The notes beneath the pieces were generated by a model, which made no database searches, was not told where the DNA came from, and saw only the letters and a program-made list of their open reading frames with translations. Source: a virus. From it: a stretch of DNA of 62,857 nucleotides. The stretch covers positions 1 to 62,857 of IMG/VR virus record IMGVR_UViG_3300010293_000004; one strand, written 5' to 3'. A program made the position numbers and the translations under genes. Below, in pieces: positions 1-62,857 of the stretch (its first letter is position 1; each line of letters opens with the position of its first letter).

Positions 1-389
1 GTCTCTGCACTACCATCACTTGCTTCGTGGGTTTTCATGTCGTATACAAATTCTTTTGACCAACAACTCATACCACCGTTGCCATACATTAGGCCGTTAA
101 TCGCATTGCGGGCTTTCCATCGTAACGCACAACCTTCTAACCCCGTTAAATCGAGTTGCAAGTTAAAAAACTCTGGGTCTGGTAAGTTATCACCGTCAAT
201 CAATACAAAAAAATCAGTGTCGCTTGCATCTGCTGCTGCTTTGTGGGCTGCATCCGAACCTTTGACTCCGTCTACACGTTTAGCCCACGGAACCATGTTC
301 TGAATTTTAATCCAAAATTCTTCTTTCTTTGGCTCGTCATACGTCAAAAATATGCAATCTAAATCCGCTATATCTACTAAATTAGTCAT
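1..389 (-). CDS. Glycosyltransferase-like protein, 3' part cut by window edge
   Basis: The minus-strand frame is open from an ATG at 389 to the window edge (about 129 residues seen). The start follows a good ribosome site (AAAGGA). The N-terminus reads MTNLVDIADLDCIFLTYDEP. Around residue 70 the run FFVLIDGDN has a hydrophobic beta strand ending in a DxD motif, typical of GT-A-fold glycosyltransferases that bind nucleotide-sugar through a metal ion. Two other glycosyltransferase-like genes lie just upstream in the same direction, so this looks like a sugar-modification cassette acting on phage DNA, virion proteins or host surface glycans. The substrate cannot be read from sequence. The family call is inference from the fold signature. 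Confidence 0.6.
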   Translation of the reverse strand, partial: MTNLVDIADLDCIFLTYDEPKKEEFWIKIQNMVPWAKRVDGVKGSDAAHKAAADASDTDFFVLIDGDNLPDPEFFNLQLDLTGLEGCALRWKARNAINGLMYGNGGMSCWSKEFVYDMKTHEASDGSAE

Positions 390-402
390 TACCCCTATTC
401 CT

Positions 403-786
403 TTAGTCGTTATCCCAATTCCTTACACACCAATAATCAACTGCATCAGAGAAGCAATGATCTTCGTCTAATACAAAAACATTACTATCTTTTATTGTAA
501 CATATTGTGCAGTATCTTTACTAGTCTTTTTCAGAAGCAACGAGGTTGTTGATACCGCTTGTTTCTTTACTATGTTACCGTTCTTAGCATAATAGTTTGG
601 ACAAAATTCCATAGAGTCATATTGATCTTTAGTGACTGTAATATAAACACCAGTTCCGCCGTCTACACTCTTTGATACACACTCGTTAGTATCTATATTG
701 TAAAACACTCGATATTCTATCACCGGCGGAACATAGGTGTAATTGCTTAGTGCTTCAAACAGATTGTCTTGCGAATTGTTGCTCAT
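403..786 (-). CDS. Small unknown protein
   Basis: A 127-residue protein of unknown function. A longer reading from 861 is possible, but the internal ATG at 786 (MSNNSQDNLFEALSNY) is preferred because it reduces overlap with the upstream gene to 32 nt. The middle contains EYRVFYN and later GVYITVTKDQYDSM, a short beta-rich module I associate with small hypothetical proteins of T4-like aquatic phages. There is no signal peptide or membrane segment. It sits between glycosyltransferase-like genes, 13 nt before the partial gene at the window edge, so it is probably co-transcribed with them. No function is assigned. Confidence 0.6.
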   Translation of the reverse strand: MSNNSQDNLFEALSNYTYVPPVIEYRVFYNIDTNECVSKSVDGGTGVYITVTKDQYDSMEFCPNYYAKNGNIVKKQAVSTTSLLLKKTSKDTAQYVTIKDSNVFVLDEDHCFSDAVDYWCVRNWDND

Positions 787-1630
787 ATTTTTCGATAATC
801 TCTGGTGTAATAAACTTTTTATTTTGGTAATGGAATGGGTATTGCTGTCTAGTAAATCCAACGGTTAAGTGCAACTCGTCATCAAGTTGGGCATATAACT
901 TTGTAGTCCAATCTGCATTTGTTTCAAATCCGTTGATTGCCCCTTTCATATGAACAAACGTCGGATAAGAAATCACCGGGTTAATACACTTTTCAACACC
1001 TATCATCGATGCTGCAATAGCATATACTACATCAGTTGTTGGTTCCGGGTCTCTACAGTTATTTAACACTTTTGTTCTGTATAGGTCCCAATTTTCAAAA
1101 ATATGCTGTGCATATAAGAAAAATTTCAAACTGTCTTTCCCGAATCGAAAGTACATAAACCCGTTGTAGACATCAGGCAAAAGATTGTCATCAAATAGTT
1201 TTCGATACGCTCGGTTGTTAGATACATTACCTTCATAATCTAATATTTTCGATGTAAGGCATATCTCGCTGTTCTGCATGCCGGACCACCAATGGTCGAT
1301 ACTTCTGGTAAGCAATATGTCTGACTCAATTTTAATAGTTTCTTTAAACGGTGTTAGGTGCCAAGCTTTCCATTCATTCTTTAATTTCCACGAATCGTGT
1401 GCTGCTAAGTCTTCGGGAATGTCAATAATGTAATCAAACACTTTACGGTGTTTATCAGTTATTTGTTGTTTAGTGTTATAGTCCACTGCTACTGCAAAAC
1501 TGTTTATCTTCTGAGTGCACTTAACACTTAATGCTTGTGCATACGCTAACGTTAGATAATCTGTTGTATCGTTATTTTGGGCAAAGGTAAAATACCCTTT
1601 TTGTTCTTTAAACGAGTCTCTGTTTCTCAT
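755..1630 (-). CDS. Glycosyltransferase-like protein
   Basis: A 291-residue protein. After about 90 residues it carries KIESDILLTRSIDHWW, where the ESD triplet after a hydrophobic strand fits the metal-binding D/ExD position of GT-A glycosyltransferases. A later aromatic stretch (VYNGFMYFRFGKD) resembles the acceptor side of such enzymes. The start ATG overlaps the upstream gene's stop as ATGA (1627-1630), so the two are translationally coupled and likely work in one pathway. Target and sugar donor are unknown. The family assignment is inferred from motif and context. Confidence 0.55.
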   Translation of the reverse strand: MRNRDSFKEQKGYFTFAQNNDTTDYLTLAYAQALSVKCTQKINSFAVAVDYNTKQQITDKHRKVFDYIIDIPEDLAAHDSWKLKNEWKAWHLTPFKETIKIESDILLTRSIDHWWSGMQNSEICLTSKILDYEGNVSNNRAYRKLFDDNLLPDVYNGFMYFRFGKDSLKFFLYAQHIFENWDLYRTKVLNNCRDPEPTTDVVYAIAASMIGVEKCINPVISYPTFVHMKGAINGFETNADWTTKLYAQLDDELHLTVGFTRQQYPFHYQNKKFITPEIIEKYEQQFARQSV

Positions 1631-2427
1631 AATTTAGGAACCACTACTAATTGACTTAAATCGTTTTTATTCATAATGTGTAAGTCAGTGTTTTTTATTT
1701 TACATACCTTATCACCAACTTTGTAAGTTAATGATTCGTCGACTAAGTTAAAATCAACTAATTCAACCGAGGTGTCAACTGTAAAAATAGACCCCAAAAT
1801 AGCAGAATGATTCTTAGTACTGTATCCCGATAATACCTGCAATGCTATACTTAACGAGAAATCGTTACGATACACAGTCTCATTAAAATGATACAACCTT
1901 GCATAGTATGAAAAGTGTTTCTTAATGTGTTGCATCATTCCAAACACACTCTCTGCAAACTTGTTCTTTGTAAAGTACATTACGGTTGCCCATTGCATAG
2001 GAATAGAAATAGGAGATACCCGTTTACACGATTCTAAACGTTTCTGGTTAGTAACGTCAAATGCTTTGTTATAACATGCAAACTCTAAATCGGTATCAAA
2101 CAAGTAACTAAGAGACTTACTACATACAAAATAATCTGCGTCAACCACTAATGTTTGGTCGTATGGTGATAACTTATATGCGTCAAATCGATTAGTGTTT
2201 AGCCATTTTACCACCCGCTGCGAGTTAGTATCTTTAAACGTTCGAGATTGTTCCTCTACATCGGTGAGTTTAATTACTTGGTCAAAGCACGAGAACGACA
2301 CATCTACATTAGTAACTAATGTTACAGGTATACCCAGATGTCTCTTAATCTGGAGGGCCGATGCTGCTGCTATGTCTGTGTAGCAATAGTCGGCATCAAA
2401 CGCAAATATCAACGCACCTTTAGACAT
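1627..2427 (-). CDS. Glycosyltransferase-like protein (GT-A fold, DxD)
   Basis: A 266-residue protein. Residues 1-25 (GALIFAFDADYCYTDIAAAS) look like the first strand and nucleotide-sugar loop of a glycosyltransferase. QTLVVDADYFV near residue 95 gives a clear DxD motif after a hydrophobic strand. LHIMNKNDL near the C-terminus could supply the third metal ligand. It overlaps the preceding gene by 8 nt and the following gene by ATGA, so it belongs to a tight operon. The role is probably transfer of sugar to a phage or host macromolecule, and specificity cannot be deduced. Confidence 0.6.
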   Translation of the reverse strand: MSKGALIFAFDADYCYTDIAAASALQIKRHLGIPVTLVTNVDVSFSCFDQVIKLTDVEEQSRTFKDTNSQRVVKWLNTNRFDAYKLSPYDQTLVVDADYFVCSKSLSYLFDTDLEFACYNKAFDVTNQKRLESCKRVSPISIPMQWATVMYFTKNKFAESVFGMMQHIKKHFSYYARLYHFNETVYRNDFSLSIALQVLSGYSTKNHSAILGSIFTVDTSVELVDFNLVDESLTYKVGDKVCKIKNTDLHIMNKNDLSQLVVVPKL

Positions 2428-2740
2428 TCAACAATTTTCGAACTTTCTTGTATTCTTCGAATTCTACATACCATGCATTCATTGCAACTTGATAGGCTTC
2501 TCTTAATGCGGTTAACAAACTTTTTCGGTCTACTTCAATTGGGTTATCGTGCAAATCTGCCAAAAATATCTGGTCTACTTCCCAACAATTTAAAAATGAT
2601 ATTAGCTCAGGCGATGCTTTAAAAACGCCGCCGTTATGGGTAACACAAAGGTGCTGTTCAGTGCGTTCTCTCATAGCTAACCTATGAGTTGCGTGATCAA
2701 AGCGAGCATTTGCTAACTCAACATAATCTACTATGCTCAT
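2420..2740 (-). CDS. Conserved small phage protein, unknown function
   Basis: A 106-residue acidic/aromatic protein starting MSIVDYVELANARFDHATHR and ending in a charged helix (EFEEYKKVRKLLNV). The core has FLNCWEVDQIFLADLHDNPI, then an AL..AYQ.AMNAWY helix. I recognise this pattern as a small unknown protein of T4-like aquatic phages but know no function. It opens the glycosyltransferase operon and overlaps the next gene by 8 nt. A bidirectional terminator separates it from the fibre gene upstream. Confidence 0.6.
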   Translation of the reverse strand: MSIVDYVELANARFDHATHRLAMRERTEQHLCVTHNGGVFKASPELISFLNCWEVDQIFLADLHDNPIEVDRKSLLTALREAYQVAMNAWYVEFEEYKKVRKLLNV

Positions 2741-2780
2741 ATAGACTCCTTAAAATTTAATTATATAGAATAAAAAGATA

Positions 2781-2808
2781 AAAATAAAGGCCTTCCGGCC
2801 TTTATTTT
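2781..2808 (-). terminator. Intrinsic terminator after fibre gene
   Basis: A 12-bp perfect stem (AAAATAAAGGCC with its complement) and a 4-nt loop. In the minus direction it is followed by T-rich sequence, about 30 nt after the stop of the 2838-3800 gene. A- and T-tracts on both sides could make it work both ways. Confidence 0.85.
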
Positions 2809-2837
2809 ATGTGTATTGCTTGTTTTGGTTAAACTGA

Positions 2838-3800
2838 TTAGCTTGATACTACGCTGCCACCAGTAGATGGTGTGCCCCATGTTGCTGAACCAATGTGTGT
2901 TGTTGGTGGTGCACTTAAAACCAACGACGTTGTAGCGGTGCCGTCTGCTGTTTGTTGGAAAGTATTTGCATAATCGTTTTCCCAATATGTTTCAAATGTT
3001 AACACTGGGGAACCACCGTTTTCTGCGGTCCCAGACCACTTAACATCAACTTGAATGTAATTAATGGTGTATGGTGCTGTATCAGCATACATTCTAGCAT
3101 GAGTTGTTGCAGTTGTTGACAGATTCCAATAACCACCGTTGCCTGCGTTACGAATAACGTTGTATGCTGGTGCTCCTGAACCTGGGGTGCCTGTGGTATT
3201 TAAGTAGCCAAATGTAATAGTACCCATCTTAGTACATAAGTCAGTCCACTCGCTGTTGCGTGTTGTAGCTGAACCGCCGCTACGTGAGAATGTTAACTTA
3301 ACCTTGCCGCCTGCATTAAAGAAGTAACGGGCTGCGTTGCCGCTTGCAAAAGTAACAGTCTGGGTGAATAATAAACGACGGTGTCCGCTGCCGCCCCAAG
3401 CTGCTGTAAATTGTGTGTTTAGTGCTGACCCGTCTGTTGTTGAAGCAACTGATCCAGCACCGTTAAATGCGTTAGTAACTCCAGTCTGGATGCTATTGTA
3501 GTAAGTAATTAAGTTACCAGCGGTCACGCTTGACGGAGTAATTACTGATCCACCTTGGTGTGCTAACGCATTGTTAACCCCTTGGATCATACCAGTCCAT
3601 TGTGCTGCTGTTACTATTGACCCGGCAGTTACTTGTGTAAAGTTGCTTGTTGATGCGCCGTAACCATATCTACCAGTACCAACACCCCAAACTGCTGCTA
3701 GGTTTGCTGGGGTAGTAACATATGTACCGCCTGTGGGTGTGCCCCATGCTAACGTGTTGTAGTCAGCATCGTCGATTAAACCGCCTTGTGAGTAAGCCAT
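2838..3800 (-). CDS. Tail fibre / virion structural protein
   Basis: A 320-residue Gly/Ser/Thr/Ala-rich protein with no membrane segment. It begins MAYSQGGLIDDADYNTLAWG and ends in WGTPSTGGSVVSS; the WGTP-(S)TGG motif occurs near both the N- and the C-terminus. Composition and pattern match short fibre or virion surface proteins at the distal end of baseplate-fibre clusters in T4-like aquatic phages. A TATAAATA late promoter lies 22-29 nt upstream and a strong terminator follows, so it can be expressed as its own late unit. The exact place in the virion is unknown. Confidence 0.6.
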   Translation of the reverse strand: MAYSQGGLIDDADYNTLAWGTPTGGTYVTTPANLAAVWGVGTGRYGYGASTSNFTQVTAGSIVTAAQWTGMIQGVNNALAHQGGSVITPSSVTAGNLITYYNSIQTGVTNAFNGAGSVASTTDGSALNTQFTAAWGGSGHRRLLFTQTVTFASGNAARYFFNAGGKVKLTFSRSGGSATTRNSEWTDLCTKMGTITFGYLNTTGTPGSGAPAYNVIRNAGNGGYWNLSTTATTHARMYADTAPYTINYIQVDVKWSGTAENGGSPVLTFETYWENDYANTFQQTADGTATTSLVLSAPPTTHIGSATWGTPSTGGSVVSS

Positions 3801-3821
3801 AATGTTTTCCTTTATTTCTGT

Positions 3822-3829
3822 TATTTATA
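3822..3829 (-). promoter_or_regulatory. T4-type late promoter
   Basis: Exact TATAAATA on the minus strand. If initiation is at the T4 distance, the start is near 3816, giving a 16-nt leader before the ATG at 3800. Confidence 0.75.
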
Positions 3830-3851
3830 TTGTGATGAAGTAGTTATTAAA

Positions 3852-5333
3852 TTATGTATTAAGTTTAACAACTGCTTCTACTGTACCTTCGCTTGATGAT
3901 TCTTTCGATTGTAATGCACGACCAATTACATTAAACGGAGTGATTTCATCTTTAGTTGCTGCTCTTGCTAATCCGTTACCTGCACTAACTAAACGGTCGC
4001 CTTTACGGACTATACCAATAACACGAACCGGAACACGGCCTTGAACTGCAATCGGTGGGTGGGTTTCGTTATTACCTGCACCAGCATTCATTAAGTATGC
4101 TGCATTTGTACTAACTACACCAAACACATTATCGCTCATTGCTTCTGCAACTGCGGTGATTTCCTTAGTACCGCCTAACTCAACAACTGTTCCTGGAACA
4201 TACGTAGCATCAGCTTCAAAGCGTTCTGCTAAGTCAGCGTATTGTGCTGTAACCGCAGTACCGTTGAATGTAGTAGCATACATTGTGTTAAAGCGTGTTG
4301 AAGCTGAACCAAAATTGTAAGTATTGTTAGCGCCTGGAACGAGGTTGCCAGTAATGGTGTTTGAACCATCACGTGCTAATGCTGTGCTTCCTACACCAGT
4401 AAGCTGACTGTCGACATAATGTTTAGTTGCAATACCTAGCGCAGTTGTGGGGCTCCCTACAACCGTTAATAACCCAGTAGTGCCAGCTATGCCTAATGCT
4501 TGGGTTGCTACTCCGCCAACGTTAACAAAGAATCGCAGGTCTTTTCCTAAGTCATTGCTTATTAGATTAACAGAGTTAGATCCAACATTAACAGTAAAAT
4601 TATTACTTGTGCCAACTGTTAGACCTGTGCTATTTGATATAGTTACTGGTTGCGTAAAAGTAGTTGCAACATTCGATCTTACATATTCATTCGCTGCAAA
4701 GCCGCCTAACGAAAGAGCGTTTTCTGACGCACCATAATATGCTAATGCTGGCGAAATAGTTGCTAAATTAAAGCCTGGCTTCAGAACTGTGAACCCCGGT
4801 AAACCGTTAACTTGAAATGCTACGTCTTTACTTAAAACTGCTACTAATACGTTAGCAATAAAGAACTTAACAATAACATGGCTAAGACCGTCGTTTGCTC
4901 CAGTAACAACATCCGCAACCGGTCCCGATTGCCCTTGTGTTGCAGTATAAGCTGGACCAACAACTACCCAAGTTGAGCCAGAATAAATTTTTAACTGGCC
5001 ATTTGCGGTGTCCCACCATAAATCACCGGTGATACCACTGGATGGTGCTGCTGCTGAAGACGTAGAGCTACTAACAGTTTTCCATGTTGTGCCGCTATAA
5101 ACCTTAAGTAGTTTTCCTGTGCTATCCCACCAAACTTGACCTTCAAGTGGATTAGCTGGTGAGGTTGAGCTAGAGAAATTTTCTAATAAATGAACGAAGT
5201 TCTCGTTTAGAAACTCTCCGTAACCAGCAAAGTTTTTACCAATTAAAACTAAGCTAGTATATGTAGTATCTGTTGTTCCATCAGCAACGGTAACTAAATT
5301 TTGACCGTTTGACCGAGTAATGTTATATGCCAT
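3852..5333 (-). CDS. Tail fibre protein with YADLAE-type C-terminal domain
   Basis: A 493-residue fibre-like protein. Residues about 60-125 hold two related modules, GQVWWDSTGKLLKVYSGTTW and GDLWWDTANGQLKIYSGSTW, a repeat common in phage fibres. The C-terminal third starts near QYADLAERFEAD and continues with PGTVVELGG and a compact beta domain. This resembles C-terminal fibre domains of the peptidase G2/intramolecular chaperone type, but I cannot confirm self-cleavage. A CATAAATA late promoter variant (5356-5363) lies upstream. It lies in the fibre cluster after the giant baseplate gene. Fibre identity is likely; receptor binding is inference. Confidence 0.65.
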   Translation of the reverse strand: MAYNITRSNGQNLVTVADGTTDTTYTSLVLIGKNFAGYGEFLNENFVHLLENFSSSTSPANPLEGQVWWDSTGKLLKVYSGTTWKTVSSSTSSAAAPSSGITGDLWWDTANGQLKIYSGSTWVVVGPAYTATQGQSGPVADVVTGANDGLSHVIVKFFIANVLVAVLSKDVAFQVNGLPGFTVLKPGFNLATISPALAYYGASENALSLGGFAANEYVRSNVATTFTQPVTISNSTGLTVGTSNNFTVNVGSNSVNLISNDLGKDLRFFVNVGGVATQALGIAGTTGLLTVVGSPTTALGIATKHYVDSQLTGVGSTALARDGSNTITGNLVPGANNTYNFGSASTRFNTMYATTFNGTAVTAQYADLAERFEADATYVPGTVVELGGTKEITAVAEAMSDNVFGVVSTNAAYLMNAGAGNNETHPPIAVQGRVPVRVIGIVRKGDRLVSAGNGLARAATKDEITPFNVIGRALQSKESSSEGTVEAVVKLNT

Positions 5334-5355
5334 GTAAAGACTCCGAATTTAAAAT

Positions 5356-5363
5356 TATTTATG
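5356..5363 (-). promoter_or_regulatory. Late promoter variant
   Basis: CATAAATA on the minus strand, predicted start near 5350, 17 nt before the ATG at 5333. Confidence 0.55.
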
Positions 5364-5391
5364 CAACTTCATAATATAAGTGTTTTTCCTG

Positions 5392-6003
5392 CTATTTCTG
5401 TAAGGTTAAATTAGTTAACGACTGGATTCGAATAGTGTAATCAATTTGAATCAATCGATTTAAAGATTTTTGTACTGGATGGAACACAACGTGAGTTAAT
5501 AGTTTACCGGTACCTACGCCGTCCGAAGACCACCCTTTAATGCCCAACTCATCAAACACATACGATCCGTCTAAGTTTTGGCTGTTGTCAAATGCTGCTT
5601 GTCCAGCTGGCTCACCGTAATCTAACAAACAACTAATTAGCACGTCAGAAAACACTTCCCCTGGCACATGACGTACTTCGATTTTGTTGCGAAGTATATC
5701 TTGGTTAAATGTGCTAGTGTTATCAACAATCTTAAAATAAGTAGGATTGTAAAGTTCTGCGTTCTGCGTATTTGTATTAGTAGGAAGATAGTTAATCACC
5801 CCGGTCGGGTCAACGTTTGTACCACCGTTCCCAAAATGCATCTCATATGCGTACCCTGTTCCTTTATTAGCAAAATTGTATGCTAATGCTTCTGAAATAT
5901 TTTCGTAATGAATAGCATTGTCTTTATCGACTAAAATTTCTCCCGACTCAGGATCAGATATTGTAATATGCCCAACTACACTAAACGCTGCGATTGATTT
6001 CAT
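5392..6003 (-). CDS. Virion structural protein, UAG-terminated
   Basis: A 203-residue protein. The N-terminus contains VVGHITISDPESGEILVDKDN, and this segment is related to the whole C-terminal half of the tiny protein encoded just upstream. No catalytic motifs or membrane segments are seen. Its position between giant baseplate and fibre genes points to a baseplate or fibre-attachment role. It overlaps the upstream stop as TAATG. It is one of only three genes here ending in UAG. Suppression would add X-QEKHLYYEVA before a TAA at 5359-5361, but a short open run like that is expected often by chance. Confidence 0.65.
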   Translation of the reverse strand: MKSIAAFSVVGHITISDPESGEILVDKDNAIHYENISEALAYNFANKGTGYAYEMHFGNGGTNVDPTGVINYLPTNTNTQNAELYNPTYFKIVDNTSTFNQDILRNKIEVRHVPGEVFSDVLISCLLDYGEPAGQAAFDNSQNLDGSYVFDELGIKGWSSDGVGTGKLLTHVVFHPVQKSLNRLIQIDYTIRIQSLTNLTLQK

Positions 6004-6146
6004 TATGCTCTTCCTGCAAAAAATACTTCTTCTGTTTCTGGATCAAATATCTTAACATGAGCTTGCACAAAAATGCCGGACGATTCGTCAGGTTTCTTTT
6101 CTTGTGACTTAACCTCTTCGTTATTAACTTCTTGCTTTGTTTCCAT
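6003..6146 (-). CDS. Tiny structural-type protein related to its downstream neighbour
   Basis: A 47-residue reading from the ATG at 6146 (METKQEVNNEEVKSQEKKP). A longer 66-aa reading would start inside the giant gene and is less likely. An acidic/lysine-rich disordered N-terminus is followed by VQAHVKIFDPETEEVFFAGR, which aligns by eye with the N-terminal segment of the next gene (VVGHITISDPESGEILVDKD). It looks like a minimal paralogue of that domain. The stop overlaps the next start (TAATG), so translation is coupled. A GATAAATA motif (6152-6159) would place transcription start at or next to the ATG. Confidence 0.6.
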   Translation of the reverse strand: METKQEVNNEEVKSQEKKPDESSGIFVQAHVKIFDPETEEVFFAGRA

Positions 6147-6151
6147 TATGT

Positions 6152-6159
6152 TATTTATC
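6152..6159 (-). promoter_or_regulatory. Late promoter variant, possible leaderless start
   Basis: GATAAATA on the minus strand. At the T4 late spacing, initiation falls at about 6146, the first base of the ATG. Confidence 0.5.
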
Positions 6160-6165
6160 ATACTT

Positions 6166-9100
6166 TTAACCTGGATCATAACTATCAAAAGGCACTTCGT
6201 CAAACATTTTTTCTGAGAATCTATCAGTTAACATATCTGGATTTACCCAAATAACGTCGTCAGATGGTAACCAAGGTACATAACTCGGGCTTGCTTTAAT
6301 AAACATAGCCTGTGGTTGAGAACTAAAATCTAAACCTTGACCGTCAACTACATAACCGATCTGTGACGGATTTAACCAGGTGTTAACATCTGGATTTTCT
6401 GGAATCCGTTGCTCAATTGATCCATCCGATACAATACTATAATATGGGTGCACTGTTGGAGCACCAGTTCCACTAACTGCACGACGAATTTGCTTTAGTA
6501 CGTTCCGTAATCGATCAATTTCGTAGTAAGTAATCTTTTCACCGTTAATAAAAACTACTCCCGGGTTCAAATTCTCTTTGCTCGGCTCTGGTAACATCGA
6601 AGTGTTAGACACTACAATTTCCGAGTCAGTAATGTGCAACGGTTCAGCAAGGTTAACAGTATGCGCCTCAGAAATACGATAATATTCTCGATTATCACTC
6701 ACATCAGGAACCATAAACACCTCAATTAATGCACCGTCCTCTGGAGCACTATTAAACAATACTTTTCCGTTAAAGAACAAGAATTCTGAATTATCTAAAA
6801 CAGTTATGTCGTTTGATGAGGTAATCTTAATAACCTCAAGTTCATTAAAGATAACATATGTATCTCTTGACCCATCGCCCACAAATCGGTATGATGTTAT
6901 ATATGTCTTAGGCATAGTGTTTTGATAAACTGAGAATTCAACAATTTCGTCATCACCTAACACATTGTCAAAAATTATTCGTCCTGGTTCAAGTCTTAAA
7001 CCGATAGTGTACTCAGTATTACCAAACGAAACATCATCCGACGTTAATACTAAGTCAAAATGCTCGCCGACATCCGGAACTGTTAAGTCAAGAGACGTAG
7101 TTGCCCACAAACCATTCTCTGTGTTTTGAACCTTCTTCTTTAGTAACCTAATACTGTAAGAGAAGCCGTTGCCATAGATTAACGGGAATTCTTGCTGTAA
7201 TCCGTCACCGGTAAATGTACACTTAGGTGTGTTTACTCTAGCCGACATACTATGGAAAATACGGTATCCCAATGTATAGTCGTGGTTTGTGAGGGTAAAC
7301 ACTCTCATCTCTAATGTGTCAAACACTATACCTGGGACTAATTCTTCAGGGGCATGACTGTGGTACTTATCAACAAAGTGGTTACCTGACAACGTCACGT
7401 CTTCTGGGCGAACACCCAATGCGCTATCTTCTAAGTTACTTCTAATAATAGTGTCGATGTTAGTGTTTACAGTATCTTGCGGATAACCAGTATCAACTCC
7501 GTCGCTGAATGGTAAGCCTAACACATTGTTTCCAGGAAACTCAATACCATAGAATAACTGTGCTAGATCTTTTCCAGGCATTCCAATTTTTGGATTATAA
7601 TATGCCATAACTCGATCGTTAGCATTAGTAAACTCAGATGGATTAATCAATCTAAACTTAGTATAGTCAAAGTATGTAGTTGGAGAAACTGCATGTTCTG
7701 CAATATATGCACCACCGTTAAACGAAACAATTGACCCAACATCATAACTAGAATTCTTATCCCAATCAGTTATTTCTGATGAGTATGTAATTCTATCAAA
7801 CTTAATAGTCGATGATATAGATCTGATTTTGTTGTTAGAAAGCATAGCATATGCTTTTCCGCCAACCCCGTTACCATTGATTATAACTTGAGGAATTGAT
7901 GTATATCCGTATCCTGGATCTTCAACAAGAATTTGTGTTATTGCCCCAGTGTAGTAATCAATGAGTGCTCGGGCTTTCGCTCCAATTCCGTTGCCGCCAA
8001 CTAAAGTCACTGTTGGTTCAATGGTATATCCAACTCCTTGATTTTGTATTACAATCTCACCAATGGTACTAGTGTAATTCTCTCTCCAAAACTTGTACTC
8101 GTCCCTCTTGATAATTTCTTCGTCCCTTGCATGTTCGAAGTTCGGGCTTCGATAAGTTTTAAGGTCTTCGTCGTAGTACGGCGGTAAATCGAAATCTGAA
8201 GTCTCAAGAACCGCATCGTCTAATGCTTCGTAGTTAAGTAAGTATTCTCTAATTTTTGTCCGATATGGCTTAACTTCATTGATGTAATCCCGATAATATT
8301 CCTGGTTATCTTTGATGTAGTTAGGAAATTCCTCTAACTTTCGTAATTTGTGAATGATCGAAATAAAGCTAGTTTTAAACAACCAGTCATTGTCTCGATT
8401 TTCTGCCAGCGAATAATTCATTAATGAGAAAAATAGTTTATTAAACTCGACCGACAAGTTCCTAACGAAAATATGATCTCGTATAGTTTCGAAAATGCAT
8501 CTAAATTCTTTCGACACATCAAGGTCAAATCTTCCGCTATCAAAGAAGTCCGAACTGAAACCAAAAGGATCTGGTGCGCCGCTAAATAAACTAGACGACA
8601 GCTCGATTGTTCCGTTTTGTAGTACTTTCAATTCCTTAGACAAGTTACTGGATATTCCATAAACCATAAACTGCCCTTGACCGTTGTTATTAACTCGTAC
8701 TAAGTCACCAGCTTTTAAGTGTAGTTTATACATGTCTTTTTCTAAGTCAACTGTATATGTTGGCATCAAAGTGACATTAAACCCTTCTTTAACCCAATCT
8801 ACAAACTTCCACATTTTAGATGTATCATAACTCTGGATCTGATCTAAGACTAACGAAGGGACAAATTCTGTGCCGTTCCATACTACTGTCACTTTATAGA
8901 TAGTCCACAAGTTGTCGAACTCGTAATCTCGTTCGACTAAAATTTTATATTCTTGTGGGGTTTCTGTGTCGAACGTGTAATTACCAAACTTATCTGCGCC
9001 GAAACCAACAAATAGCCCAGAATGTGGAAGATTGTACTTATTAATGTACTCTAATTCGTCTCGATCTGCAACTTTAAGGTTCCATACCTCGTCTCGTTCG

Positions 9101-12100
9101 CTGGGAGGTAAATCGCTTCGGTACAACCCTTGTATATTAAATTGTGCAGCAATCGGATGTTTAGAAAATACATTGTTTACAAATGTAACAAAGTTTTGTG
9201 CTGCTCGAGTCCGATCAGAAAACATCGACTGTCGAGGACGAACACTAATTCCGTATCTTTCAGATTTCTTTAAGGTAACATCAGGAACATTACGATCAGC
9301 AGTATCCTTACCTGTCAAGCTGTCGACTAACTTATTCACTAGTTTAGTTGGCAAGATAGCATTATAATTTCCTTCTTGCAATAGCTCAAACTCACTATGT
9401 GTCGGGGTTTTATTTAAATGTTCTGAGAACTCAATGTGTAAGACTGTTTTGTCACTATTTAACATGTTATTATAGTTAAATAGTCCAACCGCACTGCTGC
9501 TTAAGATTGCAGCATACGGAATTCCTTGCCCTTGTGGATTATTAATTATATCAGCAATTACTGCTACTGGATGAGATTTGTCTTTGCTTGTGTTATTCTT
9601 CTTATCTTTTACCCAGAAGTAATATTTGCTTTGTAAGCTATTTGTTACTGGATGAACATAAAACATCTCTACATAAGCAGAGTCGTCTTCGTACTTCGGA
9701 ATACCGTCAGAGCCGTGCTCGACATATTTCGACGGTAATACATCGCTTTCTACCCACTCTAATACTTCAATAGTAGAACCCGGAAAGACTCGACCCCAAT
9801 TCGCTAACCTATAAGATAGAGAACCTTGTTCGTAGTCTACGTATCTAACTAAATCTAAATTCCACCACACTTTACCAACTTGGAAGTCGCTCCAGTGATA
9901 GTCATTGAACAGAGCGAAGCTGGGATTAGTCGTTCGATTATATGCTGCCGGGTCAACTGTTGTTTTATAGTCAATATCTTGTTCAGCAATTCCAAGTATC
10001 TTTCCTTTAACTGGATCAATATAATCCAAGTAATTTAAAATAGTATTAGAATCCGAGTTATACACAAACAGTTCGTTAACATAGTTATAGTCTACTTTTG
10101 GACTTTCACTTTTAACTTTTTCCCACCCTTTAACTTTAGATAAATTAGTAAAACTATACACTCTCCCAATGTCAACACTATCCCCTTCATCGTCATACGG
10201 GGCACTAGTAACAATGTAATGACCTGCGATATCTATCGAATAACCAAATTGGTCGTATGATTTAATGTCCGGATTATATAATAACTGTACGTACCCAAAC
10301 TTGCTTGAATTTCCGTAAATATTATTTGCGTTATGCATTAACTCAAATACATATACTGACCCGCTCTTATGTGTTCTATCATAGAAATATGTAGTTCTGT
10401 TATCAAATACTGTAGTTTTATTGTCGAATACACTCTGACTTACTAAGTCAGCGTACTTGCTTTCGCACAACAGCGTTTCACTAATTGCATCATATTTCAC
10501 CGCACTGCCGAATAGTTCATTACTTCGGAATTCAGCCATTGGATACTTTATTTCTTGTAATTCAACAATAAGGTTGAACGATAGCTCATTAAATAAATTG
10601 CCAGACCCCGGAAGAATAGCCAGGACAGAATTCTTCCCAACTGAGGTGAGCGTTAAGTACCCGTTATCGTTTGTGGCAGTAACCCCTGGGATATCCGAAT
10701 AGTTAATTACATTTACAAAATCATCTAACGTTGGGGTTGGTATATAGATCCCAACATCAACCCCGTTGATAAAAATTGATCCGCCAGGTGTTAACACAGG
10801 GTCTTGTTCAACCGTAGTTATGGTATTAAACTCTGCTGCAATGTCGGCAAAATAACGCACTACTCCGCTCTTATAAGAATTTTCAGTATAATAAGGAGAT
10901 CCCACAAACATCTTTTTACCGTCTGGAGACATGTCAACTGATGTTCCGAATTGTGCATTATACACAACTTTTCTTGGTTCAAGTACTTTTATTAAAGAAA
11001 ACCCACTAGTTGTTCTGCCATAAACATATGCTGCCCCAGCATGTTCTATTGGGATATTAGTCGCAATATCAACTGCATCTTCGCCTGGGGCGCCAACAAT
11101 TAACTTAGAACCATCATAGTTCGTTTTAATGCTAACTCCATACATAGCATCTAACGACTGTACACCGTAGTTAGCTCCGTCTAACGTGCTATCGAACTTA
11201 AAGAACGATCGAATAGTTACTTTAAGTTGCACAGCCCCAGGGTCTACATTAAACTTTAGTAAATTGCCAGTGAATGTATAATGCACTCCTGGAAGGTATG
11301 TGCTAATGTCAGATGTTATAGTTGTTGATTGCTGATTAGCAATCAAGAATGGAACCGTTTCTCCACTAAACATTGGGTTTGTGTCGAAATATATAGACGA
11401 ATCATCTAAAATAAATTGCTCTTCTACTATCTCTTCTAACTTATAACTATAAACCTTGTTTACCTCAGAAGCTCCGATATACAACCATTTACTGTCGCCG
11501 CTTATGCTAACGCTATCCCCAAATTTCTCATTAGCAGGTTGTTCGATTCTTTGTGATAATACCAATGTACCAGAGGAAACTCTATTATAGATATATACTT
11601 CCCCAGCTACCGTCGAGGTCCCAGGGGCCGAAACTATAGCAAATCGATCCGACATGTCAATGCATTCACCAAAATCTTTAGTAGTAGGCAGTACCGGACT
11701 TAAGGTTTGAATTTCGTTTGCTGTTGTATTCTCAGGAGTGACTGTTCTAAAATATGTTTTGACCTCACCCTGGCCGCTATTCACTTTAGGGCGACTAACC
11801 ATCACAAATTTTGCGTCAGAAGATAACTTAATTGTGGTGCCGTACTGATCTAAGTTAACCGCGGTTGACTCGTCAACCGCGTATTGCTCAGTGCTTACCC
11901 ACGGTTCGTTCTTATTAAATACTCCCCAATTTTTGTTTGGGCTAGCTTCGTCGACCCATACCTTGTCAATGGTTTTCCAGTTATGTATCGGAGTATAATC
12001 AACAATATCGCTCATCTGTTTAAATCTGAGAGAGATCATCTTATATAAAATTGCCCTTCCAGATAATGTTTCTTTCTCTTTAAACTCAGCAAGAGCAATG

Positions 12101-15100
12101 TCTCCCATAAGGAGTTTAACCACTACTGTGTTGATAGATTTAACACTAATAGTTTGGTAGAACCCATCAACTAAACTAGCAATGCCCTTAAACGCAAAAA
12201 TCTCGTTAACCTTTAATGCATGAGGGAATTCAGTGACTACCTCAGCTGTGTCATCTGTCAGGTACTTAACCGAAATAGTTTGGTTTTCGGTTTCGGTGAT
12301 TCGATATACGTTCCATTCTCTGGTTTGATCTTTTGCAGTCCAGATTCTGAACCCGCTACCGATTTTGTTAATGTACGTTGACAAATTGCTGTAATCATTA
12401 ATATCGAAAATTGTAAGGTCAACATCCTCAAGACTAACATAGCCAGCAGTTTTAATATCGTTAGCGTAAACTGAACTACTGTCTCTGTTTTTAAAGACAT
12501 TGTAACAATCTACTATCGGTGGTGTTTTATAGCAATGTTTTGTGGTTATGCTAACTGCACGTTGATCTTCTGTTGCAACAAACGACATTGCGATAGGATC
12601 TTTAGTAAAATATTGATCGCTCAGTTTAATGTCAAGCTCTTTATTACTAGATAACGCACCGTACTCACCTACACGAATGCCCCACTCTTCAAAGTAGTCA
12701 ATTGATCCAGACAGGTTGTTAAACTCAGCTTTCGTTAACGCAGTAACAGCGTTACGAGTACCTTTTTCTTTAATAAAACCTTGATACAGTTTTACCTGAG
12801 ATGCCGTATCCAGACTTAAATCTTCTAAGTAATTTCTATTACGGAAACCGATTAATCCGTTACTAAATCTCTCTAAGTCGTCGCTAAGATGAGTAGCATC
12901 AATATCATACAACCATTCAGACTTTTTAGCGTTAGTAGCTAAGTTTGGTAGTAAACCTGACTTAATCTGATCGTCTGGGATCTGAGCCCAGTTGTGCTGT
13001 TCAAACACATCTGCTGCAACAATATTTGTTAAAGCAACATAGAAAGAGTTCTTGTGACGAATTAAGTCGCCGCGTAAGTAATCTTTACCAGCAGCCCATT
13101 CGTTAAACGAAGGTGAGCTGTAAATAAAGCCCGGTGCTTCAAACTTGCCTGACCAACCATCTGTTTTGCTTCCAACACATTTCAATCTATATTGTCTGTT
13201 ACCTAATTCAGGTTTGTAAATTACGTCATTAAACATTGTTTCGTTATTAAAAATAACCGAATGTTCGTATTGAACTAAATTTAACTCTAAGAAAGCAATA
13301 GATTGACCCGCTGTAGCAGTTACTACAAAGTCGTTGTTTTCTCTAACTACTAATAAGTTATTCCTCTTAATGATGCTAAAGTTCTGATCCATCACTTTAG
13401 ACCCAGCTGGGGTATTTGTTATCTCGTCTACTATTGCAGATCCGTTAGAGAACTTAATCGTACTAGCAAGAGGAGTTAGCACAATTAATGCACCGTCTTG
13501 CCAACCTTGCTGTGCCCAAGTTAAAAACTCACGGACTGATAATGCCCAGTCTTGCTGTAACTGAAGGTCTGTGTTAAAATCAGTAAAGGTAAATCCTACG
13601 CCAGTTAAGTATCGACCGTAACTTACTAAAAAGTCGCAAACTTGTTGTCTGCTTGTAAATTCAGTTCCGTATGGAATATTAACTTTAACACGCTCGAAAT
13701 CATTATACACTATTGCACGAGAACCCAGGACCCCGATAGTGTAGTTGTTCGAGTTCTGATCGCTAGGAACTATAGTAAAGTACGGAGCAGTTAAGTCGTA
13801 TCCTTTAACTACGAAACCAGCACCTACTTTTTCTACTATCACTGCGCTATATGTTACCCGGCCAATTGGCGGAGACTTGTGCAAGTATATAGAGTAGTCA
13901 TCGGATGGGATAATAATCGACTCGTTAACGCTAGATGGACTGCTCTGTTCAGCTAAGAACTTAGTATATGTTTTATCAGTGTAACCACCAACTTTGTAAC
14001 TTAACTTAACATCTAAGTTTGTTAAGAACTGACGAATTTTTGCAGCAGGATCTAAAATACCCAAGGAAACAATGTAATCCCTAATCCAGTTAATGTATCC
14101 GGCTGAAGCAACAACTTCGCCATCAACTACTTCTCCGTTTATCTGTACCCTAGTTGGAGAAATTCGATTGTTTGTATTCTTAATAAGATACTGTTCTTTT
14201 TCGGAATCGTAAAAGTAAGAATCAACATTCATTAATAGACCAAAATAACATCCTGGATGCATTAATGCAATAGCTGTTTGTAGTGCAAACGGATAATCAC
14301 TGCTCTTGCGCCAAGCAGCTTCAACTGGACCAACATCACCAATTACAAAAGACTTGTCGGTGTTACCGCCAGAGAATCCGCCAGTTAAAAACTCACTTGG
14401 GTTCTTAAGCAAACCGTTGTCAGTAACTGGAATAACTGTCAATAACCCAGGTCTAGCAAACCGAGGGTCAACACCTGCGCGATCGCCTTCTCTGATTGTA
14501 CCTGTTTCTAAGTCTTCCCACAACACTAAGTTACCGCCGGTGTATGGTGCCGGACCGTAATATTCTTCCCACCAGGTTGGCTTAACTGAGAAGCCTAACA
14601 TCTCCCATGGGGTTGTGTTTGGGGTTTCGGTGTCGTAAAAATATCGGAATATGCCCCTCCAATGTCCTGGTAATTTTTCTTGTGATAACTTATCGTTAAT
14701 GCTGCTATAATTCCACGTCCACGGATTGTTAGCAACATAGAAACTATTAGTAGTGTAATCAACCTTTGAATCGCCTGCCCAGCGTAAAAATTCTTTCGAT
14801 ACAATTTGATTAAACTCGGTCCTAGAATATGCAGAGTCTCTAAATTTACCAGGCACTCTAGACATTAATTCAGTCACTGACTTGTCGTGAATTTTAATAT
14901 TATTGTATATACGTTTCTCTAACTCTAGAAGCAAGTCATCCCTAAAATCATTGAATGCAGGAGTAATGCTCCCGTCGTGACCGCGAATTACATTAATAGG
15001 TGTTACATATGTGTCGTCTAAAAACTTCACAGGCACATACTTTGGATATAATCCTAATTTTGTTGGAGTTTCTGGGACATAGCAGCCCACTGTGCTACTA

Positions 15101-18100
15101 TATTCTACAATCTGTATTACGTCGTCATACTCTAACTCGTTGTTAAAAACTATCGACGGACGAGTTTGATTAAAATAAAAATGCTCATCTTTTACTAACT
15201 GCTCCCCATTGACGTAAACTAACACCGCAGTGTTGCCTAATGCAGTATCATTGAAGAGTTGACTCATTTCGTATTCAACAATTGCAGTACTTAAAACCGT
15301 ATACTCAATGACATTTTTAAGATCGCCGTGCGGTATCATATCACTGTGGAACCATGGGAACGAACTAGTTTTAACTGCATTTAAACTTTTTAATATCGTG
15401 TCAACCCCGTTTACAGGATCGAATATGTAAGAATCTTTAAGTGTTAATGAAAGTTCAAGGAACCGATTCTTAAATTTAGTGTATTCTTTTTGTGCATACG
15501 TAATAGATGACACAAAGTTTAGTTGTTTTTCTAATAAAAATAGTGAGCTATAAACAACCGGTGCACTATGTTGTAAAATGCTACCAGATTGATCTTTTAT
15601 TTGTAAATCCCTAAGGTTGCTGTTTCCTGGAACTGAGCCAATAATATTCGAACTGTTAGACGACAACGTCACTAAGTGATTTCTCATTTGTCCTAGCGTC
15701 AGACTGGTAAAGTCTGCGTTTAATGAGTTCATATCTAAGTTCACCGGGACTTCGTAGTGCCCAATTTCGCTTGGAGTTTTACTATAAACAATAACATCTA
15801 TTTTATCGTCAACAAATAATGTAGTGTTAATTTCTAAAACCGGAATCACCCCAACGTATACAAAGTCGTATAGTGTTTTGTCAATGATTTTGTTGTTTAT
15901 TAACACCTTAGACGAAACTGTGTTTACACTCTTAATGTCTGGACGTACATCCAATTCAAAAAAGTTTGAGTTACCTTGGTATATGTACGAAAACACCTGG
16001 GACTGTTTAGACAAATGCGTCACTTTGCTCCACATGTTAGCTTTTATTATCTCATGCGTGTTGACGTCAATTTTTGCTGCGAAGCCATCGATAATTTGTT
16101 TATTTCTTAAGATCGAACCGTTGATATAAGTGAATAAATCTGTATTAAATGTGTTTGCAAATTCAATATCACCAACGTTATTAAACGATCTATACCGTAA
16201 CGGGAATCCTAGAACTTTGTCGTCTGCACCAGTCCCTTTTGCATACTCAAATAAGGATGTGCCGGCAAATGTTGTGTTTGTATAAAAGTTATTGTCACCA
16301 AAGCTATTATTAAGACCATCAACAATATCAAACTTTGGTGCCTGATTTACTTCGTGTTTTTGTTGTGCTGCTACCCAAATAGTGCCGTTATACCAATAGC
16401 TCTTCCCTATCGAGTGGCCGACTGTTGGGGTCACTGACTCATTAGGTAAAATGGTAGGATTATCAACTAACTCTAAATGCAATGTTGGTAGTGTAATAGA
16501 ATTCTGGGTTATGTCAAGGATACGGATAGCGAAAACCCTATTACGCATTTCTGGGTTAACGTCATTTGCAAACACTACTGTTAGTCCGTCACTGAGTTGA
16601 ATTCCGAAGAACGTAAAATCGCCGTCAGGATTAGTTACACCTTCAATCTGATTTAGAGAATCAGTAATAGTAAAGTCTAAGATATCAACCTGATTATTGC
16701 TAAAACGACCGTTATTAAACAATTTTAAGTCTGGCTCAAACTCAATGATAGGGCGAGTTGCTCGTTGCAATTGATTATAGTTATAAAGAGAATTGTTATA
16801 TTTTGCTGACGCCGCAATCACGTCTTGGTGGAACCACCTGTTGCTTCTTGACCATGCATTTAAGTCAATTGAACTTCTATTAATGGTTACATAGTCAGGA
16901 ATTATCGGACCGTTAGACACTTCGTCCCATCTTGTAGTATCGAAGTTATATAAATCATACGGTTCAGTCTCGCTGCTATAGTTAGTTTCGGGGGTGATTA
17001 ATTTACTGTTATCAACTAATCGGATTGACGACCCAACTCCTTCAACATAAAATACTTTATTTGCGTATTTAACTGGGTCAACTTGGTCGTCAAATCGAAC
17101 CTTTAACCCGTTAGTGAATTTAACACCGTTCGGGCTGGTATAGCTCGGCTTTCCTAAAATGTCATCAACTTCTAATTTAGATGACGTACTGTCAACCACT
17201 TTTATACGGCCAATAAGTTTTGTATTCTCTGAATCAGAATAATAAAATGTATCCATCAGCGATGTTAATAATGGCACTTCCTCAATGATTAGGGTCTCTG
17301 ATTTAAAGAACTCTTTATTACCAAACTGGGAGCCACCAGTAACATATACTGTGTGTTTAACTGGAAGATCAGCAACATATACAAGTTTAATAACTGCATC
17401 AGATGATCCAACAACATCTGAGGTATCTAAAGTAATTCTCCATATACCAGTACGTTGACTACTTGGAATAGTTTGTCCTGCATCCATGCCTTCTACTGGA
17501 TCATAACCTAAACTAAACCGGCCAGGTCCCGCCCAGTTATTGTCGTTTGGATCATTACTAACAAAGATTAACTCTTTTCCTGATATGTTAGGAGTAACTC
17601 CGTCAAATCCTGGGTACTTAGATAAAAATGCAGACAACAAGGTGTTATGAATTTCGTTAAACGGAATACTTGTAGCATAATCAACATGCTGCAATAATGG
17701 CATGTTGGTATAATACTGTTGTGCATTAAATTCTGGTACAAAGAACTCAATCTCGCCGATTGTTGCTCCGTTGTTTTCTACCCCAAGTACTTCTCTGGTT
17801 TTAATGTTTGGAGCAATTGTTCTGTAGCCTGTTAATCCCGGCTCTGTTTGTACCCAAAACTTAGTAGCACTGTTAACTAAAAATTTATACTTGCCGCCAC
17901 GAACCACTGTAATGTCTGGATTCGGAGATTCCCCAAACCCGCTCACATTAAATGCATTCTGCTGTAAATTTATTGTAATGTCGAATGTTCGTTCTGCATC
18001 AACAGCACTAGAAAAAACATCTACTTCTTTTGGTCCTGTTGGTAGCCAGTAGTACTGGTTAAAGTTAACTAACTTATCTAAATCAATTTGCCCATCAAAC

Positions 18101-18444
18101 GAGTAGTACTCATTCTCAAACATTCTTGAATGGTCGGTAGTAATACCGCCGTAATGTTCAATTTTTTGCAATAAGTCTACATAATCGGCATGAAATAAAA
18201 CGTTGCCTTTTTCTGTAACAACCACGCTTGGTTCGAGCTGATAATCTTGACGCAGCTTATCTGCTTCAAGAACATAGTTGTCTGCTTTTTTAAAGGTTGG
18301 GGCAAAGCGGCGGCCAATATAGCCGTTAACCTTTTTAAAGCTTGGTTCAGAAATTAGCTGATCTACTGTTGCATTTAAAAACTTCTTGTTTGCTTCAGTC
18401 TGAAAAACGCTTGGTAAAAACTTGATTGATTTAACTGCTGCCAT
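6166..18444 (-). CDS. Giant baseplate-associated structural protein (gp7 position) with FG-GAP propeller
   Basis: A 4092-residue protein, the largest gene in the window, directly after gp6 where T4 has gp7 (about 1030 aa). I see no signal peptide. Seven related blades with (F/Y)Gxx(I/V) followed by a hydrophobic SAP/GSP/GAP-like turn start near residues 2200, 2253, 2306, 2433, 2505, 2643 and 2735 (examples: FGTSVDMSPDGKKMFVGSP, FGYSIDIAGHYIVTSAP). This fits one integrin-like seven-bladed propeller. Near residues 3475-3540 two tandem Gly-rich modules occur (GVGYTIEPTVTLVGGNG and GYGYTSIPQVIINGNG). The probable role is wedge scaffold and fibre anchor. Orthology to gp7 is by position only. A GGTAAATA motif precedes the gene. 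Confidence 0.75.
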   Translation of the reverse strand: MAAVKSIKFLPSVFQTEANKKFLNATVDQLISEPSFKKVNGYIGRRFAPTFKKADNYVLEADKLRQDYQLEPSVVVTEKGNVLFHADYVDLLQKIEHYGGITTDHSRMFENEYYSFDGQIDLDKLVNFNQYYWLPTGPKEVDVFSSAVDAERTFDITINLQQNAFNVSGFGESPNPDITVVRGGKYKFLVNSATKFWVQTEPGLTGYRTIAPNIKTREVLGVENNGATIGEIEFFVPEFNAQQYYTNMPLLQHVDYATSIPFNEIHNTLLSAFLSKYPGFDGVTPNISGKELIFVSNDPNDNNWAGPGRFSLGYDPVEGMDAGQTIPSSQRTGIWRITLDTSDVVGSSDAVIKLVYVADLPVKHTVYVTGGSQFGNKEFFKSETLIIEEVPLLTSLMDTFYYSDSENTKLIGRIKVVDSTSSKLEVDDILGKPSYTSPNGVKFTNGLKVRFDDQVDPVKYANKVFYVEGVGSSIRLVDNSKLITPETNYSSETEPYDLYNFDTTRWDEVSNGPIIPDYVTINRSSIDLNAWSRSNRWFHQDVIAASAKYNNSLYNYNQLQRATRPIIEFEPDLKLFNNGRFSNNQVDILDFTITDSLNQIEGVTNPDGDFTFFGIQLSDGLTVVFANDVNPEMRNRVFAIRILDITQNSITLPTLHLELVDNPTILPNESVTPTVGHSIGKSYWYNGTIWVAAQQKHEVNQAPKFDIVDGLNNSFGDNNFYTNTTFAGTSLFEYAKGTGADDKVLGFPLRYRSFNNVGDIEFANTFNTDLFTYINGSILRNKQIIDGFAAKIDVNTHEIIKANMWSKVTHLSKQSQVFSYIYQGNSNFFELDVRPDIKSVNTVSSKVLINNKIIDKTLYDFVYVGVIPVLEINTTLFVDDKIDVIVYSKTPSEIGHYEVPVNLDMNSLNADFTSLTLGQMRNHLVTLSSNSSNIIGSVPGNSNLRDLQIKDQSGSILQHSAPVVYSSLFLLEKQLNFVSSITYAQKEYTKFKNRFLELSLTLKDSYIFDPVNGVDTILKSLNAVKTSSFPWFHSDMIPHGDLKNVIEYTVLSTAIVEYEMSQLFNDTALGNTAVLVYVNGEQLVKDEHFYFNQTRPSIVFNNELEYDDVIQIVEYSSTVGCYVPETPTKLGLYPKYVPVKFLDDTYVTPINVIRGHDGSITPAFNDFRDDLLLELEKRIYNNIKIHDKSVTELMSRVPGKFRDSAYSRTEFNQIVSKEFLRWAGDSKVDYTTNSFYVANNPWTWNYSSINDKLSQEKLPGHWRGIFRYFYDTETPNTTPWEMLGFSVKPTWWEEYYGPAPYTGGNLVLWEDLETGTIREGDRAGVDPRFARPGLLTVIPVTDNGLLKNPSEFLTGGFSGGNTDKSFVIGDVGPVEAAWRKSSDYPFALQTAIALMHPGCYFGLLMNVDSYFYDSEKEQYLIKNTNNRISPTRVQINGEVVDGEVVASAGYINWIRDYIVSLGILDPAAKIRQFLTNLDVKLSYKVGGYTDKTYTKFLAEQSSPSSVNESIIIPSDDYSIYLHKSPPIGRVTYSAVIVEKVGAGFVVKGYDLTAPYFTIVPSDQNSNNYTIGVLGSRAIVYNDFERVKVNIPYGTEFTSRQQVCDFLVSYGRYLTGVGFTFTDFNTDLQLQQDWALSVREFLTWAQQGWQDGALIVLTPLASTIKFSNGSAIVDEITNTPAGSKVMDQNFSIIKRNNLLVVRENNDFVVTATAGQSIAFLELNLVQYEHSVIFNNETMFNDVIYKPELGNRQYRLKCVGSKTDGWSGKFEAPGFIYSSPSFNEWAAGKDYLRGDLIRHKNSFYVALTNIVAADVFEQHNWAQIPDDQIKSGLLPNLATNAKKSEWLYDIDATHLSDDLERFSNGLIGFRNRNYLEDLSLDTASQVKLYQGFIKEKGTRNAVTALTKAEFNNLSGSIDYFEEWGIRVGEYGALSSNKELDIKLSDQYFTKDPIAMSFVATEDQRAVSITTKHCYKTPPIVDCYNVFKNRDSSSVYANDIKTAGYVSLEDVDLTIFDINDYSNLSTYINKIGSGFRIWTAKDQTREWNVYRITETENQTISVKYLTDDTAEVVTEFPHALKVNEIFAFKGIASLVDGFYQTISVKSINTVVVKLLMGDIALAEFKEKETLSGRAILYKMISLRFKQMSDIVDYTPIHNWKTIDKVWVDEASPNKNWGVFNKNEPWVSTEQYAVDESTAVNLDQYGTTIKLSSDAKFVMVSRPKVNSGQGEVKTYFRTVTPENTTANEIQTLSPVLPTTKDFGECIDMSDRFAIVSAPGTSTVAGEVYIYNRVSSGTLVLSQRIEQPANEKFGDSVSISGDSKWLYIGASEVNKVYSYKLEEIVEEQFILDDSSIYFDTNPMFSGETVPFLIANQQSTTITSDISTYLPGVHYTFTGNLLKFNVDPGAVQLKVTIRSFFKFDSTLDGANYGVQSLDAMYGVSIKTNYDGSKLIVGAPGEDAVDIATNIPIEHAGAAYVYGRTTSGFSLIKVLEPRKVVYNAQFGTSVDMSPDGKKMFVGSPYYTENSYKSGVVRYFADIAAEFNTITTVEQDPVLTPGGSIFINGVDVGIYIPTPTLDDFVNVINYSDIPGVTATNDNGYLTLTSVGKNSVLAILPGSGNLFNELSFNLIVELQEIKYPMAEFRSNELFGSAVKYDAISETLLCESKYADLVSQSVFDNKTTVFDNRTTYFYDRTHKSGSVYVFELMHNANNIYGNSSKFGYVQLLYNPDIKSYDQFGYSIDIAGHYIVTSAPYDDEGDSVDIGRVYSFTNLSKVKGWEKVKSESPKVDYNYVNELFVYNSDSNTILNYLDYIDPVKGKILGIAEQDIDYKTTVDPAAYNRTTNPSFALFNDYHWSDFQVGKVWWNLDLVRYVDYEQGSLSYRLANWGRVFPGSTIEVLEWVESDVLPSKYVEHGSDGIPKYEDDSAYVEMFYVHPVTNSLQSKYYFWVKDKKNNTSKDKSHPVAVIADIINNPQGQGIPYAAILSSSAVGLFNYNNMLNSDKTVLHIEFSEHLNKTPTHSEFELLQEGNYNAILPTKLVNKLVDSLTGKDTADRNVPDVTLKKSERYGISVRPRQSMFSDRTRAAQNFVTFVNNVFSKHPIAAQFNIQGLYRSDLPPSERDEVWNLKVADRDELEYINKYNLPHSGLFVGFGADKFGNYTFDTETPQEYKILVERDYEFDNLWTIYKVTVVWNGTEFVPSLVLDQIQSYDTSKMWKFVDWVKEGFNVTLMPTYTVDLEKDMYKLHLKAGDLVRVNNNGQGQFMVYGISSNLSKELKVLQNGTIELSSSLFSGAPDPFGFSSDFFDSGRFDLDVSKEFRCIFETIRDHIFVRNLSVEFNKLFFSLMNYSLAENRDNDWLFKTSFISIIHKLRKLEEFPNYIKDNQEYYRDYINEVKPYRTKIREYLLNYEALDDAVLETSDFDLPPYYDEDLKTYRSPNFEHARDEEIIKRDEYKFWRENYTSTIGEIVIQNQGVGYTIEPTVTLVGGNGIGAKARALIDYYTGAITQILVEDPGYGYTSIPQVIINGNGVGGKAYAMLSNNKIRSISSTIKFDRITYSSEITDWDKNSSYDVGSIVSFNGGAYIAEHAVSPTTYFDYTKFRLINPSEFTNANDRVMAYYNPKIGMPGKDLAQLFYGIEFPGNNVLGLPFSDGVDTGYPQDTVNTNIDTIIRSNLEDSALGVRPEDVTLSGNHFVDKYHSHAPEELVPGIVFDTLEMRVFTLTNHDYTLGYRIFHSMSARVNTPKCTFTGDGLQQEFPLIYGNGFSYSIRLLKKKVQNTENGLWATTSLDLTVPDVGEHFDLVLTSDDVSFGNTEYTIGLRLEPGRIIFDNVLGDDEIVEFSVYQNTMPKTYITSYRFVGDGSRDTYVIFNELEVIKITSSNDITVLDNSEFLFFNGKVLFNSAPEDGALIEVFMVPDVSDNREYYRISEAHTVNLAEPLHITDSEIVVSNTSMLPEPSKENLNPGVVFINGEKITYYEIDRLRNVLKQIRRAVSGTGAPTVHPYYSIVSDGSIEQRIPENPDVNTWLNPSQIGYVVDGQGLDFSSQPQAMFIKASPSYVPWLPSDDVIWVNPDMLTDRFSEKMFDEVPFDSYDPG

Positions 18445-18459
18445 TGTATGTCCGTGTTA

Positions 18460-21400
18460 TTATGTATTTACCGCTACTAAATTCTGGTTTAATTGCGCCG
18501 CTGATATAGAACTAATCACCTCAACATTGTTAACTGTTGCTGCACTAATTAAAATCTCGTCGGGCATTGCATTGATTTGTTGTAAGTTGCCGTATAAAAT
18601 TTCTGTGCTTAATGGAACGATAATCACGCTTGAGATGTTAGGGCTTAACACTGAATGCAAGTAAGCACTTAGCTCACTGAAGTAAAACACTTCACCAAAA
18701 TCCCAATTACTTGTGTTAAAGTAGTTATTAATAGCCGATATAACAGATGACTTAATGTCGTTGTCGCTGATGTTAACTGATGGATTCTTTACTACTTTAA
18801 ACATAGCTTGCAACGAAGGGTCAGCCTTAGAACCAAAAAGAGGCTTAAACTTAACACTATTAAAAATTAGTGTGTCGCTGATTGCCTTAAAGTTTTCTAA
18901 CGAGCTAAAATTTAACCTCAACTCTTCGTTAGTCGGTGCTGCTGGTTCAACAACTTTCCCCGACATGTCTTGTATCCAATTTCTATAAGCTGACTCGTAA
19001 CTATTAATTAGTAAATACAAGTCGATGATGTTATTTGGACTTGGGTCAATTCTTCTATAACTAGGGCTGTGATGTTGATACAAGAAATACAAACCCATTC
19101 TACCTAGTCTATAGAAATATTCAGCTGTTTTTAATAACACTAACTCATTATTCTCAATTACTGCAATGTAAAATTCGTTATCGTTATTAAGGTAAAATAC
19201 CTCACCTTCGTTAACCATACCGATATTATGATTTAGTTGGCTATACGTTAAGTATTCCTGACTCACCACACCTTCTGCTAACGGGGTATCGACTATAAAA
19301 GAGTCGTATGATGCTTCTTTCTTAAAGAACACTTTTTTGTATGTTGGGGTTGTGCTATTGTCAGTGCCCGGATTAACGATCAACGAGAATAAATCCGGGT
19401 TATCTGGGATTCCGTCATTATTCAAGTCTCTGAAGGTTAACAAGATCTTATTTGTGTCTTCAAAACCATCTGATTCAACAATGTTTTTGTGTATATGCCA
19501 TGCATAATCTACACCGAGAGGTTCTGCAGTGTCGGGTTTGTTGTTAACTTTTAGAATATGTATCTGATCTCGAACAGTTGTTCCTGTCTTTGGATCAAAA
19601 ATCTTTACCTTATCGTCGAAATAAAACTTAACCGTTTTTTCGCTCTCAAGGACATAATCTAGTCCACGGTAACCAATGGTATAGTTTCGTCCGTCAAATG
19701 TAAAATACACTAACCAACTCGAATCTGCATTTAAACCGTTTGTGTTACCTTGCGTTGATAAATCAAAGTCGCTAGTAACCTTTAAGTTCTGACCTTCAAT
19801 GAACTGCCAACGTTGCGAACGAGAATCATATGTTAATCCAAAGTTCTTGAACGCTAACATTTCAGTAATAATTTGATTAATCATCTCATTGAGAAGATTG
19901 TTTTTAAACACTGGAATAATCTGATCTACCACAGCTCCGGTCGGAACATACTGATTAAGCATTATCGGTCCTGACCCATCCGAGAATGTTCCGGTGCCGC
20001 CAGCTGTACCGTCACCGATTGCTTGAGTTACTGCTGCATACAAGAGTGTTGCATCTCCTGCGTGTGTTGGTGTTCCAGTAACTAACTTATTTTGTGAGTT
20101 AAAATATTGTCCGTCTGGGGATCTAAATTTTATAATAGACCCTACACGAATGTATTTTGCATTTGATGTAGTAACATGTCCGATTTGAATTAATTGGCCT
20201 GCACTTATTGTTCTAAAGGAACCAGTACTTCCATTTGTAACCGAATTTGCTTGTGACCACATTGCGTCAGGCAATACGAAACGTTCAAACTTGTCGTAGT
20301 AAAAATGTGTCATTTCTTGCGAACGGATAATACCTAGTAACTGGTTATACACTACTCGGCTAATGTCTGTTGTATCATTGAACATAAAGTTAAACGTTTT
20401 TACAAAATGATTATAGTATAAAATTCCGTCTTCGGCGAAAATACTAGTACTAGAGTACTTCCCAGTAGGGTCGTTAACATCTAAGAATCTACTAATACCC
20501 GAGCTTGTTCGGTTAACTGCTTTTGCCTTTGTGATATCCGAGAAACTAGTAAATGGGAAGATGTTATAATCTTCCCCAGTGATCATTCTATTCTGCGTGT
20601 AGTATTGCTGAGGAGCATTTTGTCTAATGCTTTCGGCCGATTCACGACTAACCGCATTGCTAACGGTGTATGTCAGGCTTGCACGAATGGTCAGAGTTTC
20701 TTCTCGTCCTGTTCTGCTAATATATGCAACTGTAATTGCAACATTTTGCATTTCTTCTGGAGTGATTCTATGGGTGATGTTGTTGCCTACTCTGTAGTAG
20801 AACACAAAGTCTCCTTGAGGAATATTCGAGAAGCTTCCGTCACCAAACACTAGCTCAACTTGGTCATTAACCTTCGTGTTAACCTGATATATGTTTCTTT
20901 CGTTTGATTTGTTATACACCACGTTAATGCCTGCTAACGCTGGCACTGCTTTCCAAAAGTTATCAACATCGCCTGCAGAAGTCAAACTATATAACCAAGT
21001 ATCGGTGTTATTAATGTTTGGATAATTGATGCTGATCACTCTGTTTGGGAGAGATTCTGTTAAACTAAACGTAGTTGTTTTAAGATCGCCTTGTTTAAAA
21101 TGCAAAAAGAAACCAGTGTTGCTACTAGCATTTCCGTTATTATCGTTACGATAGAGGATGTTAAAAAATTGAGTAGGTTTAGGCGGAACCTCATACACAT
21201 ATGATTGATCAATACTAGTTGCACTCACTACCTCAAACGGAGTGATAGCACCTTCAATAGATGCTGAGAACGGAAATGTCGGTACTGTAGTTGGGCTTAT
21301 GTTTAGCGTGTATTCATCAGTTTGAACTCCGTTAATAACTTGTGAGTTGCCCGATTTTCCAATAATCTGACTATTAATTAATGCAGCATTTAATAATAAA

Positions 21401-21870
21401 TTAAACTGTTCTAACCAATTATCATTCGAAACATCATTCCACGAAACCGGAATGTTCGATAAGTTAAACCCGTTAGAATCGTAGATTGTTTCCGACGAAG
21501 TAACTGATTCAATTTTTAAGAAACCGCTGGCAGGTATTGCACGTTTTGGATTGTAACTGATCAATCGTGCTAGTTTAAGAATACTGTCTCGACGTTCAGC
21601 AGTATCTAAGAAGTTTTCACGAGTATTTAAGTCGCTGCGGAAAGCTAAACTTTGGCCTAAGAAGGAAATTAAGTCGATTAACGATATGAACTCGCTAGAC
21701 TCAATGAAGTCGTTAAAATCCTCTGGGTAGTACAACCGCAAGTAGTCAATCATTGACTTACGAATAGTCTCGAAGTCATAACTCTGGAAGTTGGCGTCCT
21801 TAAATGTTTGATATACTTTTTTCCAATCCTCTGCTACAAGGAGATTGTACTGACGGTTTACTGATGACAT
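18460..21870 (-). CDS. gp6: Baseplate wedge protein gp6
   Basis: A 1136-residue protein, longer than T4 gp6 (660 aa). The N-terminus is characteristic of gp6/baseplate-J-like proteins: EDWKKVYQTFKDANFQSYDF, then TIRKSMIDYLRLYYPEDFND, SEFISLIDLISFLGQSLAFR and a NTRENFLDTAERRDS helix. In T4, gp6 dimers link wedges into the continuous inner ring of the baseplate. The extra length is in the middle and C-terminal part and probably adds surface domains. It lies between gp25 and the giant gene, as in the T4 order 25-6-7. A TATAAATA late promoter lies 22-29 nt upstream of its ATG. Confidence 0.9.
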   Translation of the reverse strand: MSSVNRQYNLLVAEDWKKVYQTFKDANFQSYDFETIRKSMIDYLRLYYPEDFNDFIESSEFISLIDLISFLGQSLAFRSDLNTRENFLDTAERRDSILKLARLISYNPKRAIPASGFLKIESVTSSETIYDSNGFNLSNIPVSWNDVSNDNWLEQFNLLLNAALINSQIIGKSGNSQVINGVQTDEYTLNISPTTVPTFPFSASIEGAITPFEVVSATSIDQSYVYEVPPKPTQFFNILYRNDNNGNASSNTGFFLHFKQGDLKTTTFSLTESLPNRVISINYPNINNTDTWLYSLTSAGDVDNFWKAVPALAGINVVYNKSNERNIYQVNTKVNDQVELVFGDGSFSNIPQGDFVFYYRVGNNITHRITPEEMQNVAITVAYISRTGREETLTIRASLTYTVSNAVSRESAESIRQNAPQQYYTQNRMITGEDYNIFPFTSFSDITKAKAVNRTSSGISRFLDVNDPTGKYSSTSIFAEDGILYYNHFVKTFNFMFNDTTDISRVVYNQLLGIIRSQEMTHFYYDKFERFVLPDAMWSQANSVTNGSTGSFRTISAGQLIQIGHVTTSNAKYIRVGSIIKFRSPDGQYFNSQNKLVTGTPTHAGDATLLYAAVTQAIGDGTAGGTGTFSDGSGPIMLNQYVPTGAVVDQIIPVFKNNLLNEMINQIITEMLAFKNFGLTYDSRSQRWQFIEGQNLKVTSDFDLSTQGNTNGLNADSSWLVYFTFDGRNYTIGYRGLDYVLESEKTVKFYFDDKVKIFDPKTGTTVRDQIHILKVNNKPDTAEPLGVDYAWHIHKNIVESDGFEDTNKILLTFRDLNNDGIPDNPDLFSLIVNPGTDNSTTPTYKKVFFKKEASYDSFIVDTPLAEGVVSQEYLTYSQLNHNIGMVNEGEVFYLNNDNEFYIAVIENNELVLLKTAEYFYRLGRMGLYFLYQHHSPSYRRIDPSPNNIIDLYLLINSYESAYRNWIQDMSGKVVEPAAPTNEELRLNFSSLENFKAISDTLIFNSVKFKPLFGSKADPSLQAMFKVVKNPSVNISDNDIKSSVISAINNYFNTSNWDFGEVFYFSELSAYLHSVLSPNISSVIIVPLSTEILYGNLQQINAMPDEILISAATVNNVEVISSISAAQLNQNLVAVNT
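18465..18472 (-). promoter_or_regulatory. Late promoter variant before giant gene
   Basis: GGTAAATA on the minus strand overlapping the end of gp6; predicted start near 18459, 15 nt before the ATG at 18444. Confidence 0.5.
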
Positions 21871-21891
21871 ATTATTCTACCTATTATATGA

Positions 21892-21899
21892 TATTTATA
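21892..21899 (-). promoter_or_regulatory. T4-type late promoter before gp6
   Basis: Exact TATAAATA on the minus strand, predicted start near 21886, 16 nt before the ATG at 21870. Confidence 0.75.
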
Positions 21900-21920
21900 G
21901 GTTTTAATAATATGGTGTTT

Positions 21921-22286
21921 TTATGCTGGGGTTCCTTGATCGAACTGCATAACCAGTGTTCCTAGTTCGTCTGTTTGTTTAAAACGTACTTCGATCTGTA
22001 TCATAAGGCCGCTTTCTACCTCAGACACGTATATGTTCTCCAAAAGTAACCTAGGGTCGTGTTTAACGATTCTCGTTAAATCGTCTGCGATCAGTTCTTT
22101 TACAGCTGGACTAAAAGGTTCATATAATAGATTCCAAATGATTGTCCCGAACTCTGGATTCATTAACTTTTCACCTTTTCTAATATTAAGGTAATTGTAC
22201 AAGTTTTGTTTAGCTAACTCAAAATCAGTTAACCTAAACTTTTTGTACCTATTAACAGTGCTAAAACCTTTATATAAATTTGCCAT
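21921..22286 (-). CDS. gp25: Baseplate wedge protein gp25 (GPW/gp25 family)
   Basis: 121 residues from ATG 22286 (MANLYKGFSTVNR); the longer reading into the upstream gene is rejected because it overlaps the gp5 end. The core LAKQNLYNYLNIRKGEKLMN, PEFGTIIWNLLYEPFSP and DDLTRIVKHDPR is diagnostic of the GPW/gp25 family, related to type VI secretion TssE. The protein sits at the inner wedge with gp6 and gp53 and helps trigger sheath contraction. Length is typical (T4 gp25 is 132 aa). It is the second gene after gp53 and the hub genes. Confidence 0.93.
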   Translation of the reverse strand: MANLYKGFSTVNRYKKFRLTDFELAKQNLYNYLNIRKGEKLMNPEFGTIIWNLLYEPFSPAVKELIADDLTRIVKHDPRLLLENIYVSEVESGLMIQIEVRFKQTDELGTLVMQFDQGTPA

Positions 22287-22296
22287 AGTAATGTAT

Positions 22297-24237
22297 TTAA
22301 GCCTGTGATGTGATCGTCGGGTTTGACGCAAAAATGCTTGCTTCAGTCTGACGACGGTTATCTAGTGCTGCCATGTAGTTTCCGCCTGCTGTTTTAATGC
22401 CTTTATTCGAAATAATATCTGCTGCTCCTTGCGTATTTCCTGCAAGAATCTCATCGCGCAGCCCGTTCTTTACTAAAGACTTAGTTGACCCAGTATTATA
22501 AGCATACGAAGTGAGCGCAGCTTTTTGATCATCGTTAAGTTTACTCCATGCTTCATTACCTAGAGGCCCTTTTGCTGCCTGTTGATATTTAGGTAGGTCT
22601 TTCTTTAACAATGCATCTGCTTGTTCAGGAGTTAGCTTAGTGTCTGCTCCTTGATACGGAACTACCTCACCGTTACCTAAATCAATACCGTTTAACTTCT
22701 CATCAGCAGTAATCTGGTGGCCGTATCCAATCGAGTACTGATCTCCTGGATTGTTAGGCGGTGGCGGGTCTAAATATGCTTTACCGTTGCGAGGTAACCC
22801 CTCTTCTTTCTTAATCAATGCTGTTGTCTTATCTGTTTCTGATCCTGTGAGCATAGGCGGAGTGTTTGATAAGATCGGTGTTGGGGTGACTGGCTTTTTA
22901 GTAACTACTGTTCTTGCACTTGCTGACCCGTAAGATGTTTTGTGTTTTGAGTACGGTTCGTGTGTTGGAGGGGGTGACTTTTCATCGGGAATAGTAGTTA
23001 ACATTGCTCCATTAGAACTCCTCCACGTTTGGCCAACTTTTGCTGTTTCTGGTCTTGCAACTACTGGAATTTTTTCTGCTTCGTTCCCAGATTTTGTGTT
23101 AAGGTAAATCATACCTGCCCAGAAAACTAATTCAGTTCCTCCACGGAATGAACCTACATTACCAGCATACAAACTTAGATTATTTTCTGCTCGAACACCT
23201 ACATCCTTAGAGTGTACCTTCATACTAGTTTTAGCATACATGTTAATCTCACTACCTGCATACATGTTAATGTCTTGGTCAGCGTGAATATTAAGATTGT
23301 TTTTTGTACGAATATTAATGTCGTTGTTTGCAAACAAATTTACTTTGCCGTCTTTAGTAAACTCTGCCCACACATCCCCATTGCCGTTTGCAATGTAAAC
23401 AACTTCTTCAGTGTCGTGCATTAAGATCTGATGGCCGCCTGCTGTACGCAATCTCACTAGTTGACTGCCGCCTTGTTGGTCACCGTCATCCATTACGAAA
23501 CTGTGGCCGCCTTTACGTGCGGGAACTGTTTTTTCTACTGACGTAGTAGCGGCGTCAACTGGCTTTAGTGGTCTACCTGGGGTGCTTATTCCAAAGACTG
23601 TGCTAGGAGACTCTCTTTGGCTGCTACTTGTTATCGTTCCTCTGATTGTATCAGCTTCTAGACCTTGTCTAACTAAAATGTTTAGCTGATCTACATGCAC
23701 AGGTTTTTGGATATTTCTAAAATCGTCCCATCTAACAGAGGGTTCATGTTCGTTAAACTCTGCAACAGGGTATTGAGCTGCACTCACTCCTTGATTTGTG
23801 CCTGCTTCTATTTTTGAGTGGGCGCCAATTGCCGGAACCATGTGATGGCTTGCTGTAGATGGAATACAAGCAAACCAGTATCCTTTATCCGGATGCCCTG
23901 ACACGAAGGTCACTAACACCCAATTATCAATATCTGGCGGAACAAACCACATACCGTATGTGTTAGATGTAGTAGTGTAGTTTACTTCTTTAGGTTGAGT
24001 TGTTTGATGGGTTGATCCAAAGAACGGACTAGCATATCCTACCGATCTCCAATGTGTTGGTTCTAACTCGTTGCCGCCCAAATCCGGAATAAACACCTGC
24101 AATCTGCCACGGAATGCTGGGTCGATGTTGTTTTTTACAATACCTATATACGGTCCTGGGTCTATGCGACCAGAGGCAGAGCTGGTCCGATCATACTGTT
24201 CAGGAATTCTTTTGGAGCTAACTCGTTTATCTATCAT
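22297..24237 (-). CDS. gp5: Baseplate hub spike gp5 with C-terminal T4-type lysozyme
   Basis: 646 residues. Residues about 25-150 form the gp5 OB-fold (PGPYIGIVKNNIDPAFRGR, then VQVFIPDLGG-like and YGMWFVPPDIDNWVLVTF). Residues about 265-380 hold short alternating repeats such as VNLFANNDINIRTKNNLNIH and DINMYAGSEINMYAKTSMKV, the intertwined beta-helix needle. After a Pro/Thr linker, residues about 468-640 are a T4-type lysozyme: IKKEEGL supplies the catalytic Glu, YLD the Asp, and SIGYGH the conserved strand. T4 gp5 has OB-lysozyme-helix, so the order here is permuted. The protein punctures the membrane and cuts peptidoglycan. Confidence 0.9.
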   Translation of the reverse strand: MIDKRVSSKRIPEQYDRTSSASGRIDPGPYIGIVKNNIDPAFRGRLQVFIPDLGGNELEPTHWRSVGYASPFFGSTHQTTQPKEVNYTTTSNTYGMWFVPPDIDNWVLVTFVSGHPDKGYWFACIPSTASHHMVPAIGAHSKIEAGTNQGVSAAQYPVAEFNEHEPSVRWDDFRNIQKPVHVDQLNILVRQGLEADTIRGTITSSSQRESPSTVFGISTPGRPLKPVDAATTSVEKTVPARKGGHSFVMDDGDQQGGSQLVRLRTAGGHQILMHDTEEVVYIANGNGDVWAEFTKDGKVNLFANNDINIRTKNNLNIHADQDINMYAGSEINMYAKTSMKVHSKDVGVRAENNLSLYAGNVGSFRGGTELVFWAGMIYLNTKSGNEAEKIPVVARPETAKVGQTWRSSNGAMLTTIPDEKSPPPTHEPYSKHKTSYGSASARTVVTKKPVTPTPILSNTPPMLTGSETDKTTALIKKEEGLPRNGKAYLDPPPPNNPGDQYSIGYGHQITADEKLNGIDLGNGEVVPYQGADTKLTPEQADALLKKDLPKYQQAAKGPLGNEAWSKLNDDQKAALTSYAYNTGSTKSLVKNGLRDEILAGNTQGAADIISNKGIKTAGGNYMAALDNRRQTEASIFASNPTITSQA

Positions 24238-24240
24238 TGT

Positions 24241-27027
24241 TTACACCGACTGTAAGTTTGCAAAAGGATCGTTTGGTTTTGGTTTTTCAGGTAGACCAAG
24301 AGACTTAGTAATTGTTCTGTTGATCTGACTATTAGCTGCAACCTGAGACGCTGTGATTGGCGGCTCAATTCCCGATGCCGGGGTCCATCCTGCCTCAGCA
24401 TTGATCTTGTTCGCTTCATCTATGTGAGCTTGTGTAGGAACTGGTTGTTGGGTGTTAAAAATACCCATGTTCGTAAGAGGTACCTGGGGTGTTTTTCCGT
24501 TTGACAAATCGTTTAAGAAGTTCTTTGCCACTTCATCTTCGTTCTTAACTTGTTTTATAGTCGACGCAATATCAATCTTAGGCGGTTCTTGTGCTGGTAG
24601 GCTAACATCAGTTGCTCGTCCATTGTTAGCAATTGGTTTCTCGGTCTCTTTTCTCTGCGATTCCTCGACTTCTTTAAGTTTTGCTTCTTGATCAGGCAAG
24701 CGTATTAAATCTAGAGTCTGTTCGAACTTTCCGTTATTAAACGTGCTCTCAACTGTTAGTATCTTAAAGAACCCTTTGAACGGGCTTTCGATGTACTTGC
24801 TATCGTAGTCAAGCAATCCTGTACTATCACTAAAATCCTTTGGGGTTTTAAAGTTTAAAAATGCGTATAACTCGCCGCTGTCAGTAACTAACGACTCGTT
24901 TGGTGTAACATGTGCATCTATTACCGGAACTGCTTCAAACTCTGATCGTTTGTGCGGAGGGTAGAAGAAGTCGTCTTGTTTGAATAAGTGCGGATCACCG
25001 ACAATTTTTAATTTAACGTTAATCATGTCGCCTCTGCTATTAGATAGCAATGCGTTTCGGGTGTCGTACACTACCGCAGTTTTTGCATCTTTAGGTCCGA
25101 CAGATCCAGATGCAAGGTTTGGGGCCAGCACTTGTGATAAGACCCTAAAATTGTCTGGGCGGGTTTCTTTATTTTTGTCAGCCGACACTTTTGCTTTTGT
25201 AACTTCTTCGTTATCTCTTGACCCACTGTCAGGAGACTTTTTATTCGACGTAGTGTCTGCGTCGTCTTGCTGCACTTGATCTTTTTTAAGTTGTTCGCGA
25301 ACTAGTGTAGTCGACACGTAGTACAACATGTCGAAGTCAAGTTGGAAATCAATAATGTCGTTGTTCTCACCTGTAAAGATATAGTTATACGACTTTTGAA
25401 CAATATCGGGGATGCCGTGGTTAGCATACTTAATTAGATTGTTTGTTAACGGCCACTTCACAATGTGATACCTAAATGTTTTTCCGAACTCGCTTCTTGC
25501 TGGGTCGTATTTTTTAAGAACAACTTCCGGAATAATCCTAAACCAGTTTAATTTTTTCTTTTCTTCTAGCATTTTCTTAAACCGTTCAGCATCAGCAGAG
25601 TTTGCTGGGTCAACAACTTGTTCTCTGATGTACTCACTACCCAAAATTATAGTTTCAATAACTTGCAGTAAGTTAGTTCCTGCGTTTATGCTGATCGAAA
25701 CTTGCTTCTTATCGATCGTGCCTGGTTTAGCTGCACTAGCCTCTCCTTCTTTTGACATCGGTACAGTTTTAATAGAAGCAGATGCGTCAGTCGACATTAT
25801 CGGAGACTTTGCAATTTCTGGATCTACCACAAATTCAATGTTATCGCTTTCTTCAAAGTTTCGATATGTTTTAATTAAATCATATGCAGCATCAATTGCG
25901 TCAGTATAGCTTGATACTTTGTACACTTTATTCTTATACTCTTCAGCCGCCTTTTTAGCTTCATCGGCTCGACCTTCTTTAGTTTTGTTTTCAACTACAG
26001 ACTGTGTCCTCACTGAATCAGAGTCAACATTACCAGACAACTCGTTAACATTAGCCAACGATGATTTAGCTGCAAAAAAGTCGCCTACTGTTGAAGCTAC
26101 GACGTTAATGTTTACTGGTACTGTTGCAACAGTATTTGACATCCCGTGATGGTTAAATGCTACACAATCACACTTATATTCAGCCCCTTTAGCTGTGATT
26201 TTAAACTTCATCCCTAGTATCTTTATAGGAATGTACTTTGTGTACTTGTATGACCTTGAAGGTAAAGGAACTCCATTTTCGTCATATCCTACAAACTCAA
26301 CCTCCAATAGGTACGGCAAATCTAAATGGTTTGGTTCCGACGAGTATTTGTATTTTTCTTTAATAAACTTTGCAGTGTCAATAATTCTATTCATCAACGT
26401 TGCGCCGTTTGGCTCAATGATAGTAAACGACAACGTTAGCACATTGGAGTTTTGAGCTTGTTGGTTTGCACCGATTACCGTAAACATCTTTAAATCGTTG
26501 ATGTAAAAATCAACGTCTTGGAATGCAGGGGCTCTATGTGGGTTTCGAATTTTTTTATCTGGCGTAGTACTAGAATATCTCCCTGCGCCACCGATTAAAA
26601 CACTTTCGTCAGGAACGTATTGTCCAGTAGCTAATGTTTGTTTGTAATGATCAGGAGATAAAACATGCAAACTAATGTTGTATGAGTACGACGGTAAATC
26701 GTGTAATGGATTCGGCACACCGACTGTATTAATTATCTTTTTAGCTGGCCCAACATCAACTGTGGGTTTTTTGCTTTCGTCAACAGCATCTGGCATTCCT
26801 TCGAAAGCCGCATCTTGTTCTGCTAATATAGCGGCCTGCTCAGAAGTAGAGCTAATTCCGTACTTATTTGCGGTTGATTCTCGTTGAACCGCTTGATCTA
26901 GGTTACCAAACTCTGTGTCAACAAACGTCGATCCGCTTGGTGTTTGAGATACTCCTAAATTTCTTTTTTCAGGATTCGACAGTTGGATAACATTATCTAC
27001 CCTACGAACATCAGCTTGAGATGCCAT
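24241..27027 (-). CDS. Probable baseplate hub protein (gp27 position)
   Basis: A 928-residue protein. The N-terminal 90 residues are low complexity and polar. From about residue 110 there is a beta-rich body (SYSYNISLHVLSPDHYKQTL, DVDFYINDLKMFTVIGANQQ, NVLTLSFTIIEPNGATL). A charged linker lies around residues 580-625, followed by KIVGDPHLFKQDDFFYPPH, a hub-like element. The tail is Pro/Gln-rich. It lies between gp53 and gp5, 3 nt before gp5, so it is the natural candidate for the trimeric hub that carries gp5 (gp27 or VgrG-like). I do not recognise a specific gp27 signature, so this rests on context and general character. Confidence 0.6.
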   Translation of the reverse strand: MASQADVRRVDNVIQLSNPEKRNLGVSQTPSGSTFVDTEFGNLDQAVQRESTANKYGISSTSEQAAILAEQDAAFEGMPDAVDESKKPTVDVGPAKKIINTVGVPNPLHDLPSYSYNISLHVLSPDHYKQTLATGQYVPDESVLIGGAGRYSSTTPDKKIRNPHRAPAFQDVDFYINDLKMFTVIGANQQAQNSNVLTLSFTIIEPNGATLMNRIIDTAKFIKEKYKYSSEPNHLDLPYLLEVEFVGYDENGVPLPSRSYKYTKYIPIKILGMKFKITAKGAEYKCDCVAFNHHGMSNTVATVPVNINVVASTVGDFFAAKSSLANVNELSGNVDSDSVRTQSVVENKTKEGRADEAKKAAEEYKNKVYKVSSYTDAIDAAYDLIKTYRNFEESDNIEFVVDPEIAKSPIMSTDASASIKTVPMSKEGEASAAKPGTIDKKQVSISINAGTNLLQVIETIILGSEYIREQVVDPANSADAERFKKMLEEKKKLNWFRIIPEVVLKKYDPARSEFGKTFRYHIVKWPLTNNLIKYANHGIPDIVQKSYNYIFTGENNDIIDFQLDFDMLYYVSTTLVREQLKKDQVQQDDADTTSNKKSPDSGSRDNEEVTKAKVSADKNKETRPDNFRVLSQVLAPNLASGSVGPKDAKTAVVYDTRNALLSNSRGDMINVKLKIVGDPHLFKQDDFFYPPHKRSEFEAVPVIDAHVTPNESLVTDSGELYAFLNFKTPKDFSDSTGLLDYDSKYIESPFKGFFKILTVESTFNNGKFEQTLDLIRLPDQEAKLKEVEESQRKETEKPIANNGRATDVSLPAQEPPKIDIASTIKQVKNEDEVAKNFLNDLSNGKTPQVPLTNMGIFNTQQPVPTQAHIDEANKINAEAGWTPASGIEPPITASQVAANSQINRTITKSLGLPEKPKPNDPFANLQSV

Positions 27028-27327
27028 TTATAACCCTAAGTCTTTAATTAAATTGTCTTTACTAGGCAAATATATGCTAACTCCGGTCTTCATATCGAAA
27101 ATCGGATCTTTAATTGTGTTTGGGTTTCTTGCAGCAAATACCCACCATAAAGAAGGATCGCCGTACAAGTCAGCAGCTAACAAATCTGGGCGAAACTGAT
27201 ATATTGACTCAACTGTAAACACTATGTCAGCTGGATCTTTAGCTATCGTTCTTGGTTCCCATATATCTAAGAAGCTGCTAAATGATTTTGTACCATAGTA
27301 TGGGCTTGCTTTTGAATACTGTGCCAT
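27028..27327 (-). CDS. gp53: Baseplate wedge protein gp53
   Basis: A 99-residue protein. The segment FRPDLLAADLYGDPSLWWVF-AARNPN, then DPIFDMKTGVSIYLPS is the hallmark of the gp53 wedge domain, a LysM-like fold. T4 gp53 is longer (196 aa), so this is the compact form. It clamps the inner wedge together with gp6 and gp25. The start overlaps the upstream stop (TAATG) and the stop abuts the hub gene ATG, so all three are translationally coupled. Confidence 0.88.
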   Translation of the reverse strand: MAQYSKASPYYGTKSFSSFLDIWEPRTIAKDPADIVFTVESIYQFRPDLLAADLYGDPSLWWVFAARNPNTIKDPIFDMKTGVSIYLPSKDNLIKDLGL

Positions 27328-28244
27328 TAGATAAATCCTTTATCAAGTAATTTACCGCTTGCAAACGCATCAATACTAAAATCTCTATGGATACTTCTAC
27401 GGCTGTACACTGGTTGCAATGTAATAGAAATTTTACTTGTTGTAGGTAGTCGAACCTGACTTGTTACAACTTCAGACTTGCTTTTATCAACTGCATTATT
27501 TTTACTATGTCCTATGTTAATCGACACATAATCAACATCTGCTGGCATAGTGTGACTAAAATTTGTAAGCACACATTTAATTGATGGGAAGTATGGAGAA
27601 CCATACCCGTTTAGCACTAAGATTGGTGGAGGATTTCCTCTATTAACAGATTCGGATGCACCAAAAAACATTTTCGATGCGGATCTAAAGAAATGTATAG
27701 CTGCAAACAAATATTGTCCTTCAGACTGATTCTGAACTGTAAATTCTCCGTCAATTGTTATGGCATCCACTTCGCTTCCTTCGTACGAGAAAGATGCGTA
27801 GTTACTGTGAGTTAACTTAGTTGCTTGATAGTTTGCTTTGTGAGAAACTGTAATGTTTGGGGTGTATGGAAATACCACTCCGTTTGTTCCGATTAACGGA
27901 ATTAACGGAAGATTAGAAACGTCTTGATACAGCAATTTTGCATTTGGGGGTAAGCTGACCCGAATTCTCCAATCTTCTAGTTCTGGTTTTGTTGATGCTC
28001 CTGTAGTCGGTGTAGTTCCAGGTAGCCCGCTAACACCAGGTATGTTTTTAACAAACTTTACACCACCTTCAGTCCCTAAGGCAGCTGACATTTTTGCGCC
28101 GGCTTCAAGCCCAGCAGATTTTAACCGAGATAATGTAGGGTCAACTGTTGATGACGAAATTTCCGCGGCCTTTTTAGATATATCCCCGTATAACTCAGTT
28201 GCCCGTTCTGAGATTCGATTTCCAAAGTTTGATAAAGCTTTCAT
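27327..28244 (-). CDS. Baseplate/tail-tube junction protein (gp48/gp54-like)
   Basis: A 305-residue protein. A helical N-terminus (residues 1-60) precedes a Gly/Thr linker and a beta-rich tube-like domain beginning EDWRIRVSLPPNAKLLYQDV. Later segments VFPYTPNITVSHKANYQATK, SFSYEGSEVDAITIDGEFTV and YLFAAIHFFRSASKMFFG match tube-initiator proteins of T4-like phages. Length fits T4 gp54 (320 aa) better than gp48 (364 aa), but the two are paralogous and I cannot choose. It caps the baseplate hub and nucleates the tail tube. It is first in the minus-strand baseplate operon, behind a TATAAATA promoter. Confidence 0.75.
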   Translation of the reverse strand: MKALSNFGNRISERATELYGDISKKAAEISSSTVDPTLSRLKSAGLEAGAKMSAALGTEGGVKFVKNIPGVSGLPGTTPTTGASTKPELEDWRIRVSLPPNAKLLYQDVSNLPLIPLIGTNGVVFPYTPNITVSHKANYQATKLTHSNYASFSYEGSEVDAITIDGEFTVQNQSEGQYLFAAIHFFRSASKMFFGASESVNRGNPPPILVLNGYGSPYFPSIKCVLTNFSHTMPADVDYVSINIGHSKNNAVDKSKSEVVTSQVRLPTTSKISITLQPVYSRRSIHRDFSIDAFASGKLLDKGFI

Positions 28245-28264
28245 GAAGTCTCTCTTGTAATAAG

Positions 28265-28272
28265 TATTTATA
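28265..28272 (-). promoter_or_regulatory. T4-type late promoter for baseplate operon
   Basis: Exact TATAAATA on the minus strand, predicted start near 28259, giving a 15-nt leader containing a GAGAG-type ribosome site before ATG 28244. It drives the baseplate genes leftwards, back to back with the gp55 gene. Confidence 0.8.
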
Positions 28273-28304
28273 GACGCTATTATATACTACTATTAAAGGA
28301 TTTA

Positions 28305-29180
28305 ATGACCATGCGTCGTGTAAACTATCTCAACAACAAAGACATTCTTAAAGAAATTCACAAAAGCAAAACTACATACTGTTCGTTTAGTGATCCAACT
28401 GCACATCAATATGATATCATAATCAGGGACTTATCTACCATTCTATCGTCTATCGACGAAGCTAAGGTTAATCGAGCAGATAGGTTAGCTAAAGCTGCGT
28501 TTGATGCTGCTGTAGAAGAAGGTAAGAAAGTTAAACTAGCTGACTTCGAGCTGGATCCAACCACTATTCCAAATACTGATTTAGTTTTTCGGTTGATGAC
28601 ATGGGATCACATTCCTCAGATGGCCGACGACAAGAAGAAAATTGAACCGTCGTTAGCTGACTTCTTAGAAGAAGAATTGCTAGACACAGAGTATGACGAA
28701 GAAGTAGCGGTAGTTAAGGCACCTGGGAAGTTTGTAAAAGTTAACTTCCCTCCGTTCGAGCACTATAAAATAGATACAAACAACAATCCATTTGTTATTG
28801 GACGGAGTCACTGGAAAGGTGATTTAGTGACTGGAGAGTTTAACAAAGAACACGGGTCAGTTACACGGAAACTAGCTGATATGTATATCAAATTAGTTGA
28901 ACGATATGCTACTCGCTCAAACTGGCGAGGATATACATACAACGACGAGATGCGTTCGCAGGCGTTACTACAGTTATCCCAAATTGGTTTGCAATTTGAT
29001 GAGAGTAAATCCGAAAACCCGTTTAGCTATTACACCGCAGTAATTACTAACTCATTTACTCGAGTGCTTAATATCGAGAAACGTAATCAAAACTTACGCG
29101 ACGATATACTCGAGATAAACAATTTTGCTCCCAGCTACACAAGGCAAAATTCCGGTGGAAATGATCACTACGATGAGTAA
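28305..29180 (+). CDS. gp55: Late-transcription sigma factor gp55
   Basis: A 291-residue protein, longer than T4 gp55 (185 aa). The C-terminal half, residues 195-275, has the sigma-2-like helices of this family: MYIKLVERYATRSNWRGYTY, DEMRSQALLQLSQIGLQFD and NPFSYYTAVITNSFTRVLNI. The N-terminus (RRVNYLNNKDILKEIHKSKT) is the usual extension in aquatic T4-like phages. The protein redirects host RNA polymerase to TATAAATA promoters, many of which occur in this window. The start follows AAAGGA. It lies at the divergence point between the left baseplate cluster and the right gene block. Confidence 0.88.
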   Translation: MTMRRVNYLNNKDILKEIHKSKTTYCSFSDPTAHQYDIIIRDLSTILSSIDEAKVNRADRLAKAAFDAAVEEGKKVKLADFELDPTTIPNTDLVFRLMTWDHIPQMADDKKKIEPSLADFLEEELLDTEYDEEVAVVKAPGKFVKVNFPPFEHYKIDTNNNPFVIGRSHWKGDLVTGEFNKEHGSVTRKLADMYIKLVERYATRSNWRGYTYNDEMRSQALLQLSQIGLQFDESKSENPFSYYTAVITNSFTRVLNIEKRNQNLRDDILEINNFAPSYTRQNSGGNDHYDE

Positions 29181-29203
29181 TCTATTTAAGAAACGGTTTA
29201 ATG

Positions 29204-29235
29204 CCTAAGTGGATAAATAATAATAGTCACTTAGG
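29204..29235 (+). promoter_or_regulatory. Hairpin with late promoter in its loop, covering the endonuclease ribosome site
   Basis: CCTAAGTG (29204-29211) pairs perfectly with CACTTAGG (29228-29235). The loop contains the late promoter motif GATAAATA (29212-29219). The AGGA ribosome site for the ATG at 29244 starts inside the right arm. Transcripts reading through from upstream would hide the site. Transcripts starting at the late promoter (about 29225) would lack the left arm and be translatable. T4 genes such as e, soc and I-TevI use this logic. Confidence 0.7.
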
Positions 29236-29243
29236 ATTAAATT

Positions 29244-30014
29244 ATGTTCATTTACAAAATTACTGTTCTCCCGTTGAACAAGTGCTATATCGGGTTTGAT
29301 ACTAAACCATCATACAAACTTGCTCGATGGGAGAAGCATAAAAAGAATTCAGTTCTCGGTAATACAAAGCTATACAAAGCAATGAGAGAATATGGAATCG
29401 AAAACTGCCAAATTGAAATTGTTGAGGATGGATTTAATAGTCTCGGCTGCTTGGCGTTGGCTGAAATAAATTACATTAAACAATTTAATTCGTTTATAGA
29501 TGGGCTAAATTCTACTCGTGGCGGAGACGGGATGGGTAGACATATATTACATTTACTTTCGCCAACTGATCTCACTGCTCTGAGAGAGGCACTCGGGGGA
29601 AGTTTGTCCGACTATAATAAGAATGTTAAATGGGCAAACACTACCAACAACGAGCGAAAGTTTTTAACAAGACACTTGCACACCGACGAGGTTTATAAGA
29701 AAAAATCCGAAACCTTAAAAAAGTTTTACAAGGCTACCCCAGACGCAATTGATAAAAAGCGAGAGCAAATGCGAATAACTCGAAATCAAAATAAAGTGAT
29801 CCGCGATCAACAAGCAAAAGAGGCGGGTCTAAAAGGGGCTTTGGCAATGTCTAAGTCCATTTTAGTTGAGTTTCCGGACGGGTCACGTGTAACATACATT
29901 AGTAAAAGTGAAATGCAGCGACAAACTAATCAATGGGCCAAAACTTTGATAAGAAAAACTAATAAAGGGATAACCCATAATGGTTATCGTGCGTGGGAAA
30001 TAAATGTCTGCTAA
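29244..30014 (+). CDS. GIY-YIG homing endonuclease (free-standing)
   Basis: 256 residues. The N-terminal nuclease domain has IYKIT (3-7), CYIG (14-17), a conserved Arg (R28 region), the metal-binding Glu (E74 in ALAEINYIKQF) and GLNSTRGG with Asn 89. The C-terminal part is basic and ends in a DNA-binding module (FPDGSRVTYISKSEMQRQTN). It is inserted between gp55 and gp47 and overlaps the gp47 start by 11 nt, in the style of the Seg/Mob free-standing endonucleases of T4-like phages. It would cut endonuclease-free relatives near this locus and spread by repair. Expression appears limited to late transcripts by the hairpin just upstream. Confidence 0.88.
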   Translation: MFIYKITVLPLNKCYIGFDTKPSYKLARWEKHKKNSVLGNTKLYKAMREYGIENCQIEIVEDGFNSLGCLALAEINYIKQFNSFIDGLNSTRGGDGMGRHILHLLSPTDLTALREALGGSLSDYNKNVKWANTTNNERKFLTRHLHTDEVYKKKSETLKKFYKATPDAIDKKREQMRITRNQNKVIRDQQAKEAGLKGALAMSKSILVEFPDGSRVTYISKSEMQRQTNQWAKTLIRKTNKGITHNGYRAWEINVC

Positions 30015-31023
30015 TTTATTTAGAAAGGCGATGATCTTCACTGATCTACACTTCGGATTGAAGTCAAACAGCGATTTACACAACCAAGATTGTTTAGATT
30101 TTATGCAGTGGGCAGTTAGCACCGCTAAAGAAGAGGGGTGCGAGACTTGCTTCTTCTTAGGTGACTACCACAACAATCGAGCAGCAATGAACCTTCGCAC
30201 TATGAATTATGCAGTGCAAGGACTAGAACTGTTAAGTGAAAACTTTAAGAATACATACTTTATTCCTGGCAACCACGACCTGTTTTACAAAGACCGGCGT
30301 GATATTCAAAGTGTAGAGTGGGCAAAACACTTACCAAACATTACTATCGTTAACGAGTTCTTTAATAAAGGTGATGTTGCTATTGTTCCTTGGCTTGTTA
30401 AAGATGAACATAAACGAATCGGGAAGATTAAAGCAAAATATTGCATGGGACACTTTGAACTGCCTCATTTCTACATGAATGCTAAGATCGCTATGCCTGA
30501 TCATGGCGAACTTCAAGCTTCTCACTTTGGGCAGTTCGACGGGGTGTTTAGTGGGCATTTCCATATGCGGCAGCATAACCGCAACATCACTTACATCGGA
30601 AACTGTTTCCCGCACAATTACGCCGATGCAGGAGACGATGCTAGAGGATGTGCTATTCTCGAATGGGGCAACCCAGTTGAATATCGTTCGTGGAGTGATC
30701 AACCAACTTACCGTGTCTTTAAACTAAGTGAAGTTCTGAATAATGCCGAGGAACTACTAAAACCAAAGATGCACGTTCGTGTCAACATTGACATTGATAT
30801 TAGCTACGAAGAAGCTAACTTTATTAAAGAAACATTCGTTGAGACTTACCAATTGCGTGAGATTTCTCTTATTCCGCAAAAGGAAGATTTTGGTAATTTA
30901 GACGTCGACACCTCATCATTGTCGTTTGAAAGTATCGATTCGATAGTAGCAAATCAAATTAATCAGATCAATAGTGATCATTATGACAAAAGTCTATTAT
31001 TAAACATTTACAATAATCTTTAA
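30004..31023 (+). CDS. gp47: Recombination nuclease subunit gp47 (SbcD/Mre11-like)
   Basis: 339 residues, the same length as T4 gp47. All metallophosphoesterase motifs are visible: DLH (14-16), GDYHN (53-57), GNHD (89-92), GHFE and GHFH. Together with gp46 it forms the Mre11/Rad50-type complex that resects DNA ends for recombination-dependent replication. The C-terminal 90 residues, after the nuclease fold, should contact gp46. The gene is separated from gp46 by an inserted endonuclease gene, so the usual 47-46 neighbourhood is interrupted. Confidence 0.93.
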   Translation: MSANLFRKAMIFTDLHFGLKSNSDLHNQDCLDFMQWAVSTAKEEGCETCFFLGDYHNNRAAMNLRTMNYAVQGLELLSENFKNTYFIPGNHDLFYKDRRDIQSVEWAKHLPNITIVNEFFNKGDVAIVPWLVKDEHKRIGKIKAKYCMGHFELPHFYMNAKIAMPDHGELQASHFGQFDGVFSGHFHMRQHNRNITYIGNCFPHNYADAGDDARGCAILEWGNPVEYRSWSDQPTYRVFKLSEVLNNAEELLKPKMHVRVNIDIDISYEEANFIKETFVETYQLREISLIPQKEDFGNLDVDTSSLSFESIDSIVANQINQINSDHYDKSLLLNIYNNL

Positions 31024-31037
31024 CGATAGACAGTAGA

Positions 31038-31045
31038 CATAAATA
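31038..31045 (+). promoter_or_regulatory. Late promoter variant before second endonuclease
   Basis: CATAAATA, predicted start near 31051. Initiation there would remove most of the A-rich part of the ribosome site and begin about 10 nt before the out-of-frame ATG at 31061. Confidence 0.45.
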
Positions 31046-31070
31046 CAAAAGGACAACTTAATGAAATATT

Positions 31071-31748
31071 ATGCCTACTACTTTTTCTCCCACTTACTTG
31101 TACATAAAACAGCACTCGATAACAAAAATGCTATATTTCGGAAAGACAACTTTGCCGCACGATGATATGCTAGAATATTTAGGATCCGGAAATAGATGGC
31201 TTAATCACATTAACAAACACGGTGTTGACAAAGTAGAAACTTTATGGTATTGTTTATTTTATGATAAAAATGACTGTGAAAATTTTGCTTTATCATTTTC
31301 AAAAAACCAAATGATTGTCGAATCTAACAACTGGGCTAACTTAATACCAGAAAACGGATTGTCTGGATTCCCAGCAGGGTTAAAATTTAAAGATTCACAT
31401 AAGAAATCTTTAAGTTCTGCTAAAAAAGGAAAGACTTGGGAGGAAATTTATGGAGAAGAAGGAGCAAAGTTAAGAAGACTGCAAAACTCTCAACCAAGAG
31501 GATCGTTAACAGAAAAACGCAAACAGAATATATCAAATGCAAAAAAAGGTATGGCGTCTCCACACGAATGGTCTATAGAACTGCGAGAAAAAGTTAGCGA
31601 GAAACTTTCTGGTATAAAAAGATCCGAAGAAACCAAACAAAAAATGAGAGAATCATCTAAGACTAAAAAAATATGTCCGTACTGTGGTTTAGAAGGTTCA
31701 GGTCCAAGTATGCAACGATGGCACTTTAATAATTGTAAATCAAAATGA
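31071..31748 (+). CDS. Homing-endonuclease-like protein with NUMOD-type and zinc-finger C-terminus
   Basis: 225 residues. The start segment YLYIKQHSITKMLYFGKTT is a diverged GIY-YIG-type strand pair (YFGK in place of YIGK). SFSKNQMIVESNNWANLIPENG takes the place of the Glu helix and Asn loop. The middle holds NUMOD3-like basic repeats (HKKSLSSAKKGKTWEE and RKQNISNAKKGMASP). The C-terminus is a probable zinc finger, CPYC-11-aa-RWHFNNC. The gene sits between gp47 and gp46 and ends in an ATGA overlap with gp46. The nuclease assignment is good but the active site is degenerate by eye. Confidence 0.72.
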   Translation: MPTTFSPTYLYIKQHSITKMLYFGKTTLPHDDMLEYLGSGNRWLNHINKHGVDKVETLWYCLFYDKNDCENFALSFSKNQMIVESNNWANLIPENGLSGFPAGLKFKDSHKKSLSSAKKGKTWEEIYGEEGAKLRRLQNSQPRGSLTEKRKQNISNAKKGMASPHEWSIELREKVSEKLSGIKRSEETKQKMRESSKTKKICPYCGLEGSGPSMQRWHFNNCKSK

Positions 31749-33514
31749 TTAAATTTAAAAATGTAACTGCAAAAAACTTTCTATCAATTGGGAACAATAC
31801 ACAAGGAATAAATTTAGATCGTCGTGACTTAACTCTAATTCTCGGTGAAAATTTAGATCTCGGCGGAGATGATAATGGCAGCCGAAATGGAACAGGTAAA
31901 ACTGCTTTACTAAATGCCATTAGCTATGCTTTATACGGACAGGCATTATCGAGTATCCGTAAAGATAACTTAATAAACCACACAAACGGAAAAGGTATGG
32001 TGATTACCATTGAGTTTGAGAAGAATGGGCAATTGTATAAAATTGAGCGGGGACGTAAGCCAAACTTTATTACTTTTTACGTAGGTGATAAAGCCGTCGA
32101 AGCTCAAGATAGTGATTCTCAAGGTGATAGCCGCGAAACACAAGCAGAAATTGAAAAGTTGCTTGAGATGTCGCACGACATGTTTAAGCACGTTGTTGCC
32201 TTAAACACTTACACCGAACCATTTTTATCGTTAAAAGCAAACGACCAGCGTGTTATTATCGAACAACTTCTAGGTATTACCTTATTAAGTGAAAAAGCAG
32301 ATTCGTTAAAAGAACTTAACAAAGCAGTCAAGGATGAAATCACAGCCGAAGAGATTAACATTAAAGCAATCACAGATGCTAACAAGCGATTCCAGGAGCA
32401 GATCGAAGCACTTAAAAGAAGGCAAAAGCTTTGGTTAACTAAAAAAGAAGAGGATTTGCTTAATCTCAGAGATGCATACGATCTACTGTTAAACATTGAC
32501 ATCGAGTCTGAGATTAAAACACACAGTGATTTAAAAGAGTGGATTGAGAAAGACGCATACCTCACTCAACTTAAAAAGGATGCAGCTACATTAAAAGCTG
32601 CGATCGATAAGGAAATTGTTCGAGTTAACAAAATTAGCAAAGAATTAGAGAGTTTGCGAGACCATAAATGTCATAGTTGCGGGCAAGAGTTGCATGATTC
32701 TAAGCACGAAGAATTGCTTGCACGTAAAGAACACGACGAGGCAGAAATTCGCGAACATATTATTGCTTTACAAACCGAGAGGATTGCACTCGATGCAGAA
32801 ATTAGCACCATCACTTTACCTGCAAAACCAGAAACATTTTACAAGAAACTAGAAGAAGCATTAGAACACAAAAGTTCAATTGCTCATTTAAAACAACAGA
32901 TTGACTCTAAAGAAGCCGATGCTGATCCGTACGACGAGCAAATTAACGACATGACTAGTTCAGGGATTGTCGAGGTTAGCTACGATAAGATCAACGAACT
33001 TACTAAGCTAAAAGAGCATCAAGACTTCTTGTTTAAACTGTTAACTAACAAAGATTCGTTTATTCGCAAGCAAATTATTAATCAAAACTTAACATTCCTT
33101 AATAAGAGACTAAGCTACTACTTAGACAAAGTCGGTCTTCCTCATCAAGTAGTATTCCAAAACGATTTAACAGTAGAAATTAGTGAATTAGGTAGAGACT
33201 TAGACTTCGACAACTTATCTCGCGGTGAGCGCGGCCGGTTAATTTTATCTCTGTCATGGGCATTCCGTGATGTATGGGAATCATTGTACCACCCGATTAA
33301 CCTGCTGTTTATTGACGAGTTAATCGACAACGGGCTCGACACTAACGGGGTAGAAGCAGCACTTGCTACACTAAAGAAGATGGCACGTGATCATAACAAG
33401 AGTGTTTGGTTAGTATCTCACAAAGACGAACTTACTAATCGAGTAAATAACATCTTAAACGTAGTTAAAGAACACGGGTTTACAACATACAGTAACGAGA
33501 TCGAGAATGTTTAA
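31745..33514 (+). CDS. gp46: Recombination ATPase subunit gp46 (SbcC/Rad50-like)
   Basis: 589 residues (T4 gp46 is 560). Walker A is GSRNGTGKT (45-53). The zinc hook CHSC lies near residue 309 between two coiled coils. The ABC signature LSRGERGRL is near 491, and Walker B NLLFIDELID near 519 is followed by the D-loop and the switch histidine in LVSHKDE. It pairs with gp47 to hold and process DNA ends, feeding recombination-dependent replication. The start overlaps the endonuclease stop (ATGA), and the SDR gene start overlaps its end by 8 nt. Confidence 0.95.
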   Translation: MIKFKNVTAKNFLSIGNNTQGINLDRRDLTLILGENLDLGGDDNGSRNGTGKTALLNAISYALYGQALSSIRKDNLINHTNGKGMVITIEFEKNGQLYKIERGRKPNFITFYVGDKAVEAQDSDSQGDSRETQAEIEKLLEMSHDMFKHVVALNTYTEPFLSLKANDQRVIIEQLLGITLLSEKADSLKELNKAVKDEITAEEINIKAITDANKRFQEQIEALKRRQKLWLTKKEEDLLNLRDAYDLLLNIDIESEIKTHSDLKEWIEKDAYLTQLKKDAATLKAAIDKEIVRVNKISKELESLRDHKCHSCGQELHDSKHEELLARKEHDEAEIREHIIALQTERIALDAEISTITLPAKPETFYKKLEEALEHKSSIAHLKQQIDSKEADADPYDEQINDMTSSGIVEVSYDKINELTKLKEHQDFLFKLLTNKDSFIRKQIINQNLTFLNKRLSYYLDKVGLPHQVVFQNDLTVEISELGRDLDFDNLSRGERGRLILSLSWAFRDVWESLYHPINLLFIDELIDNGLDTNGVEAALATLKKMARDHNKSVWLVSHKDELTNRVNNILNVVKEHGFTTYSNEIENV

Positions 33515-34118
33515 TATTGTTATAACTGGTGCCAATAGTGGTATAGGAAAAGAACTAAGTAAATTACTGTCTGCACATCATAATATTATTTCTATCGCAA
33601 GAGAAGAATTAGATTTAGATAATGTTAACGATGTAGTTAACTACAACTTTCCGCATTGTGATTTTTTAATCAACTGTGCCGGACACGATATAAACGGTAA
33701 ACTCCCTTTCATTGACCATCAAGTTAAAGACATTGTTAGAATACTAAACACAAACTTATTGAGCTTAATATTGCTCACCCACAAAGCACTAGAACGAAAT
33801 ATTAATTGTAAAATAATATCAATAACTAGCACTAATAATAATCGATATTGGCCAAATGATTTAGCATACAGTTTATCAAAAAAATCAGTGCAATCTTTTT
33901 ACAGTATGCTCAAAGTAGACTATCCAGATGTAAGATTACTAGAAGTATGTGTGGGTTTAACTAGAACTAATTTTAATGCTAATCGATACAAAGAAGATAT
34001 AGGTAGATTTTGCGACTTGTATTCATCAAATAACAGTTTAACTCCACAAGAAGTTGCTAATACGATTGTTAATAATATGTTCAACGATAATATCAAAATC
34101 ATAGAGGTGTCGCCTTGA
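33507..34118 (+). CDS. Short-chain dehydrogenase/reductase (SDR)
   Basis: 203 residues with a complete classical SDR core. The cofactor loop is TGANSGIG (7-14), NCAG is at 56-59 and Asn is at 81-83. The catalytic set is Ser 108 and Tyr 121-Lys 125 (YSLSK). It should use NAD(P)H to reduce or oxidise a small molecule; the substrate is unknown and the enzyme is slightly short. It is overlapped 5' by gp46 and 3' by a radical SAM gene (TTG start inside its stop), so the two enzymes are coupled. Neither belongs to the T4 core. The pair looks like host- or phage-derived cargo and appears AT-richer than the flanking genes. Confidence 0.88.
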   Translation: MFNIVITGANSGIGKELSKLLSAHHNIISIAREELDLDNVNDVVNYNFPHCDFLINCAGHDINGKLPFIDHQVKDIVRILNTNLLSLILLTHKALERNINCKIISITSTNNNRYWPNDLAYSLSKKSVQSFYSMLKVDYPDVRLLEVCVGLTRTNFNANRYKEDIGRFCDLYSSNNSLTPQEVANTIVNNMFNDNIKIIEVSP

Positions 34119-35209
34119 TTTATCCTTGGCAACTCTATCACTGGCATTTTGAGGTAAGTGGCGTTTGCACGTTAAAATGCCCCCGATGCCCAAGGAATGA
34201 TGGTTCACCGACGCCGTGGCTTAATAAAGACTTGTCACTTGATTTTTTTAAAAAAACGTTATCTGTCGATTTACTAAAAAATCAAGTGAAGCGCATCACA
34301 ATGTGCGGAGACATAGGTGACCCAATTTATGCTAAAGAATACTTAGAAATAATCAAATACATTAAATCAGTTAATCCAAAAATTCATATTTTCACAATTA
34401 CAAACGGGTCGCACAAAAAACAAGATTGGTGGGAACGATTTGCATCAATCAGCAACGAATACGACACTATAAATTTTAGTGTCGACGGTTACAATAACGA
34501 AACAAATAATTTATATCGTATTAACAGCAATTGGGATAGTATCATGTTAGGTATGAAGACAATGGTTCAGCAAAGTAAAATTTTTGTAAATTGGGCTACT
34601 ATCGTTTTTTCATTTAACCAAGATCATCTCGATCGCATTAAACAGTTAGCTACAGATATCGGCTGTGACGGATTGCAGTTAACATATAGCACAAAATTTA
34701 ATAGCAAGTATAATGGTGCGTTCGGCGAAGTAGATTTATTAGAACCAAGACCAGAATTCATAAGCAAAACTCATCGATTCGAAAGGTATTTTCATCAGCT
34801 GTCGAGTAGAAAACCGTTAACCGACGAGTATATTCATAAAAACGAAAGAATGTACGCTAGAGTACATCAAAAACATAGCAGTGTTATCACGCCTATGTGC
34901 CTAATAGGCAATCGTGGTCTGTATGTAAGTGCAGATGGTGTGTTACATCCATGCAGTTGGGTAAGTTTTCCGTATAAGTCTTTGCACACCGACAGAAAGA
35001 TTATCAAGTATGAAGATAGTTTTCATCAAAAATATCGTCATTTGCTAAATTTGCATACTAGAACATTAGAAGAAGTACTATCTGATCCAATTTGGGATAA
35101 ATTGTTTTCAACATTCAATTGTCAGAAATCAGCTTGGGTAGAATGCGAGCAAAAATGTAGCAGTAACGTGGTTGATAGAAATTATGCCGTAGGCTGGTTA
35201 ACTAATTAA
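34115..35209 (+). CDS. Radical SAM enzyme with SPASM-like C-terminus
   Basis: 364 residues from a TTG start (34115) preceded by AGAGGTG; the TTG overlaps the SDR stop. The cluster motif C18-x3-C22-x2-C25 (VCTLKCPRCPR) binds the SAM-cleaving 4Fe-4S cluster. ITMCGDIGDPIYAKEYLE follows as the SAM-contact strand. The C-terminus has additional cysteines (PMCLIGNRG, HPCSW, FNCQKSAWVECEQKC), resembling SPASM/twitch domains that bind further clusters. Such enzymes modify peptides, sugars or other small substrates by radical chemistry. With the SDR it may form a two-step pathway. The substrate is unknown. Confidence 0.85.
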   Translation: MIYPWQLYHWHFEVSGVCTLKCPRCPRNDGSPTPWLNKDLSLDFFKKTLSVDLLKNQVKRITMCGDIGDPIYAKEYLEIIKYIKSVNPKIHIFTITNGSHKKQDWWERFASISNEYDTINFSVDGYNNETNNLYRINSNWDSIMLGMKTMVQQSKIFVNWATIVFSFNQDHLDRIKQLATDIGCDGLQLTYSTKFNSKYNGAFGEVDLLEPRPEFISKTHRFERYFHQLSSRKPLTDEYIHKNERMYARVHQKHSSVITPMCLIGNRGLYVSADGVLHPCSWVSFPYKSLHTDRKIIKYEDSFHQKYRHLLNLHTRTLEEVLSDPIWDKLFSTFNCQKSAWVECEQKCSSNVVDRNYAVGWLTN

Positions 35210-35230
35210 ATAGTACACAAGGAGACAACT

Positions 35231-35419
35231 ATGTCAACACATGAACAAATTGTAGCAGCATACGAAGCATATATTGCAGAAAATGAAAAATTCGAAGGTA
35301 AGGGCGTTGCCGCAGCAGGCACTCGTGCTCGTGGAGCATTAGGCGATTTGGGTAAGCTTACTAAAGTTCGCAGGGCCGAGATCCAAGAGAAGAAAAACGC
35401 AGCCAAGGCAGCAAAGTAA
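35231..35419 (+). CDS. Small Ala/Lys-rich basic protein
   Basis: 62 residues with an excellent ribosome site (AAGGAG). The N-terminal half is helical and acidic (EQIVAAYEAYIAENEKFEG). The C-terminal half is basic and Ala-rich (GTRARGALGDLGKLTKVRRA, then KKNAAKAAK), like histone H1-type tails. A nucleic-acid-binding or packaging role is plausible. I recall similar small proteins in aquatic T4-like phages, which argues against it being a dedicated peptide substrate of the adjacent radical SAM enzyme, though that is possible. Confidence 0.7.
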   Translation: MSTHEQIVAAYEAYIAENEKFEGKGVAAAGTRARGALGDLGKLTKVRRAEIQEKKNAAKAAK

Positions 35420-35422
35420 TTC

Positions 35423-35965
35423 ATGGCAGTTAACGGAAAGAGCAAAGGCTCCACTTTCGAAAGAAAGATCGCCAATCTTCTTTCCGCACGATTTAAAGAA
35501 GTAACCGGAATCAACCAAGCTTTTCGTAGAAACCCCGATTCCGGTTCATTTTTCGGTGGCTCTAATAAAAAACGAGTTGCAACCCACGATTTAGATCACG
35601 CTTTTTTTGGTGATTTAATTTGCCCTGATTCCTTTAACTTCTCAGTGGAATGTAAGCACTATAAGTCAGGGCCTACGTTCTCAGCAATTGTTAAAGGTAA
35701 AGTAGCACAGTGGGATGAGTGGCTTGCACAAGCACAGCAGGATGCATCAAATTCTAACAAGGAGATGATGCTTATTGTTAAATACAATGGAGTAGACGAA
35801 GTAGTATTTTTGTCTAATCCAATCTCAGCATTACGACTTGTATTGCCGTACCGAGAGGTATACGGATACAGACTGGACGATTTTTTAAATTTAGATAATT
35901 CAATATTTTTTAATAATATAAACTCGAACAATGTACACCAACAGGCTTCCGCAGCTCAAGGGTAA
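35423..35965 (+). CDS. PD-(D/E)XK nuclease, Holliday-junction-resolvase-like
   Basis: 180 residues. GSTFERKIANLL puts a Glu at position 13. DHAFFGDLICPD supplies Asp 64, and FSVECKHYK gives Glu 76-x-Lys 78. Together these form the PD-(D/E)XK catalytic core in the arrangement of Hjc-like junction resolvases. T4 resolves junctions with the unrelated endonuclease VII (gp49), so this may be a functional substitute clearing branched DNA before packaging. It follows the small basic protein by 3 nt and lies downstream of gp47/gp46, consistent with recombination. A repair nuclease role is the alternative. Confidence 0.75.
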   Translation: MAVNGKSKGSTFERKIANLLSARFKEVTGINQAFRRNPDSGSFFGGSNKKRVATHDLDHAFFGDLICPDSFNFSVECKHYKSGPTFSAIVKGKVAQWDEWLAQAQQDASNSNKEMMLIVKYNGVDEVVFLSNPISALRLVLPYREVYGYRLDDFLNLDNSIFFNNINSNNVHQQASAAQG

Positions 35966-36714
35966 AGAAGCTTGTTGCATTGTTTGTTTGAACAACAATA
36001 TCCAGACACCACGTCGTAAAAATCCATAAAAATTTAGCGACACTGAAATTTTGTTTTGAAGGGGCGGCCAAACCGTCACTAGTTCGCAAGTAGGTACCAG
36101 TGCAATACCGCGTGTACGAGAAAGACCGGACACGAAGACGAAAGCAACACCTAACAAAATTCATTTGGCCTTGTTTGATCGAGGATGCTCGATCCCCATT
36201 GAGATTGCCTGAAAGATGGCTGTCGGATACTTGGGTGCCAGGGGGAAGACACTAACCTAAGGTGTTAAACGACGATGGCTCTGAGAAAAAGCAACCATCA
36301 TCAATAGCAGACAACGACTTGCTAACCTGCTATTGATCCGTCATATCGAACGATCGTACAGTAATGTACACACAAAGATCAAATAAGACAAAATCGAGGT
36401 ATTGGGAGTACAGGATGACCGCTTCCGCTATATGAAAAGCATATAGCTGCCTTAGCAAGTACGTAAGAAACACTCACAGAAGATATCTCGTATTTTGCCT
36501 GGTTTACGGGCAAAATACGACTTGCATCTACAGAAAGATATCTCTTCTTTCCCCCAACAAACAAATAACAAAGTAAAAGAAATTAAATTAACTTAAAGAA
36601 AAGAAGAAAAGGATCTTAGAGCGAAGCGATAAGATAGATGTGCTGAAAGCACATCTCTGAAGAGATAAGATGAATGATAGTAATTGATGTAATGGATAAT
36701 AGCGACTGTGATGC
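35966..36714 (+). ncRNA. Putative large structured non-coding RNA
   Basis: About 750 nt without a credible gene and with many strong inverted repeats. These are 36177-36194 (7 bp, loop GATG), 36274-36299 (5 bp), 36300-36337 (11 bp perfect, 16-nt loop), 36427-36447 (8 bp), 36489-36519 (11 bp perfect), 36613-36635 (6 bp) and 36636-36656 (9 bp). A possible long-range helix pairs 36146-36152 with 36260-36266. Loops are A-rich when read on the plus strand. A purine/A-rich single-stranded stretch lies at 36545-36610. The size and density recall giant phage RNAs such as GOLLD or ROOL, but I cannot show membership. Exact ends and strand are uncertain. Confidence 0.6.
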
Positions 36715-36951
36715 TTAGAAGAAAGGCATGCCAGTTTTCTTTGCTATCTCGATGTTGTCTTTGATTATTTTATTGATGTTTTCGCGATCTGAGAAACACA
36801 AAAGCATAGCATCGTTATATGAGATTGATCCTCTCATAAACCAGCATAGCCGCATTGCGTCATCTTTTAGGGCTTTTATGTCTTTTTCGTACGAGTCTAA
36901 TAATTTGGCTATTTTCTCGTTACTAAGAGATAAAAGCCTTATGCGAAAAAA
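36715..36951 (-). CDS. -1 frame extension of gp26-like protein (frameshift product)
   Basis: 78 codons open in the -1 frame relative to the gp26-like gene, ending in TAA at 36715-36717. There is no ATG before residue about 35. The sequence reads like a real protein: SNEKIAKLLDSYEKDIKALK, then DDAMRLCWFMRGSISYNDAM and a C-terminus KKTGMPFF. This looks like short proteins encoded after the hub gene in related phages. The frame is entered exactly at the slippery heptamer (36951-36945), so the likely product is a 358-residue fusion, analogous to lambda gpG-T. Independent initiation at a non-ATG codon is the alternative. Confidence 0.75.
   Translation of the reverse strand, partial: FFRIRLLSLSNEKIAKLLDSYEKDIKALKDDAMRLCWFMRGSISYNDAMLLCFSDRENINKIIKDNIEIAKKTGMPFF
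36907..36951 (-). promoter_or_regulatory. Programmed -1 ribosomal frameshift signal
   Basis: The heptamer U UUU UUC (36951-36945) is in the correct phase. It is followed by the 6-nt spacer GCATAA, which includes the zero-frame stop, and then a hairpin (36938-36907). The hairpin has two 12-nt arms forming 10 pairs with two internal mismatches and an 8-nt loop. The site, spacing and open -1 frame together are the textbook arrangement. Confidence 0.8.
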
Positions 36952-37790
36952 TTAGCGTAGTCAAATGTAAATGCTACTTTGTATTCATGATTACAATGTG
37001 GGCAAGTTACTTCGAACGGCTTAACTGCAATATCCTTTGCAAAAGACGCAACAGTTTCTTGTACCTTCTTGATTATTGACCCTTCTGCATTTTTATAAAA
37101 TTCAAGGATAAAATCTGGGTTAGTGACTACAGTTCCGTTTTCGATAATAATTTTGTCGGTACTAGTAGTCAATGATTCGTAATTTAAATTAAGAACGTTG
37201 CTTAGGTGCTGATTAAACTGGGCCGTTACTACGTCTTTGTCTGAAGCTTCGTTTGCTTCTCTAATAACTTTTAAAATCTGTTGTTCTTCGAACTCTAATT
37301 TGTTTCTTTTGTTTAAATCAAAATACTTTTGTGGCTTTAAGAAAATTTGCAACCCGTTAGTTTCGACAGGGATGTGGTATTTAGGCATAGTTAATCCTGC
37401 TTGTACTGTATGCAAGTTTATTTGATAGGAGTTTTCTTCTTTGCACTCGTTGTTTGGACATGTTGCATCGATATCCATGTGTTCGCCGTACGTAGCAATA
37501 CGAATAGCAATAATAATTTGATCAACATCAACGCTAGGCATTTCCCAGGCGTTAGCGATGCTCGGGCAGCAACTTTGGATAACATCAACTACGCCTGACC
37601 CATTCATTAGTGCATCAGGAGTCTTTAATGTGATCTCATCTTTGAGAGTCATTGGAAGTACAGGAATCTCACCAGTTACTGGTAAATTGATTGATCCTTC
37701 TGGCCAAAATTTGCCGTTACTAACTAATTTAGTGTGTATAACTGCATGACGAAAATGGCTAGCTAACGGATTCTGATTGATGTTTTCCAT
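36939..37790 (-). CDS. gp26: Baseplate hub assembly protein gp26-like (probable tail chaperone)
   Basis: 283 residues in the zero frame. The N-terminal region has LPVTGEIPVLPMTLKDEITL and DALMNGSGVVDVIQSCCPSI, typical of T4 gp26-type baseplate proteins. A CPNNEC pair (about 115) and a C-terminal CPHC pair could bind zinc. The gene ends in a frameshift signal that adds a helical 78-residue tail. It is divergent from the tape-measure gene, with only 54 nt between their ATGs. This suggests the lambda-like pairing of a frameshifted chaperone with the tape measure during tail initiation. The gp26 call is by motif. The chaperone role is inference. Confidence 0.75.
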   Translation of the reverse strand: MENINQNPLASHFRHAVIHTKLVSNGKFWPEGSINLPVTGEIPVLPMTLKDEITLKTPDALMNGSGVVDVIQSCCPSIANAWEMPSVDVDQIIIAIRIATYGEHMDIDATCPNNECKEENSYQINLHTVQAGLTMPKYHIPVETNGLQIFLKPQKYFDLNKRNKLEFEEQQILKVIREANEASDKDVVTAQFNQHLSNVLNLNYESLTTSTDKIIIENGTVVTNPDFILEFYKNAEGSIIKKVQETVASFAKDIAVKPFEVTCPHCNHEYKVAFTFDYANFFA

Positions 37791-37803
37791 TGGGGATTTT
37801 TCC

Positions 37804-37811
37804 TATAAATA
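37804..37811 (+). promoter_or_regulatory. T4-type late promoter for tape-measure gene
   Basis: Exact TATAAATA, predicted start near 37817. A CATAAATA motif on the opposite strand (37827-37834) would start leftward transcripts near 37821, so the two late promoters overlap head to head. Confidence 0.75.
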
Positions 37812-37844
37812 ATAAAGCGGTAATTTTATTTATGGATTAAAAGT

Positions 37845-40142
37845 ATGGATCGTTCTGATATTGAATATCTAGTTGAGAGATTAGCTGATGTCATTGGTTC
37901 CCATGGCATGGGTGGCAGCGGCGGCTCTTACGGTGGCGGATCTGGATCGTCGCCAAAAGAATTTAACGTTGATCGTTTGATAAAAAGTGTTGATCGGTTT
38001 GACAAATCTATAAAGAAAAGCAGTTACGAAGTTGAGCAAATGAATCAAGCCATGAAAGAGCTTGATGAAGCTATAGAAGCTGCTGGTGATACTATTGATG
38101 CAGAGATTCTTCACTCTAAGAAGAAAATGATTCAAGAGCAAAAAAACATGAAGTTAGCAGAAGAGGGCGCCGCTGAGTTTAGTAAAAAACTATCCACAGT
38201 GGGTAAACTATCTGCTCCTGTGACTGCTGGTTTAGGTAATGCTATTAAATCGGTTACAGACGGCGCATCAGCGACTGCAACAGCATCCGGAGTAATGAAC
38301 GCTGGAGTAGATGCAATTGGTGGAGTTGCAAAGTCCGCGTCCGAAAAAGTAGCTCAGATGGGTGCAGGAATGGCCGCAGTGCATCCAGTAATAGGTGGAG
38401 TAGTTGCAGGTTTAGGGGTATTAGGAGGAGTGCTGTCAGACACACTATCTAAGACTGCTAAATTTGCTAACGACATTTTGTCTAAAGAAGTTGAAAAAAC
38501 AGTTAAAGCATATAACCAAGCTGCATCTTCGGGTGCATTATTTGCTGACGGTATGACTGGGTTAAGGAATGCTGCTAGTGGTGCAGGGTTAACTGTAACA
38601 CAGTTTGCTGATGTTATCAAAAAACAAAGTGGTCCGTTGGCTGAATCTGGAATGGGTGTAGTTGAGGGTGCTAAACAAGTTGGTAAAGTAGGGGAAATTT
38701 ATAAAGCTAACAACGGTAAATTACAAAAAGAATTTCTTCGAATGGGTTTTTCTTTCGAAGAAACTGCTGAAATGAGTGCAGAGGTTGCTGCAAATATGCG
38801 TCGTGCTTCTGGCGGAAAAGTAGCAGCTGAAGATGTTGCTACACAAACACATGAGTACGCTAAGAATTTACGTTTACTATCTCAATTAACTGGTGAAGAT
38901 GCTAAAGCAAAAGCTGAAAAAGTAAAGCAAGAGAACACTGATCTAGCATTCCAATTAAAGCTGCAAGGAATGTCGGAAAAACAAAGAAATCAGATTAACC
39001 TTGCAATGGCAGCAATGAGCGATCAAGAACGAAAAAATCTTAAAGATCGAATGGTGTATGGAACTGTAGTGAATCGAGACGGCGCAATAATGGAAGCAAT
39101 GTCTGGAACAGCACGACGACTCGGTGAACAAAATTTTGCATTACTACAAGAAGGTAATTTAACTGCTAAAGAGGTTTTAAAAAACAGAGTAGGCGCAGCA
39201 GCTGATGTAATTGCAGAATCGAAACAATTCGAAGCCTTTGCTATGGCTGCACATGCAGGTGGCGAAGCGGTACAAGGTGCTGCAAAAGCGTTGGCTGATA
39301 ATCTAAAATCAGCCACTAATTTAAGCGATGCTGACATCGAACAAGTTATTGCTGATTTAGAAAAATCGCTGAAACCAGGAGATAAGTTACAAGAAGGCGT
39401 TATAGGAGCAGCTGATGCCCATCAAGCATTACAAGTCCAGATACAAGATGAACTATTGCCGGTAATGGGCGAGTATGCAAAATTAACTCAAGACATTGTA
39501 GAAGGACTAAAAAGCTTACTGTCAACCTTAGGATTTAGCACACCCGAAGAAAAAGAGCTTAAGGCTGCTGAAAAGAAAAAGAAAGAACGATTCCACGACG
39601 AACAGTATGTTGAAGAATGGAGAGAGTGGAAAAGTAATAAACATGCTAATATTAAAAAACAAGGCATGGGCGGATTTGGAGAGTCTTGGAATGCTACCTT
39701 AGGTTGGGGTGACTATTCAGCTGATAATTTTGATAAACACAAAGAAAATTTAAAATCATCAGCTGACCGTGAGAGTTCCAGATATGCTACCCTTGGTAAA
39801 CCGGCAACTCCTGCACCTAAACCAGCTATGGCCTTAGGCGGTATTGCAAAAGGGCCAATGAGTGGTTTTGACGCATTACTTCACGGTATAGAAGCAGTTG
39901 TGCCGTTACCTGATGGAAAAACTATCCCAGTTAAGGTTAATGTACCAGAGGACACTGCTGGAAAGAGTACTCAAACAGATTCTGCTACAGCAGCAACTAC
40001 TAACATTTTAACTGTTAACACTCAACTGTTATCTGAGCAAGTTGACTTAATGAAACAGTTTATTAGGAAAGCCGACGATTTAATATCTGTAACATCAGAC
40101 CACAAAGACGTATCGTCTAGCATTCTGCAGAGCTCTTACTAA
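37845..40142 (+). CDS. Tail tape-measure protein
   Basis: 765 residues (T4 gp29 is 590). A Gly/Ser linker (residues 18-36) follows the first helix, then long Ala/Lys/Glu-rich coiled coils. Hydrophobic glycine-rich segments near residues 175-205 (AVHPVIGGVVAGLGVLGGVL) could insert into membrane. The C-terminal MALGGIAKGPMSGFDALLHG followed by EAVVPLPDGKTIPV is a recurrent tape-measure signature. It sets tail length inside the tube and is ejected before the DNA. It is adjacent to the frameshifting chaperone-like gene, as tape measures usually are, but on the other strand. Confidence 0.82.
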   Translation: MDRSDIEYLVERLADVIGSHGMGGSGGSYGGGSGSSPKEFNVDRLIKSVDRFDKSIKKSSYEVEQMNQAMKELDEAIEAAGDTIDAEILHSKKKMIQEQKNMKLAEEGAAEFSKKLSTVGKLSAPVTAGLGNAIKSVTDGASATATASGVMNAGVDAIGGVAKSASEKVAQMGAGMAAVHPVIGGVVAGLGVLGGVLSDTLSKTAKFANDILSKEVEKTVKAYNQAASSGALFADGMTGLRNAASGAGLTVTQFADVIKKQSGPLAESGMGVVEGAKQVGKVGEIYKANNGKLQKEFLRMGFSFEETAEMSAEVAANMRRASGGKVAAEDVATQTHEYAKNLRLLSQLTGEDAKAKAEKVKQENTDLAFQLKLQGMSEKQRNQINLAMAAMSDQERKNLKDRMVYGTVVNRDGAIMEAMSGTARRLGEQNFALLQEGNLTAKEVLKNRVGAAADVIAESKQFEAFAMAAHAGGEAVQGAAKALADNLKSATNLSDADIEQVIADLEKSLKPGDKLQEGVIGAADAHQALQVQIQDELLPVMGEYAKLTQDIVEGLKSLLSTLGFSTPEEKELKAAEKKKKERFHDEQYVEEWREWKSNKHANIKKQGMGGFGESWNATLGWGDYSADNFDKHKENLKSSADRESSRYATLGKPATPAPKPAMALGGIAKGPMSGFDALLHGIEAVVPLPDGKTIPVKVNVPEDTAGKSTQTDSATAATTNILTVNTQLLSEQVDLMKQFIRKADDLISVTSDHKDVSSSILQSSY

Positions 40143-40171
40143 AAATAGTAAATAGCATATAGAGAGAAATT

Positions 40172-40261
40172 ATGGACGAAAAAGCATACTATGTATACCA
40201 ATATGTAACTGAAGATGGTACACCTTACTATATTAAACAAACAAGTAAAAGGAATTCTTAA
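40172..40261 (+). CDS. 29-aa leader peptide, GIY-YIG N-terminal remnant
   Basis: The small frame MDEKAYYVYQYVTEDGTPYY-IKQTSKRNS has a ribosome site (GAGAGA) and a late-promoter variant (AGTAAATA, 40147-40154). The YVYxYVxxDGTPYYI run is the usual first strand pair of GIY-YIG endonucleases, after which the protein stops. The stop overlaps the portal ATG (TAATG), and the portal ribosome site AAAAGG lies inside this frame. It is either an endonuclease relic or a leader peptide that couples portal translation. Confidence 0.55.
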   Translation: MDEKAYYVYQYVTEDGTPYYIKQTSKRNS

Positions 40262-41982
40262 TGGCTACGTGGAGAAAATATTTTAAGTCCGCAAACATCC
40301 CAAACAATGTGAGTCCTATTGGAAGTGGGGTAGCATCTAAGGCTCCGGATCCGAGTTATAGGAACTTCCAATCGCAGTTACCGGAAATTTATGTTGGACA
40401 CCCAAACAGAACTGAGCGGTACAATCAATACGAAGGTATGGACTCAGATAGCGAAATTAACGCTGCATTAGATATCTTAGCTGAGTTTTGTACACAGGTT
40501 AACACTGAAAACGGAACAGCGTTTGACTTGCATTTCCACGAAGAACCAACAGACAACGAAATCAAGATTATTAAAGAACAGTTATTGCAGTGGTGTAATC
40601 TCAACGAGTTTAATAAGCGGGTATTTAAAATATTCCGTAACACATTAAAATACGGCGACCAAGTATTCATTCGTGATCCAGAAACGTTTAAACTATTTTG
40701 GACTGAAATTGGTAATGTAACTAAAGTTATTGTTAATGAAGCAGAAGGCAAAAAGCCAGAACAGTACGTAGTTAAAGACATCAATCCTAACTTCCAAAAC
40801 TTATCAGCTACTGCATTAACAACATCGGATACCTACTTAACGAGACCACAAACTGGAGGTATGGCAACACCTTATACACAACCAAGCGGACCTTATACTG
40901 GCGGTTCACGTTTTACACACCAGTCAAATGAAGTAGTTATTAACGCAGAACACGTTTTACACATTAGTTTAACTGAAGGACTAGACGCATTTTGGCCATT
41001 TGGTAACAGTGTGTTAGAGCAAGTGTTTAAAGTGTTTAAACAAAAAGAATTACTTGAAGACAGTATTATCATTTACCGTGTGCAACGAGCACCAGAACGT
41101 CGGGTGTTTAAGATCGACGTAGGTAATATGCCAACACACATGGCTATGGCGTTTGTTGAACGTGTTAAAAACGAAATCCACCAGCGTAGAATTCCTACAC
41201 AAACTGGTGGTGGCCAGTCAATGATTGACGCAACATACAACCCGCTATCGACTAACGAAGACTTTTTCTTCCCTACTACTGCTGATGGCCGTGGTTCGAG
41301 CGTAGACGTATTACCAGGCGGGCAAAACGTTGGAGAGATTACAGACTTACGATTCTTCACTAACAAATTATTCCGTGGTTTGCGTATTCCGTCGAGCTAT
41401 CTACCAACAGGCGATGACGATGGGTCGCAATCGTACAACGATGGAAGACTTGGTACCGCATTAATTCAAGAGTATCGCTTTAATCAGTATTGTAAACGAT
41501 TACAAGCACTAATTGTTGATGCGTTAGACCATGAGTTTAAAATGTTTATGCGCTGGAGAGGCATTAACATCGACAACAGCTTATTTGAACTTCGGTTTAA
41601 CGAGCCACAGAACTTTGCTAAGTCTCGCCAAGCAGAAATTGACAAGAATAACATTGGATCTTTTACTCAACTTGAGCAAATTCCTTACTTCAGTAAGCGT
41701 TTCTTACTCAAGAGATATCTTGGTTTAACTGAGGAAGAGATGCAAGAGAACGATCGGTTATGGGCTGAAGAGCGAGATGACAATAATGCAAAGGGTAGCG
41801 ATTCGGCTAACTTACGCTCAGTTGGTGTTACACCAGGTGGTATTGACGCAGATTTAGGTAACTTGGAAATGCCTGACGAAGGTGGAGATATGGATATGGG
41901 CGGGGATATGGGAGCACCGGACATGGCCCCTGAAGCACCTCCAATGGGCGGCGCTGCACCTGCCGGTGCTCCTCCGATGTAA
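40261..41982 (+). CDS. gp20: Portal protein gp20
   Basis: 573 residues (T4 gp20 is 524). The core features are unmistakable: GMDSDSEINAALDILAEFCT, FKIFRNTLKYGDQVFIRDPE, GLDAFWPFGNSVLEQVFKVF, VQRAPERRVFKIDVGNMP and FFPTTADGRGSSVDVLPGG. It forms the dodecameric ring at the special vertex through which DNA is packaged and to which the neck binds. The tail end is Gly/Met/Asp/Pro-rich and disordered. It starts the plus-strand head operon in the T4 order 20-core-21-22-23. Confidence 0.96.
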   Translation: MATWRKYFKSANIPNNVSPIGSGVASKAPDPSYRNFQSQLPEIYVGHPNRTERYNQYEGMDSDSEINAALDILAEFCTQVNTENGTAFDLHFHEEPTDNEIKIIKEQLLQWCNLNEFNKRVFKIFRNTLKYGDQVFIRDPETFKLFWTEIGNVTKVIVNEAEGKKPEQYVVKDINPNFQNLSATALTTSDTYLTRPQTGGMATPYTQPSGPYTGGSRFTHQSNEVVINAEHVLHISLTEGLDAFWPFGNSVLEQVFKVFKQKELLEDSIIIYRVQRAPERRVFKIDVGNMPTHMAMAFVERVKNEIHQRRIPTQTGGGQSMIDATYNPLSTNEDFFFPTTADGRGSSVDVLPGGQNVGEITDLRFFTNKLFRGLRIPSSYLPTGDDDGSQSYNDGRLGTALIQEYRFNQYCKRLQALIVDALDHEFKMFMRWRGINIDNSLFELRFNEPQNFAKSRQAEIDKNNIGSFTQLEQIPYFSKRFLLKRYLGLTEEEMQENDRLWAEERDDNNAKGSDSANLRSVGVTPGGIDADLGNLEMPDEGGDMDMGGDMGAPDMAPEAPPMGGAAPAGAPPM

Positions 41983-41985
41983 TTT

Positions 41986-41993
41986 GGTAAATA
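41986..41993 (+). promoter_or_regulatory. Late promoter variant, possible near-leaderless start
   Basis: GGTAAATA just after the portal stop. T4 spacing places initiation at about 41999, next to the ATG at 42000. Confidence 0.45.
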
Positions 41994-41999
41994 GTTATT

Positions 42000-42230
42000 A
42001 TGCTACTAACTGAATTTGAACAATTACCTCCTGGTTATGCAACAGAAAAAGATGATAACACACCTTTAAAATTGTCTGACCTCCGTAAAACTAAACTAAC
42101 ATTTGCACAGTTATCAAAGTTGCGAATGATGAATGATATTAGAAAACTAGAACGAGAGAAAAAACTAGAAACAGTACAGAAGCAATATGCTGCCCCCGCT
42201 GAAGGCAGAGATGGTGGCATGGGCATGTAA
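42000..42230 (+). CDS. Small prohead-region protein (gp67 position)
   Basis: 76 residues beginning MLLTEFEQLPPGYATEKDDN, with a helical core (TFAQLSKLRMMNDIRKLERE) and a short Gly/Met tail. Similar small proteins follow the portal gene in aquatic T4-like phages, at the position of T4 gp67, a prohead core component. There is no clear upstream ribosome site; a late-promoter variant ends 6 nt before the ATG, so near-leaderless expression is possible. Function is inferred from place only. Confidence 0.6.
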   Translation: MLLTEFEQLPPGYATEKDDNTPLKLSDLRKTKLTFAQLSKLRMMNDIRKLEREKKLETVQKQYAAPAEGRDGGMGM

Positions 42231-42327
42231 TTATCCCACCTTTTGACTTAAAAAACACCTATTTAACTCTGAAATAATGTCGTTTTTGTAAATAAATTTA
42301 CAAAGCCATTATTAAGGAGTTATTTTT

Positions 42328-43272
42328 ATGAACAAATACGAGAAGCTAATCGAGTACATCATCAATGATGAACAAGATAAAGCAAAAGCATTATTCCACT
42401 CTATCGTCGTTGATAAGTCACGTAAAATTTACGAAGGTTTAATGGACGAAGAATTAGGTGGAAATCAATCACAAGGCATGATTGATGGAATTTCCAACGA
42501 AGTAGAAGGTGACGAGATTGCTCAAGAAGCAGAAGGCGACGAGTTCGTCGGCGACGAAATGGGCATGGACGACGACATGGGCGACGAAATGGGCATGGAC
42601 GACGACATGGGCGACGAGCTCGGTGGCGACGAAATGGGCATGGACGACGGCATGGGCGATGAAGCTTCAGTCGAAGACCGCGTTATGGACTTAGAGTCTG
42701 CTTTAGATGAATTAAAGGCAGAGTTCGACGAGTTAATGGCTGCTGAAGCAGGCGAAGAAGAACACGCTGATGACTTTGGTGGCGAAGAAGGTGCAGACGA
42801 GTTCGGTGGCGAAGAAGGTGCAGATGATGCAGATTTCGATAGCGACGAAGACATGGAAGAGTCAATGGTCCGTGAATACGTAGAGCAAGTTAACGCTGAT
42901 CCATTCAAAGCAGGTGCAAGTGAAGGCGACGCAGTTGGTAGCGGCGGCAAAAAGTCCCCTATCAATGCTAAGTCCCCGTTAATCAGCGGTAAGAACGACA
43001 TGGGCGGTACTACAAAAAATATCGCTAAAGGTGGTTCAGAAGCTAACCCAGACGGTAAGTCCCCAACACCAAAGCCAAGCAACGAATACACAAAAGGCCA
43101 GGGAAACTTAAAAGGCGCAGGTAAGTTCGAAAACGTACCGGGTGCTAACACAAAAGGTTACCAGTCAAAAGAAAAAGGTACGGACAAAGAAGGCGCAACA
43201 ACAAGCGGCTCAATGTCAGTAGATAAGAAATCTTTAAATCCAGGTGGTAAGCCAGGCTTTAAAAGCAACTAA
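42328..43272 (+). CDS. Acidic prohead core protein (gp68-like)
   Basis: 314 residues. An N-terminal helix (MNKYEKLIEYIINDEQDKAK) with KALFHSIVVDKSRKIYEGL is typical of T4-like prohead core proteins. A highly acidic Gly/Met/Asp repeat region follows (about 70-185), then a Lys/Gly/Ser-rich tail. It lies between portal and protease, so it likely belongs to the inner core that is degraded or expelled at maturation. A 20-bp palindrome with a late-promoter-like motif (42285-42304) and AAGGAG precede it. Homology to gp68 is by position and N-terminal character. Confidence 0.7.
   Translation: MNKYEKLIEYIINDEQDKAKALFHSIVVDKSRKIYEGLMDEELGGNQSQGMIDGISNEVEGDEIAQEAEGDEFVGDEMGMDDDMGDEMGMDDDMGDELGGDEMGMDDGMGDEASVEDRVMDLESALDELKAEFDELMAAEAGEEEHADDFGGEEGADEFGGEEGADDADFDSDEDMEESMVREYVEQVNADPFKAGASEGDAVGSGGKKSPINAKSPLISGKNDMGGTTKNIAKGGSEANPDGKSPTPKPSNEYTKGQGNLKGAGKFENVPGANTKGYQSKEKGTDKEGATTSGSMSVDKKSLNPGGKPGFKSN
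42550..42654 (+). repeat. 30-bp in-frame tandem repeats in prohead core gene
   Basis: Units at 42550-42579 and 42580-42609 are identical. A 15-nt spacer unit (42610-42624) precedes a third copy (42625-42654) with one difference. Each encodes GDEMGMDD(D/G)M. The unit size allows expansion or loss without frameshift. Confidence 0.85.
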
Positions 43273-43291
43273 TTTAAGGTAACAACTTATA

Positions 43292-43921
43292 ATGGCAAAG
43301 TATCTTAAAGAAAACCTTACATACGACTCCGCTAGAATCATTGTAGAATCTAGCGGAGACGGTAAGGACCTCCATATGAAGGGCATCTTCATTCAAGGCG
43401 GTGTTAAGAATGCTAACCAGCGTGTTTACCCTGTTAATGAAATTGCTAATGCAGTCGGTACTATTAACGAACAAATCAAAGGCGGTAATTCAGTTCTGGG
43501 CGAAGTTGATCACCCAGATGATTTAAAAATCAATTTAGATCGTGTGTCTCATGTTATTACTGAGATGTGGATGGACGGTCCAAACGGCTTTGGTAAGTTA
43601 AAGATTATCCCAACACCAATGGGCAACATCGTAAAAACAATGCTTGAAAACGGCGTTAAGTTAGGTGTTAGTTCACGTGGCAGTGGTAATGTTAATGAGA
43701 GTACTGGTCATGTTAGCGATTTTGAAATTGTAACAGTAGACATTGTTGCTCAACCAAGTGCGCCCAATGCATACCCAACAGCAATCTATGAAGGTTTGTT
43801 GAATATGCGTGGTGGACACAGAACTCTTGAAGTTGCAGCCGAAGTTGGCTCAAATCAAAAGGTTCAGAAGTATCTGAAAGAGCATGTAGTACGCTTGATC
43901 AAAGATTTAAAAATACAATAG
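43292..43921 (+). CDS. gp21: Prohead maturation protease gp21, ends in UAG
   Basis: 209 residues (T4 gp21 is 212). The active-site regions are VLGEVDHPDD (catalytic His) and GVKLGVSSRGSGNV (catalytic Ser), followed by VTVDIVAQPSAPNAY. The protease cleaves core and capsid proteins after (L/I)xE during head maturation. The stop is UAG at 43919-43921. The next codons GAG ATA GGA lead in frame into the ATG of the scaffold gene at 43931, so reading through UAG would yield one protease-scaffold polypeptide. A suppressor tRNA with anticodon CUA is encoded in this window. Confidence 0.93.
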   Translation: MAKYLKENLTYDSARIIVESSGDGKDLHMKGIFIQGGVKNANQRVYPVNEIANAVGTINEQIKGGNSVLGEVDHPDDLKINLDRVSHVITEMWMDGPNGFGKLKIIPTPMGNIVKTMLENGVKLGVSSRGSGNVNESTGHVSDFEIVTVDIVAQPSAPNAYPTAIYEGLLNMRGGHRTLEVAAEVGSNQKVQKYLKEHVVRLIKDLKIQ

Positions 43922-43930
43922 GAGATAGGA

Positions 43931-45031
43931 ATGCTTGATGCTATCAAATCATTAGTAGACGGGGGTATCATAAACGAAGATACAAGCCGCGCTATCAACG
44001 AAGCCTGGGAGACTCGTCTCGCAGAAGCTAAGGAGACCGTACGTGCTGAACTTCGTGAAGAGTTTGCCCAACGCTACGAGCACGATAAAAGTGTAATGGT
44101 TGAAGCTCTTGACAAAATGGTAACTGAATCTATCACTGGCGAACTCACAGAGTTCGCCGCTGATAAAAAAGCTCTTGCTGAAGATCGCGTAAAATTCAAA
44201 AGATTTATGCGTGAAAGCAGCGGGAAGTTTAACGACTTCATGGTATCTAAATTAGCAGAGGAAATTAAAGAACTCCGCAACGATCGTAAGATGCAAGCAG
44301 AAGGTTTCGCAAAGTTAGAGAAATTCTTAGTAAAAGCTCTAGCAGAAGAAATCAAAGAGTTTGCAATTGATAAGAAAGCTGTTGTTGAGACCAAAGTTAA
44401 GTTAGTTGCTGAAGCTAAACGTAAGTTAGCTGAGATGAAGAAAACATTCGTTGAGCGTAGTTCAAAACTCGTTCAAGAATCAGTTACTAAGAATCTTGAG
44501 TCTGAATTATCACAACTTAAAGAAGACATTCAAATTGCACGTGAAAACATGTTTGGCCGTCGCTTATTCGAAGCGTTTGCAAGCGAGTTCAGCGTTACTC
44601 ATTTAAACGAGAACAAAGACATCGCTAAATTACAAGCGTTAGTTAAAGCTAAGGACAAGCAAATTGTTGAAGCAAAAGCTGTCGCTGCAAAAGGCGTACA
44701 ACTTGCTGAATCAAAAGAGCGTGAAATTCGTATAATTAAAGAGTCAGCTGCACGTAAAGAGACAATGGCAGAATTGCTAAAGCCTCTTAACAAAGAAAAA
44801 GCATCTGTGATGCAAAGCTTACTCGAAAACGTGCAAACCGGAAAACTCCGTGTTGCATATGACAAGTATCTTCCAGCAGTTCTTAACGGAAGTTCAGTTA
44901 AAGTTGCAGCCCCAAAAGCAGCAATGTTAAATGAATCACGTAAAGAAGTTACTGGCGATAAATCTGCTAAACCTTCAGTGGAAGTTGACGACAATGTCAT
45001 CGCTCTTAAGAAGTTAGCAGGGCTAAATTAA
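43931..45031 (+). CDS. gp22: Prohead scaffold protein gp22
   Basis: 366 residues, larger than T4 gp22 (269). Almost entirely charged coiled coil rich in Glu, Lys and Ala (for example TRLAEAKETVRAELREEFAQ), with a short helical start (LDAIKSLVDGGIINEDTSRA). Several LxE sites (LAE, FAE-like) could be cut by gp21. It forms the internal core that shapes the capsid. Its ribosome site AGGAG overlaps the upstream UAG stop, and the frame is the same as gp21. Confidence 0.9.
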   Translation: MLDAIKSLVDGGIINEDTSRAINEAWETRLAEAKETVRAELREEFAQRYEHDKSVMVEALDKMVTESITGELTEFAADKKALAEDRVKFKRFMRESSGKFNDFMVSKLAEEIKELRNDRKMQAEGFAKLEKFLVKALAEEIKEFAIDKKAVVETKVKLVAEAKRKLAEMKKTFVERSSKLVQESVTKNLESELSQLKEDIQIARENMFGRRLFEAFASEFSVTHLNENKDIAKLQALVKAKDKQIVEAKAVAAKGVQLAESKEREIRIIKESAARKETMAELLKPLNKEKASVMQSLLENVQTGKLRVAYDKYLPAVLNGSSVKVAAPKAAMLNESRKEVTGDKSAKPSVEVDDNVIALKKLAGLN

Positions 45032-45058
45032 ACTTTTGGATAAAGGAAAAAAATTAAT

Positions 45059-46237
45059 ATGTCACAAAAACTTTTAGAAAGCCGTTGGGGTGAGACCAAA
45101 GAGGCCCTGTTAGAAGGTTTACAAGGTTCCCGCCGTACAACAATGGGTGTTATCTTAGAAAACACCAAGAAGCACTTAGTAGAAAACGCATCAGCAGGCG
45201 CAACACAAGCTGGTAACATCGCATCATTAAACCGTGTGATTCTTCCAGTTATTCGTCGTGTTATGCCAACTGTTATTGCTAACGAAATCGTTGGTGTTCA
45301 GCCAATGACCGGTCCAGTTGCACAGATTCATACTCTCCGCGTTCGCTACGCAGACAACATGATTGATGCAAGCCCATTCGGTACAAGCACAGCAGCTGGT
45401 GACGAGGCATTAAGCCCATTCAAGATCGCTGTTGCTTACTCAGGCAACACAACAACTGGTCGTGGCGACATGACAGCAGCTCTTGAAGGTCTTCCAGGTC
45501 GTAAGATCAACGTTCAGATCTTAAAACAGGTCGTAGAAGCTAAGACCCGTAAGTTAAGCGCACGTTGGACATTCGAAGCAGCACAAGACGCACAAGCAAT
45601 GCATGGTATTGATGTTGAAGCAGAAGTTATGGCTGCTTTAGCTCAAGAAATCACTGTTGAAATCGACCAAGAAGTTCTTGGTTCATTACGTGCTTTAGCT
45701 GCAACTGAAGAAACATTCGACCAAGAAGCAGTTAGCGGTACAGCAACATTCGTTGGTGATGAGCACGCTGCATTAGCAGTTCTCGTTAACCGCGTTGCTA
45801 ACAAGATCGCAACACGTACACGTCGTGGCGCAGGTAACTGGGCTGTTGTTTCCCCAACAGTGTTAACAGTTCTCCAGTCCGCAACAACTTCTGCTTTTGC
45901 TCGCACAACAGAAGGTACATTCGAAGCACCAACAAACACCAAGTTCGTCGGTACATTAAACGGCGCAATGAAGGTTTATGTTGACAGCTACGCAAGCGAC
46001 AGCACACCAGTGTTAGTCGGTTACAAAGGTTCAAGCGAGTCAGACGCAGCAGCATTCTACTGCCCATACGTTCCATTAATGAGCAGCGGTGTTGTTCTTG
46101 ACCCAGCAACTTTCGAACCAGTAGTTGGCTTCATGACACGTTACGGATATGTCGAGCTCACTAACACTTCGTCAAGCTTAGGTAACGCAGCAGACTACTT
46201 AGGCGAGATTGCAGTTTCTGGCTTATCATTCCAGTGA
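45059..46237 (+). CDS. gp23: Major capsid protein gp23
   Basis: 392 residues, shorter than T4 gp23 (521) and than most relatives I know. Diagnostic stretches are LNRVILPVIRRVMPTVIANE, then VGVQPMTGPVAQIHTLRVRY, KARKLSARWTFE-like helix and SRRGAGNWAVVSP-like (RTRRGAGNWAVVSPTVL). The N-terminal 45 residues contain LLEG and LVEN, candidate gp21 cleavage sites, so a propeptide is likely removed. Codon use is clean and highly expressed in style. A very strong terminator follows. The shortness suggests a reduced insertion domain. Confidence 0.95.
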   Translation: MSQKLLESRWGETKEALLEGLQGSRRTTMGVILENTKKHLVENASAGATQAGNIASLNRVILPVIRRVMPTVIANEIVGVQPMTGPVAQIHTLRVRYADNMIDASPFGTSTAAGDEALSPFKIAVAYSGNTTTGRGDMTAALEGLPGRKINVQILKQVVEAKTRKLSARWTFEAAQDAQAMHGIDVEAEVMAALAQEITVEIDQEVLGSLRALAATEETFDQEAVSGTATFVGDEHAALAVLVNRVANKIATRTRRGAGNWAVVSPTVLTVLQSATTSAFARTTEGTFEAPTNTKFVGTLNGAMKVYVDSYASDSTPVLVGYKGSSESDAAAFYCPYVPLMSSGVVLDPATFEPVVGFMTRYGYVELTNTSSSLGNAADYLGEIAVSGLSFQ

Positions 46238-46256
46238 TCTAAACAATCATGTAACA

Positions 46257-46288
46257 AAAATAAAAGGAACTTCGGTTCCTTTTATTTT
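46257..46288 (+). terminator. Strong intrinsic terminator after capsid gene
   Basis: 14-bp perfect stem (AAAATAAAAGGAAC with complement) and the stable TTCG tetraloop, running into T-rich sequence 20 nt after the gp23 stop. Confidence 0.92.
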
Positions 46289-46329
46289 GACTTTTAATAC
46301 CAGATATATTACTGTATTTGTTAATTCTA

Positions 46330-46337
46330 CATAAATA
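46330..46337 (+). promoter_or_regulatory. Late promoter variant, predicted start on the endonuclease ATG
   Basis: CATAAATA; at T4 spacing transcription begins at about 46343, the first base of the HNH gene. No ribosome site is visible upstream. Confidence 0.5.
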
Positions 46338-46342
46338 ATAGT

Positions 46343-47101
46343 ATGAACAAATATGAAAAATGGTATAGCAACATAACCAAACGTGGGCAAGAATCACGTA
46401 ACCTAGCTTATTCAGAAGATCACCATATCCTTCCAAAAAGCTTAGGTGGTAACAACGAACCAGAAAACCTTACTACGCTAACAGCCCGTGAACACTTTAT
46501 TGCTCATTGGTTGCTTACAAAGATTTATTTTGGTAAAGAAAGATATCAACTACTTAACGCATTACAAGGAATGCGGAGAGAAAATCAAAACCAAACGCGA
46601 TACCACACTAAAATAACAGCACGAGTTTACGAGAACTTAAAAGAAGAGTGGAGTAAGTTATCTTCAGAACGAATTAAAGGGGATAAAAATCCTATGTGGG
46701 GCAAATCTCATAATGAAGAAGCAAAGCTAAAAATTAGCCAAGCAAATAAAGGTCGAGCACAACCAGAACTCGAAAAACAAAAACAAATAGCTGCACAAAA
46801 AGGTAAAAAACGAGCACCGTTCTCAGATGAATGGTTGGCTAAGATAAAAGAAGCTAGGCAAGGCGAACGTAACGGTATGTTTGGTAAACAGCATTCTGAA
46901 GATACTAAAAGAAAGCAAAGTGAAAAAGCAAAAGGCAGAAAACAATCAGCAGAAACTATAGCTAAAAAAGCTGAAGCTGTAAGAGGAAGTAAAAGAGAGA
47001 AGATCCTCTGCCCACATTGCCAACAACTAATAGCAGTAAACGTTTATCCAAGGTGGCACGGTGACAACTGTAAGATGAAAGATAGCAATGAGAACATATG
47101 A
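46343..47101 (+). CDS. HNH homing endonuclease with NUMOD3 repeats
   Basis: 252 residues. The HNH-type core is DHHILPKSLGGNNEPENLTT, with LTAREHFIAHWLLTKIYFG completing the metal site (H27/H28, N42 region, H51, H55). NUMOD3 modules follow (GDKNPMWGKSHNEEAKLKIS and GERNGMFGKQHSEDTKRKQS), then a C-terminal probable zinc finger CPHC-12-aa-RWHGDNC. It is inserted after the capsid gene, behind its terminator, and overlaps the next gene by 14 nt. The zinc finger is shared with the unrelated endonuclease at 31071. Confidence 0.9.
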   Translation: MNKYEKWYSNITKRGQESRNLAYSEDHHILPKSLGGNNEPENLTTLTAREHFIAHWLLTKIYFGKERYQLLNALQGMRRENQNQTRYHTKITARVYENLKEEWSKLSSERIKGDKNPMWGKSHNEEAKLKISQANKGRAQPELEKQKQIAAQKGKKRAPFSDEWLAKIKEARQGERNGMFGKQHSEDTKRKQSEKAKGRKQSAETIAKKAEAVRGSKREKILCPHCQQLIAVNVYPRWHGDNCKMKDSNENI

Positions 47102-47585
47102 ATTTGGCGGAATAGATGTACAAACAGAAATCCACCGCTTACATAACCGACAATCTAAATTCTTGATCACAAATGAGAGCATACAAGATGATTTTAAGTA
47201 TGTTACTAGTTTTTTAGATTCAGCAAACGGATTTACTATCGCTGAATCAGAACTGATTGTTGGAAATTACTATTTTCCGATCGACATATTGTATAGCCCA
47301 CATGAAAGAAAACTGACGTTAATCTTAGTTATTCAACCAGCAGAGTATGTTGGGGTAGCAGGTAGTCGATTAGAATTTAGATATAATGTAAGCAGTAAAT
47401 CGTTATTCTTTCCATCTGATGAATCGTTAACAGATAGCGAGCATAGATACATTTATTCTAATAGAAACGAGTTAGACCAAATAGTAAGTGTAGCTATAAT
47501 GAAATTTAGTAACACTGATTGGGACTTCCAAGCGTTCGGTTTTGATTTAACCGGTACAATTCAACGCATTACTAATCTGAGGTGA
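47088..47585 (+). CDS. Unknown beta-rich protein after capsid gene
   Basis: 165 residues, begins MRTYEFGGIDVQTEIHRLHN. The middle contains YYFPIDILYSPHERKLTLIL, and the rest alternates hydrophobic and polar residues, suggesting a beta sandwich. No motif is recognised. Its ATG lies inside the last codons of the HNH gene, so it may depend on it for translation, or it may be the gene whose start the endonuclease invaded. It ends at a bidirectional terminator facing the minus-strand operon. Confidence 0.6.
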   Translation: MRTYEFGGIDVQTEIHRLHNRQSKFLITNESIQDDFKYVTSFLDSANGFTIAESELIVGNYYFPIDILYSPHERKLTLILVIQPAEYVGVAGSRLEFRYNVSSKSLFFPSDESLTDSEHRYIYSNRNELDQIVSVAIMKFSNTDWDFQAFGFDLTGTIQRITNLR

Positions 47586-47600
47586 TTAAGACTGCATAAA

Positions 47601-47627
47601 CAAAAACCCGCACTAGGCGGGTTTTTG
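47601..47627. terminator. Bidirectional intrinsic terminator
   Basis: 11-bp perfect stem CAAAAACCCGC with its complement and a 5-nt loop, flanked by A- and T-tracts. It serves both the plus gene ending at 47585 and the minus gene ending at 47688. Confidence 0.9.
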
Positions 47628-47687
47628 CTGGGTAGTATTAACTGCATTACTTTAATGTCTTAAAGTGTTACTACTATACAGTAAAAA

Positions 47688-48068
47688 TTATTTGTTGCAA
47701 ACAGATACGGCAATCTGTTTAGCCTTTTCTTTAGCCCGGCCTTGTAACATCATCATATCGTAAGCAGTTCTTTCTAATCCTCTTAGATCCCACATTATGT
47801 AACTGTATTCCCGGTGATGTATTAAGTGGGTATTTTCGATCATTGGCCGATACTCTGTCCACGTACTACATCTCAGTTTCTCTATTACGTAGATCTTTTT
47901 CTGTAGTTTTTTAAAGTACTCTTTAGTATAACGAATTTCTCTGGTTAGTATTTTGTAAGTATGCCGCCAAGTAACCTACCACTCTTTAAACTCTTCAGGT
48001 GTGGAAAAGTTCAAAGACGTTAACATATCAACAATGTTGTTACAGTCGAACATCTTCCAAGTGCTCAT
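47688..48068 (-). CDS. Unknown protein interrupted by one in-frame UAG
   Basis: Reading from ATG 48068 gives 30 residues (MSTWKMFDCNNIVDMLTSLN, then FSTPEEFKEW), UAG at 47978-47976 as codon 31, and 95 further open codons (VTWRHTYKILTREIRYTKEY ... VSVCNK) to TAA at 47688. Coding character, rich in Lys/Glu/Tyr helices, is continuous across the UAG. The start overlaps the upstream stop as ATGA, so the gene is coupled in an operon. A CUA-anticodon tRNA lies upstream on the same strand. Readthrough would give 126 residues. A nonsense mutation (CAG or TGG to TAG) is the alternative. Function is not recognised. Confidence 0.7.
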
Positions 48069-48340
48069 TTAAACTCTCCTTTAATTAAATCAAACAGTGT
48101 GATTTTAGTTAGTTCACACCAAACATCTTCGTATACTACACAACAATCACATTCCTCATATTCATCGCCCGACCCACCCTCCATACAACACGGGCACATA
48201 GCTCGCAATAACTCGTATTGCGTTTCGTCAGTTGATGTAAACAAATACATCTTACCTTTATACTTGCACAACCCTTTCCACGTAATGTCGTAATGGTTAA
48301 TCCTCTTAGTTATTTGTATATTCTCATACCTTACTCTCAT
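48065..48340 (-). CDS. Small cysteine-rich protein
   Basis: 91 residues. Two cysteine clusters, CPCC (about 49-52) and CDCC (about 64-67), are separated by an acidic Gly-rich loop and could bind zinc. The N-terminus is beta-like (NHYDITWKGLCKYKGKMYLF). No family is recognised. The stop overlaps the start of the UAG-interrupted gene. A terminator-like hairpin lies 28 nt before its ATG, and an AGTAAATA-type motif lies further upstream. Confidence 0.65.
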   Translation of the reverse strand: MRVRYENIQITKRINHYDITWKGLCKYKGKMYLFTSTDETQYELLRAMCPCCMEGGSGDEYEECDCCVVYEDVWCELTKITLFDLIKGEFK

Positions 48341-48367
48341 GTTCTATTTCCTATGGTCAAAAGAAAA

Positions 48368-48403
48368 CCAGAGCGTAAGGTGATCAACCCTAAGAGGCTC
48401 TGG
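48368..48403 (-). terminator. Terminator or attenuator hairpin before Cys-rich gene
   Basis: On the minus strand CCAGAGC pairs with GCTCTGG, with partial inner pairing, followed directly by TTTTCTTTT. It lies between the zinc-ribbon gene and the Cys-rich gene, 28 nt before the latter's ATG. Confidence 0.55.
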
Positions 48404-48485
48404 CCGTGTTTTGTAAAAATGTTAGAAGTAATCTACAACATAGTTATATTATTTACTCTTTTTATTTTACTTGCAATTATTTTGG

Positions 48486-49337
48486 TTAAAGAACCTTCAA
48501 AATCGGTCTTGAAGTATTGTCACCAAAAATGTTTAAAGAAGTGCCACACTCTGCACAAAACTTTGCAGTTGCTTTGTTTTGCTTGCCGCAGGTAGTGCAC
48601 TGAGGTTTAGTTTTTACAGTTACTGGCTTCTGGATTGGCTTATTATCGGGTGTTTCCCCTAACAATTTTAGCACAATAACATGTCTTTCCTCTTCAACTG
48701 GGAACCAGCTTGCAGTTTGGAATTTCTGATTGCTTTCGCTGCCAGGGACTGTGATACCGGTTTCGTTAGCTGGTGTATTAAACCCTTTAGTAGAAGCACT
48801 AGTAGCACCAATGCTCATACTTTGTGCAGAAACAGCGTTTGCACTATAAGATGCACTGCATATTATGGTTCCAGGCGGCCATGCAGGAGCATCGCCAGTA
48901 TTTCCACTACGAAGCGGTGAACCATACCACCCAGGTGGGTAAGCATTAAACCCAGGGTTCTTCCATTCCCAGTCTGTTGTTGGTTTGTAAAAAGATTTTT
49001 CGAATTGGAATTCGACTCGGACAAGACCGTCTTCTAACTTAATTCCACGATGCTTTTCGATATTGCCTGTTCTCGTGATGAACTTAAACTTGTTGCCCTT
49101 GTTCATGTCTGACACAAACCGCTCTAAGTCGATTTCTTGTTTGCTATTTACAACTAACCCACCCGGAATAACATCTTGCCCGTCGATTGTAATATACGCA
49201 ATCATACGGACTGTATGCAGATTTTTTACTAAAATGGAATATTCACTACCGAAGTTGAGGTAGACCTGATCTCCGAACTCACGGAGCACTTTGCCATTAG
49301 ATTTGATAGCGATGGCACACTTTGATTGATACATCAT
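48486..49337 (-). CDS. Phage protein with C-terminal double-CxxC zinc ribbon
   Basis: 283 residues. The N-terminal beta domain (CAIAIKSNGKVLREFGDQVY, then SEYSILVKNLHTVRMIAYIT) is a pattern I have seen in large-phage proteins of unknown role. A Pro/Gly/Ser-rich linker covers residues about 130-205. The C-terminus has CTTCGKQNKATAKFCAECG, a zinc ribbon of the DZANK/zf type. It is cytoplasmic, probably binding nucleic acid or protein. A long structured leader and a suppressor tRNA lie upstream on the same strand. Confidence 0.7.
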   Translation of the reverse strand: MMYQSKCAIAIKSNGKVLREFGDQVYLNFGSEYSILVKNLHTVRMIAYITIDGQDVIPGGLVVNSKQEIDLERFVSDMNKGNKFKFITRTGNIEKHRGIKLEDGLVRVEFQFEKSFYKPTTDWEWKNPGFNAYPPGWYGSPLRSGNTGDAPAWPPGTIICSASYSANAVSAQSMSIGATSASTKGFNTPANETGITVPGSESNQKFQTASWFPVEEERHVIVLKLLGETPDNKPIQKPVTVKTKPQCTTCGKQNKATAKFCAECGTSLNIFGDNTSRPILKVL

Positions 49338-49345
49338 GATTTCTC

Positions 49346-49672
49346 CTAATTGTAACGGCTCACAGAGTAAGAGCCCAAATTTAACTCTGTTTAGTTTGTG
49401 CTGACTACCAGCACAAAATTATTTACCTATGTTCTTGAACGGTGATAGATTCTCAGGCCTACCACCTTCGACTTGTTCCTAGCCGGGTAGTGTTAACTAA
49501 CGGGGATACCATGCCCCGGGTGTTTTGTTGTTAACGAGAATCACCATTCACGGCACTTTGATTAGCGTCCCAATGCAAGGACGGAGAACCTTTCCCTTGC
49601 CTCTATTAAAATAAGTCGATAAAGGAAAAACTTAGCAAGAGCTTGCAAGTTTAACAAGAGGCTAATTGTAAC
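49346..49672 (-). other. Structured leader region between direct repeats
   Basis: About 330 nt with no gene. An 11-nt direct repeat CTAATTGTAAC (49346-49356 and 49662-49672) bounds it. On the minus strand, GGTGATTCTC pairs with GAGAATCTATCACC (3-nt bulge) around an inner GTTAAC/GTTAAC helix, a GGGG/CCCC hairpin and a CTACC/GGTAG helix, giving a multi-branch fold. A 9-bp hairpin lies at 49395-49417. It may be the 5' leader of the zinc-ribbon gene or an independent RNA. Confidence 0.5.
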
Positions 49673-49701
49673 CAAATAGTAGTAAAAAGTTTTCATAATT
49701 C

Positions 49702-49775
49702 TGGTGCTCCTAGTCTGATTCGAACAGACGAACATCTTTTTAGAGAAGACTACTTTTCCGCTAAGTTATAGGAGC
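49702..49775 (-). tRNA. Amber suppressor tRNA, anticodon CUA
   Basis: A complete 74-nt cloverleaf on the minus strand. The acceptor is GCTCCTA/TAGGAGC, with discriminator A and encoded CCA. D-arm ACTT/AAGT has GG in the loop. The anticodon stem is GTCTT/AAGAT (one G-U pair) with loop CTCTAAA, so positions 34-36 are CUA. The variable loop is 4 nt. T-arm GTCTG/CAGAC has the loop TTCGAAT. Conserved U8, A14, G18G19, A21 and U33 are present. It should read UAG. The amino acid is unknown; the AGCGG D-loop resembles glutamine tRNAs, but that is weak evidence. Confidence 0.88.
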
Positions 49776-49820
49776 AATATACTAACTGTAGCATCAAAAT
49801 TTAACTTTAACAAGAAAAAC

Positions 49821-49828
49821 GGTAAATA
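49821..49828 (+). promoter_or_regulatory. Late promoter variant before Ig-like gene
   Basis: GGTAAATA, predicted start near 49834, 68 nt before the chosen ATG at 49902. Confidence 0.45.
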
Positions 49829-49901
49829 TTATTGTTCATTTGAACTTATGCAATCCTTGCGTAAAGACATAGAACGTCATAATTCTAAAAAGGAGACAAT
49901 T

Positions 49902-50558
49902 ATGGGTAGACCAATTAACAAAAAATATTTTAAGTCCGGCGACGGCAACCAGTTAGGTATCCGTGCTAAAATCGGATCAAACGCAGAAGGCGATGGCTTC
50001 ATCCTTTCACAGCGTTCAAACAAGAAGTTTAAAGTTCAAGTCGGTCAAAACGTTGGCATTTGCACAATCGTTGACAAAGCAAACGGTTCATTAGCAGCAG
50101 GTGAGATGACTATTACAGTTACAAACGATGCTGGTGCACAAGTTCGCGTTAAGAAATTAACAAACCGTGCAGCATGGCCATATGCTGGTGGTAAGACACC
50201 ATGGACATTTGTAGTTTCAACTACAGATAACAAGGTTCAAGCAGCAGATGCAACTGATCCAGCAACTATTGTTGTTTCGACACACCCAGATGATGTAACC
50301 AGCACAACTACTGCATCGTTTAGCGTTGCAGCAGCAGCATCAGCTGGCACATACACACTCAAGTATCGTTGGCAAGTTTCTACTGACGGCAACACCTGGG
50401 CAAACATCACAAATGGCGGAGTTTACAGTGGCGCAACAAGCGCAACTTTAAGCATCAGCAATGTTACTGGTTTAAATGCAAACCAATACCGCGCAGCTAT
50501 TTCTGCAACTGGCTTAACAACAGTCAACTCAGCATCAGCAGCTTTAACAGTAGCTTAA
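49902..50558 (+). CDS. Virion decoration/structural protein with Ig-like C-terminal domain
   Basis: 218 residues from ATG 49902, chosen because AAGGAGA precedes it; an upstream ATG at 49848 lacks a ribosome site. The N-terminal half (MGRPINKKYFKSGDGNQLGI and SQRSNKKFKVQVGQNVGICT) is a basic beta domain seen in T4-like capsid- or tail-associated proteins. The C-terminal 90 residues resemble an Ig-like repeat (YRWQVSTDGNTWANITNGG, then ATLSISNVTGLNANQYRAAI). Such domains coat capsids or tails and bind surfaces. A strong terminator follows. Confidence 0.75.
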   Translation: MGRPINKKYFKSGDGNQLGIRAKIGSNAEGDGFILSQRSNKKFKVQVGQNVGICTIVDKANGSLAAGEMTITVTNDAGAQVRVKKLTNRAAWPYAGGKTPWTFVVSTTDNKVQAADATDPATIVVSTHPDDVTSTTTASFSVAAAASAGTYTLKYRWQVSTDGNTWANITNGGVYSGATSATLSISNVTGLNANQYRAAISATGLTTVNSASAALTVA

Positions 50559-50576
50559 TTTAAAAGCATTACACTA

Positions 50577-50600
50577 GAAAAGGCAGGTGACTGCCTTTTC
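50577..50600 (+). terminator. Intrinsic terminator after Ig-like gene
   Basis: 10-bp perfect stem GAAAAGGCAG with its complement, loop GTGA, followed by a short T-rich tract. Confidence 0.85.
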
Positions 50601-50618
50601 TTACCTTTGTTTGATTAA

Positions 50619-50626
50619 GATAAATA
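50619..50626 (+). promoter_or_regulatory. Late promoter variant for fibre cluster
   Basis: GATAAATA, predicted start near 50632, 17 nt before ATG 50649. Confidence 0.6.
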
Positions 50627-50648
50627 ATAAGAACTATAGTGGATTATT

Positions 50649-51293
50649 ATGGCTACAACAAAAAGAGTATCATCAGCGTATTCTATTAACACTTTTAACA
50701 GTGATCCAATAACTCTCGACACTCGAAATGCCGATAGTATTGCGTCGTCAGTGTACATTTACGGAAATCTTATAGTAAGTGGAAATTCGTCACAGGTTAA
50801 TTCGACTAACTTAACAGTAAACGACAATGTAATTACTCTCAACGATGGCGAAACACAAAACGGAGTTACTGCTGGGTTTGCAGGGATAGAGGTAGACAGA
50901 GGATTGCAACCGACGGTAACGTTACGCTGGTTTGAACCTTTTCAAAAGTGGCAAATTACAACAGACGGAACAACATACGCTAATATCGCAACCACAGTTG
51001 CAGAAAGTTACCTCACAGCAATAGTTGAAGACTTAAATCCATATTTGGGTGCAAATTTAAATGTTAACGGCTTCAGCATTGTGTCTACTACACCTGGGGA
51101 AAACATTTCTTTTAATGCACCACTTCAGTTTACTACCGTAACTAGTACTCCGACACCGGTTGTCGATCAAACATTAGTGTATGCAGCTCCGTCAACGGGT
51201 GGGGGCACTGGATTATATACCTCTAATGTTGAATTTCCTGATAGAGAACTAGTGTCAAAGAAAAAAGCACTTGCGTATGCAATAATATTTTAG
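50649..51293 (+). CDS. Fibre-type structural protein, UAG-terminated
   Basis: 214 residues. Residues about 30-80 carry the recurrent fibre module SVYIYGNLIVSGNSSQVNST, then NLTVNDNVITLNDGE, also present in the larger fibre proteins downstream. The middle has TLRWFEPFQKWQITTDGTTY. It ends in UAG; readthrough would add only two residues before TAA, so suppression would have no visible consequence here. It begins the right-hand fibre operon behind a GATAAATA motif. Confidence 0.68.
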   Translation: MATTKRVSSAYSINTFNSDPITLDTRNADSIASSVYIYGNLIVSGNSSQVNSTNLTVNDNVITLNDGETQNGVTAGFAGIEVDRGLQPTVTLRWFEPFQKWQITTDGTTYANIATTVAESYLTAIVEDLNPYLGANLNVNGFSIVSTTPGENISFNAPLQFTTVTSTPTPVVDQTLVYAAPSTGGGTGLYTSNVEFPDRELVSKKKALAYAIIF

Positions 51294-51302
51294 GATTAAA
51301 AC

Positions 51303-51611
51303 ATGGCTATTCAAAACGTAATTTTAGGAAATGGATATAATTGGGTATATACTAGTACTGGGCAAACAGCGTTAACTGCGGTTTATCTATGTAATTCAAC
51401 ACCGACTACTGTGAGTTTTAATCTTTATGCAGTTCCGAACGGAGCAATTCCCGATGTTAACAATTTAATATATTTCGGAGTTCCTATTGCAGGTACAGAC
51501 ACATATGTTATAGATACCGAAAAATTAATTTTTGGCGATAATGACTCGTTAGTAGCAACTATATCAGACGCAGGGTCAACTACAGTAACTATTAGTTCGA
51601 TGGAGTTATAA
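51303..51611 (+). CDS. Small virion-associated beta protein
   Basis: 102 residues, beta-rich (TALTAVYLCNSTPTTVSFNL, YVIDTEKLIFGDNDSLVATI), a type common among small neck or fibre-associated proteins of aquatic T4-like phages. The stop overlaps the next start (TAATG). The exact role is unknown. Confidence 0.65.
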   Translation: MAIQNVILGNGYNWVYTSTGQTALTAVYLCNSTPTTVSFNLYAVPNGAIPDVNNLIYFGVPIAGTDTYVIDTEKLIFGDNDSLVATISDAGSTTVTISSMEL

Positions 51612-52033
51612 TGGGTCGGTACATTAAGAACTTCGAAGTTGGAACTAGTGCATACGTTGCAAGATTACCTCTTGGTGAAGGATTAAACTCCCCTGACTTT
51701 CCAGTTGACGGCACCGCGAGGTTTAATCCAACAACTGGCCAGGTTGAATATTATTCAGATAACAACTGGAGACAAGTTGCTAAAGCCGGAAAAGTTAACA
51801 TTATTAAAGATAATTTTTTCCCCAACGGGAATGCAACTAGGTACGGGCCTCTCTCAAAAACTTATCTTCCAGGAGAAGAAGAATTTATGCTTGTATTTGT
51901 TGGGGGAGTTTTTCAAAATCCTGGAACAGCATATATTATTTACGATGGAGATTTTGTTGAGTTTTCGAGCCCTCCGCCAGTTAATGACACAATAGTGGTG
52001 TTGCACAATTTTAATAGCACAGTTACGATTTAA
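51611..52033 (+). CDS. Structural protein of fibre operon
   Basis: 140 residues. It contains GTARFNPTTGQVEYYSDNNW, the same shape as the T-(G)-x-x-EYFDG-W fibre motif in the two large genes downstream (for example FNTDTKTLEYFDGVEW). It also has FMLVFVGGVFQNPGTAYIIY, matching VNINGTVNQPGTAYTI of the 555-aa protein. These shared modules suggest a common fold in a connected fibre assembly. Confidence 0.65.
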   Translation: MGRYIKNFEVGTSAYVARLPLGEGLNSPDFPVDGTARFNPTTGQVEYYSDNNWRQVAKAGKVNIIKDNFFPNGNATRYGPLSKTYLPGEEEFMLVFVGGVFQNPGTAYIIYDGDFVEFSSPPPVNDTIVVLHNFNSTVTI

Positions 52034-52065
52034 ATTAAGAAATAAATAAGATAATCGGATAAGTA

Positions 52066-55000
52066 ATGGCGATTGGAAAAATATCTGGAGCAATGCTCCG
52101 GTCTAACTTAGATAGGCAAGGTGTAGATTTACAATTCTCTACATACAACCAACCACTAGTATATCTAAATTTTGCATCCTTCTTGGTAGGTATCAACACT
52201 AGTTCCCCAACAGAAACAATGACTGTTGACGGGACCTTTAACGTAAGAAACATCTTACTTGAAGACGGTGAAAGTGGTCCAACAATAACCACAACAAATA
52301 ATGCCCACCTTCGCATTGCACCCGAAGGAAATTTAAAACTTGGTGACGTATATAAGGTAAAAATAGAAGGTGGTGACCCTAACGACCTTCTTATTACAGA
52401 CGGTAATGGCAACCTATCCTGGACGAACCTAGAAGACTTAAGTGGGGCTATTGGCCTTGATGGTATGCACATAGCATTAACAGAACCGTCAGACGGTAGC
52501 TTAGTAGATTGGGCAGCATACCGCAACTTTACCGAAGCCACCACAGTAACAGACGCAATCGACACGCTAAACCAAGTAATGCTTAACGTGTACCAAAATA
52601 CCTACGTTGGCTCAGCCGACTTTACCGCCAACATTGTAGCAGGACCAGCCCCTCTTACGGTGCAGTTTACTTCTACAACAACCGGGAACCCTACAAACTA
52701 TCATTGGGATTTTGGTGACGGCCAAACAAGTAACCTTCCTGACCCAACACATACGTTTACTAACCCAGTGGGCGGATTCTACGACGTATATTTTAAAGCA
52801 TTTAACAATACAGGAACAGATGCCGGCAATGGACAAGGATCGTTTGCTGATGTATTAAAAGATAATTACATCACCTTATACACCCCAATGCCAGTGCCGT
52901 TGTTTAACCTGCCAACTGTAACCATAAACGACGGCAATACAGTGTCGCTCACTAACACTTCGCAGTTTGCGTTAAGCTACGTAATACAGTGGGGCGATGG
53001 ATCATTTGACATAATATCAGACAACAACCAGCCAGGTGGTATCCATGGTGGACCTATTGCTCACCGGTACAACAACACCAACGGCGACACACGGTACAAC
53101 ATTACCGTAGAAGCATATAGCCCAACCGCTGGCCCGGGCGGTGAGAGTGTCACATCCGCTCCTACATTGGTAAAAGTATATAGCACTCACCTTCCGCAGT
53201 TTACGGCTACTAACACTTCCGGTATCAACCAACACGACACTGTACCAAACGGCTTAAACGTTGTATTTACTAACACAACCCCAAGTAACCCAGGATCAAC
53301 TGCTACATTTGGCAGCGGAAACTACTACCGTTGGGTATGGGGTGATGGTACCTTTACAACCGTAAACATCGCCAGCGGCCAGCCAGGTGATACAGCACAG
53401 AATATTACACACGCATACACACTATCAGACCCAACCGTTCAGCAAACCTTTAACGCATACCTCGAAGTATATAACAGTCACACCTCGTCGCGGTTTATCT
53501 CATCCCAAACAATTGTTACTGTTATTCCAGCTGCTACTGCTCAATTTACAGCAACAGTTGGGACACTTAGTGATCGCCCCGGTGATAACGACAAAGTTGG
53601 CTATCTTTACACTGACTTAAACGGCGTATATAGAGGTAATTTCGTTTTTGATAACACTTCGTTTAACACAGACTCATATACCTGGGTGTTTGGAGATAGC
53701 ACAACACAAGGTCCATTGGTAGAAGGAGTGTCTGGTACTCCAACCGGAGCAGATTTGTTACACTCGTATAACGCTAATGGGGTATTCAGTCCACAACTAA
53801 ACGTTAGTGGGCCAACTGGTGCAGATTCGTTAATTCGGGTTAACTACCTAACTGTTAACAATCCACCAGTACCCCCAGCTAACGTGTCAACTAAAACGCT
53901 AACGATAGCAAGTCTTAACGCAGATGCAGCAGTGACAGCAGGTTACACAGATAGCTCAAGTAGCGGACCAGCAGCTGGTACATTAGTAAATCGCATTACA
54001 ACAATGTCACCGGTAGTTACTAATACACTAACTGATGTTTATAACTCGCACAGTGGTACACTATCAGCACTGTTTAACGGAACAAGCGACGGCAGTATAG
54101 CGTTCACTCCAGGCGATGACTCGGGTATCTATGGCTCGCTACAAATTACAGTAGACAGAGATGCACACTTAATGTCCCCATCTGTCTATCCAAGCAATTT
54201 CTACAAAGTATTCACTGGGCGTTTCTCAAAGAATACGTCGGGCGTAACAGTAGGGTACAACACAGTGCAGTTAAGCCACACAACAGAAGGTAGTACTAAT
54301 ACGTTAGGTTTTGTAAAAGATGACGTAACAGCAGTTCCTACACTAGACTACACTGGAGCACAAACGGTAGTAAGTACACCTGGTACCTACAAGTACATAT
54401 CTGGTGTTCCATACTTTACAACCGGTGGAGAAATATCTGTACAGAACGTGAAAGCTTACAACTGGATAGGCCAAACATATAAGCAAACAACTACACCACT
54501 TACTGTTAGTGCAGGAACACTTTTAGCGGGCTCAGGAACAGTAACTTCGTCTCAGAATAAGACTTACTTACAGATCAACGGAGCCACATCGTTCTTAACT
54601 AGTGGGATCCCAAATGTTAACACTGGTAAAACTTCAGCTACTCCATATACACTTGGTAACTTTAGCGTAAGCATTAACGGAACAACAGCAGTGACACAGA
54701 AACTTAACGTAAGGTTACAGAACGTTAACGGTAATAGCTCATTTTTAGAAATTCCAAACCCAGTTAATCTGTATAACACAACATACACCGGCTTTAATGA
54801 GTTAAGTATCCCTGTTAGCTTAACGTTAGGTAGTGCATATACAGACAACGGTAAGAGAATTTACATTGCAGGTGCAACAGGCGCTACCCCAGCGTTCAAC
54901 TCTGCCACCAACTACTACGTAAATAACCCGTTCCAAGGAGCAATCAACGTAGAAATCACCGATGAAGCCATTGTTCGCTTCGGGACTTTACACTACAACC

Positions 55001-55437
55001 AAACAGATTACAGCACCTACCTACCACCAGGCCCGAACCTGAGCATCCGTTCCGGAACACAGTATCTACGCTTTGCTTTCCGCAGAGCAACAATAGCAAA
55101 CTTTAAGCTCACATACTCCGGCCGAATCAGCGGCATATGGATCGCAGTCCCAGGCACACAAATTGATAGCACCAGTACGTTAAACAAATGGTTAAGTGCT
55201 CAACAGATCTACGCCGGCGCAGGTATTCCGGGTGCAAACACTGGAGCAGGTGGCAACGGCAGCAACGGTTGCGCGGTTACTCCAACAGATATTCCTACAG
55301 TAGGCACGTATGTATTAAACGACGAATGTAACCTAACGTTAGGTAGCGAAAACACAAGTAACTCAACTGGTAACATGGTATTAGTAAATATCGCGTTAGT
55401 GCCAGGTGATTACTTAGAAAGCATAAGCGTGAGTTAA
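52066..55437 (+). CDS. Large fibre/adhesin with PKD domains
   Basis: 1123 residues. The N-terminal 70 residues carry a fibre attachment module (SPTETMTVDGTFNVRNILLE). Four PKD-like Ig domains begin near residues 184, 275, 377 and 493, each with a W-x-(F/W)GD(G/S) turn: YHWDFGDGQT, YVIQWGDGSF, YRWVWGDGTF and YTWVFGDSTT. The C-terminal half is long beta structure with no recognised enzyme motif. PKD domains are common in extracellular carbohydrate- or protein-binding proteins, so a host-recognition fibre is likely. It is followed by another fibre gene 3 nt later. Confidence 0.75.
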   Translation: MAIGKISGAMLRSNLDRQGVDLQFSTYNQPLVYLNFASFLVGINTSSPTETMTVDGTFNVRNILLEDGESGPTITTTNNAHLRIAPEGNLKLGDVYKVKIEGGDPNDLLITDGNGNLSWTNLEDLSGAIGLDGMHIALTEPSDGSLVDWAAYRNFTEATTVTDAIDTLNQVMLNVYQNTYVGSADFTANIVAGPAPLTVQFTSTTTGNPTNYHWDFGDGQTSNLPDPTHTFTNPVGGFYDVYFKAFNNTGTDAGNGQGSFADVLKDNYITLYTPMPVPLFNLPTVTINDGNTVSLTNTSQFALSYVIQWGDGSFDIISDNNQPGGIHGGPIAHRYNNTNGDTRYNITVEAYSPTAGPGGESVTSAPTLVKVYSTHLPQFTATNTSGINQHDTVPNGLNVVFTNTTPSNPGSTATFGSGNYYRWVWGDGTFTTVNIASGQPGDTAQNITHAYTLSDPTVQQTFNAYLEVYNSHTSSRFISSQTIVTVIPAATAQFTATVGTLSDRPGDNDKVGYLYTDLNGVYRGNFVFDNTSFNTDSYTWVFGDSTTQGPLVEGVSGTPTGADLLHSYNANGVFSPQLNVSGPTGADSLIRVNYLTVNNPPVPPANVSTKTLTIASLNADAAVTAGYTDSSSSGPAAGTLVNRITTMSPVVTNTLTDVYNSHSGTLSALFNGTSDGSIAFTPGDDSGIYGSLQITVDRDAHLMSPSVYPSNFYKVFTGRFSKNTSGVTVGYNTVQLSHTTEGSTNTLGFVKDDVTAVPTLDYTGAQTVVSTPGTYKYISGVPYFTTGGEISVQNVKAYNWIGQTYKQTTTPLTVSAGTLLAGSGTVTSSQNKTYLQINGATSFLTSGIPNVNTGKTSATPYTLGNFSVSINGTTAVTQKLNVRLQNVNGNSSFLEIPNPVNLYNTTYTGFNELSIPVSLTLGSAYTDNGKRIYIAGATGATPAFNSATNYYVNNPFQGAINVEITDEAIVRFGTLHYNQTDYSTYLPPGPNLSIRSGTQYLRFAFRRATIANFKLTYSGRISGIWIAVPGTQIDSTSTLNKWLSAQQIYAGAGIPGANTGAGGNGSNGCAVTPTDIPTVGTYVLNDECNLTLGSENTSNSTGNMVLVNIALVPGDYLESISVS

Positions 55438-55440
55438 ACT

Positions 55441-57108
55441 ATGACTATTAGCACTACACAACAACTTGACTACTTATGGAAGAAATTAGGTTTTGGTTTA
55501 ACCAAGACAGATAACCCTGCCCTTAAGTCAGCGTTTAACGAAAGCATTGTTAGCCCACCGTTTATGCCTGGTAACGAAATCTGGGCAGAAGCAGAACAGA
55601 TTCCGGGTATTATCCCAGGAACGTCAAGCGGTGTAGTTGCAATATATGCAGGCACAAGTTGCATCGAATGCATAATGGACATCACCGCATCTAATAACAG
55701 GACTTGGCTAACGAACTTAACAGACTGGGTGCCACCGTTATATGGTTCAACCTATCAAGTTAAGGTATACTTAGATAGTACAGGCGCAGCTAATCCTACA
55801 GTAACAGGAACTCAACTTTACGCAGCAGGTAGCTCACCGGACGCGCAAGACGAATGGTTCTTTGATCACCAATCCGGTGTACTAACGTTTATCGGTACAA
55901 ACCTGCCCCCACATGCATTTACAGGGAAAGCAATTTACGTAAGTGGTGCTCGGTATGTCGGCGTAAAAGGTATGAACGTTGCAGCAACCGGAACGTTTGG
56001 TAATTTATCATTTACTGGCGATACCATTTCGTCAACGAACTCGATTATTTTAGACCCAACAACCGCAAACATCAGCGTATCAGACGCTATTGTTTCTAAC
56101 GTTGGGTACCCAGTAAGCAATACAGATGCAGCATCAGTGCAGTATGTGGTTGATCAGTTTAACTTGTTGCAATCAAACAGCGATATCATCCAACAAGGTA
56201 ATACATACGTTCAGGTCAACGATAACCCACCCGAAAGCTCTAGCAACGTTGTTATAGTAGTAGACGATATTTTAATGGCTACGGTTACTAACACTGCGGT
56301 GGTGTTAAATAACATTCCGTTAAGTAGCACCTCTACATTAACATTTAAGCCATCAAAACAAAGTTTAGCAGTCTTTAACTCAACAACAGCTTTACAACCA
56401 CCGAGCGGTTCAACTAGTCAACGGCCATCAAGCCCATACGAAGGCTTAATGCGATTTAACACTGATACAAAAACGTTAGAGTATTTTGATGGAGTAGAAT
56501 GGGTTTCGTTACGATATCAAGTTGACAGTCAGGTAATTGTAGGTAACCAGGTAGATAACACATTTATCTTAGCTTATGACGCTATTGAGACTACAATTTT
56601 AGTTAATATTAACGGTACTGTTAACCAACCTGGAACTGCTTATACAATTACACATAACAGTGGTAACACTTACATAGTATTCGCTGAGCCACCGTCAACT
56701 ACTGACGTCGTTGAAATAAGATTCTTAAACTTAGGTGCTGTTACTCCACCATCGATTATTCAGAAAGTTAGTTTAGCAAACAGCTTTGGCATTATAGTTG
56801 ACACTGATAATCAACCCGTTGAAGTTACACCGTCTGTTATTGACTCATTTGATATTACATTATATGATTGCGCTAAGTTTGTAGTTAAAGCAAAAAATCT
56901 AACAACTAACGAATTTCAGCTTACAGAAATGGTTGCGTGGTATGTTAATAGTACAACATTCTTAAGCGTAGGAACATCAACATTCTCGGGAATTGGCGAG
57001 TTTGTTAGCTTTAACGTTCATTTAGCTGGAAACCAGCTTGAATTATTAGCATTAGGTGACACAAGTAACATCTATCTTAAAGTTTACAAAACTTACTTTA
57101 CTATTTAA
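55441..57108 (+). CDS. Fibre structural protein
   Basis: 555 residues. The N-terminus (SPPFMPGNEIWAEAEQIPGI) and central part (WFFDHQSGVLTFIGTNLPPH) are typical of fibre or baseplate-distal proteins of T4-like aquatic phages. QRPSSPYEGLMRFNTDTKTL followed by EYFDGVEW, then a VNINGTVNQPGTAYTI module, is shared with the 1680-aa protein. The C-terminal 100 residues match the end domain of that protein (FDITLYDCAKFVVKAK; compare ADFRTGKFVIQVSNG), a conserved tip or chaperone-like domain. It is tightly linked to the PKD gene. Confidence 0.72.
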   Translation: MTISTTQQLDYLWKKLGFGLTKTDNPALKSAFNESIVSPPFMPGNEIWAEAEQIPGIIPGTSSGVVAIYAGTSCIECIMDITASNNRTWLTNLTDWVPPLYGSTYQVKVYLDSTGAANPTVTGTQLYAAGSSPDAQDEWFFDHQSGVLTFIGTNLPPHAFTGKAIYVSGARYVGVKGMNVAATGTFGNLSFTGDTISSTNSIILDPTTANISVSDAIVSNVGYPVSNTDAASVQYVVDQFNLLQSNSDIIQQGNTYVQVNDNPPESSSNVVIVVDDILMATVTNTAVVLNNIPLSSTSTLTFKPSKQSLAVFNSTTALQPPSGSTSQRPSSPYEGLMRFNTDTKTLEYFDGVEWVSLRYQVDSQVIVGNQVDNTFILAYDAIETTILVNINGTVNQPGTAYTITHNSGNTYIVFAEPPSTTDVVEIRFLNLGAVTPPSIIQKVSLANSFGIIVDTDNQPVEVTPSVIDSFDITLYDCAKFVVKAKNLTTNEFQLTEMVAWYVNSTTFLSVGTSTFSGIGEFVSFNVHLAGNQLELLALGDTSNIYLKVYKTYFTI

Positions 57109-57159
57109 TAACATTAGTTTTTATTACTAACTCTATAGAGTTTATCCTTTGCGTCTTTT

Positions 57160-57167
57160 GGTAAATA
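57160..57167 (+). promoter_or_regulatory. Late promoter variant before repetitive fibre
   Basis: GGTAAATA, predicted start near 57173, leaving an AAGGAG ribosome site in the leader before ATG 57192. Confidence 0.55.
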
Positions 57168-57191
57168 TAGATATGTTAAGGAGTAAACTTT

Positions 57192-60100
57192 ATGGCTGTC
57201 ACACGTATTAAAAATAATCAGATTTTCGACCAGACAATTACTGCGGAGAAAATCCAACCAGGTTCGTTAGTAGGAACATTGTTCAATCCTAACTTAACCT
57301 TAAATTCAAACGTTGTTATTAACGGTTCTTTAGCAGTTATTGGTGAGTCATCAACTGTTACATCAACGAACACTTACGTCAATGACCCGTTAGTAGTATT
57401 CAACAACGGTTACACTGGAACACCAACTTATGACGTTGGTATTTTAGTTAACAGAAACTTAAACCCATCAAACGCTGCATGGGTTTGGAGCGAATCAGAA
57501 GGTGCTTTCGTTGGCGTAATGACAACAGAAACAGGTACCACAGCAGGCGTAATCAACAAATCAACCTATGCTGCATTAAAGGTTGGAAGTTTAGCAGTAG
57601 TTGAGGGTGCTACATTGGGCAACTTATCGTTGTCTGGTAATACATTAGGTTCAACTAACACAAACGGTAACATTGTACTTGATCCAAATGGAACAGGCAC
57701 AATTAGCGTTAAGAGCTCAATTCTTCCAGATACAACAATCGCATACGACTTAGGTTCTGCAGACTACAAGTTCCGCACTTTATTTACAAACGTTGCTAAG
57801 ATCGGTTTAGGCTCAACAATTGGAACAAATAACGACGGCGACTTATTAATCACACCGTTAGGCGGCGACACAATCATTGCTAACTTATCGGCTAGCGGTG
57901 GTACATTCAGCGGCACCGTTATCTCTTCGAACGCACAGATCACTGGTGGTTCAATCGGCAACACACCGATCAGCGGTAGCACTGGTAGCTTCACAGCATT
58001 AAGTGCATCACAAGATGTAACATTTAATACAACTGGCGCAGTTACAATCACCCCAGGTACAACTGGTTCGATTAGCAACATGGCTGGTTCGTTTACTACA
58101 CTAGCTTCAAGCGGCACAACTACTTTAGCTAACATATCAGCAACAAGTTTGTCAACAGCAAACGCACAGGTTACAGGTGGCGCAATTACTGGTACTCCAA
58201 TCAGTGGCAGCACAGGTTCATTTACAACAATGACAACTGCAAACGCACAGATCAGCGGCGGCGCAATTACTAACACACCAATCAGCGGTTCAACTGGTAG
58301 CTTTAACACAATGACAACTGGTAACGCACAAGTTACTGGCGGATCTATAACAGGTGTTAGCACACTTGCAGCAACAGATGGTACAGTTACAAACCTAAGC
58401 AGCGGTAACGTTGCATTAACAGGTGGCACAGTAGCTGGTGTAACAATCACATCTAGCCCAATCAGTGGCAGCACAGGTTCATTTACAACAATGACAACTG
58501 CAAACGCACAGATCAGCGGCGGCGCAATTACTAACACACCAATCAGCGGAAGCACTGGTTCGTTTACATCATTGACTGCAGGTAGTGCAACATTTGGTAG
58601 CATCAATAATACACCAATTGGTAATGCAACTCCGTCAACAGGTGCATTTACAACATTGTCTGGCGGCACAACAACATTAGGTGATACTAGTGCATCAAGC
58701 CTTGCATCTGCAAACGTTGCAATTACCGGTGGTACAATTGCTGCAACACCAATCAGTGGATCAACAGGTTCGTTCACAACATTAGCATCAAGTGGCGAAG
58801 CATCATTGACATCTGTTGTAACTGCAAACGCACAAGTAACTGGTGGTGCAATCAGCAACACACCAATTAGCGGTTCAACCGGTGCATTCACAACTGTTAC
58901 AACTGCAAACGCACAAGTAACTGGTGGTGCAATTAGCAACACACCAATTAGCGGTGCAGCGGGCACATTTACAACAATGACAACTGCTGATGCACAAGTT
59001 ACAGGTGGTAGCGTAACTGGTTTAGCAACATTGGGTGCAACCAATGGCACAGTAACTAACTTTGCTTCAAGCAATGTAGCAATCACTGGTGGTTTAGCAA
59101 CTGGTTTAGCAACTGTTTCGGCAACTAATGGTTCAGTAACAAACTTTGCATCAAGCAACGTTTCTGTAACTGGCGGCGCAATTAGCGGCACACCAATCAG
59201 CGGCTCAACTGGCGCATTTACAACAATAACGACAGGCAGCATCATAGTTGCTTCTTTAAATGATATAGTAATCGGTAACGTAACTCCAGCAGCAGCAAAC
59301 TTCACAACATTAGGTGCAAGTGGCGCAGTTAGCTTCACCGGCACAACGCAGTCAACAGACAAAGACACCGGCGCAGTTGTTATTGAAGGTGGTTTAGGTG
59401 TTGAGAAGAATGTAAACTTAGGCGGCAGCTTAGGTGTTGTTGGTGACGCAGTTATCGGCGGCAACTTAACAGTTCAAGGCACAGTTACATCAGTTAATTC
59501 AACAGACGTTGCAATTTCTGACGTGAACCTAACATTAGCAAAAGACGCAACAAACGCAGCTCAAGCAAACGGCGCAGGCCTAACAGTTGCGGGTGCAGGT
59601 GCAACAATGGTTTACTCATCAACAAACGATGACTGGACATTTAACAAAGACGTTAATATTCCGAACCTAGGTTTAACAGGTGACGCAACTGTTGGTGGTG
59701 CAGTATCGGCAGCAAGCGCATCAGTAACTGGTCAGGCATCAGTTGGTTTGTTAGTAACTGCGAATGCACAAGTTACAGGCGGCGCATTAACAAGCCTAAG
59801 CAATGTTGAATCTGCAAACGGTGCATTCGGTAACCTAAGCATTTCTAACATCACAATTGCCGGCGGCGATATCACAGCAGACAGTTTAACAACTGGTAAT
59901 GCTCAGATCAGTGGTGGTGCAATTGCTGGTACTCCAGTTAGCGGTTCAACCGTTAGTGCAACAGTTTTAACAACTGCAAACGCACAGATCACAGGCGGTG
60001 CAGTTACTGGTACACCAATCAGTGGTTCAACAGGTAGCTTTACAACTTTAACATCAAGTGGCGAAACATCAGTTAACTCATTAGTGACTGCAAACGCACA

Positions 60101-62234
60101 AGTTACTGGCGGAGCTTTAAGTAGTGTTACAGTTAATGCATCGAGTTTAACAACTGCAAACGCACAGATCAGCGGCGGTGCAATTACTGGTACACCAATC
60201 AGCGGAAGCACTGGTTCGTTTACATCATTGACTGCAGGTAGTGCAACATTTGGTAGCATCAATAATACACCAATTGGTAATGCAACTCCGTCAACAGGTG
60301 CATTTACAACCTTAACCGGTACAGATGTTACTGCAACAAACTTTGGTTCTGCTAACGTTGCAATCACAGGTGGTACAATTTCTGCAACACCAATCAGCGG
60401 AAGCACAGGTTCATTCACAGAGATGACAACTGCAAACGCACAGATCAGTGGTGGTGCAATTACTGGTACTCCAGTTAGCGGTTCGACTGTTAGTGCAACA
60501 GTTTTAACAACTGCAAATGCACAAGTTACTGGTGGTACAATTTCTGCAACACCAATCAGCGGAAGCACAGGTTCATTCACAGAGATGATAACTGCAAACG
60601 CACAGATCAGTGGTGGTGCAATCACATCAACACCAATCAGCGGCTCAACAGGTAGCTTCACAACCTTAACAGCAGCAAGTGCAGAGTTCAACAGCATCAA
60701 CAACACAGTAATCGGTAACATCACTCCGGCAAGCGGCTTCTTTACAACATTAAGCGCAACAGGTGGCATTACTGGTACATTACAAACTAACGCACAACCA
60801 AACGTAACATCAGTTGGTACATTAACATCGTTAGCAGTAACTGGTGAGACATCAAGCGGTTCGTTAGTAACAGGTAACGCACAAGTTACAGGTGGCGCAA
60901 TTACTAGTACTCCAGTAAGCGGTTCAACTGGTTCGTTCACAACATTAGCATCGAGTGGCGCAACAACATTAGCTGCAACAAGTGCAACAAGCTTAACAAC
61001 TTCGAACGCACAAGTTACAGGTGGTGCAATTACTGGTACATCAATCAGTGGCTCAACTGGTAACTTCACAACAATGACAACTGGCGACGCAGCAATTACA
61101 GGCGGCGCAATCAACGGTACAGTTATTGGGGGTATAACCCCAGCAGCAGCAAGCTTCACATCAGTGGCTGCTAACGGTCAATCAAACTTCACTGGTAACA
61201 TTGCAAGCACAAGCACAACAACTGGTACAATCGTTGTAACAGGTGGTGTTGGTGTAAGCGGTAACGTACACGTTGGTAAGTCATTAGTTGTTCACGGTAA
61301 CAATGTTAGCTACTTCGAAGGCAACGTACAAACTAAGTTATTCCAAGTTATTCCTGGTTCCGATCAAGTTCAAATTGGTAATGGTAACTTAGTAGTTGGT
61401 AGCACATTCACTGTTGCTGCAATAGACTCAATGATGGTTCCGGTTGGTACATTAGGACAACGTCCAACAGTTGGTACAGCAGGTATGCTACGTTACAACA
61501 GCACATACAACTACTTAGAGTACTTTGACGGAGCATCTTGGTTAAATACATCAACAGAGTTTACTGTTATCACCGACCAGCAGTTTACAGGTGACGGTAC
61601 AACAACTGAGTTTACTTTAACAGCAGCAGCAACAACTAACAGCGTACTCGTTAACATTAACGGTGTTGTTCAAGTCCCAGGCTTAGCATATAGCGTAGGT
61701 GGAACAACATTAACATTTACTGAAGCTCCAATATCAGGCGACTTAATTGATGTTAGAACATTAACAACAACACAGTCGATTAGCGGTTTAGCAGATGAGT
61801 CAGGTCAGAACCGTGTTGATCCAGATGCAGGTGGTTTACACTTCGTCACAGGCGTCACAGGCGTTACAGAGCGTGTAACAATTAGCTCAGACGGTAAGAT
61901 GAAGTTAATCAACGGTACTGTTCAAACATACGACGAAACTGGCGTGTCAGTTGGCACATCAGCAGTAGTAGTTGCAAGTTTTGCTAAGGCAGACTTCAGA
62001 ACCGGTAAGTTTGTAATTCAAGTATCAAACGGTGTACAGTTCGATGCATCCGAAGTATTAGTTGTTCACAACGGAACATCAGCAGACTACACAGAGTACG
62101 CTATTGTTTACACAGGTGTTAACCGTCTTGGCTCAGTAAGCGTAGCAATTAACGGTGCAAATGTTGAAGTGTCATATACTGGCGTATCATCAGGCAACAC
62201 AGTTAAAGTTAAGAAGGACTTAATTGCAGTCTAA
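57192..62234 (+). CDS. Highly repetitive long tail fibre
   Basis: 1680 residues. The N-terminal module (VVINGSLAVIGESSTVTSTN, then TYVNDPLVVFNNG) is the usual fibre anchor. From about residue 240 to 1340 the protein is built from roughly 20-residue repeats of the form TANAQ(V/I)(T/S)GGAI(T/S)xTPISGSTG(S/A)FTT, broken near 740-850 by a second anchor-like module. The C-terminal 300 residues hold MLRYNSTYNYLEYFDG, a VNINGVVQVPGLAYSV module and an end domain. The repeats probably fold as a long triple beta-helix shaft. Near-identical DNA copies make length variation by recombination likely. Confidence 0.85.
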   Translation: MAVTRIKNNQIFDQTITAEKIQPGSLVGTLFNPNLTLNSNVVINGSLAVIGESSTVTSTNTYVNDPLVVFNNGYTGTPTYDVGILVNRNLNPSNAAWVWSESEGAFVGVMTTETGTTAGVINKSTYAALKVGSLAVVEGATLGNLSLSGNTLGSTNTNGNIVLDPNGTGTISVKSSILPDTTIAYDLGSADYKFRTLFTNVAKIGLGSTIGTNNDGDLLITPLGGDTIIANLSASGGTFSGTVISSNAQITGGSIGNTPISGSTGSFTALSASQDVTFNTTGAVTITPGTTGSISNMAGSFTTLASSGTTTLANISATSLSTANAQVTGGAITGTPISGSTGSFTTMTTANAQISGGAITNTPISGSTGSFNTMTTGNAQVTGGSITGVSTLAATDGTVTNLSSGNVALTGGTVAGVTITSSPISGSTGSFTTMTTANAQISGGAITNTPISGSTGSFTSLTAGSATFGSINNTPIGNATPSTGAFTTLSGGTTTLGDTSASSLASANVAITGGTIAATPISGSTGSFTTLASSGEASLTSVVTANAQVTGGAISNTPISGSTGAFTTVTTANAQVTGGAISNTPISGAAGTFTTMTTADAQVTGGSVTGLATLGATNGTVTNFASSNVAITGGLATGLATVSATNGSVTNFASSNVSVTGGAISGTPISGSTGAFTTITTGSIIVASLNDIVIGNVTPAAANFTTLGASGAVSFTGTTQSTDKDTGAVVIEGGLGVEKNVNLGGSLGVVGDAVIGGNLTVQGTVTSVNSTDVAISDVNLTLAKDATNAAQANGAGLTVAGAGATMVYSSTNDDWTFNKDVNIPNLGLTGDATVGGAVSAASASVTGQASVGLLVTANAQVTGGALTSLSNVESANGAFGNLSISNITIAGGDITADSLTTGNAQISGGAIAGTPVSGSTVSATVLTTANAQITGGAVTGTPISGSTGSFTTLTSSGETSVNSLVTANAQVTGGALSSVTVNASSLTTANAQISGGAITGTPISGSTGSFTSLTAGSATFGSINNTPIGNATPSTGAFTTLTGTDVTATNFGSANVAITGGTISATPISGSTGSFTEMTTANAQISGGAITGTPVSGSTVSATVLTTANAQVTGGTISATPISGSTGSFTEMITANAQISGGAITSTPISGSTGSFTTLTAASAEFNSINNTVIGNITPASGFFTTLSATGGITGTLQTNAQPNVTSVGTLTSLAVTGETSSGSLVTGNAQVTGGAITSTPVSGSTGSFTTLASSGATTLAATSATSLTTSNAQVTGGAITGTSISGSTGNFTTMTTGDAAITGGAINGTVIGGITPAAASFTSVAANGQSNFTGNIASTSTTTGTIVVTGGVGVSGNVHVGKSLVVHGNNVSYFEGNVQTKLFQVIPGSDQVQIGNGNLVVGSTFTVAAIDSMMVPVGTLGQRPTVGTAGMLRYNSTYNYLEYFDGASWLNTSTEFTVITDQQFTGDGTTTEFTLTAAATTNSVLVNINGVVQVPGLAYSVGGTTLTFTEAPISGDLIDVRTLTTTQSISGLADESGQNRVDPDAGGLHFVTGVTGVTERVTISSDGKMKLINGTVQTYDETGVSVGTSAVVVASFAKADFRTGKFVIQVSNGVQFDASEVLVVHNGTSADYTEYAIVYTGVNRLGSVSVAINGANVEVSYTGVSSGNTVKVKKDLIAV
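58197..58549 (+). repeat. 92-nt identical direct repeats in fibre gene
   Basis: 58197-58288 and 58458-58549 are identical over 92 nt. Crossing over would delete or duplicate 261 nt (87 codons) in frame. Confidence 0.9.
58536..60310 (+). repeat. 119-nt identical direct repeats in fibre gene
   Basis: 58536-58654 and 60192-60310 are identical over 119 nt. The offset of 1656 nt (552 codons) keeps the frame, so recombination would shorten or lengthen the shaft. Confidence 0.92.
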
Positions 62235-62244
62235 ATAGCAGTAC

Positions 62245-62275
62245 AGAGTTAGTAGGGGGCCACCCTACTAACTCT
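62245..62275 (+). terminator. Strong terminator after repetitive fibre
   Basis: 13-bp perfect stem AGAGTTAGTAGGG with complement, loop GGCCA, then CTTTT; it follows the stop by about 10 nt. Confidence 0.9.
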
Positions 62276-62299
62276 CTTTTACCTTAGGGAGAATGAACT

Positions 62300-62857
62300 A
62301 TGGCAAATGAATATTTCGTAGTAAAAAATGGACTGGAAGTAGGTTCAGTAACAATTGATGCAACAACTGGTAATGTTAGTGTTCCGTCAGGAAGTCAAAT
62401 TGCAATTGGATCGGTTGTTATTTCTGGCGACCCAGTAGTACCAGCAAGTTTTGGTAATGTAGAAGTCACAGGTACAGGTTCGTTTACTGATGTTACAGTT
62501 TCTGGTAACTTAACAGTTAGTGGTACATCTACAACAGTTAATACAGCAACTTTAGATGTTGCAGACATTAACATCACTGTGGCTAAAAATGCTACAAACG
62601 CAGCTCAAGCAAACGGTGCTGGTCTTACAGCAGCAGGTGCAAACGCAACAATTACATATTCTGATTCAGATGATCGTTGGAATATGAACAAGGCATTAAT
62701 CGTTGCAACTGTATACGGTAACTTAACTGGCAACGTAACTGGCAACGTAACTGGCACAGCAGGTTCGTTGGCAACAACTCGTTACATCACATTATCTGGT
62801 GATGCAACAGGTAACGTTGGATTTAATGGTTCTGCTAACGTTGATATGACTGTTACA
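62300..62857 (+). CDS. Tail fibre protein, cut by window edge
   Basis: 186 codons are open to the right edge, from ATG 62300 after GGGAGAA. It starts MANEYFVVKNGLEVGSVTID. It repeats the anchor module of its neighbour: SGNLTVSGTSTTVNTATLDV, then ITVAKNATNAAQANGAGLTA, which closely matches VAISDVNLTLAKDATNAAQA-NGAGLTV inside the 1680-aa fibre. It later shows YGNLTGNVTGNVTGTAGSLA, a short-period repeat typical of fibre shafts. It is probably a second long fibre of the same family. Confidence 0.8.
   Translation, partial: MANEYFVVKNGLEVGSVTIDATTGNVSVPSGSQIAIGSVVISGDPVVPASFGNVEVTGTGSFTDVTVSGNLTVSGTSTTVNTATLDVADINITVAKNATNAAQANGAGLTAAGANATITYSDSDDRWNMNKALIVATVYGNLTGNVTGNVTGTAGSLATTRYITLSGDATGNVGFNGSANVDMTVT

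What the first reader, a model, noticed from the sequence alone, without database searches (positions are those of the whole stretch)
47688..48068. Gene fully open except one in-frame UAG, 1.7 kb from the suppressor tRNA
From ATG 48068 (coupled to the upstream stop by ATGA) I read 30 codons, UAG at 47978-47976, then 95 more sense codons to TAA at 47688. Protein character is continuous across the UAG (EFKEW-X-VTWRHTYK). A frame of 95 codons without a stop in this AT-rich DNA is unlikely by chance. With a CUA tRNA in the same genome, this is the best candidate for a gene that needs UAG decoding, making its product conditional on tRNA supply.
Basis: partly seen in the sequence, partly recalled or inferred. 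Interest (0 to 1): 0.85.

Follow-up and report, generated by a model that had tools for sequence, protein, structure and literature searches.

The report
Phage gene interrupted by one UAG
A giant bacterial virus carries a small gene of unknown function that is intact except for one UAG stop signal, close to a real tRNA that can read UAG; the gene frame looks genuine, but nothing shows that the virus needs or controls this readthrough, and the more durable finding is that the UAG-reading tRNA belongs to a conserved two-gene unit found in dozens of related giant viruses.

Summary
On the minus strand, 48068-47688 reads 30 codons, UAG (47978-47976), 95 codons, TAA. The start has a strong Shine-Dalgarno site and overlaps the upstream stop, and a terminator follows. 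The open frame after the UAG is unlikely by chance (0.0003-0.002), and frame statistics favour coding on both sides, so it is probably one gene, at least until recently.

The protein is an ORFan: no homologue in about 51,000 phages, IMG/VR, plasmids or 85,000 bacterial genomes, so the residue at codon 31 cannot be checked. The phage uses UAG as an ordinary stop. In about 1.3 Mb of relatives with the same tRNA, no other credible UAG-interrupted gene exists, while genes broken by UAA or UGA occur without any matching suppressor. A nonsense mutation, tolerated or not, explains the data as well as controlled decoding.

The tRNA is real. It sits upstream of a zinc-ribbon gene (48486-49337), a pair recurring in 53 of 80 IMG/VR loci (35 distinct tRNA sequences). 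All keep anticodon CUA, and 28 of 35 have an unpaired 31-39 position, against 8 of 236 other phage tRNAs. That lineage-wide standard-code suppressor has no known target.

The parts
47688..48068 (-). 126-codon ORFan frame with one in-frame UAG (30 codons, UAG, 95 codons, TAA)
   Evidence: no homologues
47976..47978 (-). in-frame UAG (codon 31), context GAG TGG UAG GUU ACU
48076..48080 (-). Shine-Dalgarno AGGAG, 7 nt before ATG 48068
   Evidence: sequence
48065..48340 (-). upstream 91-aa Cys-rich ORFan; its TGA overlaps the ATG of the UAG gene (ATGA)
47596..47634 (-). terminator hairpin (13 pairs, -18.6 kcal/mol, z -5.9) after the UAG gene, shared with the convergent gene 47088-47585
48368..48403 (-). 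hairpin followed by a U-rich tract between the zinc-ribbon gene and the 91-aa gene (-15 kcal/mol, z -2.7), possible terminator separating the two pairs
48486..49337 (-). zinc-ribbon (ZnR) protein, 283 aa: conserved N-terminal beta domain, variable linker, C-terminal CxxC...CxxC zinc ribbon (PF13240)
49702..49775 (-). tRNA with anticodon CUA, complete cloverleaf, encoded CCA, A73
   Evidence: (RF00005, 57.4 bits)
43919..43921 (+). UAG used as genuine terminal stop of the prohead protease; same position carries UAG, UAA or UGA in 77 relatives

Best explanation
A real, small, non-conserved phage gene (126 codons) has a single UAG at codon 31, in a standard-code jumbo phage that also makes a functional-looking amber suppressor tRNA. 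When that tRNA is present, some ribosomes should read the UAG as an amino acid (which one is unknown) and make the 126-aa protein, while the rest stop and release a 30-aa peptide. The UAG most likely arose as a nonsense change in a dispensable gene and is tolerated, wholly or partly, because of the suppressor. It is not the conserved reason why this lineage keeps the tRNA. Shown: the frame, the start, the terminator, the tRNA and its conservation, and UAG as a normal stop elsewhere in the phage. Inferred: charging of the tRNA, suppression at this codon, and function of the product.
For: Frame, start and chance tests. Intact CUA tRNA in the same cassette, strand and 1.6 kb upstream. 35 distinct family members with 551 of 595 checked stem pairs formed and an invariant CUA anticodon, so the tRNA is under selection as a tRNA. 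UAG is used as a real stop by other genes, so this is not a recoded genome. The AlphaFold model of the read-through protein has one helix, residues 24-68, running through codon 31 (weak, only one of five models is confident).
Against: No homologue exists to show the residue at codon 31. No proteomic or ribosome data. No other credible UAG-interrupted gene was found in about 1.3 Mb of CUA-tRNA phage contigs. Genes stopped by UAA or UGA occur at similar low rates with no suppressor present. There is no enrichment of backup stops after UAG in CUA-tRNA phages, so general suppression is either weak or absent.
Confidence: 0.48

Rival explanations
1. Plain pseudogene or sequence error: the UAG is a recent nonsense mutation, or a wrong base in a metagenome assembly, and no functional full-length product is made.
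For: Stop-interrupted genes of the UAA and UGA kind occur in relatives without matching suppressors. L129 shows how a one-base indel in an assembly can mimic a UAG-interrupted gene. The gene is an ORFan in a variable island beside a homing endonuclease.
Against: Only one lesion in 126 codons; no frameshift; start, coupling and terminator are intact.
Confidence: 0.3
2. Dedicated regulation: the UAG is a programmed lock, and the full-length protein is made only when the phage tRNA accumulates, as proposed for recoded phages.
For: tRNA and UAG gene lie in the same minus-strand cassette; UAG is followed by G, a context favourable to suppression (general knowledge).
Against: The gene is absent from every other fetched phage that keeps the tRNA. 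No other UAG-locked gene in those phages. A terminator-like hairpin separates the tRNA-ZnR pair from the UAG gene.
Confidence: 0.14
3. The true product is a 30-aa peptide ending at the UAG, and the open frame after it is chance.
For: Strong start site; low codon-usage score of the 95 codons. A gene-free stretch elsewhere in the window (35913-36251, minus) also has 113 open codons after a UAG without looking like a gene.
Against: Probability 0.0003-0.002; the downstream frame is preferred even with stops ignored; it ends 54 nt before a strong terminator.
Confidence: 0.08

Closest known systems
Xanthomonas phage XacN1 suppressor tRNAs (PMC5852040)
   Same: Standard-code jumbo myovirus with CUA tRNAs and a homologue of the zinc-ribbon protein (38% identity).
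   Different: XacN1 authors read through all amber stops and found no target gene. Its CUA tRNAs lie in the terminal-repeat tRNA array, not beside the zinc-ribbon gene. No relative of the UAG gene there.
Genetic code 15 phages (UAG=Gln), e.g. Lak megaphages and some crAss-like phages
   Same: CUA tRNA and in-frame UAG; Lak-B5 carries a distant zinc-ribbon homologue, itself with an in-frame UAG.
   Different: Here UAG is a normal stop in structural genes and only one gene is interrupted.
tRNAs with 4-bp anticodon stems (PMC13092985)
   Same: 28 of 35 family members have an unpaired base pair at the end of the anticodon stem.
   Different: The pair lost here is the lower one (31-39). Published readthrough tests concern the top pair (27-43). 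The window's own tRNA has a full stem.
Jumbo phage RsoM2USA and siphophage Summit suppressor tRNAs (PMC8504454, PMC9022506)
   Same: Lone CUA tRNA in RsoM2USA, and a predicted suppressor tRNA in Summit, with no demonstrated target.
   Different: No UAG-interrupted gene was identified there.

Membership tests
Gene decoded by UAG readthrough | Both sides of the stop are coding in one frame | tested here: met
   (statistical, not comparative)
Gene decoded by UAG readthrough | Homologues carry a sense codon at the stop, or conserve the stop with the downstream part | tested here: inconclusive
   No homologue found
Gene decoded by UAG readthrough | Full-length product detected | not testable with these tools
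   needs mass spectrometry or ribosome profiling
Amber suppressor tRNA | Anticodon CUA with complete cloverleaf and CCA | tested here: met
Amber suppressor tRNA | Conserved as a CUA tRNA across relatives | tested here: met
   53 of 80 ZnR loci; 35 distinct sequences, all CUA
Amber suppressor tRNA | Aminoacylated and active on UAG | not testable with these tools
   Charging enzyme not predictable; nearest-tRNA comparison gave no consistent isotype
Genetic code 15 phage (UAG=Gln) | Many genes with in-frame UAG | tested here: not met
   One credible frame in the window; none in about 1.3 Mb of relatives
Genetic code 15 phage (UAG=Gln) | UAG not used as terminal stop | tested here: not met
   4 of 44 window genes; 126 genes in five relatives end in UAG
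Pyrrolysine tRNA (ARAGORN's label) | 6-bp anticodon stem, one base between acceptor and D stem, tiny D loop | tested here: not met
   5-bp anticodon stem, two linker bases, ordinary D loop; matches RF00005 over its whole length
CUA tRNA-zinc-ribbon cassette of jumbo phages (described here) | CUA tRNA upstream of, and on the same strand as, the ZnR gene | tested here: met
   gap 364 nt in the window; 52 of 53 CUA loci have this order, median gap 542 nt

The most novel reading that the evidence does not exclude
A lineage of standard-code jumbo phages carries a dedicated amber-suppressor tRNA, paired with a zinc-ribbon protein and usually given an unpaired 31-39 position, kept across tens of lineages without recoding the genome. 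It would provide conditional low-level UAG decoding, of fast-changing accessory phage genes such as 47688-48068, of host genes, or both.
Probability: 0.25. Interest if true: 0.8.

Novelty: new variant of a known kind. Interest (0 to 1): 0.5.

Why it matters
Suppressor tRNAs are reported again and again in phages that use the standard code, and authors state that no target gene could be found (PMC5852040, PMC9022506). This window offers one concrete, testable UAG-interrupted gene. More usefully, it leads to a conserved tRNA-CUA plus zinc-ribbon unit, with a recurrent anticodon-stem defect of a kind linked to stop-codon readthrough (tested so far for the other end of the stem). That makes the open question of what these tRNAs do approachable by genetics in a few model jumbo phages.

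Tried and rejected
(1) Homologues of the 126-aa, 95-aa and 91-aa proteins in IMG/VR, INPHARED phages, PLSDB plasmids, GTDB genomes, 28 related records, Pfam and PHROGs: none. (2) Near-identical contigs with another codon at the UAG (pattern AAAGAGTGGNNNGTTACTTGG): none. (3) Genome-wide recoding: rejected. (4) Conserved readthrough site in the other CUA loci, aligning stop to stop: nothing convincing. (5) The prohead-protease UAG, which is in frame with the next gene, as a suppression target: rejected. The in-frame arrangement also occurs with UAA; UAG is common because TAGGAG doubles as the next gene's ribosome site; and it is seen in phages with no CUA tRNA nearby. (6) L129 as a second UAG-interrupted gene: rejected, because relatives carry the second part as a +1 overlapping gene with its own signal peptide, so L129 has a one-base indel. 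(7) Backup stops after UAG in CUA-tRNA phages: no enrichment. (8) Rfam hits near the tRNA other than the tRNA itself: none reaching its gathering score. (9) Structure searches for the 126-aa and ZnR models: no match with E below 0.001. (10) Charging identity by similarity to other phage tRNAs: no consistent answer.

Full report
What is there. The minus strand from 48068 to 47688 reads 30 codons, UAG at 47978-47976, 95 codons and TAA. The ATG overlaps the stop of a 91-aa frame (ATGA) and is preceded by AGGAG. The TAA is followed 54 nt later by a 13-pair hairpin with a U tail. A tRNA with anticodon CUA lies 1.6 kb upstream on the same strand. The window is a linear IMG/VR virus record of 62,857 bases, a fragment of a T4-like jumbo phage: its portal protein is nearest to those of phages with 280-490 kb genomes.

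Is the frame more than chance? With local base composition, 95 codons stay open in one given frame with probability 0.0003-0.00055 (up to 0.0019 using the gene's own second-order composition). Among 1,889 UAGs in non-gene frames of the window, nine are followed by 95 or more open codons, and only this one overlaps no other gene. A three-periodic model trained on small genes of relatives, with in-frame stops removed from scoring, prefers this frame for the 30 codons before the UAG, the 95 after it, and each half of the 95. The margin, 7.7 nats, is within the range of true small genes (17th percentile) but is also reached by 17% of 35 spurious open frames, so this adds only modest weight. Codon usage is poor, but no worse than in the neighbouring 91-aa gene. 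I conclude that this is, or recently was, one gene of 126 codons (about 0.9).

Homologues. None was found by profile, peptide-pattern or tblastn searches in IMG/VR, INPHARED, PLSDB, GTDB genomes, 28 related records, PHROGs or Pfam. The 91-aa neighbour is an ORFan too. The residue at codon 31 therefore cannot be compared. A single-sequence AlphaFold model is a helical hairpin whose first long helix passes through codon 31, but only one of five models is confident and no viral structure matches with E below 0.001.

Does this phage use UAG as a stop? Yes. Four of 44 complete genes in the first gene list end in UAG. The prohead protease stop at 43919-43921 is a clear case: in 77 relatives the gene ends at the same place with UAG (44), UAA (26) or UGA (7).

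The tRNA and its real context. The gene just downstream of the tRNA encodes a 283-aa protein with a C-terminal zinc ribbon and a conserved N-terminal beta-rich domain. Its homologues brought in 80 IMG/VR loci. A CUA tRNA is present in 53 of them, and in 52 of those it is upstream of, and on the same strand as, the zinc-ribbon gene, at a median gap of 542 nt. By contrast, only 2 of 80 loci fetched through the capsid protein have one. In the five long contigs that were fetched nearly whole, one CUA tRNA was seen in each and no UCA or UUA tRNA in any. The 35 distinct CUA tRNAs share the anticodon, encoded CCA, a G1-C72, C2-G71, G3-C70 acceptor (34, 34 and 33 of 35) and mostly A73, while the rest of the sequence varies with pairing kept (551 of 595 checked stem pairs). 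The family is therefore maintained as a tRNA. In 28 of 35 the lowest anticodon-stem pair (31-39) is C.A, A.C or C.C, against 8 of 236 other tRNAs of the same loci with an unpaired 31-39. A published study reports that tRNAs with a four-pair anticodon stem raise stop-codon readthrough, tested for the top pair (PMC13092985). The window's own tRNA has a full stem.

Does the tRNA have UAG targets? Several tests were made. (a) Homologues spanning an in-frame stop in real genes: in 1.02 Mb of CUA loci UAG 1 (a poor, TTG-started frame), UGA 2, UAA 11; in 1.35 Mb of other loci UAG 4, UGA 3, UAA 16, with the known code-15 phage Lak-B5 detected as positive control. (b) Long frames interrupted by one stop with no start soon after it: in CUA loci the UAG cases are this window, L129 and two tRNA-array artefacts; in other loci only Lak-B5. 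L129 is explained by an indel in an overlapping gene pair. (c) The same test over five CUA-tRNA contigs (about 1.3 Mb): the only UAG case outside the window is in a tRNA array; one UGA case interrupts a release-factor-like gene. (d) Backup stops are not enriched after UAG in CUA phages. UAG is thus neither reassigned nor visibly avoided, and this window's gene is a lone case. The XacN1 authors also read through all its amber stops and found no target (PMC5852040).

Mechanism. The most economical reading is a dispensable ORFan that acquired a UAG and is read through in part when the phage's suppressor tRNA is present. The steps shown are the frame, its signals, the tRNA and its conservation. 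Charging, decoding at this codon and function of the product are inferred. A dedicated on/off switch is possible but has no comparative support: other phages with the tRNA lack the gene, and a terminator-like hairpin separates the tRNA-zinc-ribbon pair from the 91-aa/UAG pair. A dead gene or a wrong base in the assembly cannot be excluded.

Verdict. Observation confirmed; interpretation partly supported. The lasting result is the conserved CUA tRNA plus zinc-ribbon unit with its unusual anticodon stem, in phages that keep UAG as a stop.

Noticed in passing
window 36945-36951 (-), gene 37790-36939: Probable programmed -1 frameshift at T TTT TTC, just before the stop of a 283-aa gene; the 76-aa extension in the -1 frame (RIRLLSLSNEKIAKLL...TGMPFF) is conserved in 26 related loci with the same overlap.
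   Followed up: partly
L101:8196-8583 and L121 near 9600: IscU-like genes with an insert directly after the Gly codon of the active-site motif APACG-D: L101 reads GGT TAG CTG GGC GAT, L121 reads GGT TAG GA GAT. L101 resembles a very short T4 gene 60-type bypass (take-off GGU, UAG, landing GGC); other phages read ACGDVMKLQ without insert.
   Followed up: partly
35 CUA tRNAs, e.g. L131:8163-8237, L150:9385-9458: Conserved non-pairing at 31-39 of the anticodon stem in 28 of 35 CUA tRNAs against 8 of 236 other phage tRNAs.
   Followed up: partly
L195:11210-11884 (-): Phage RF1/PrfH-like release factor gene (motif GGHRIQRVPPTE) interrupted by an in-frame UGA after codon 35 (GGT TGA ACT), in a phage that carries the CUA tRNA.
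   Followed up: no
window 43919-43930: The protease UAG is in frame with the start of the scaffold-like gene (TAG GAA ATT GGA ATG), so readthrough would fuse protease and scaffold; in-frame adjacency occurs in 29 of 77 relatives with UAG or UAA.
   Followed up: yes
L129:16887-17594, L130, L165, L163: Lipoprotein gene overlapped in +1 frame by a second gene with its own signal peptide, an Rz/Rz1-like arrangement (resemblance only, not tested); L129 carries a one-base difference that mimics a UAG-interrupted fusion.
   Followed up: yes
window 35966-36700: About 0.7 kb without a convincing gene, with a perfect hairpin (CGTATTTTGCC...GGCAAAATACG) and several long open frames without start signals; may encode an RNA, no Rfam match.
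   Followed up: no
window 46343-47101 (+): HNH/NUMOD3 homing endonuclease directly after the major capsid gene, marking the variable island that holds the cassette; similar endonucleases follow the capsid gene in several relatives.
   Followed up: no
L068:10904: Single in-frame UAA in a major capsid protein gene otherwise intact and 99% identical to L065; probably a sequence error, showing the error background of such contigs.
   Followed up: no
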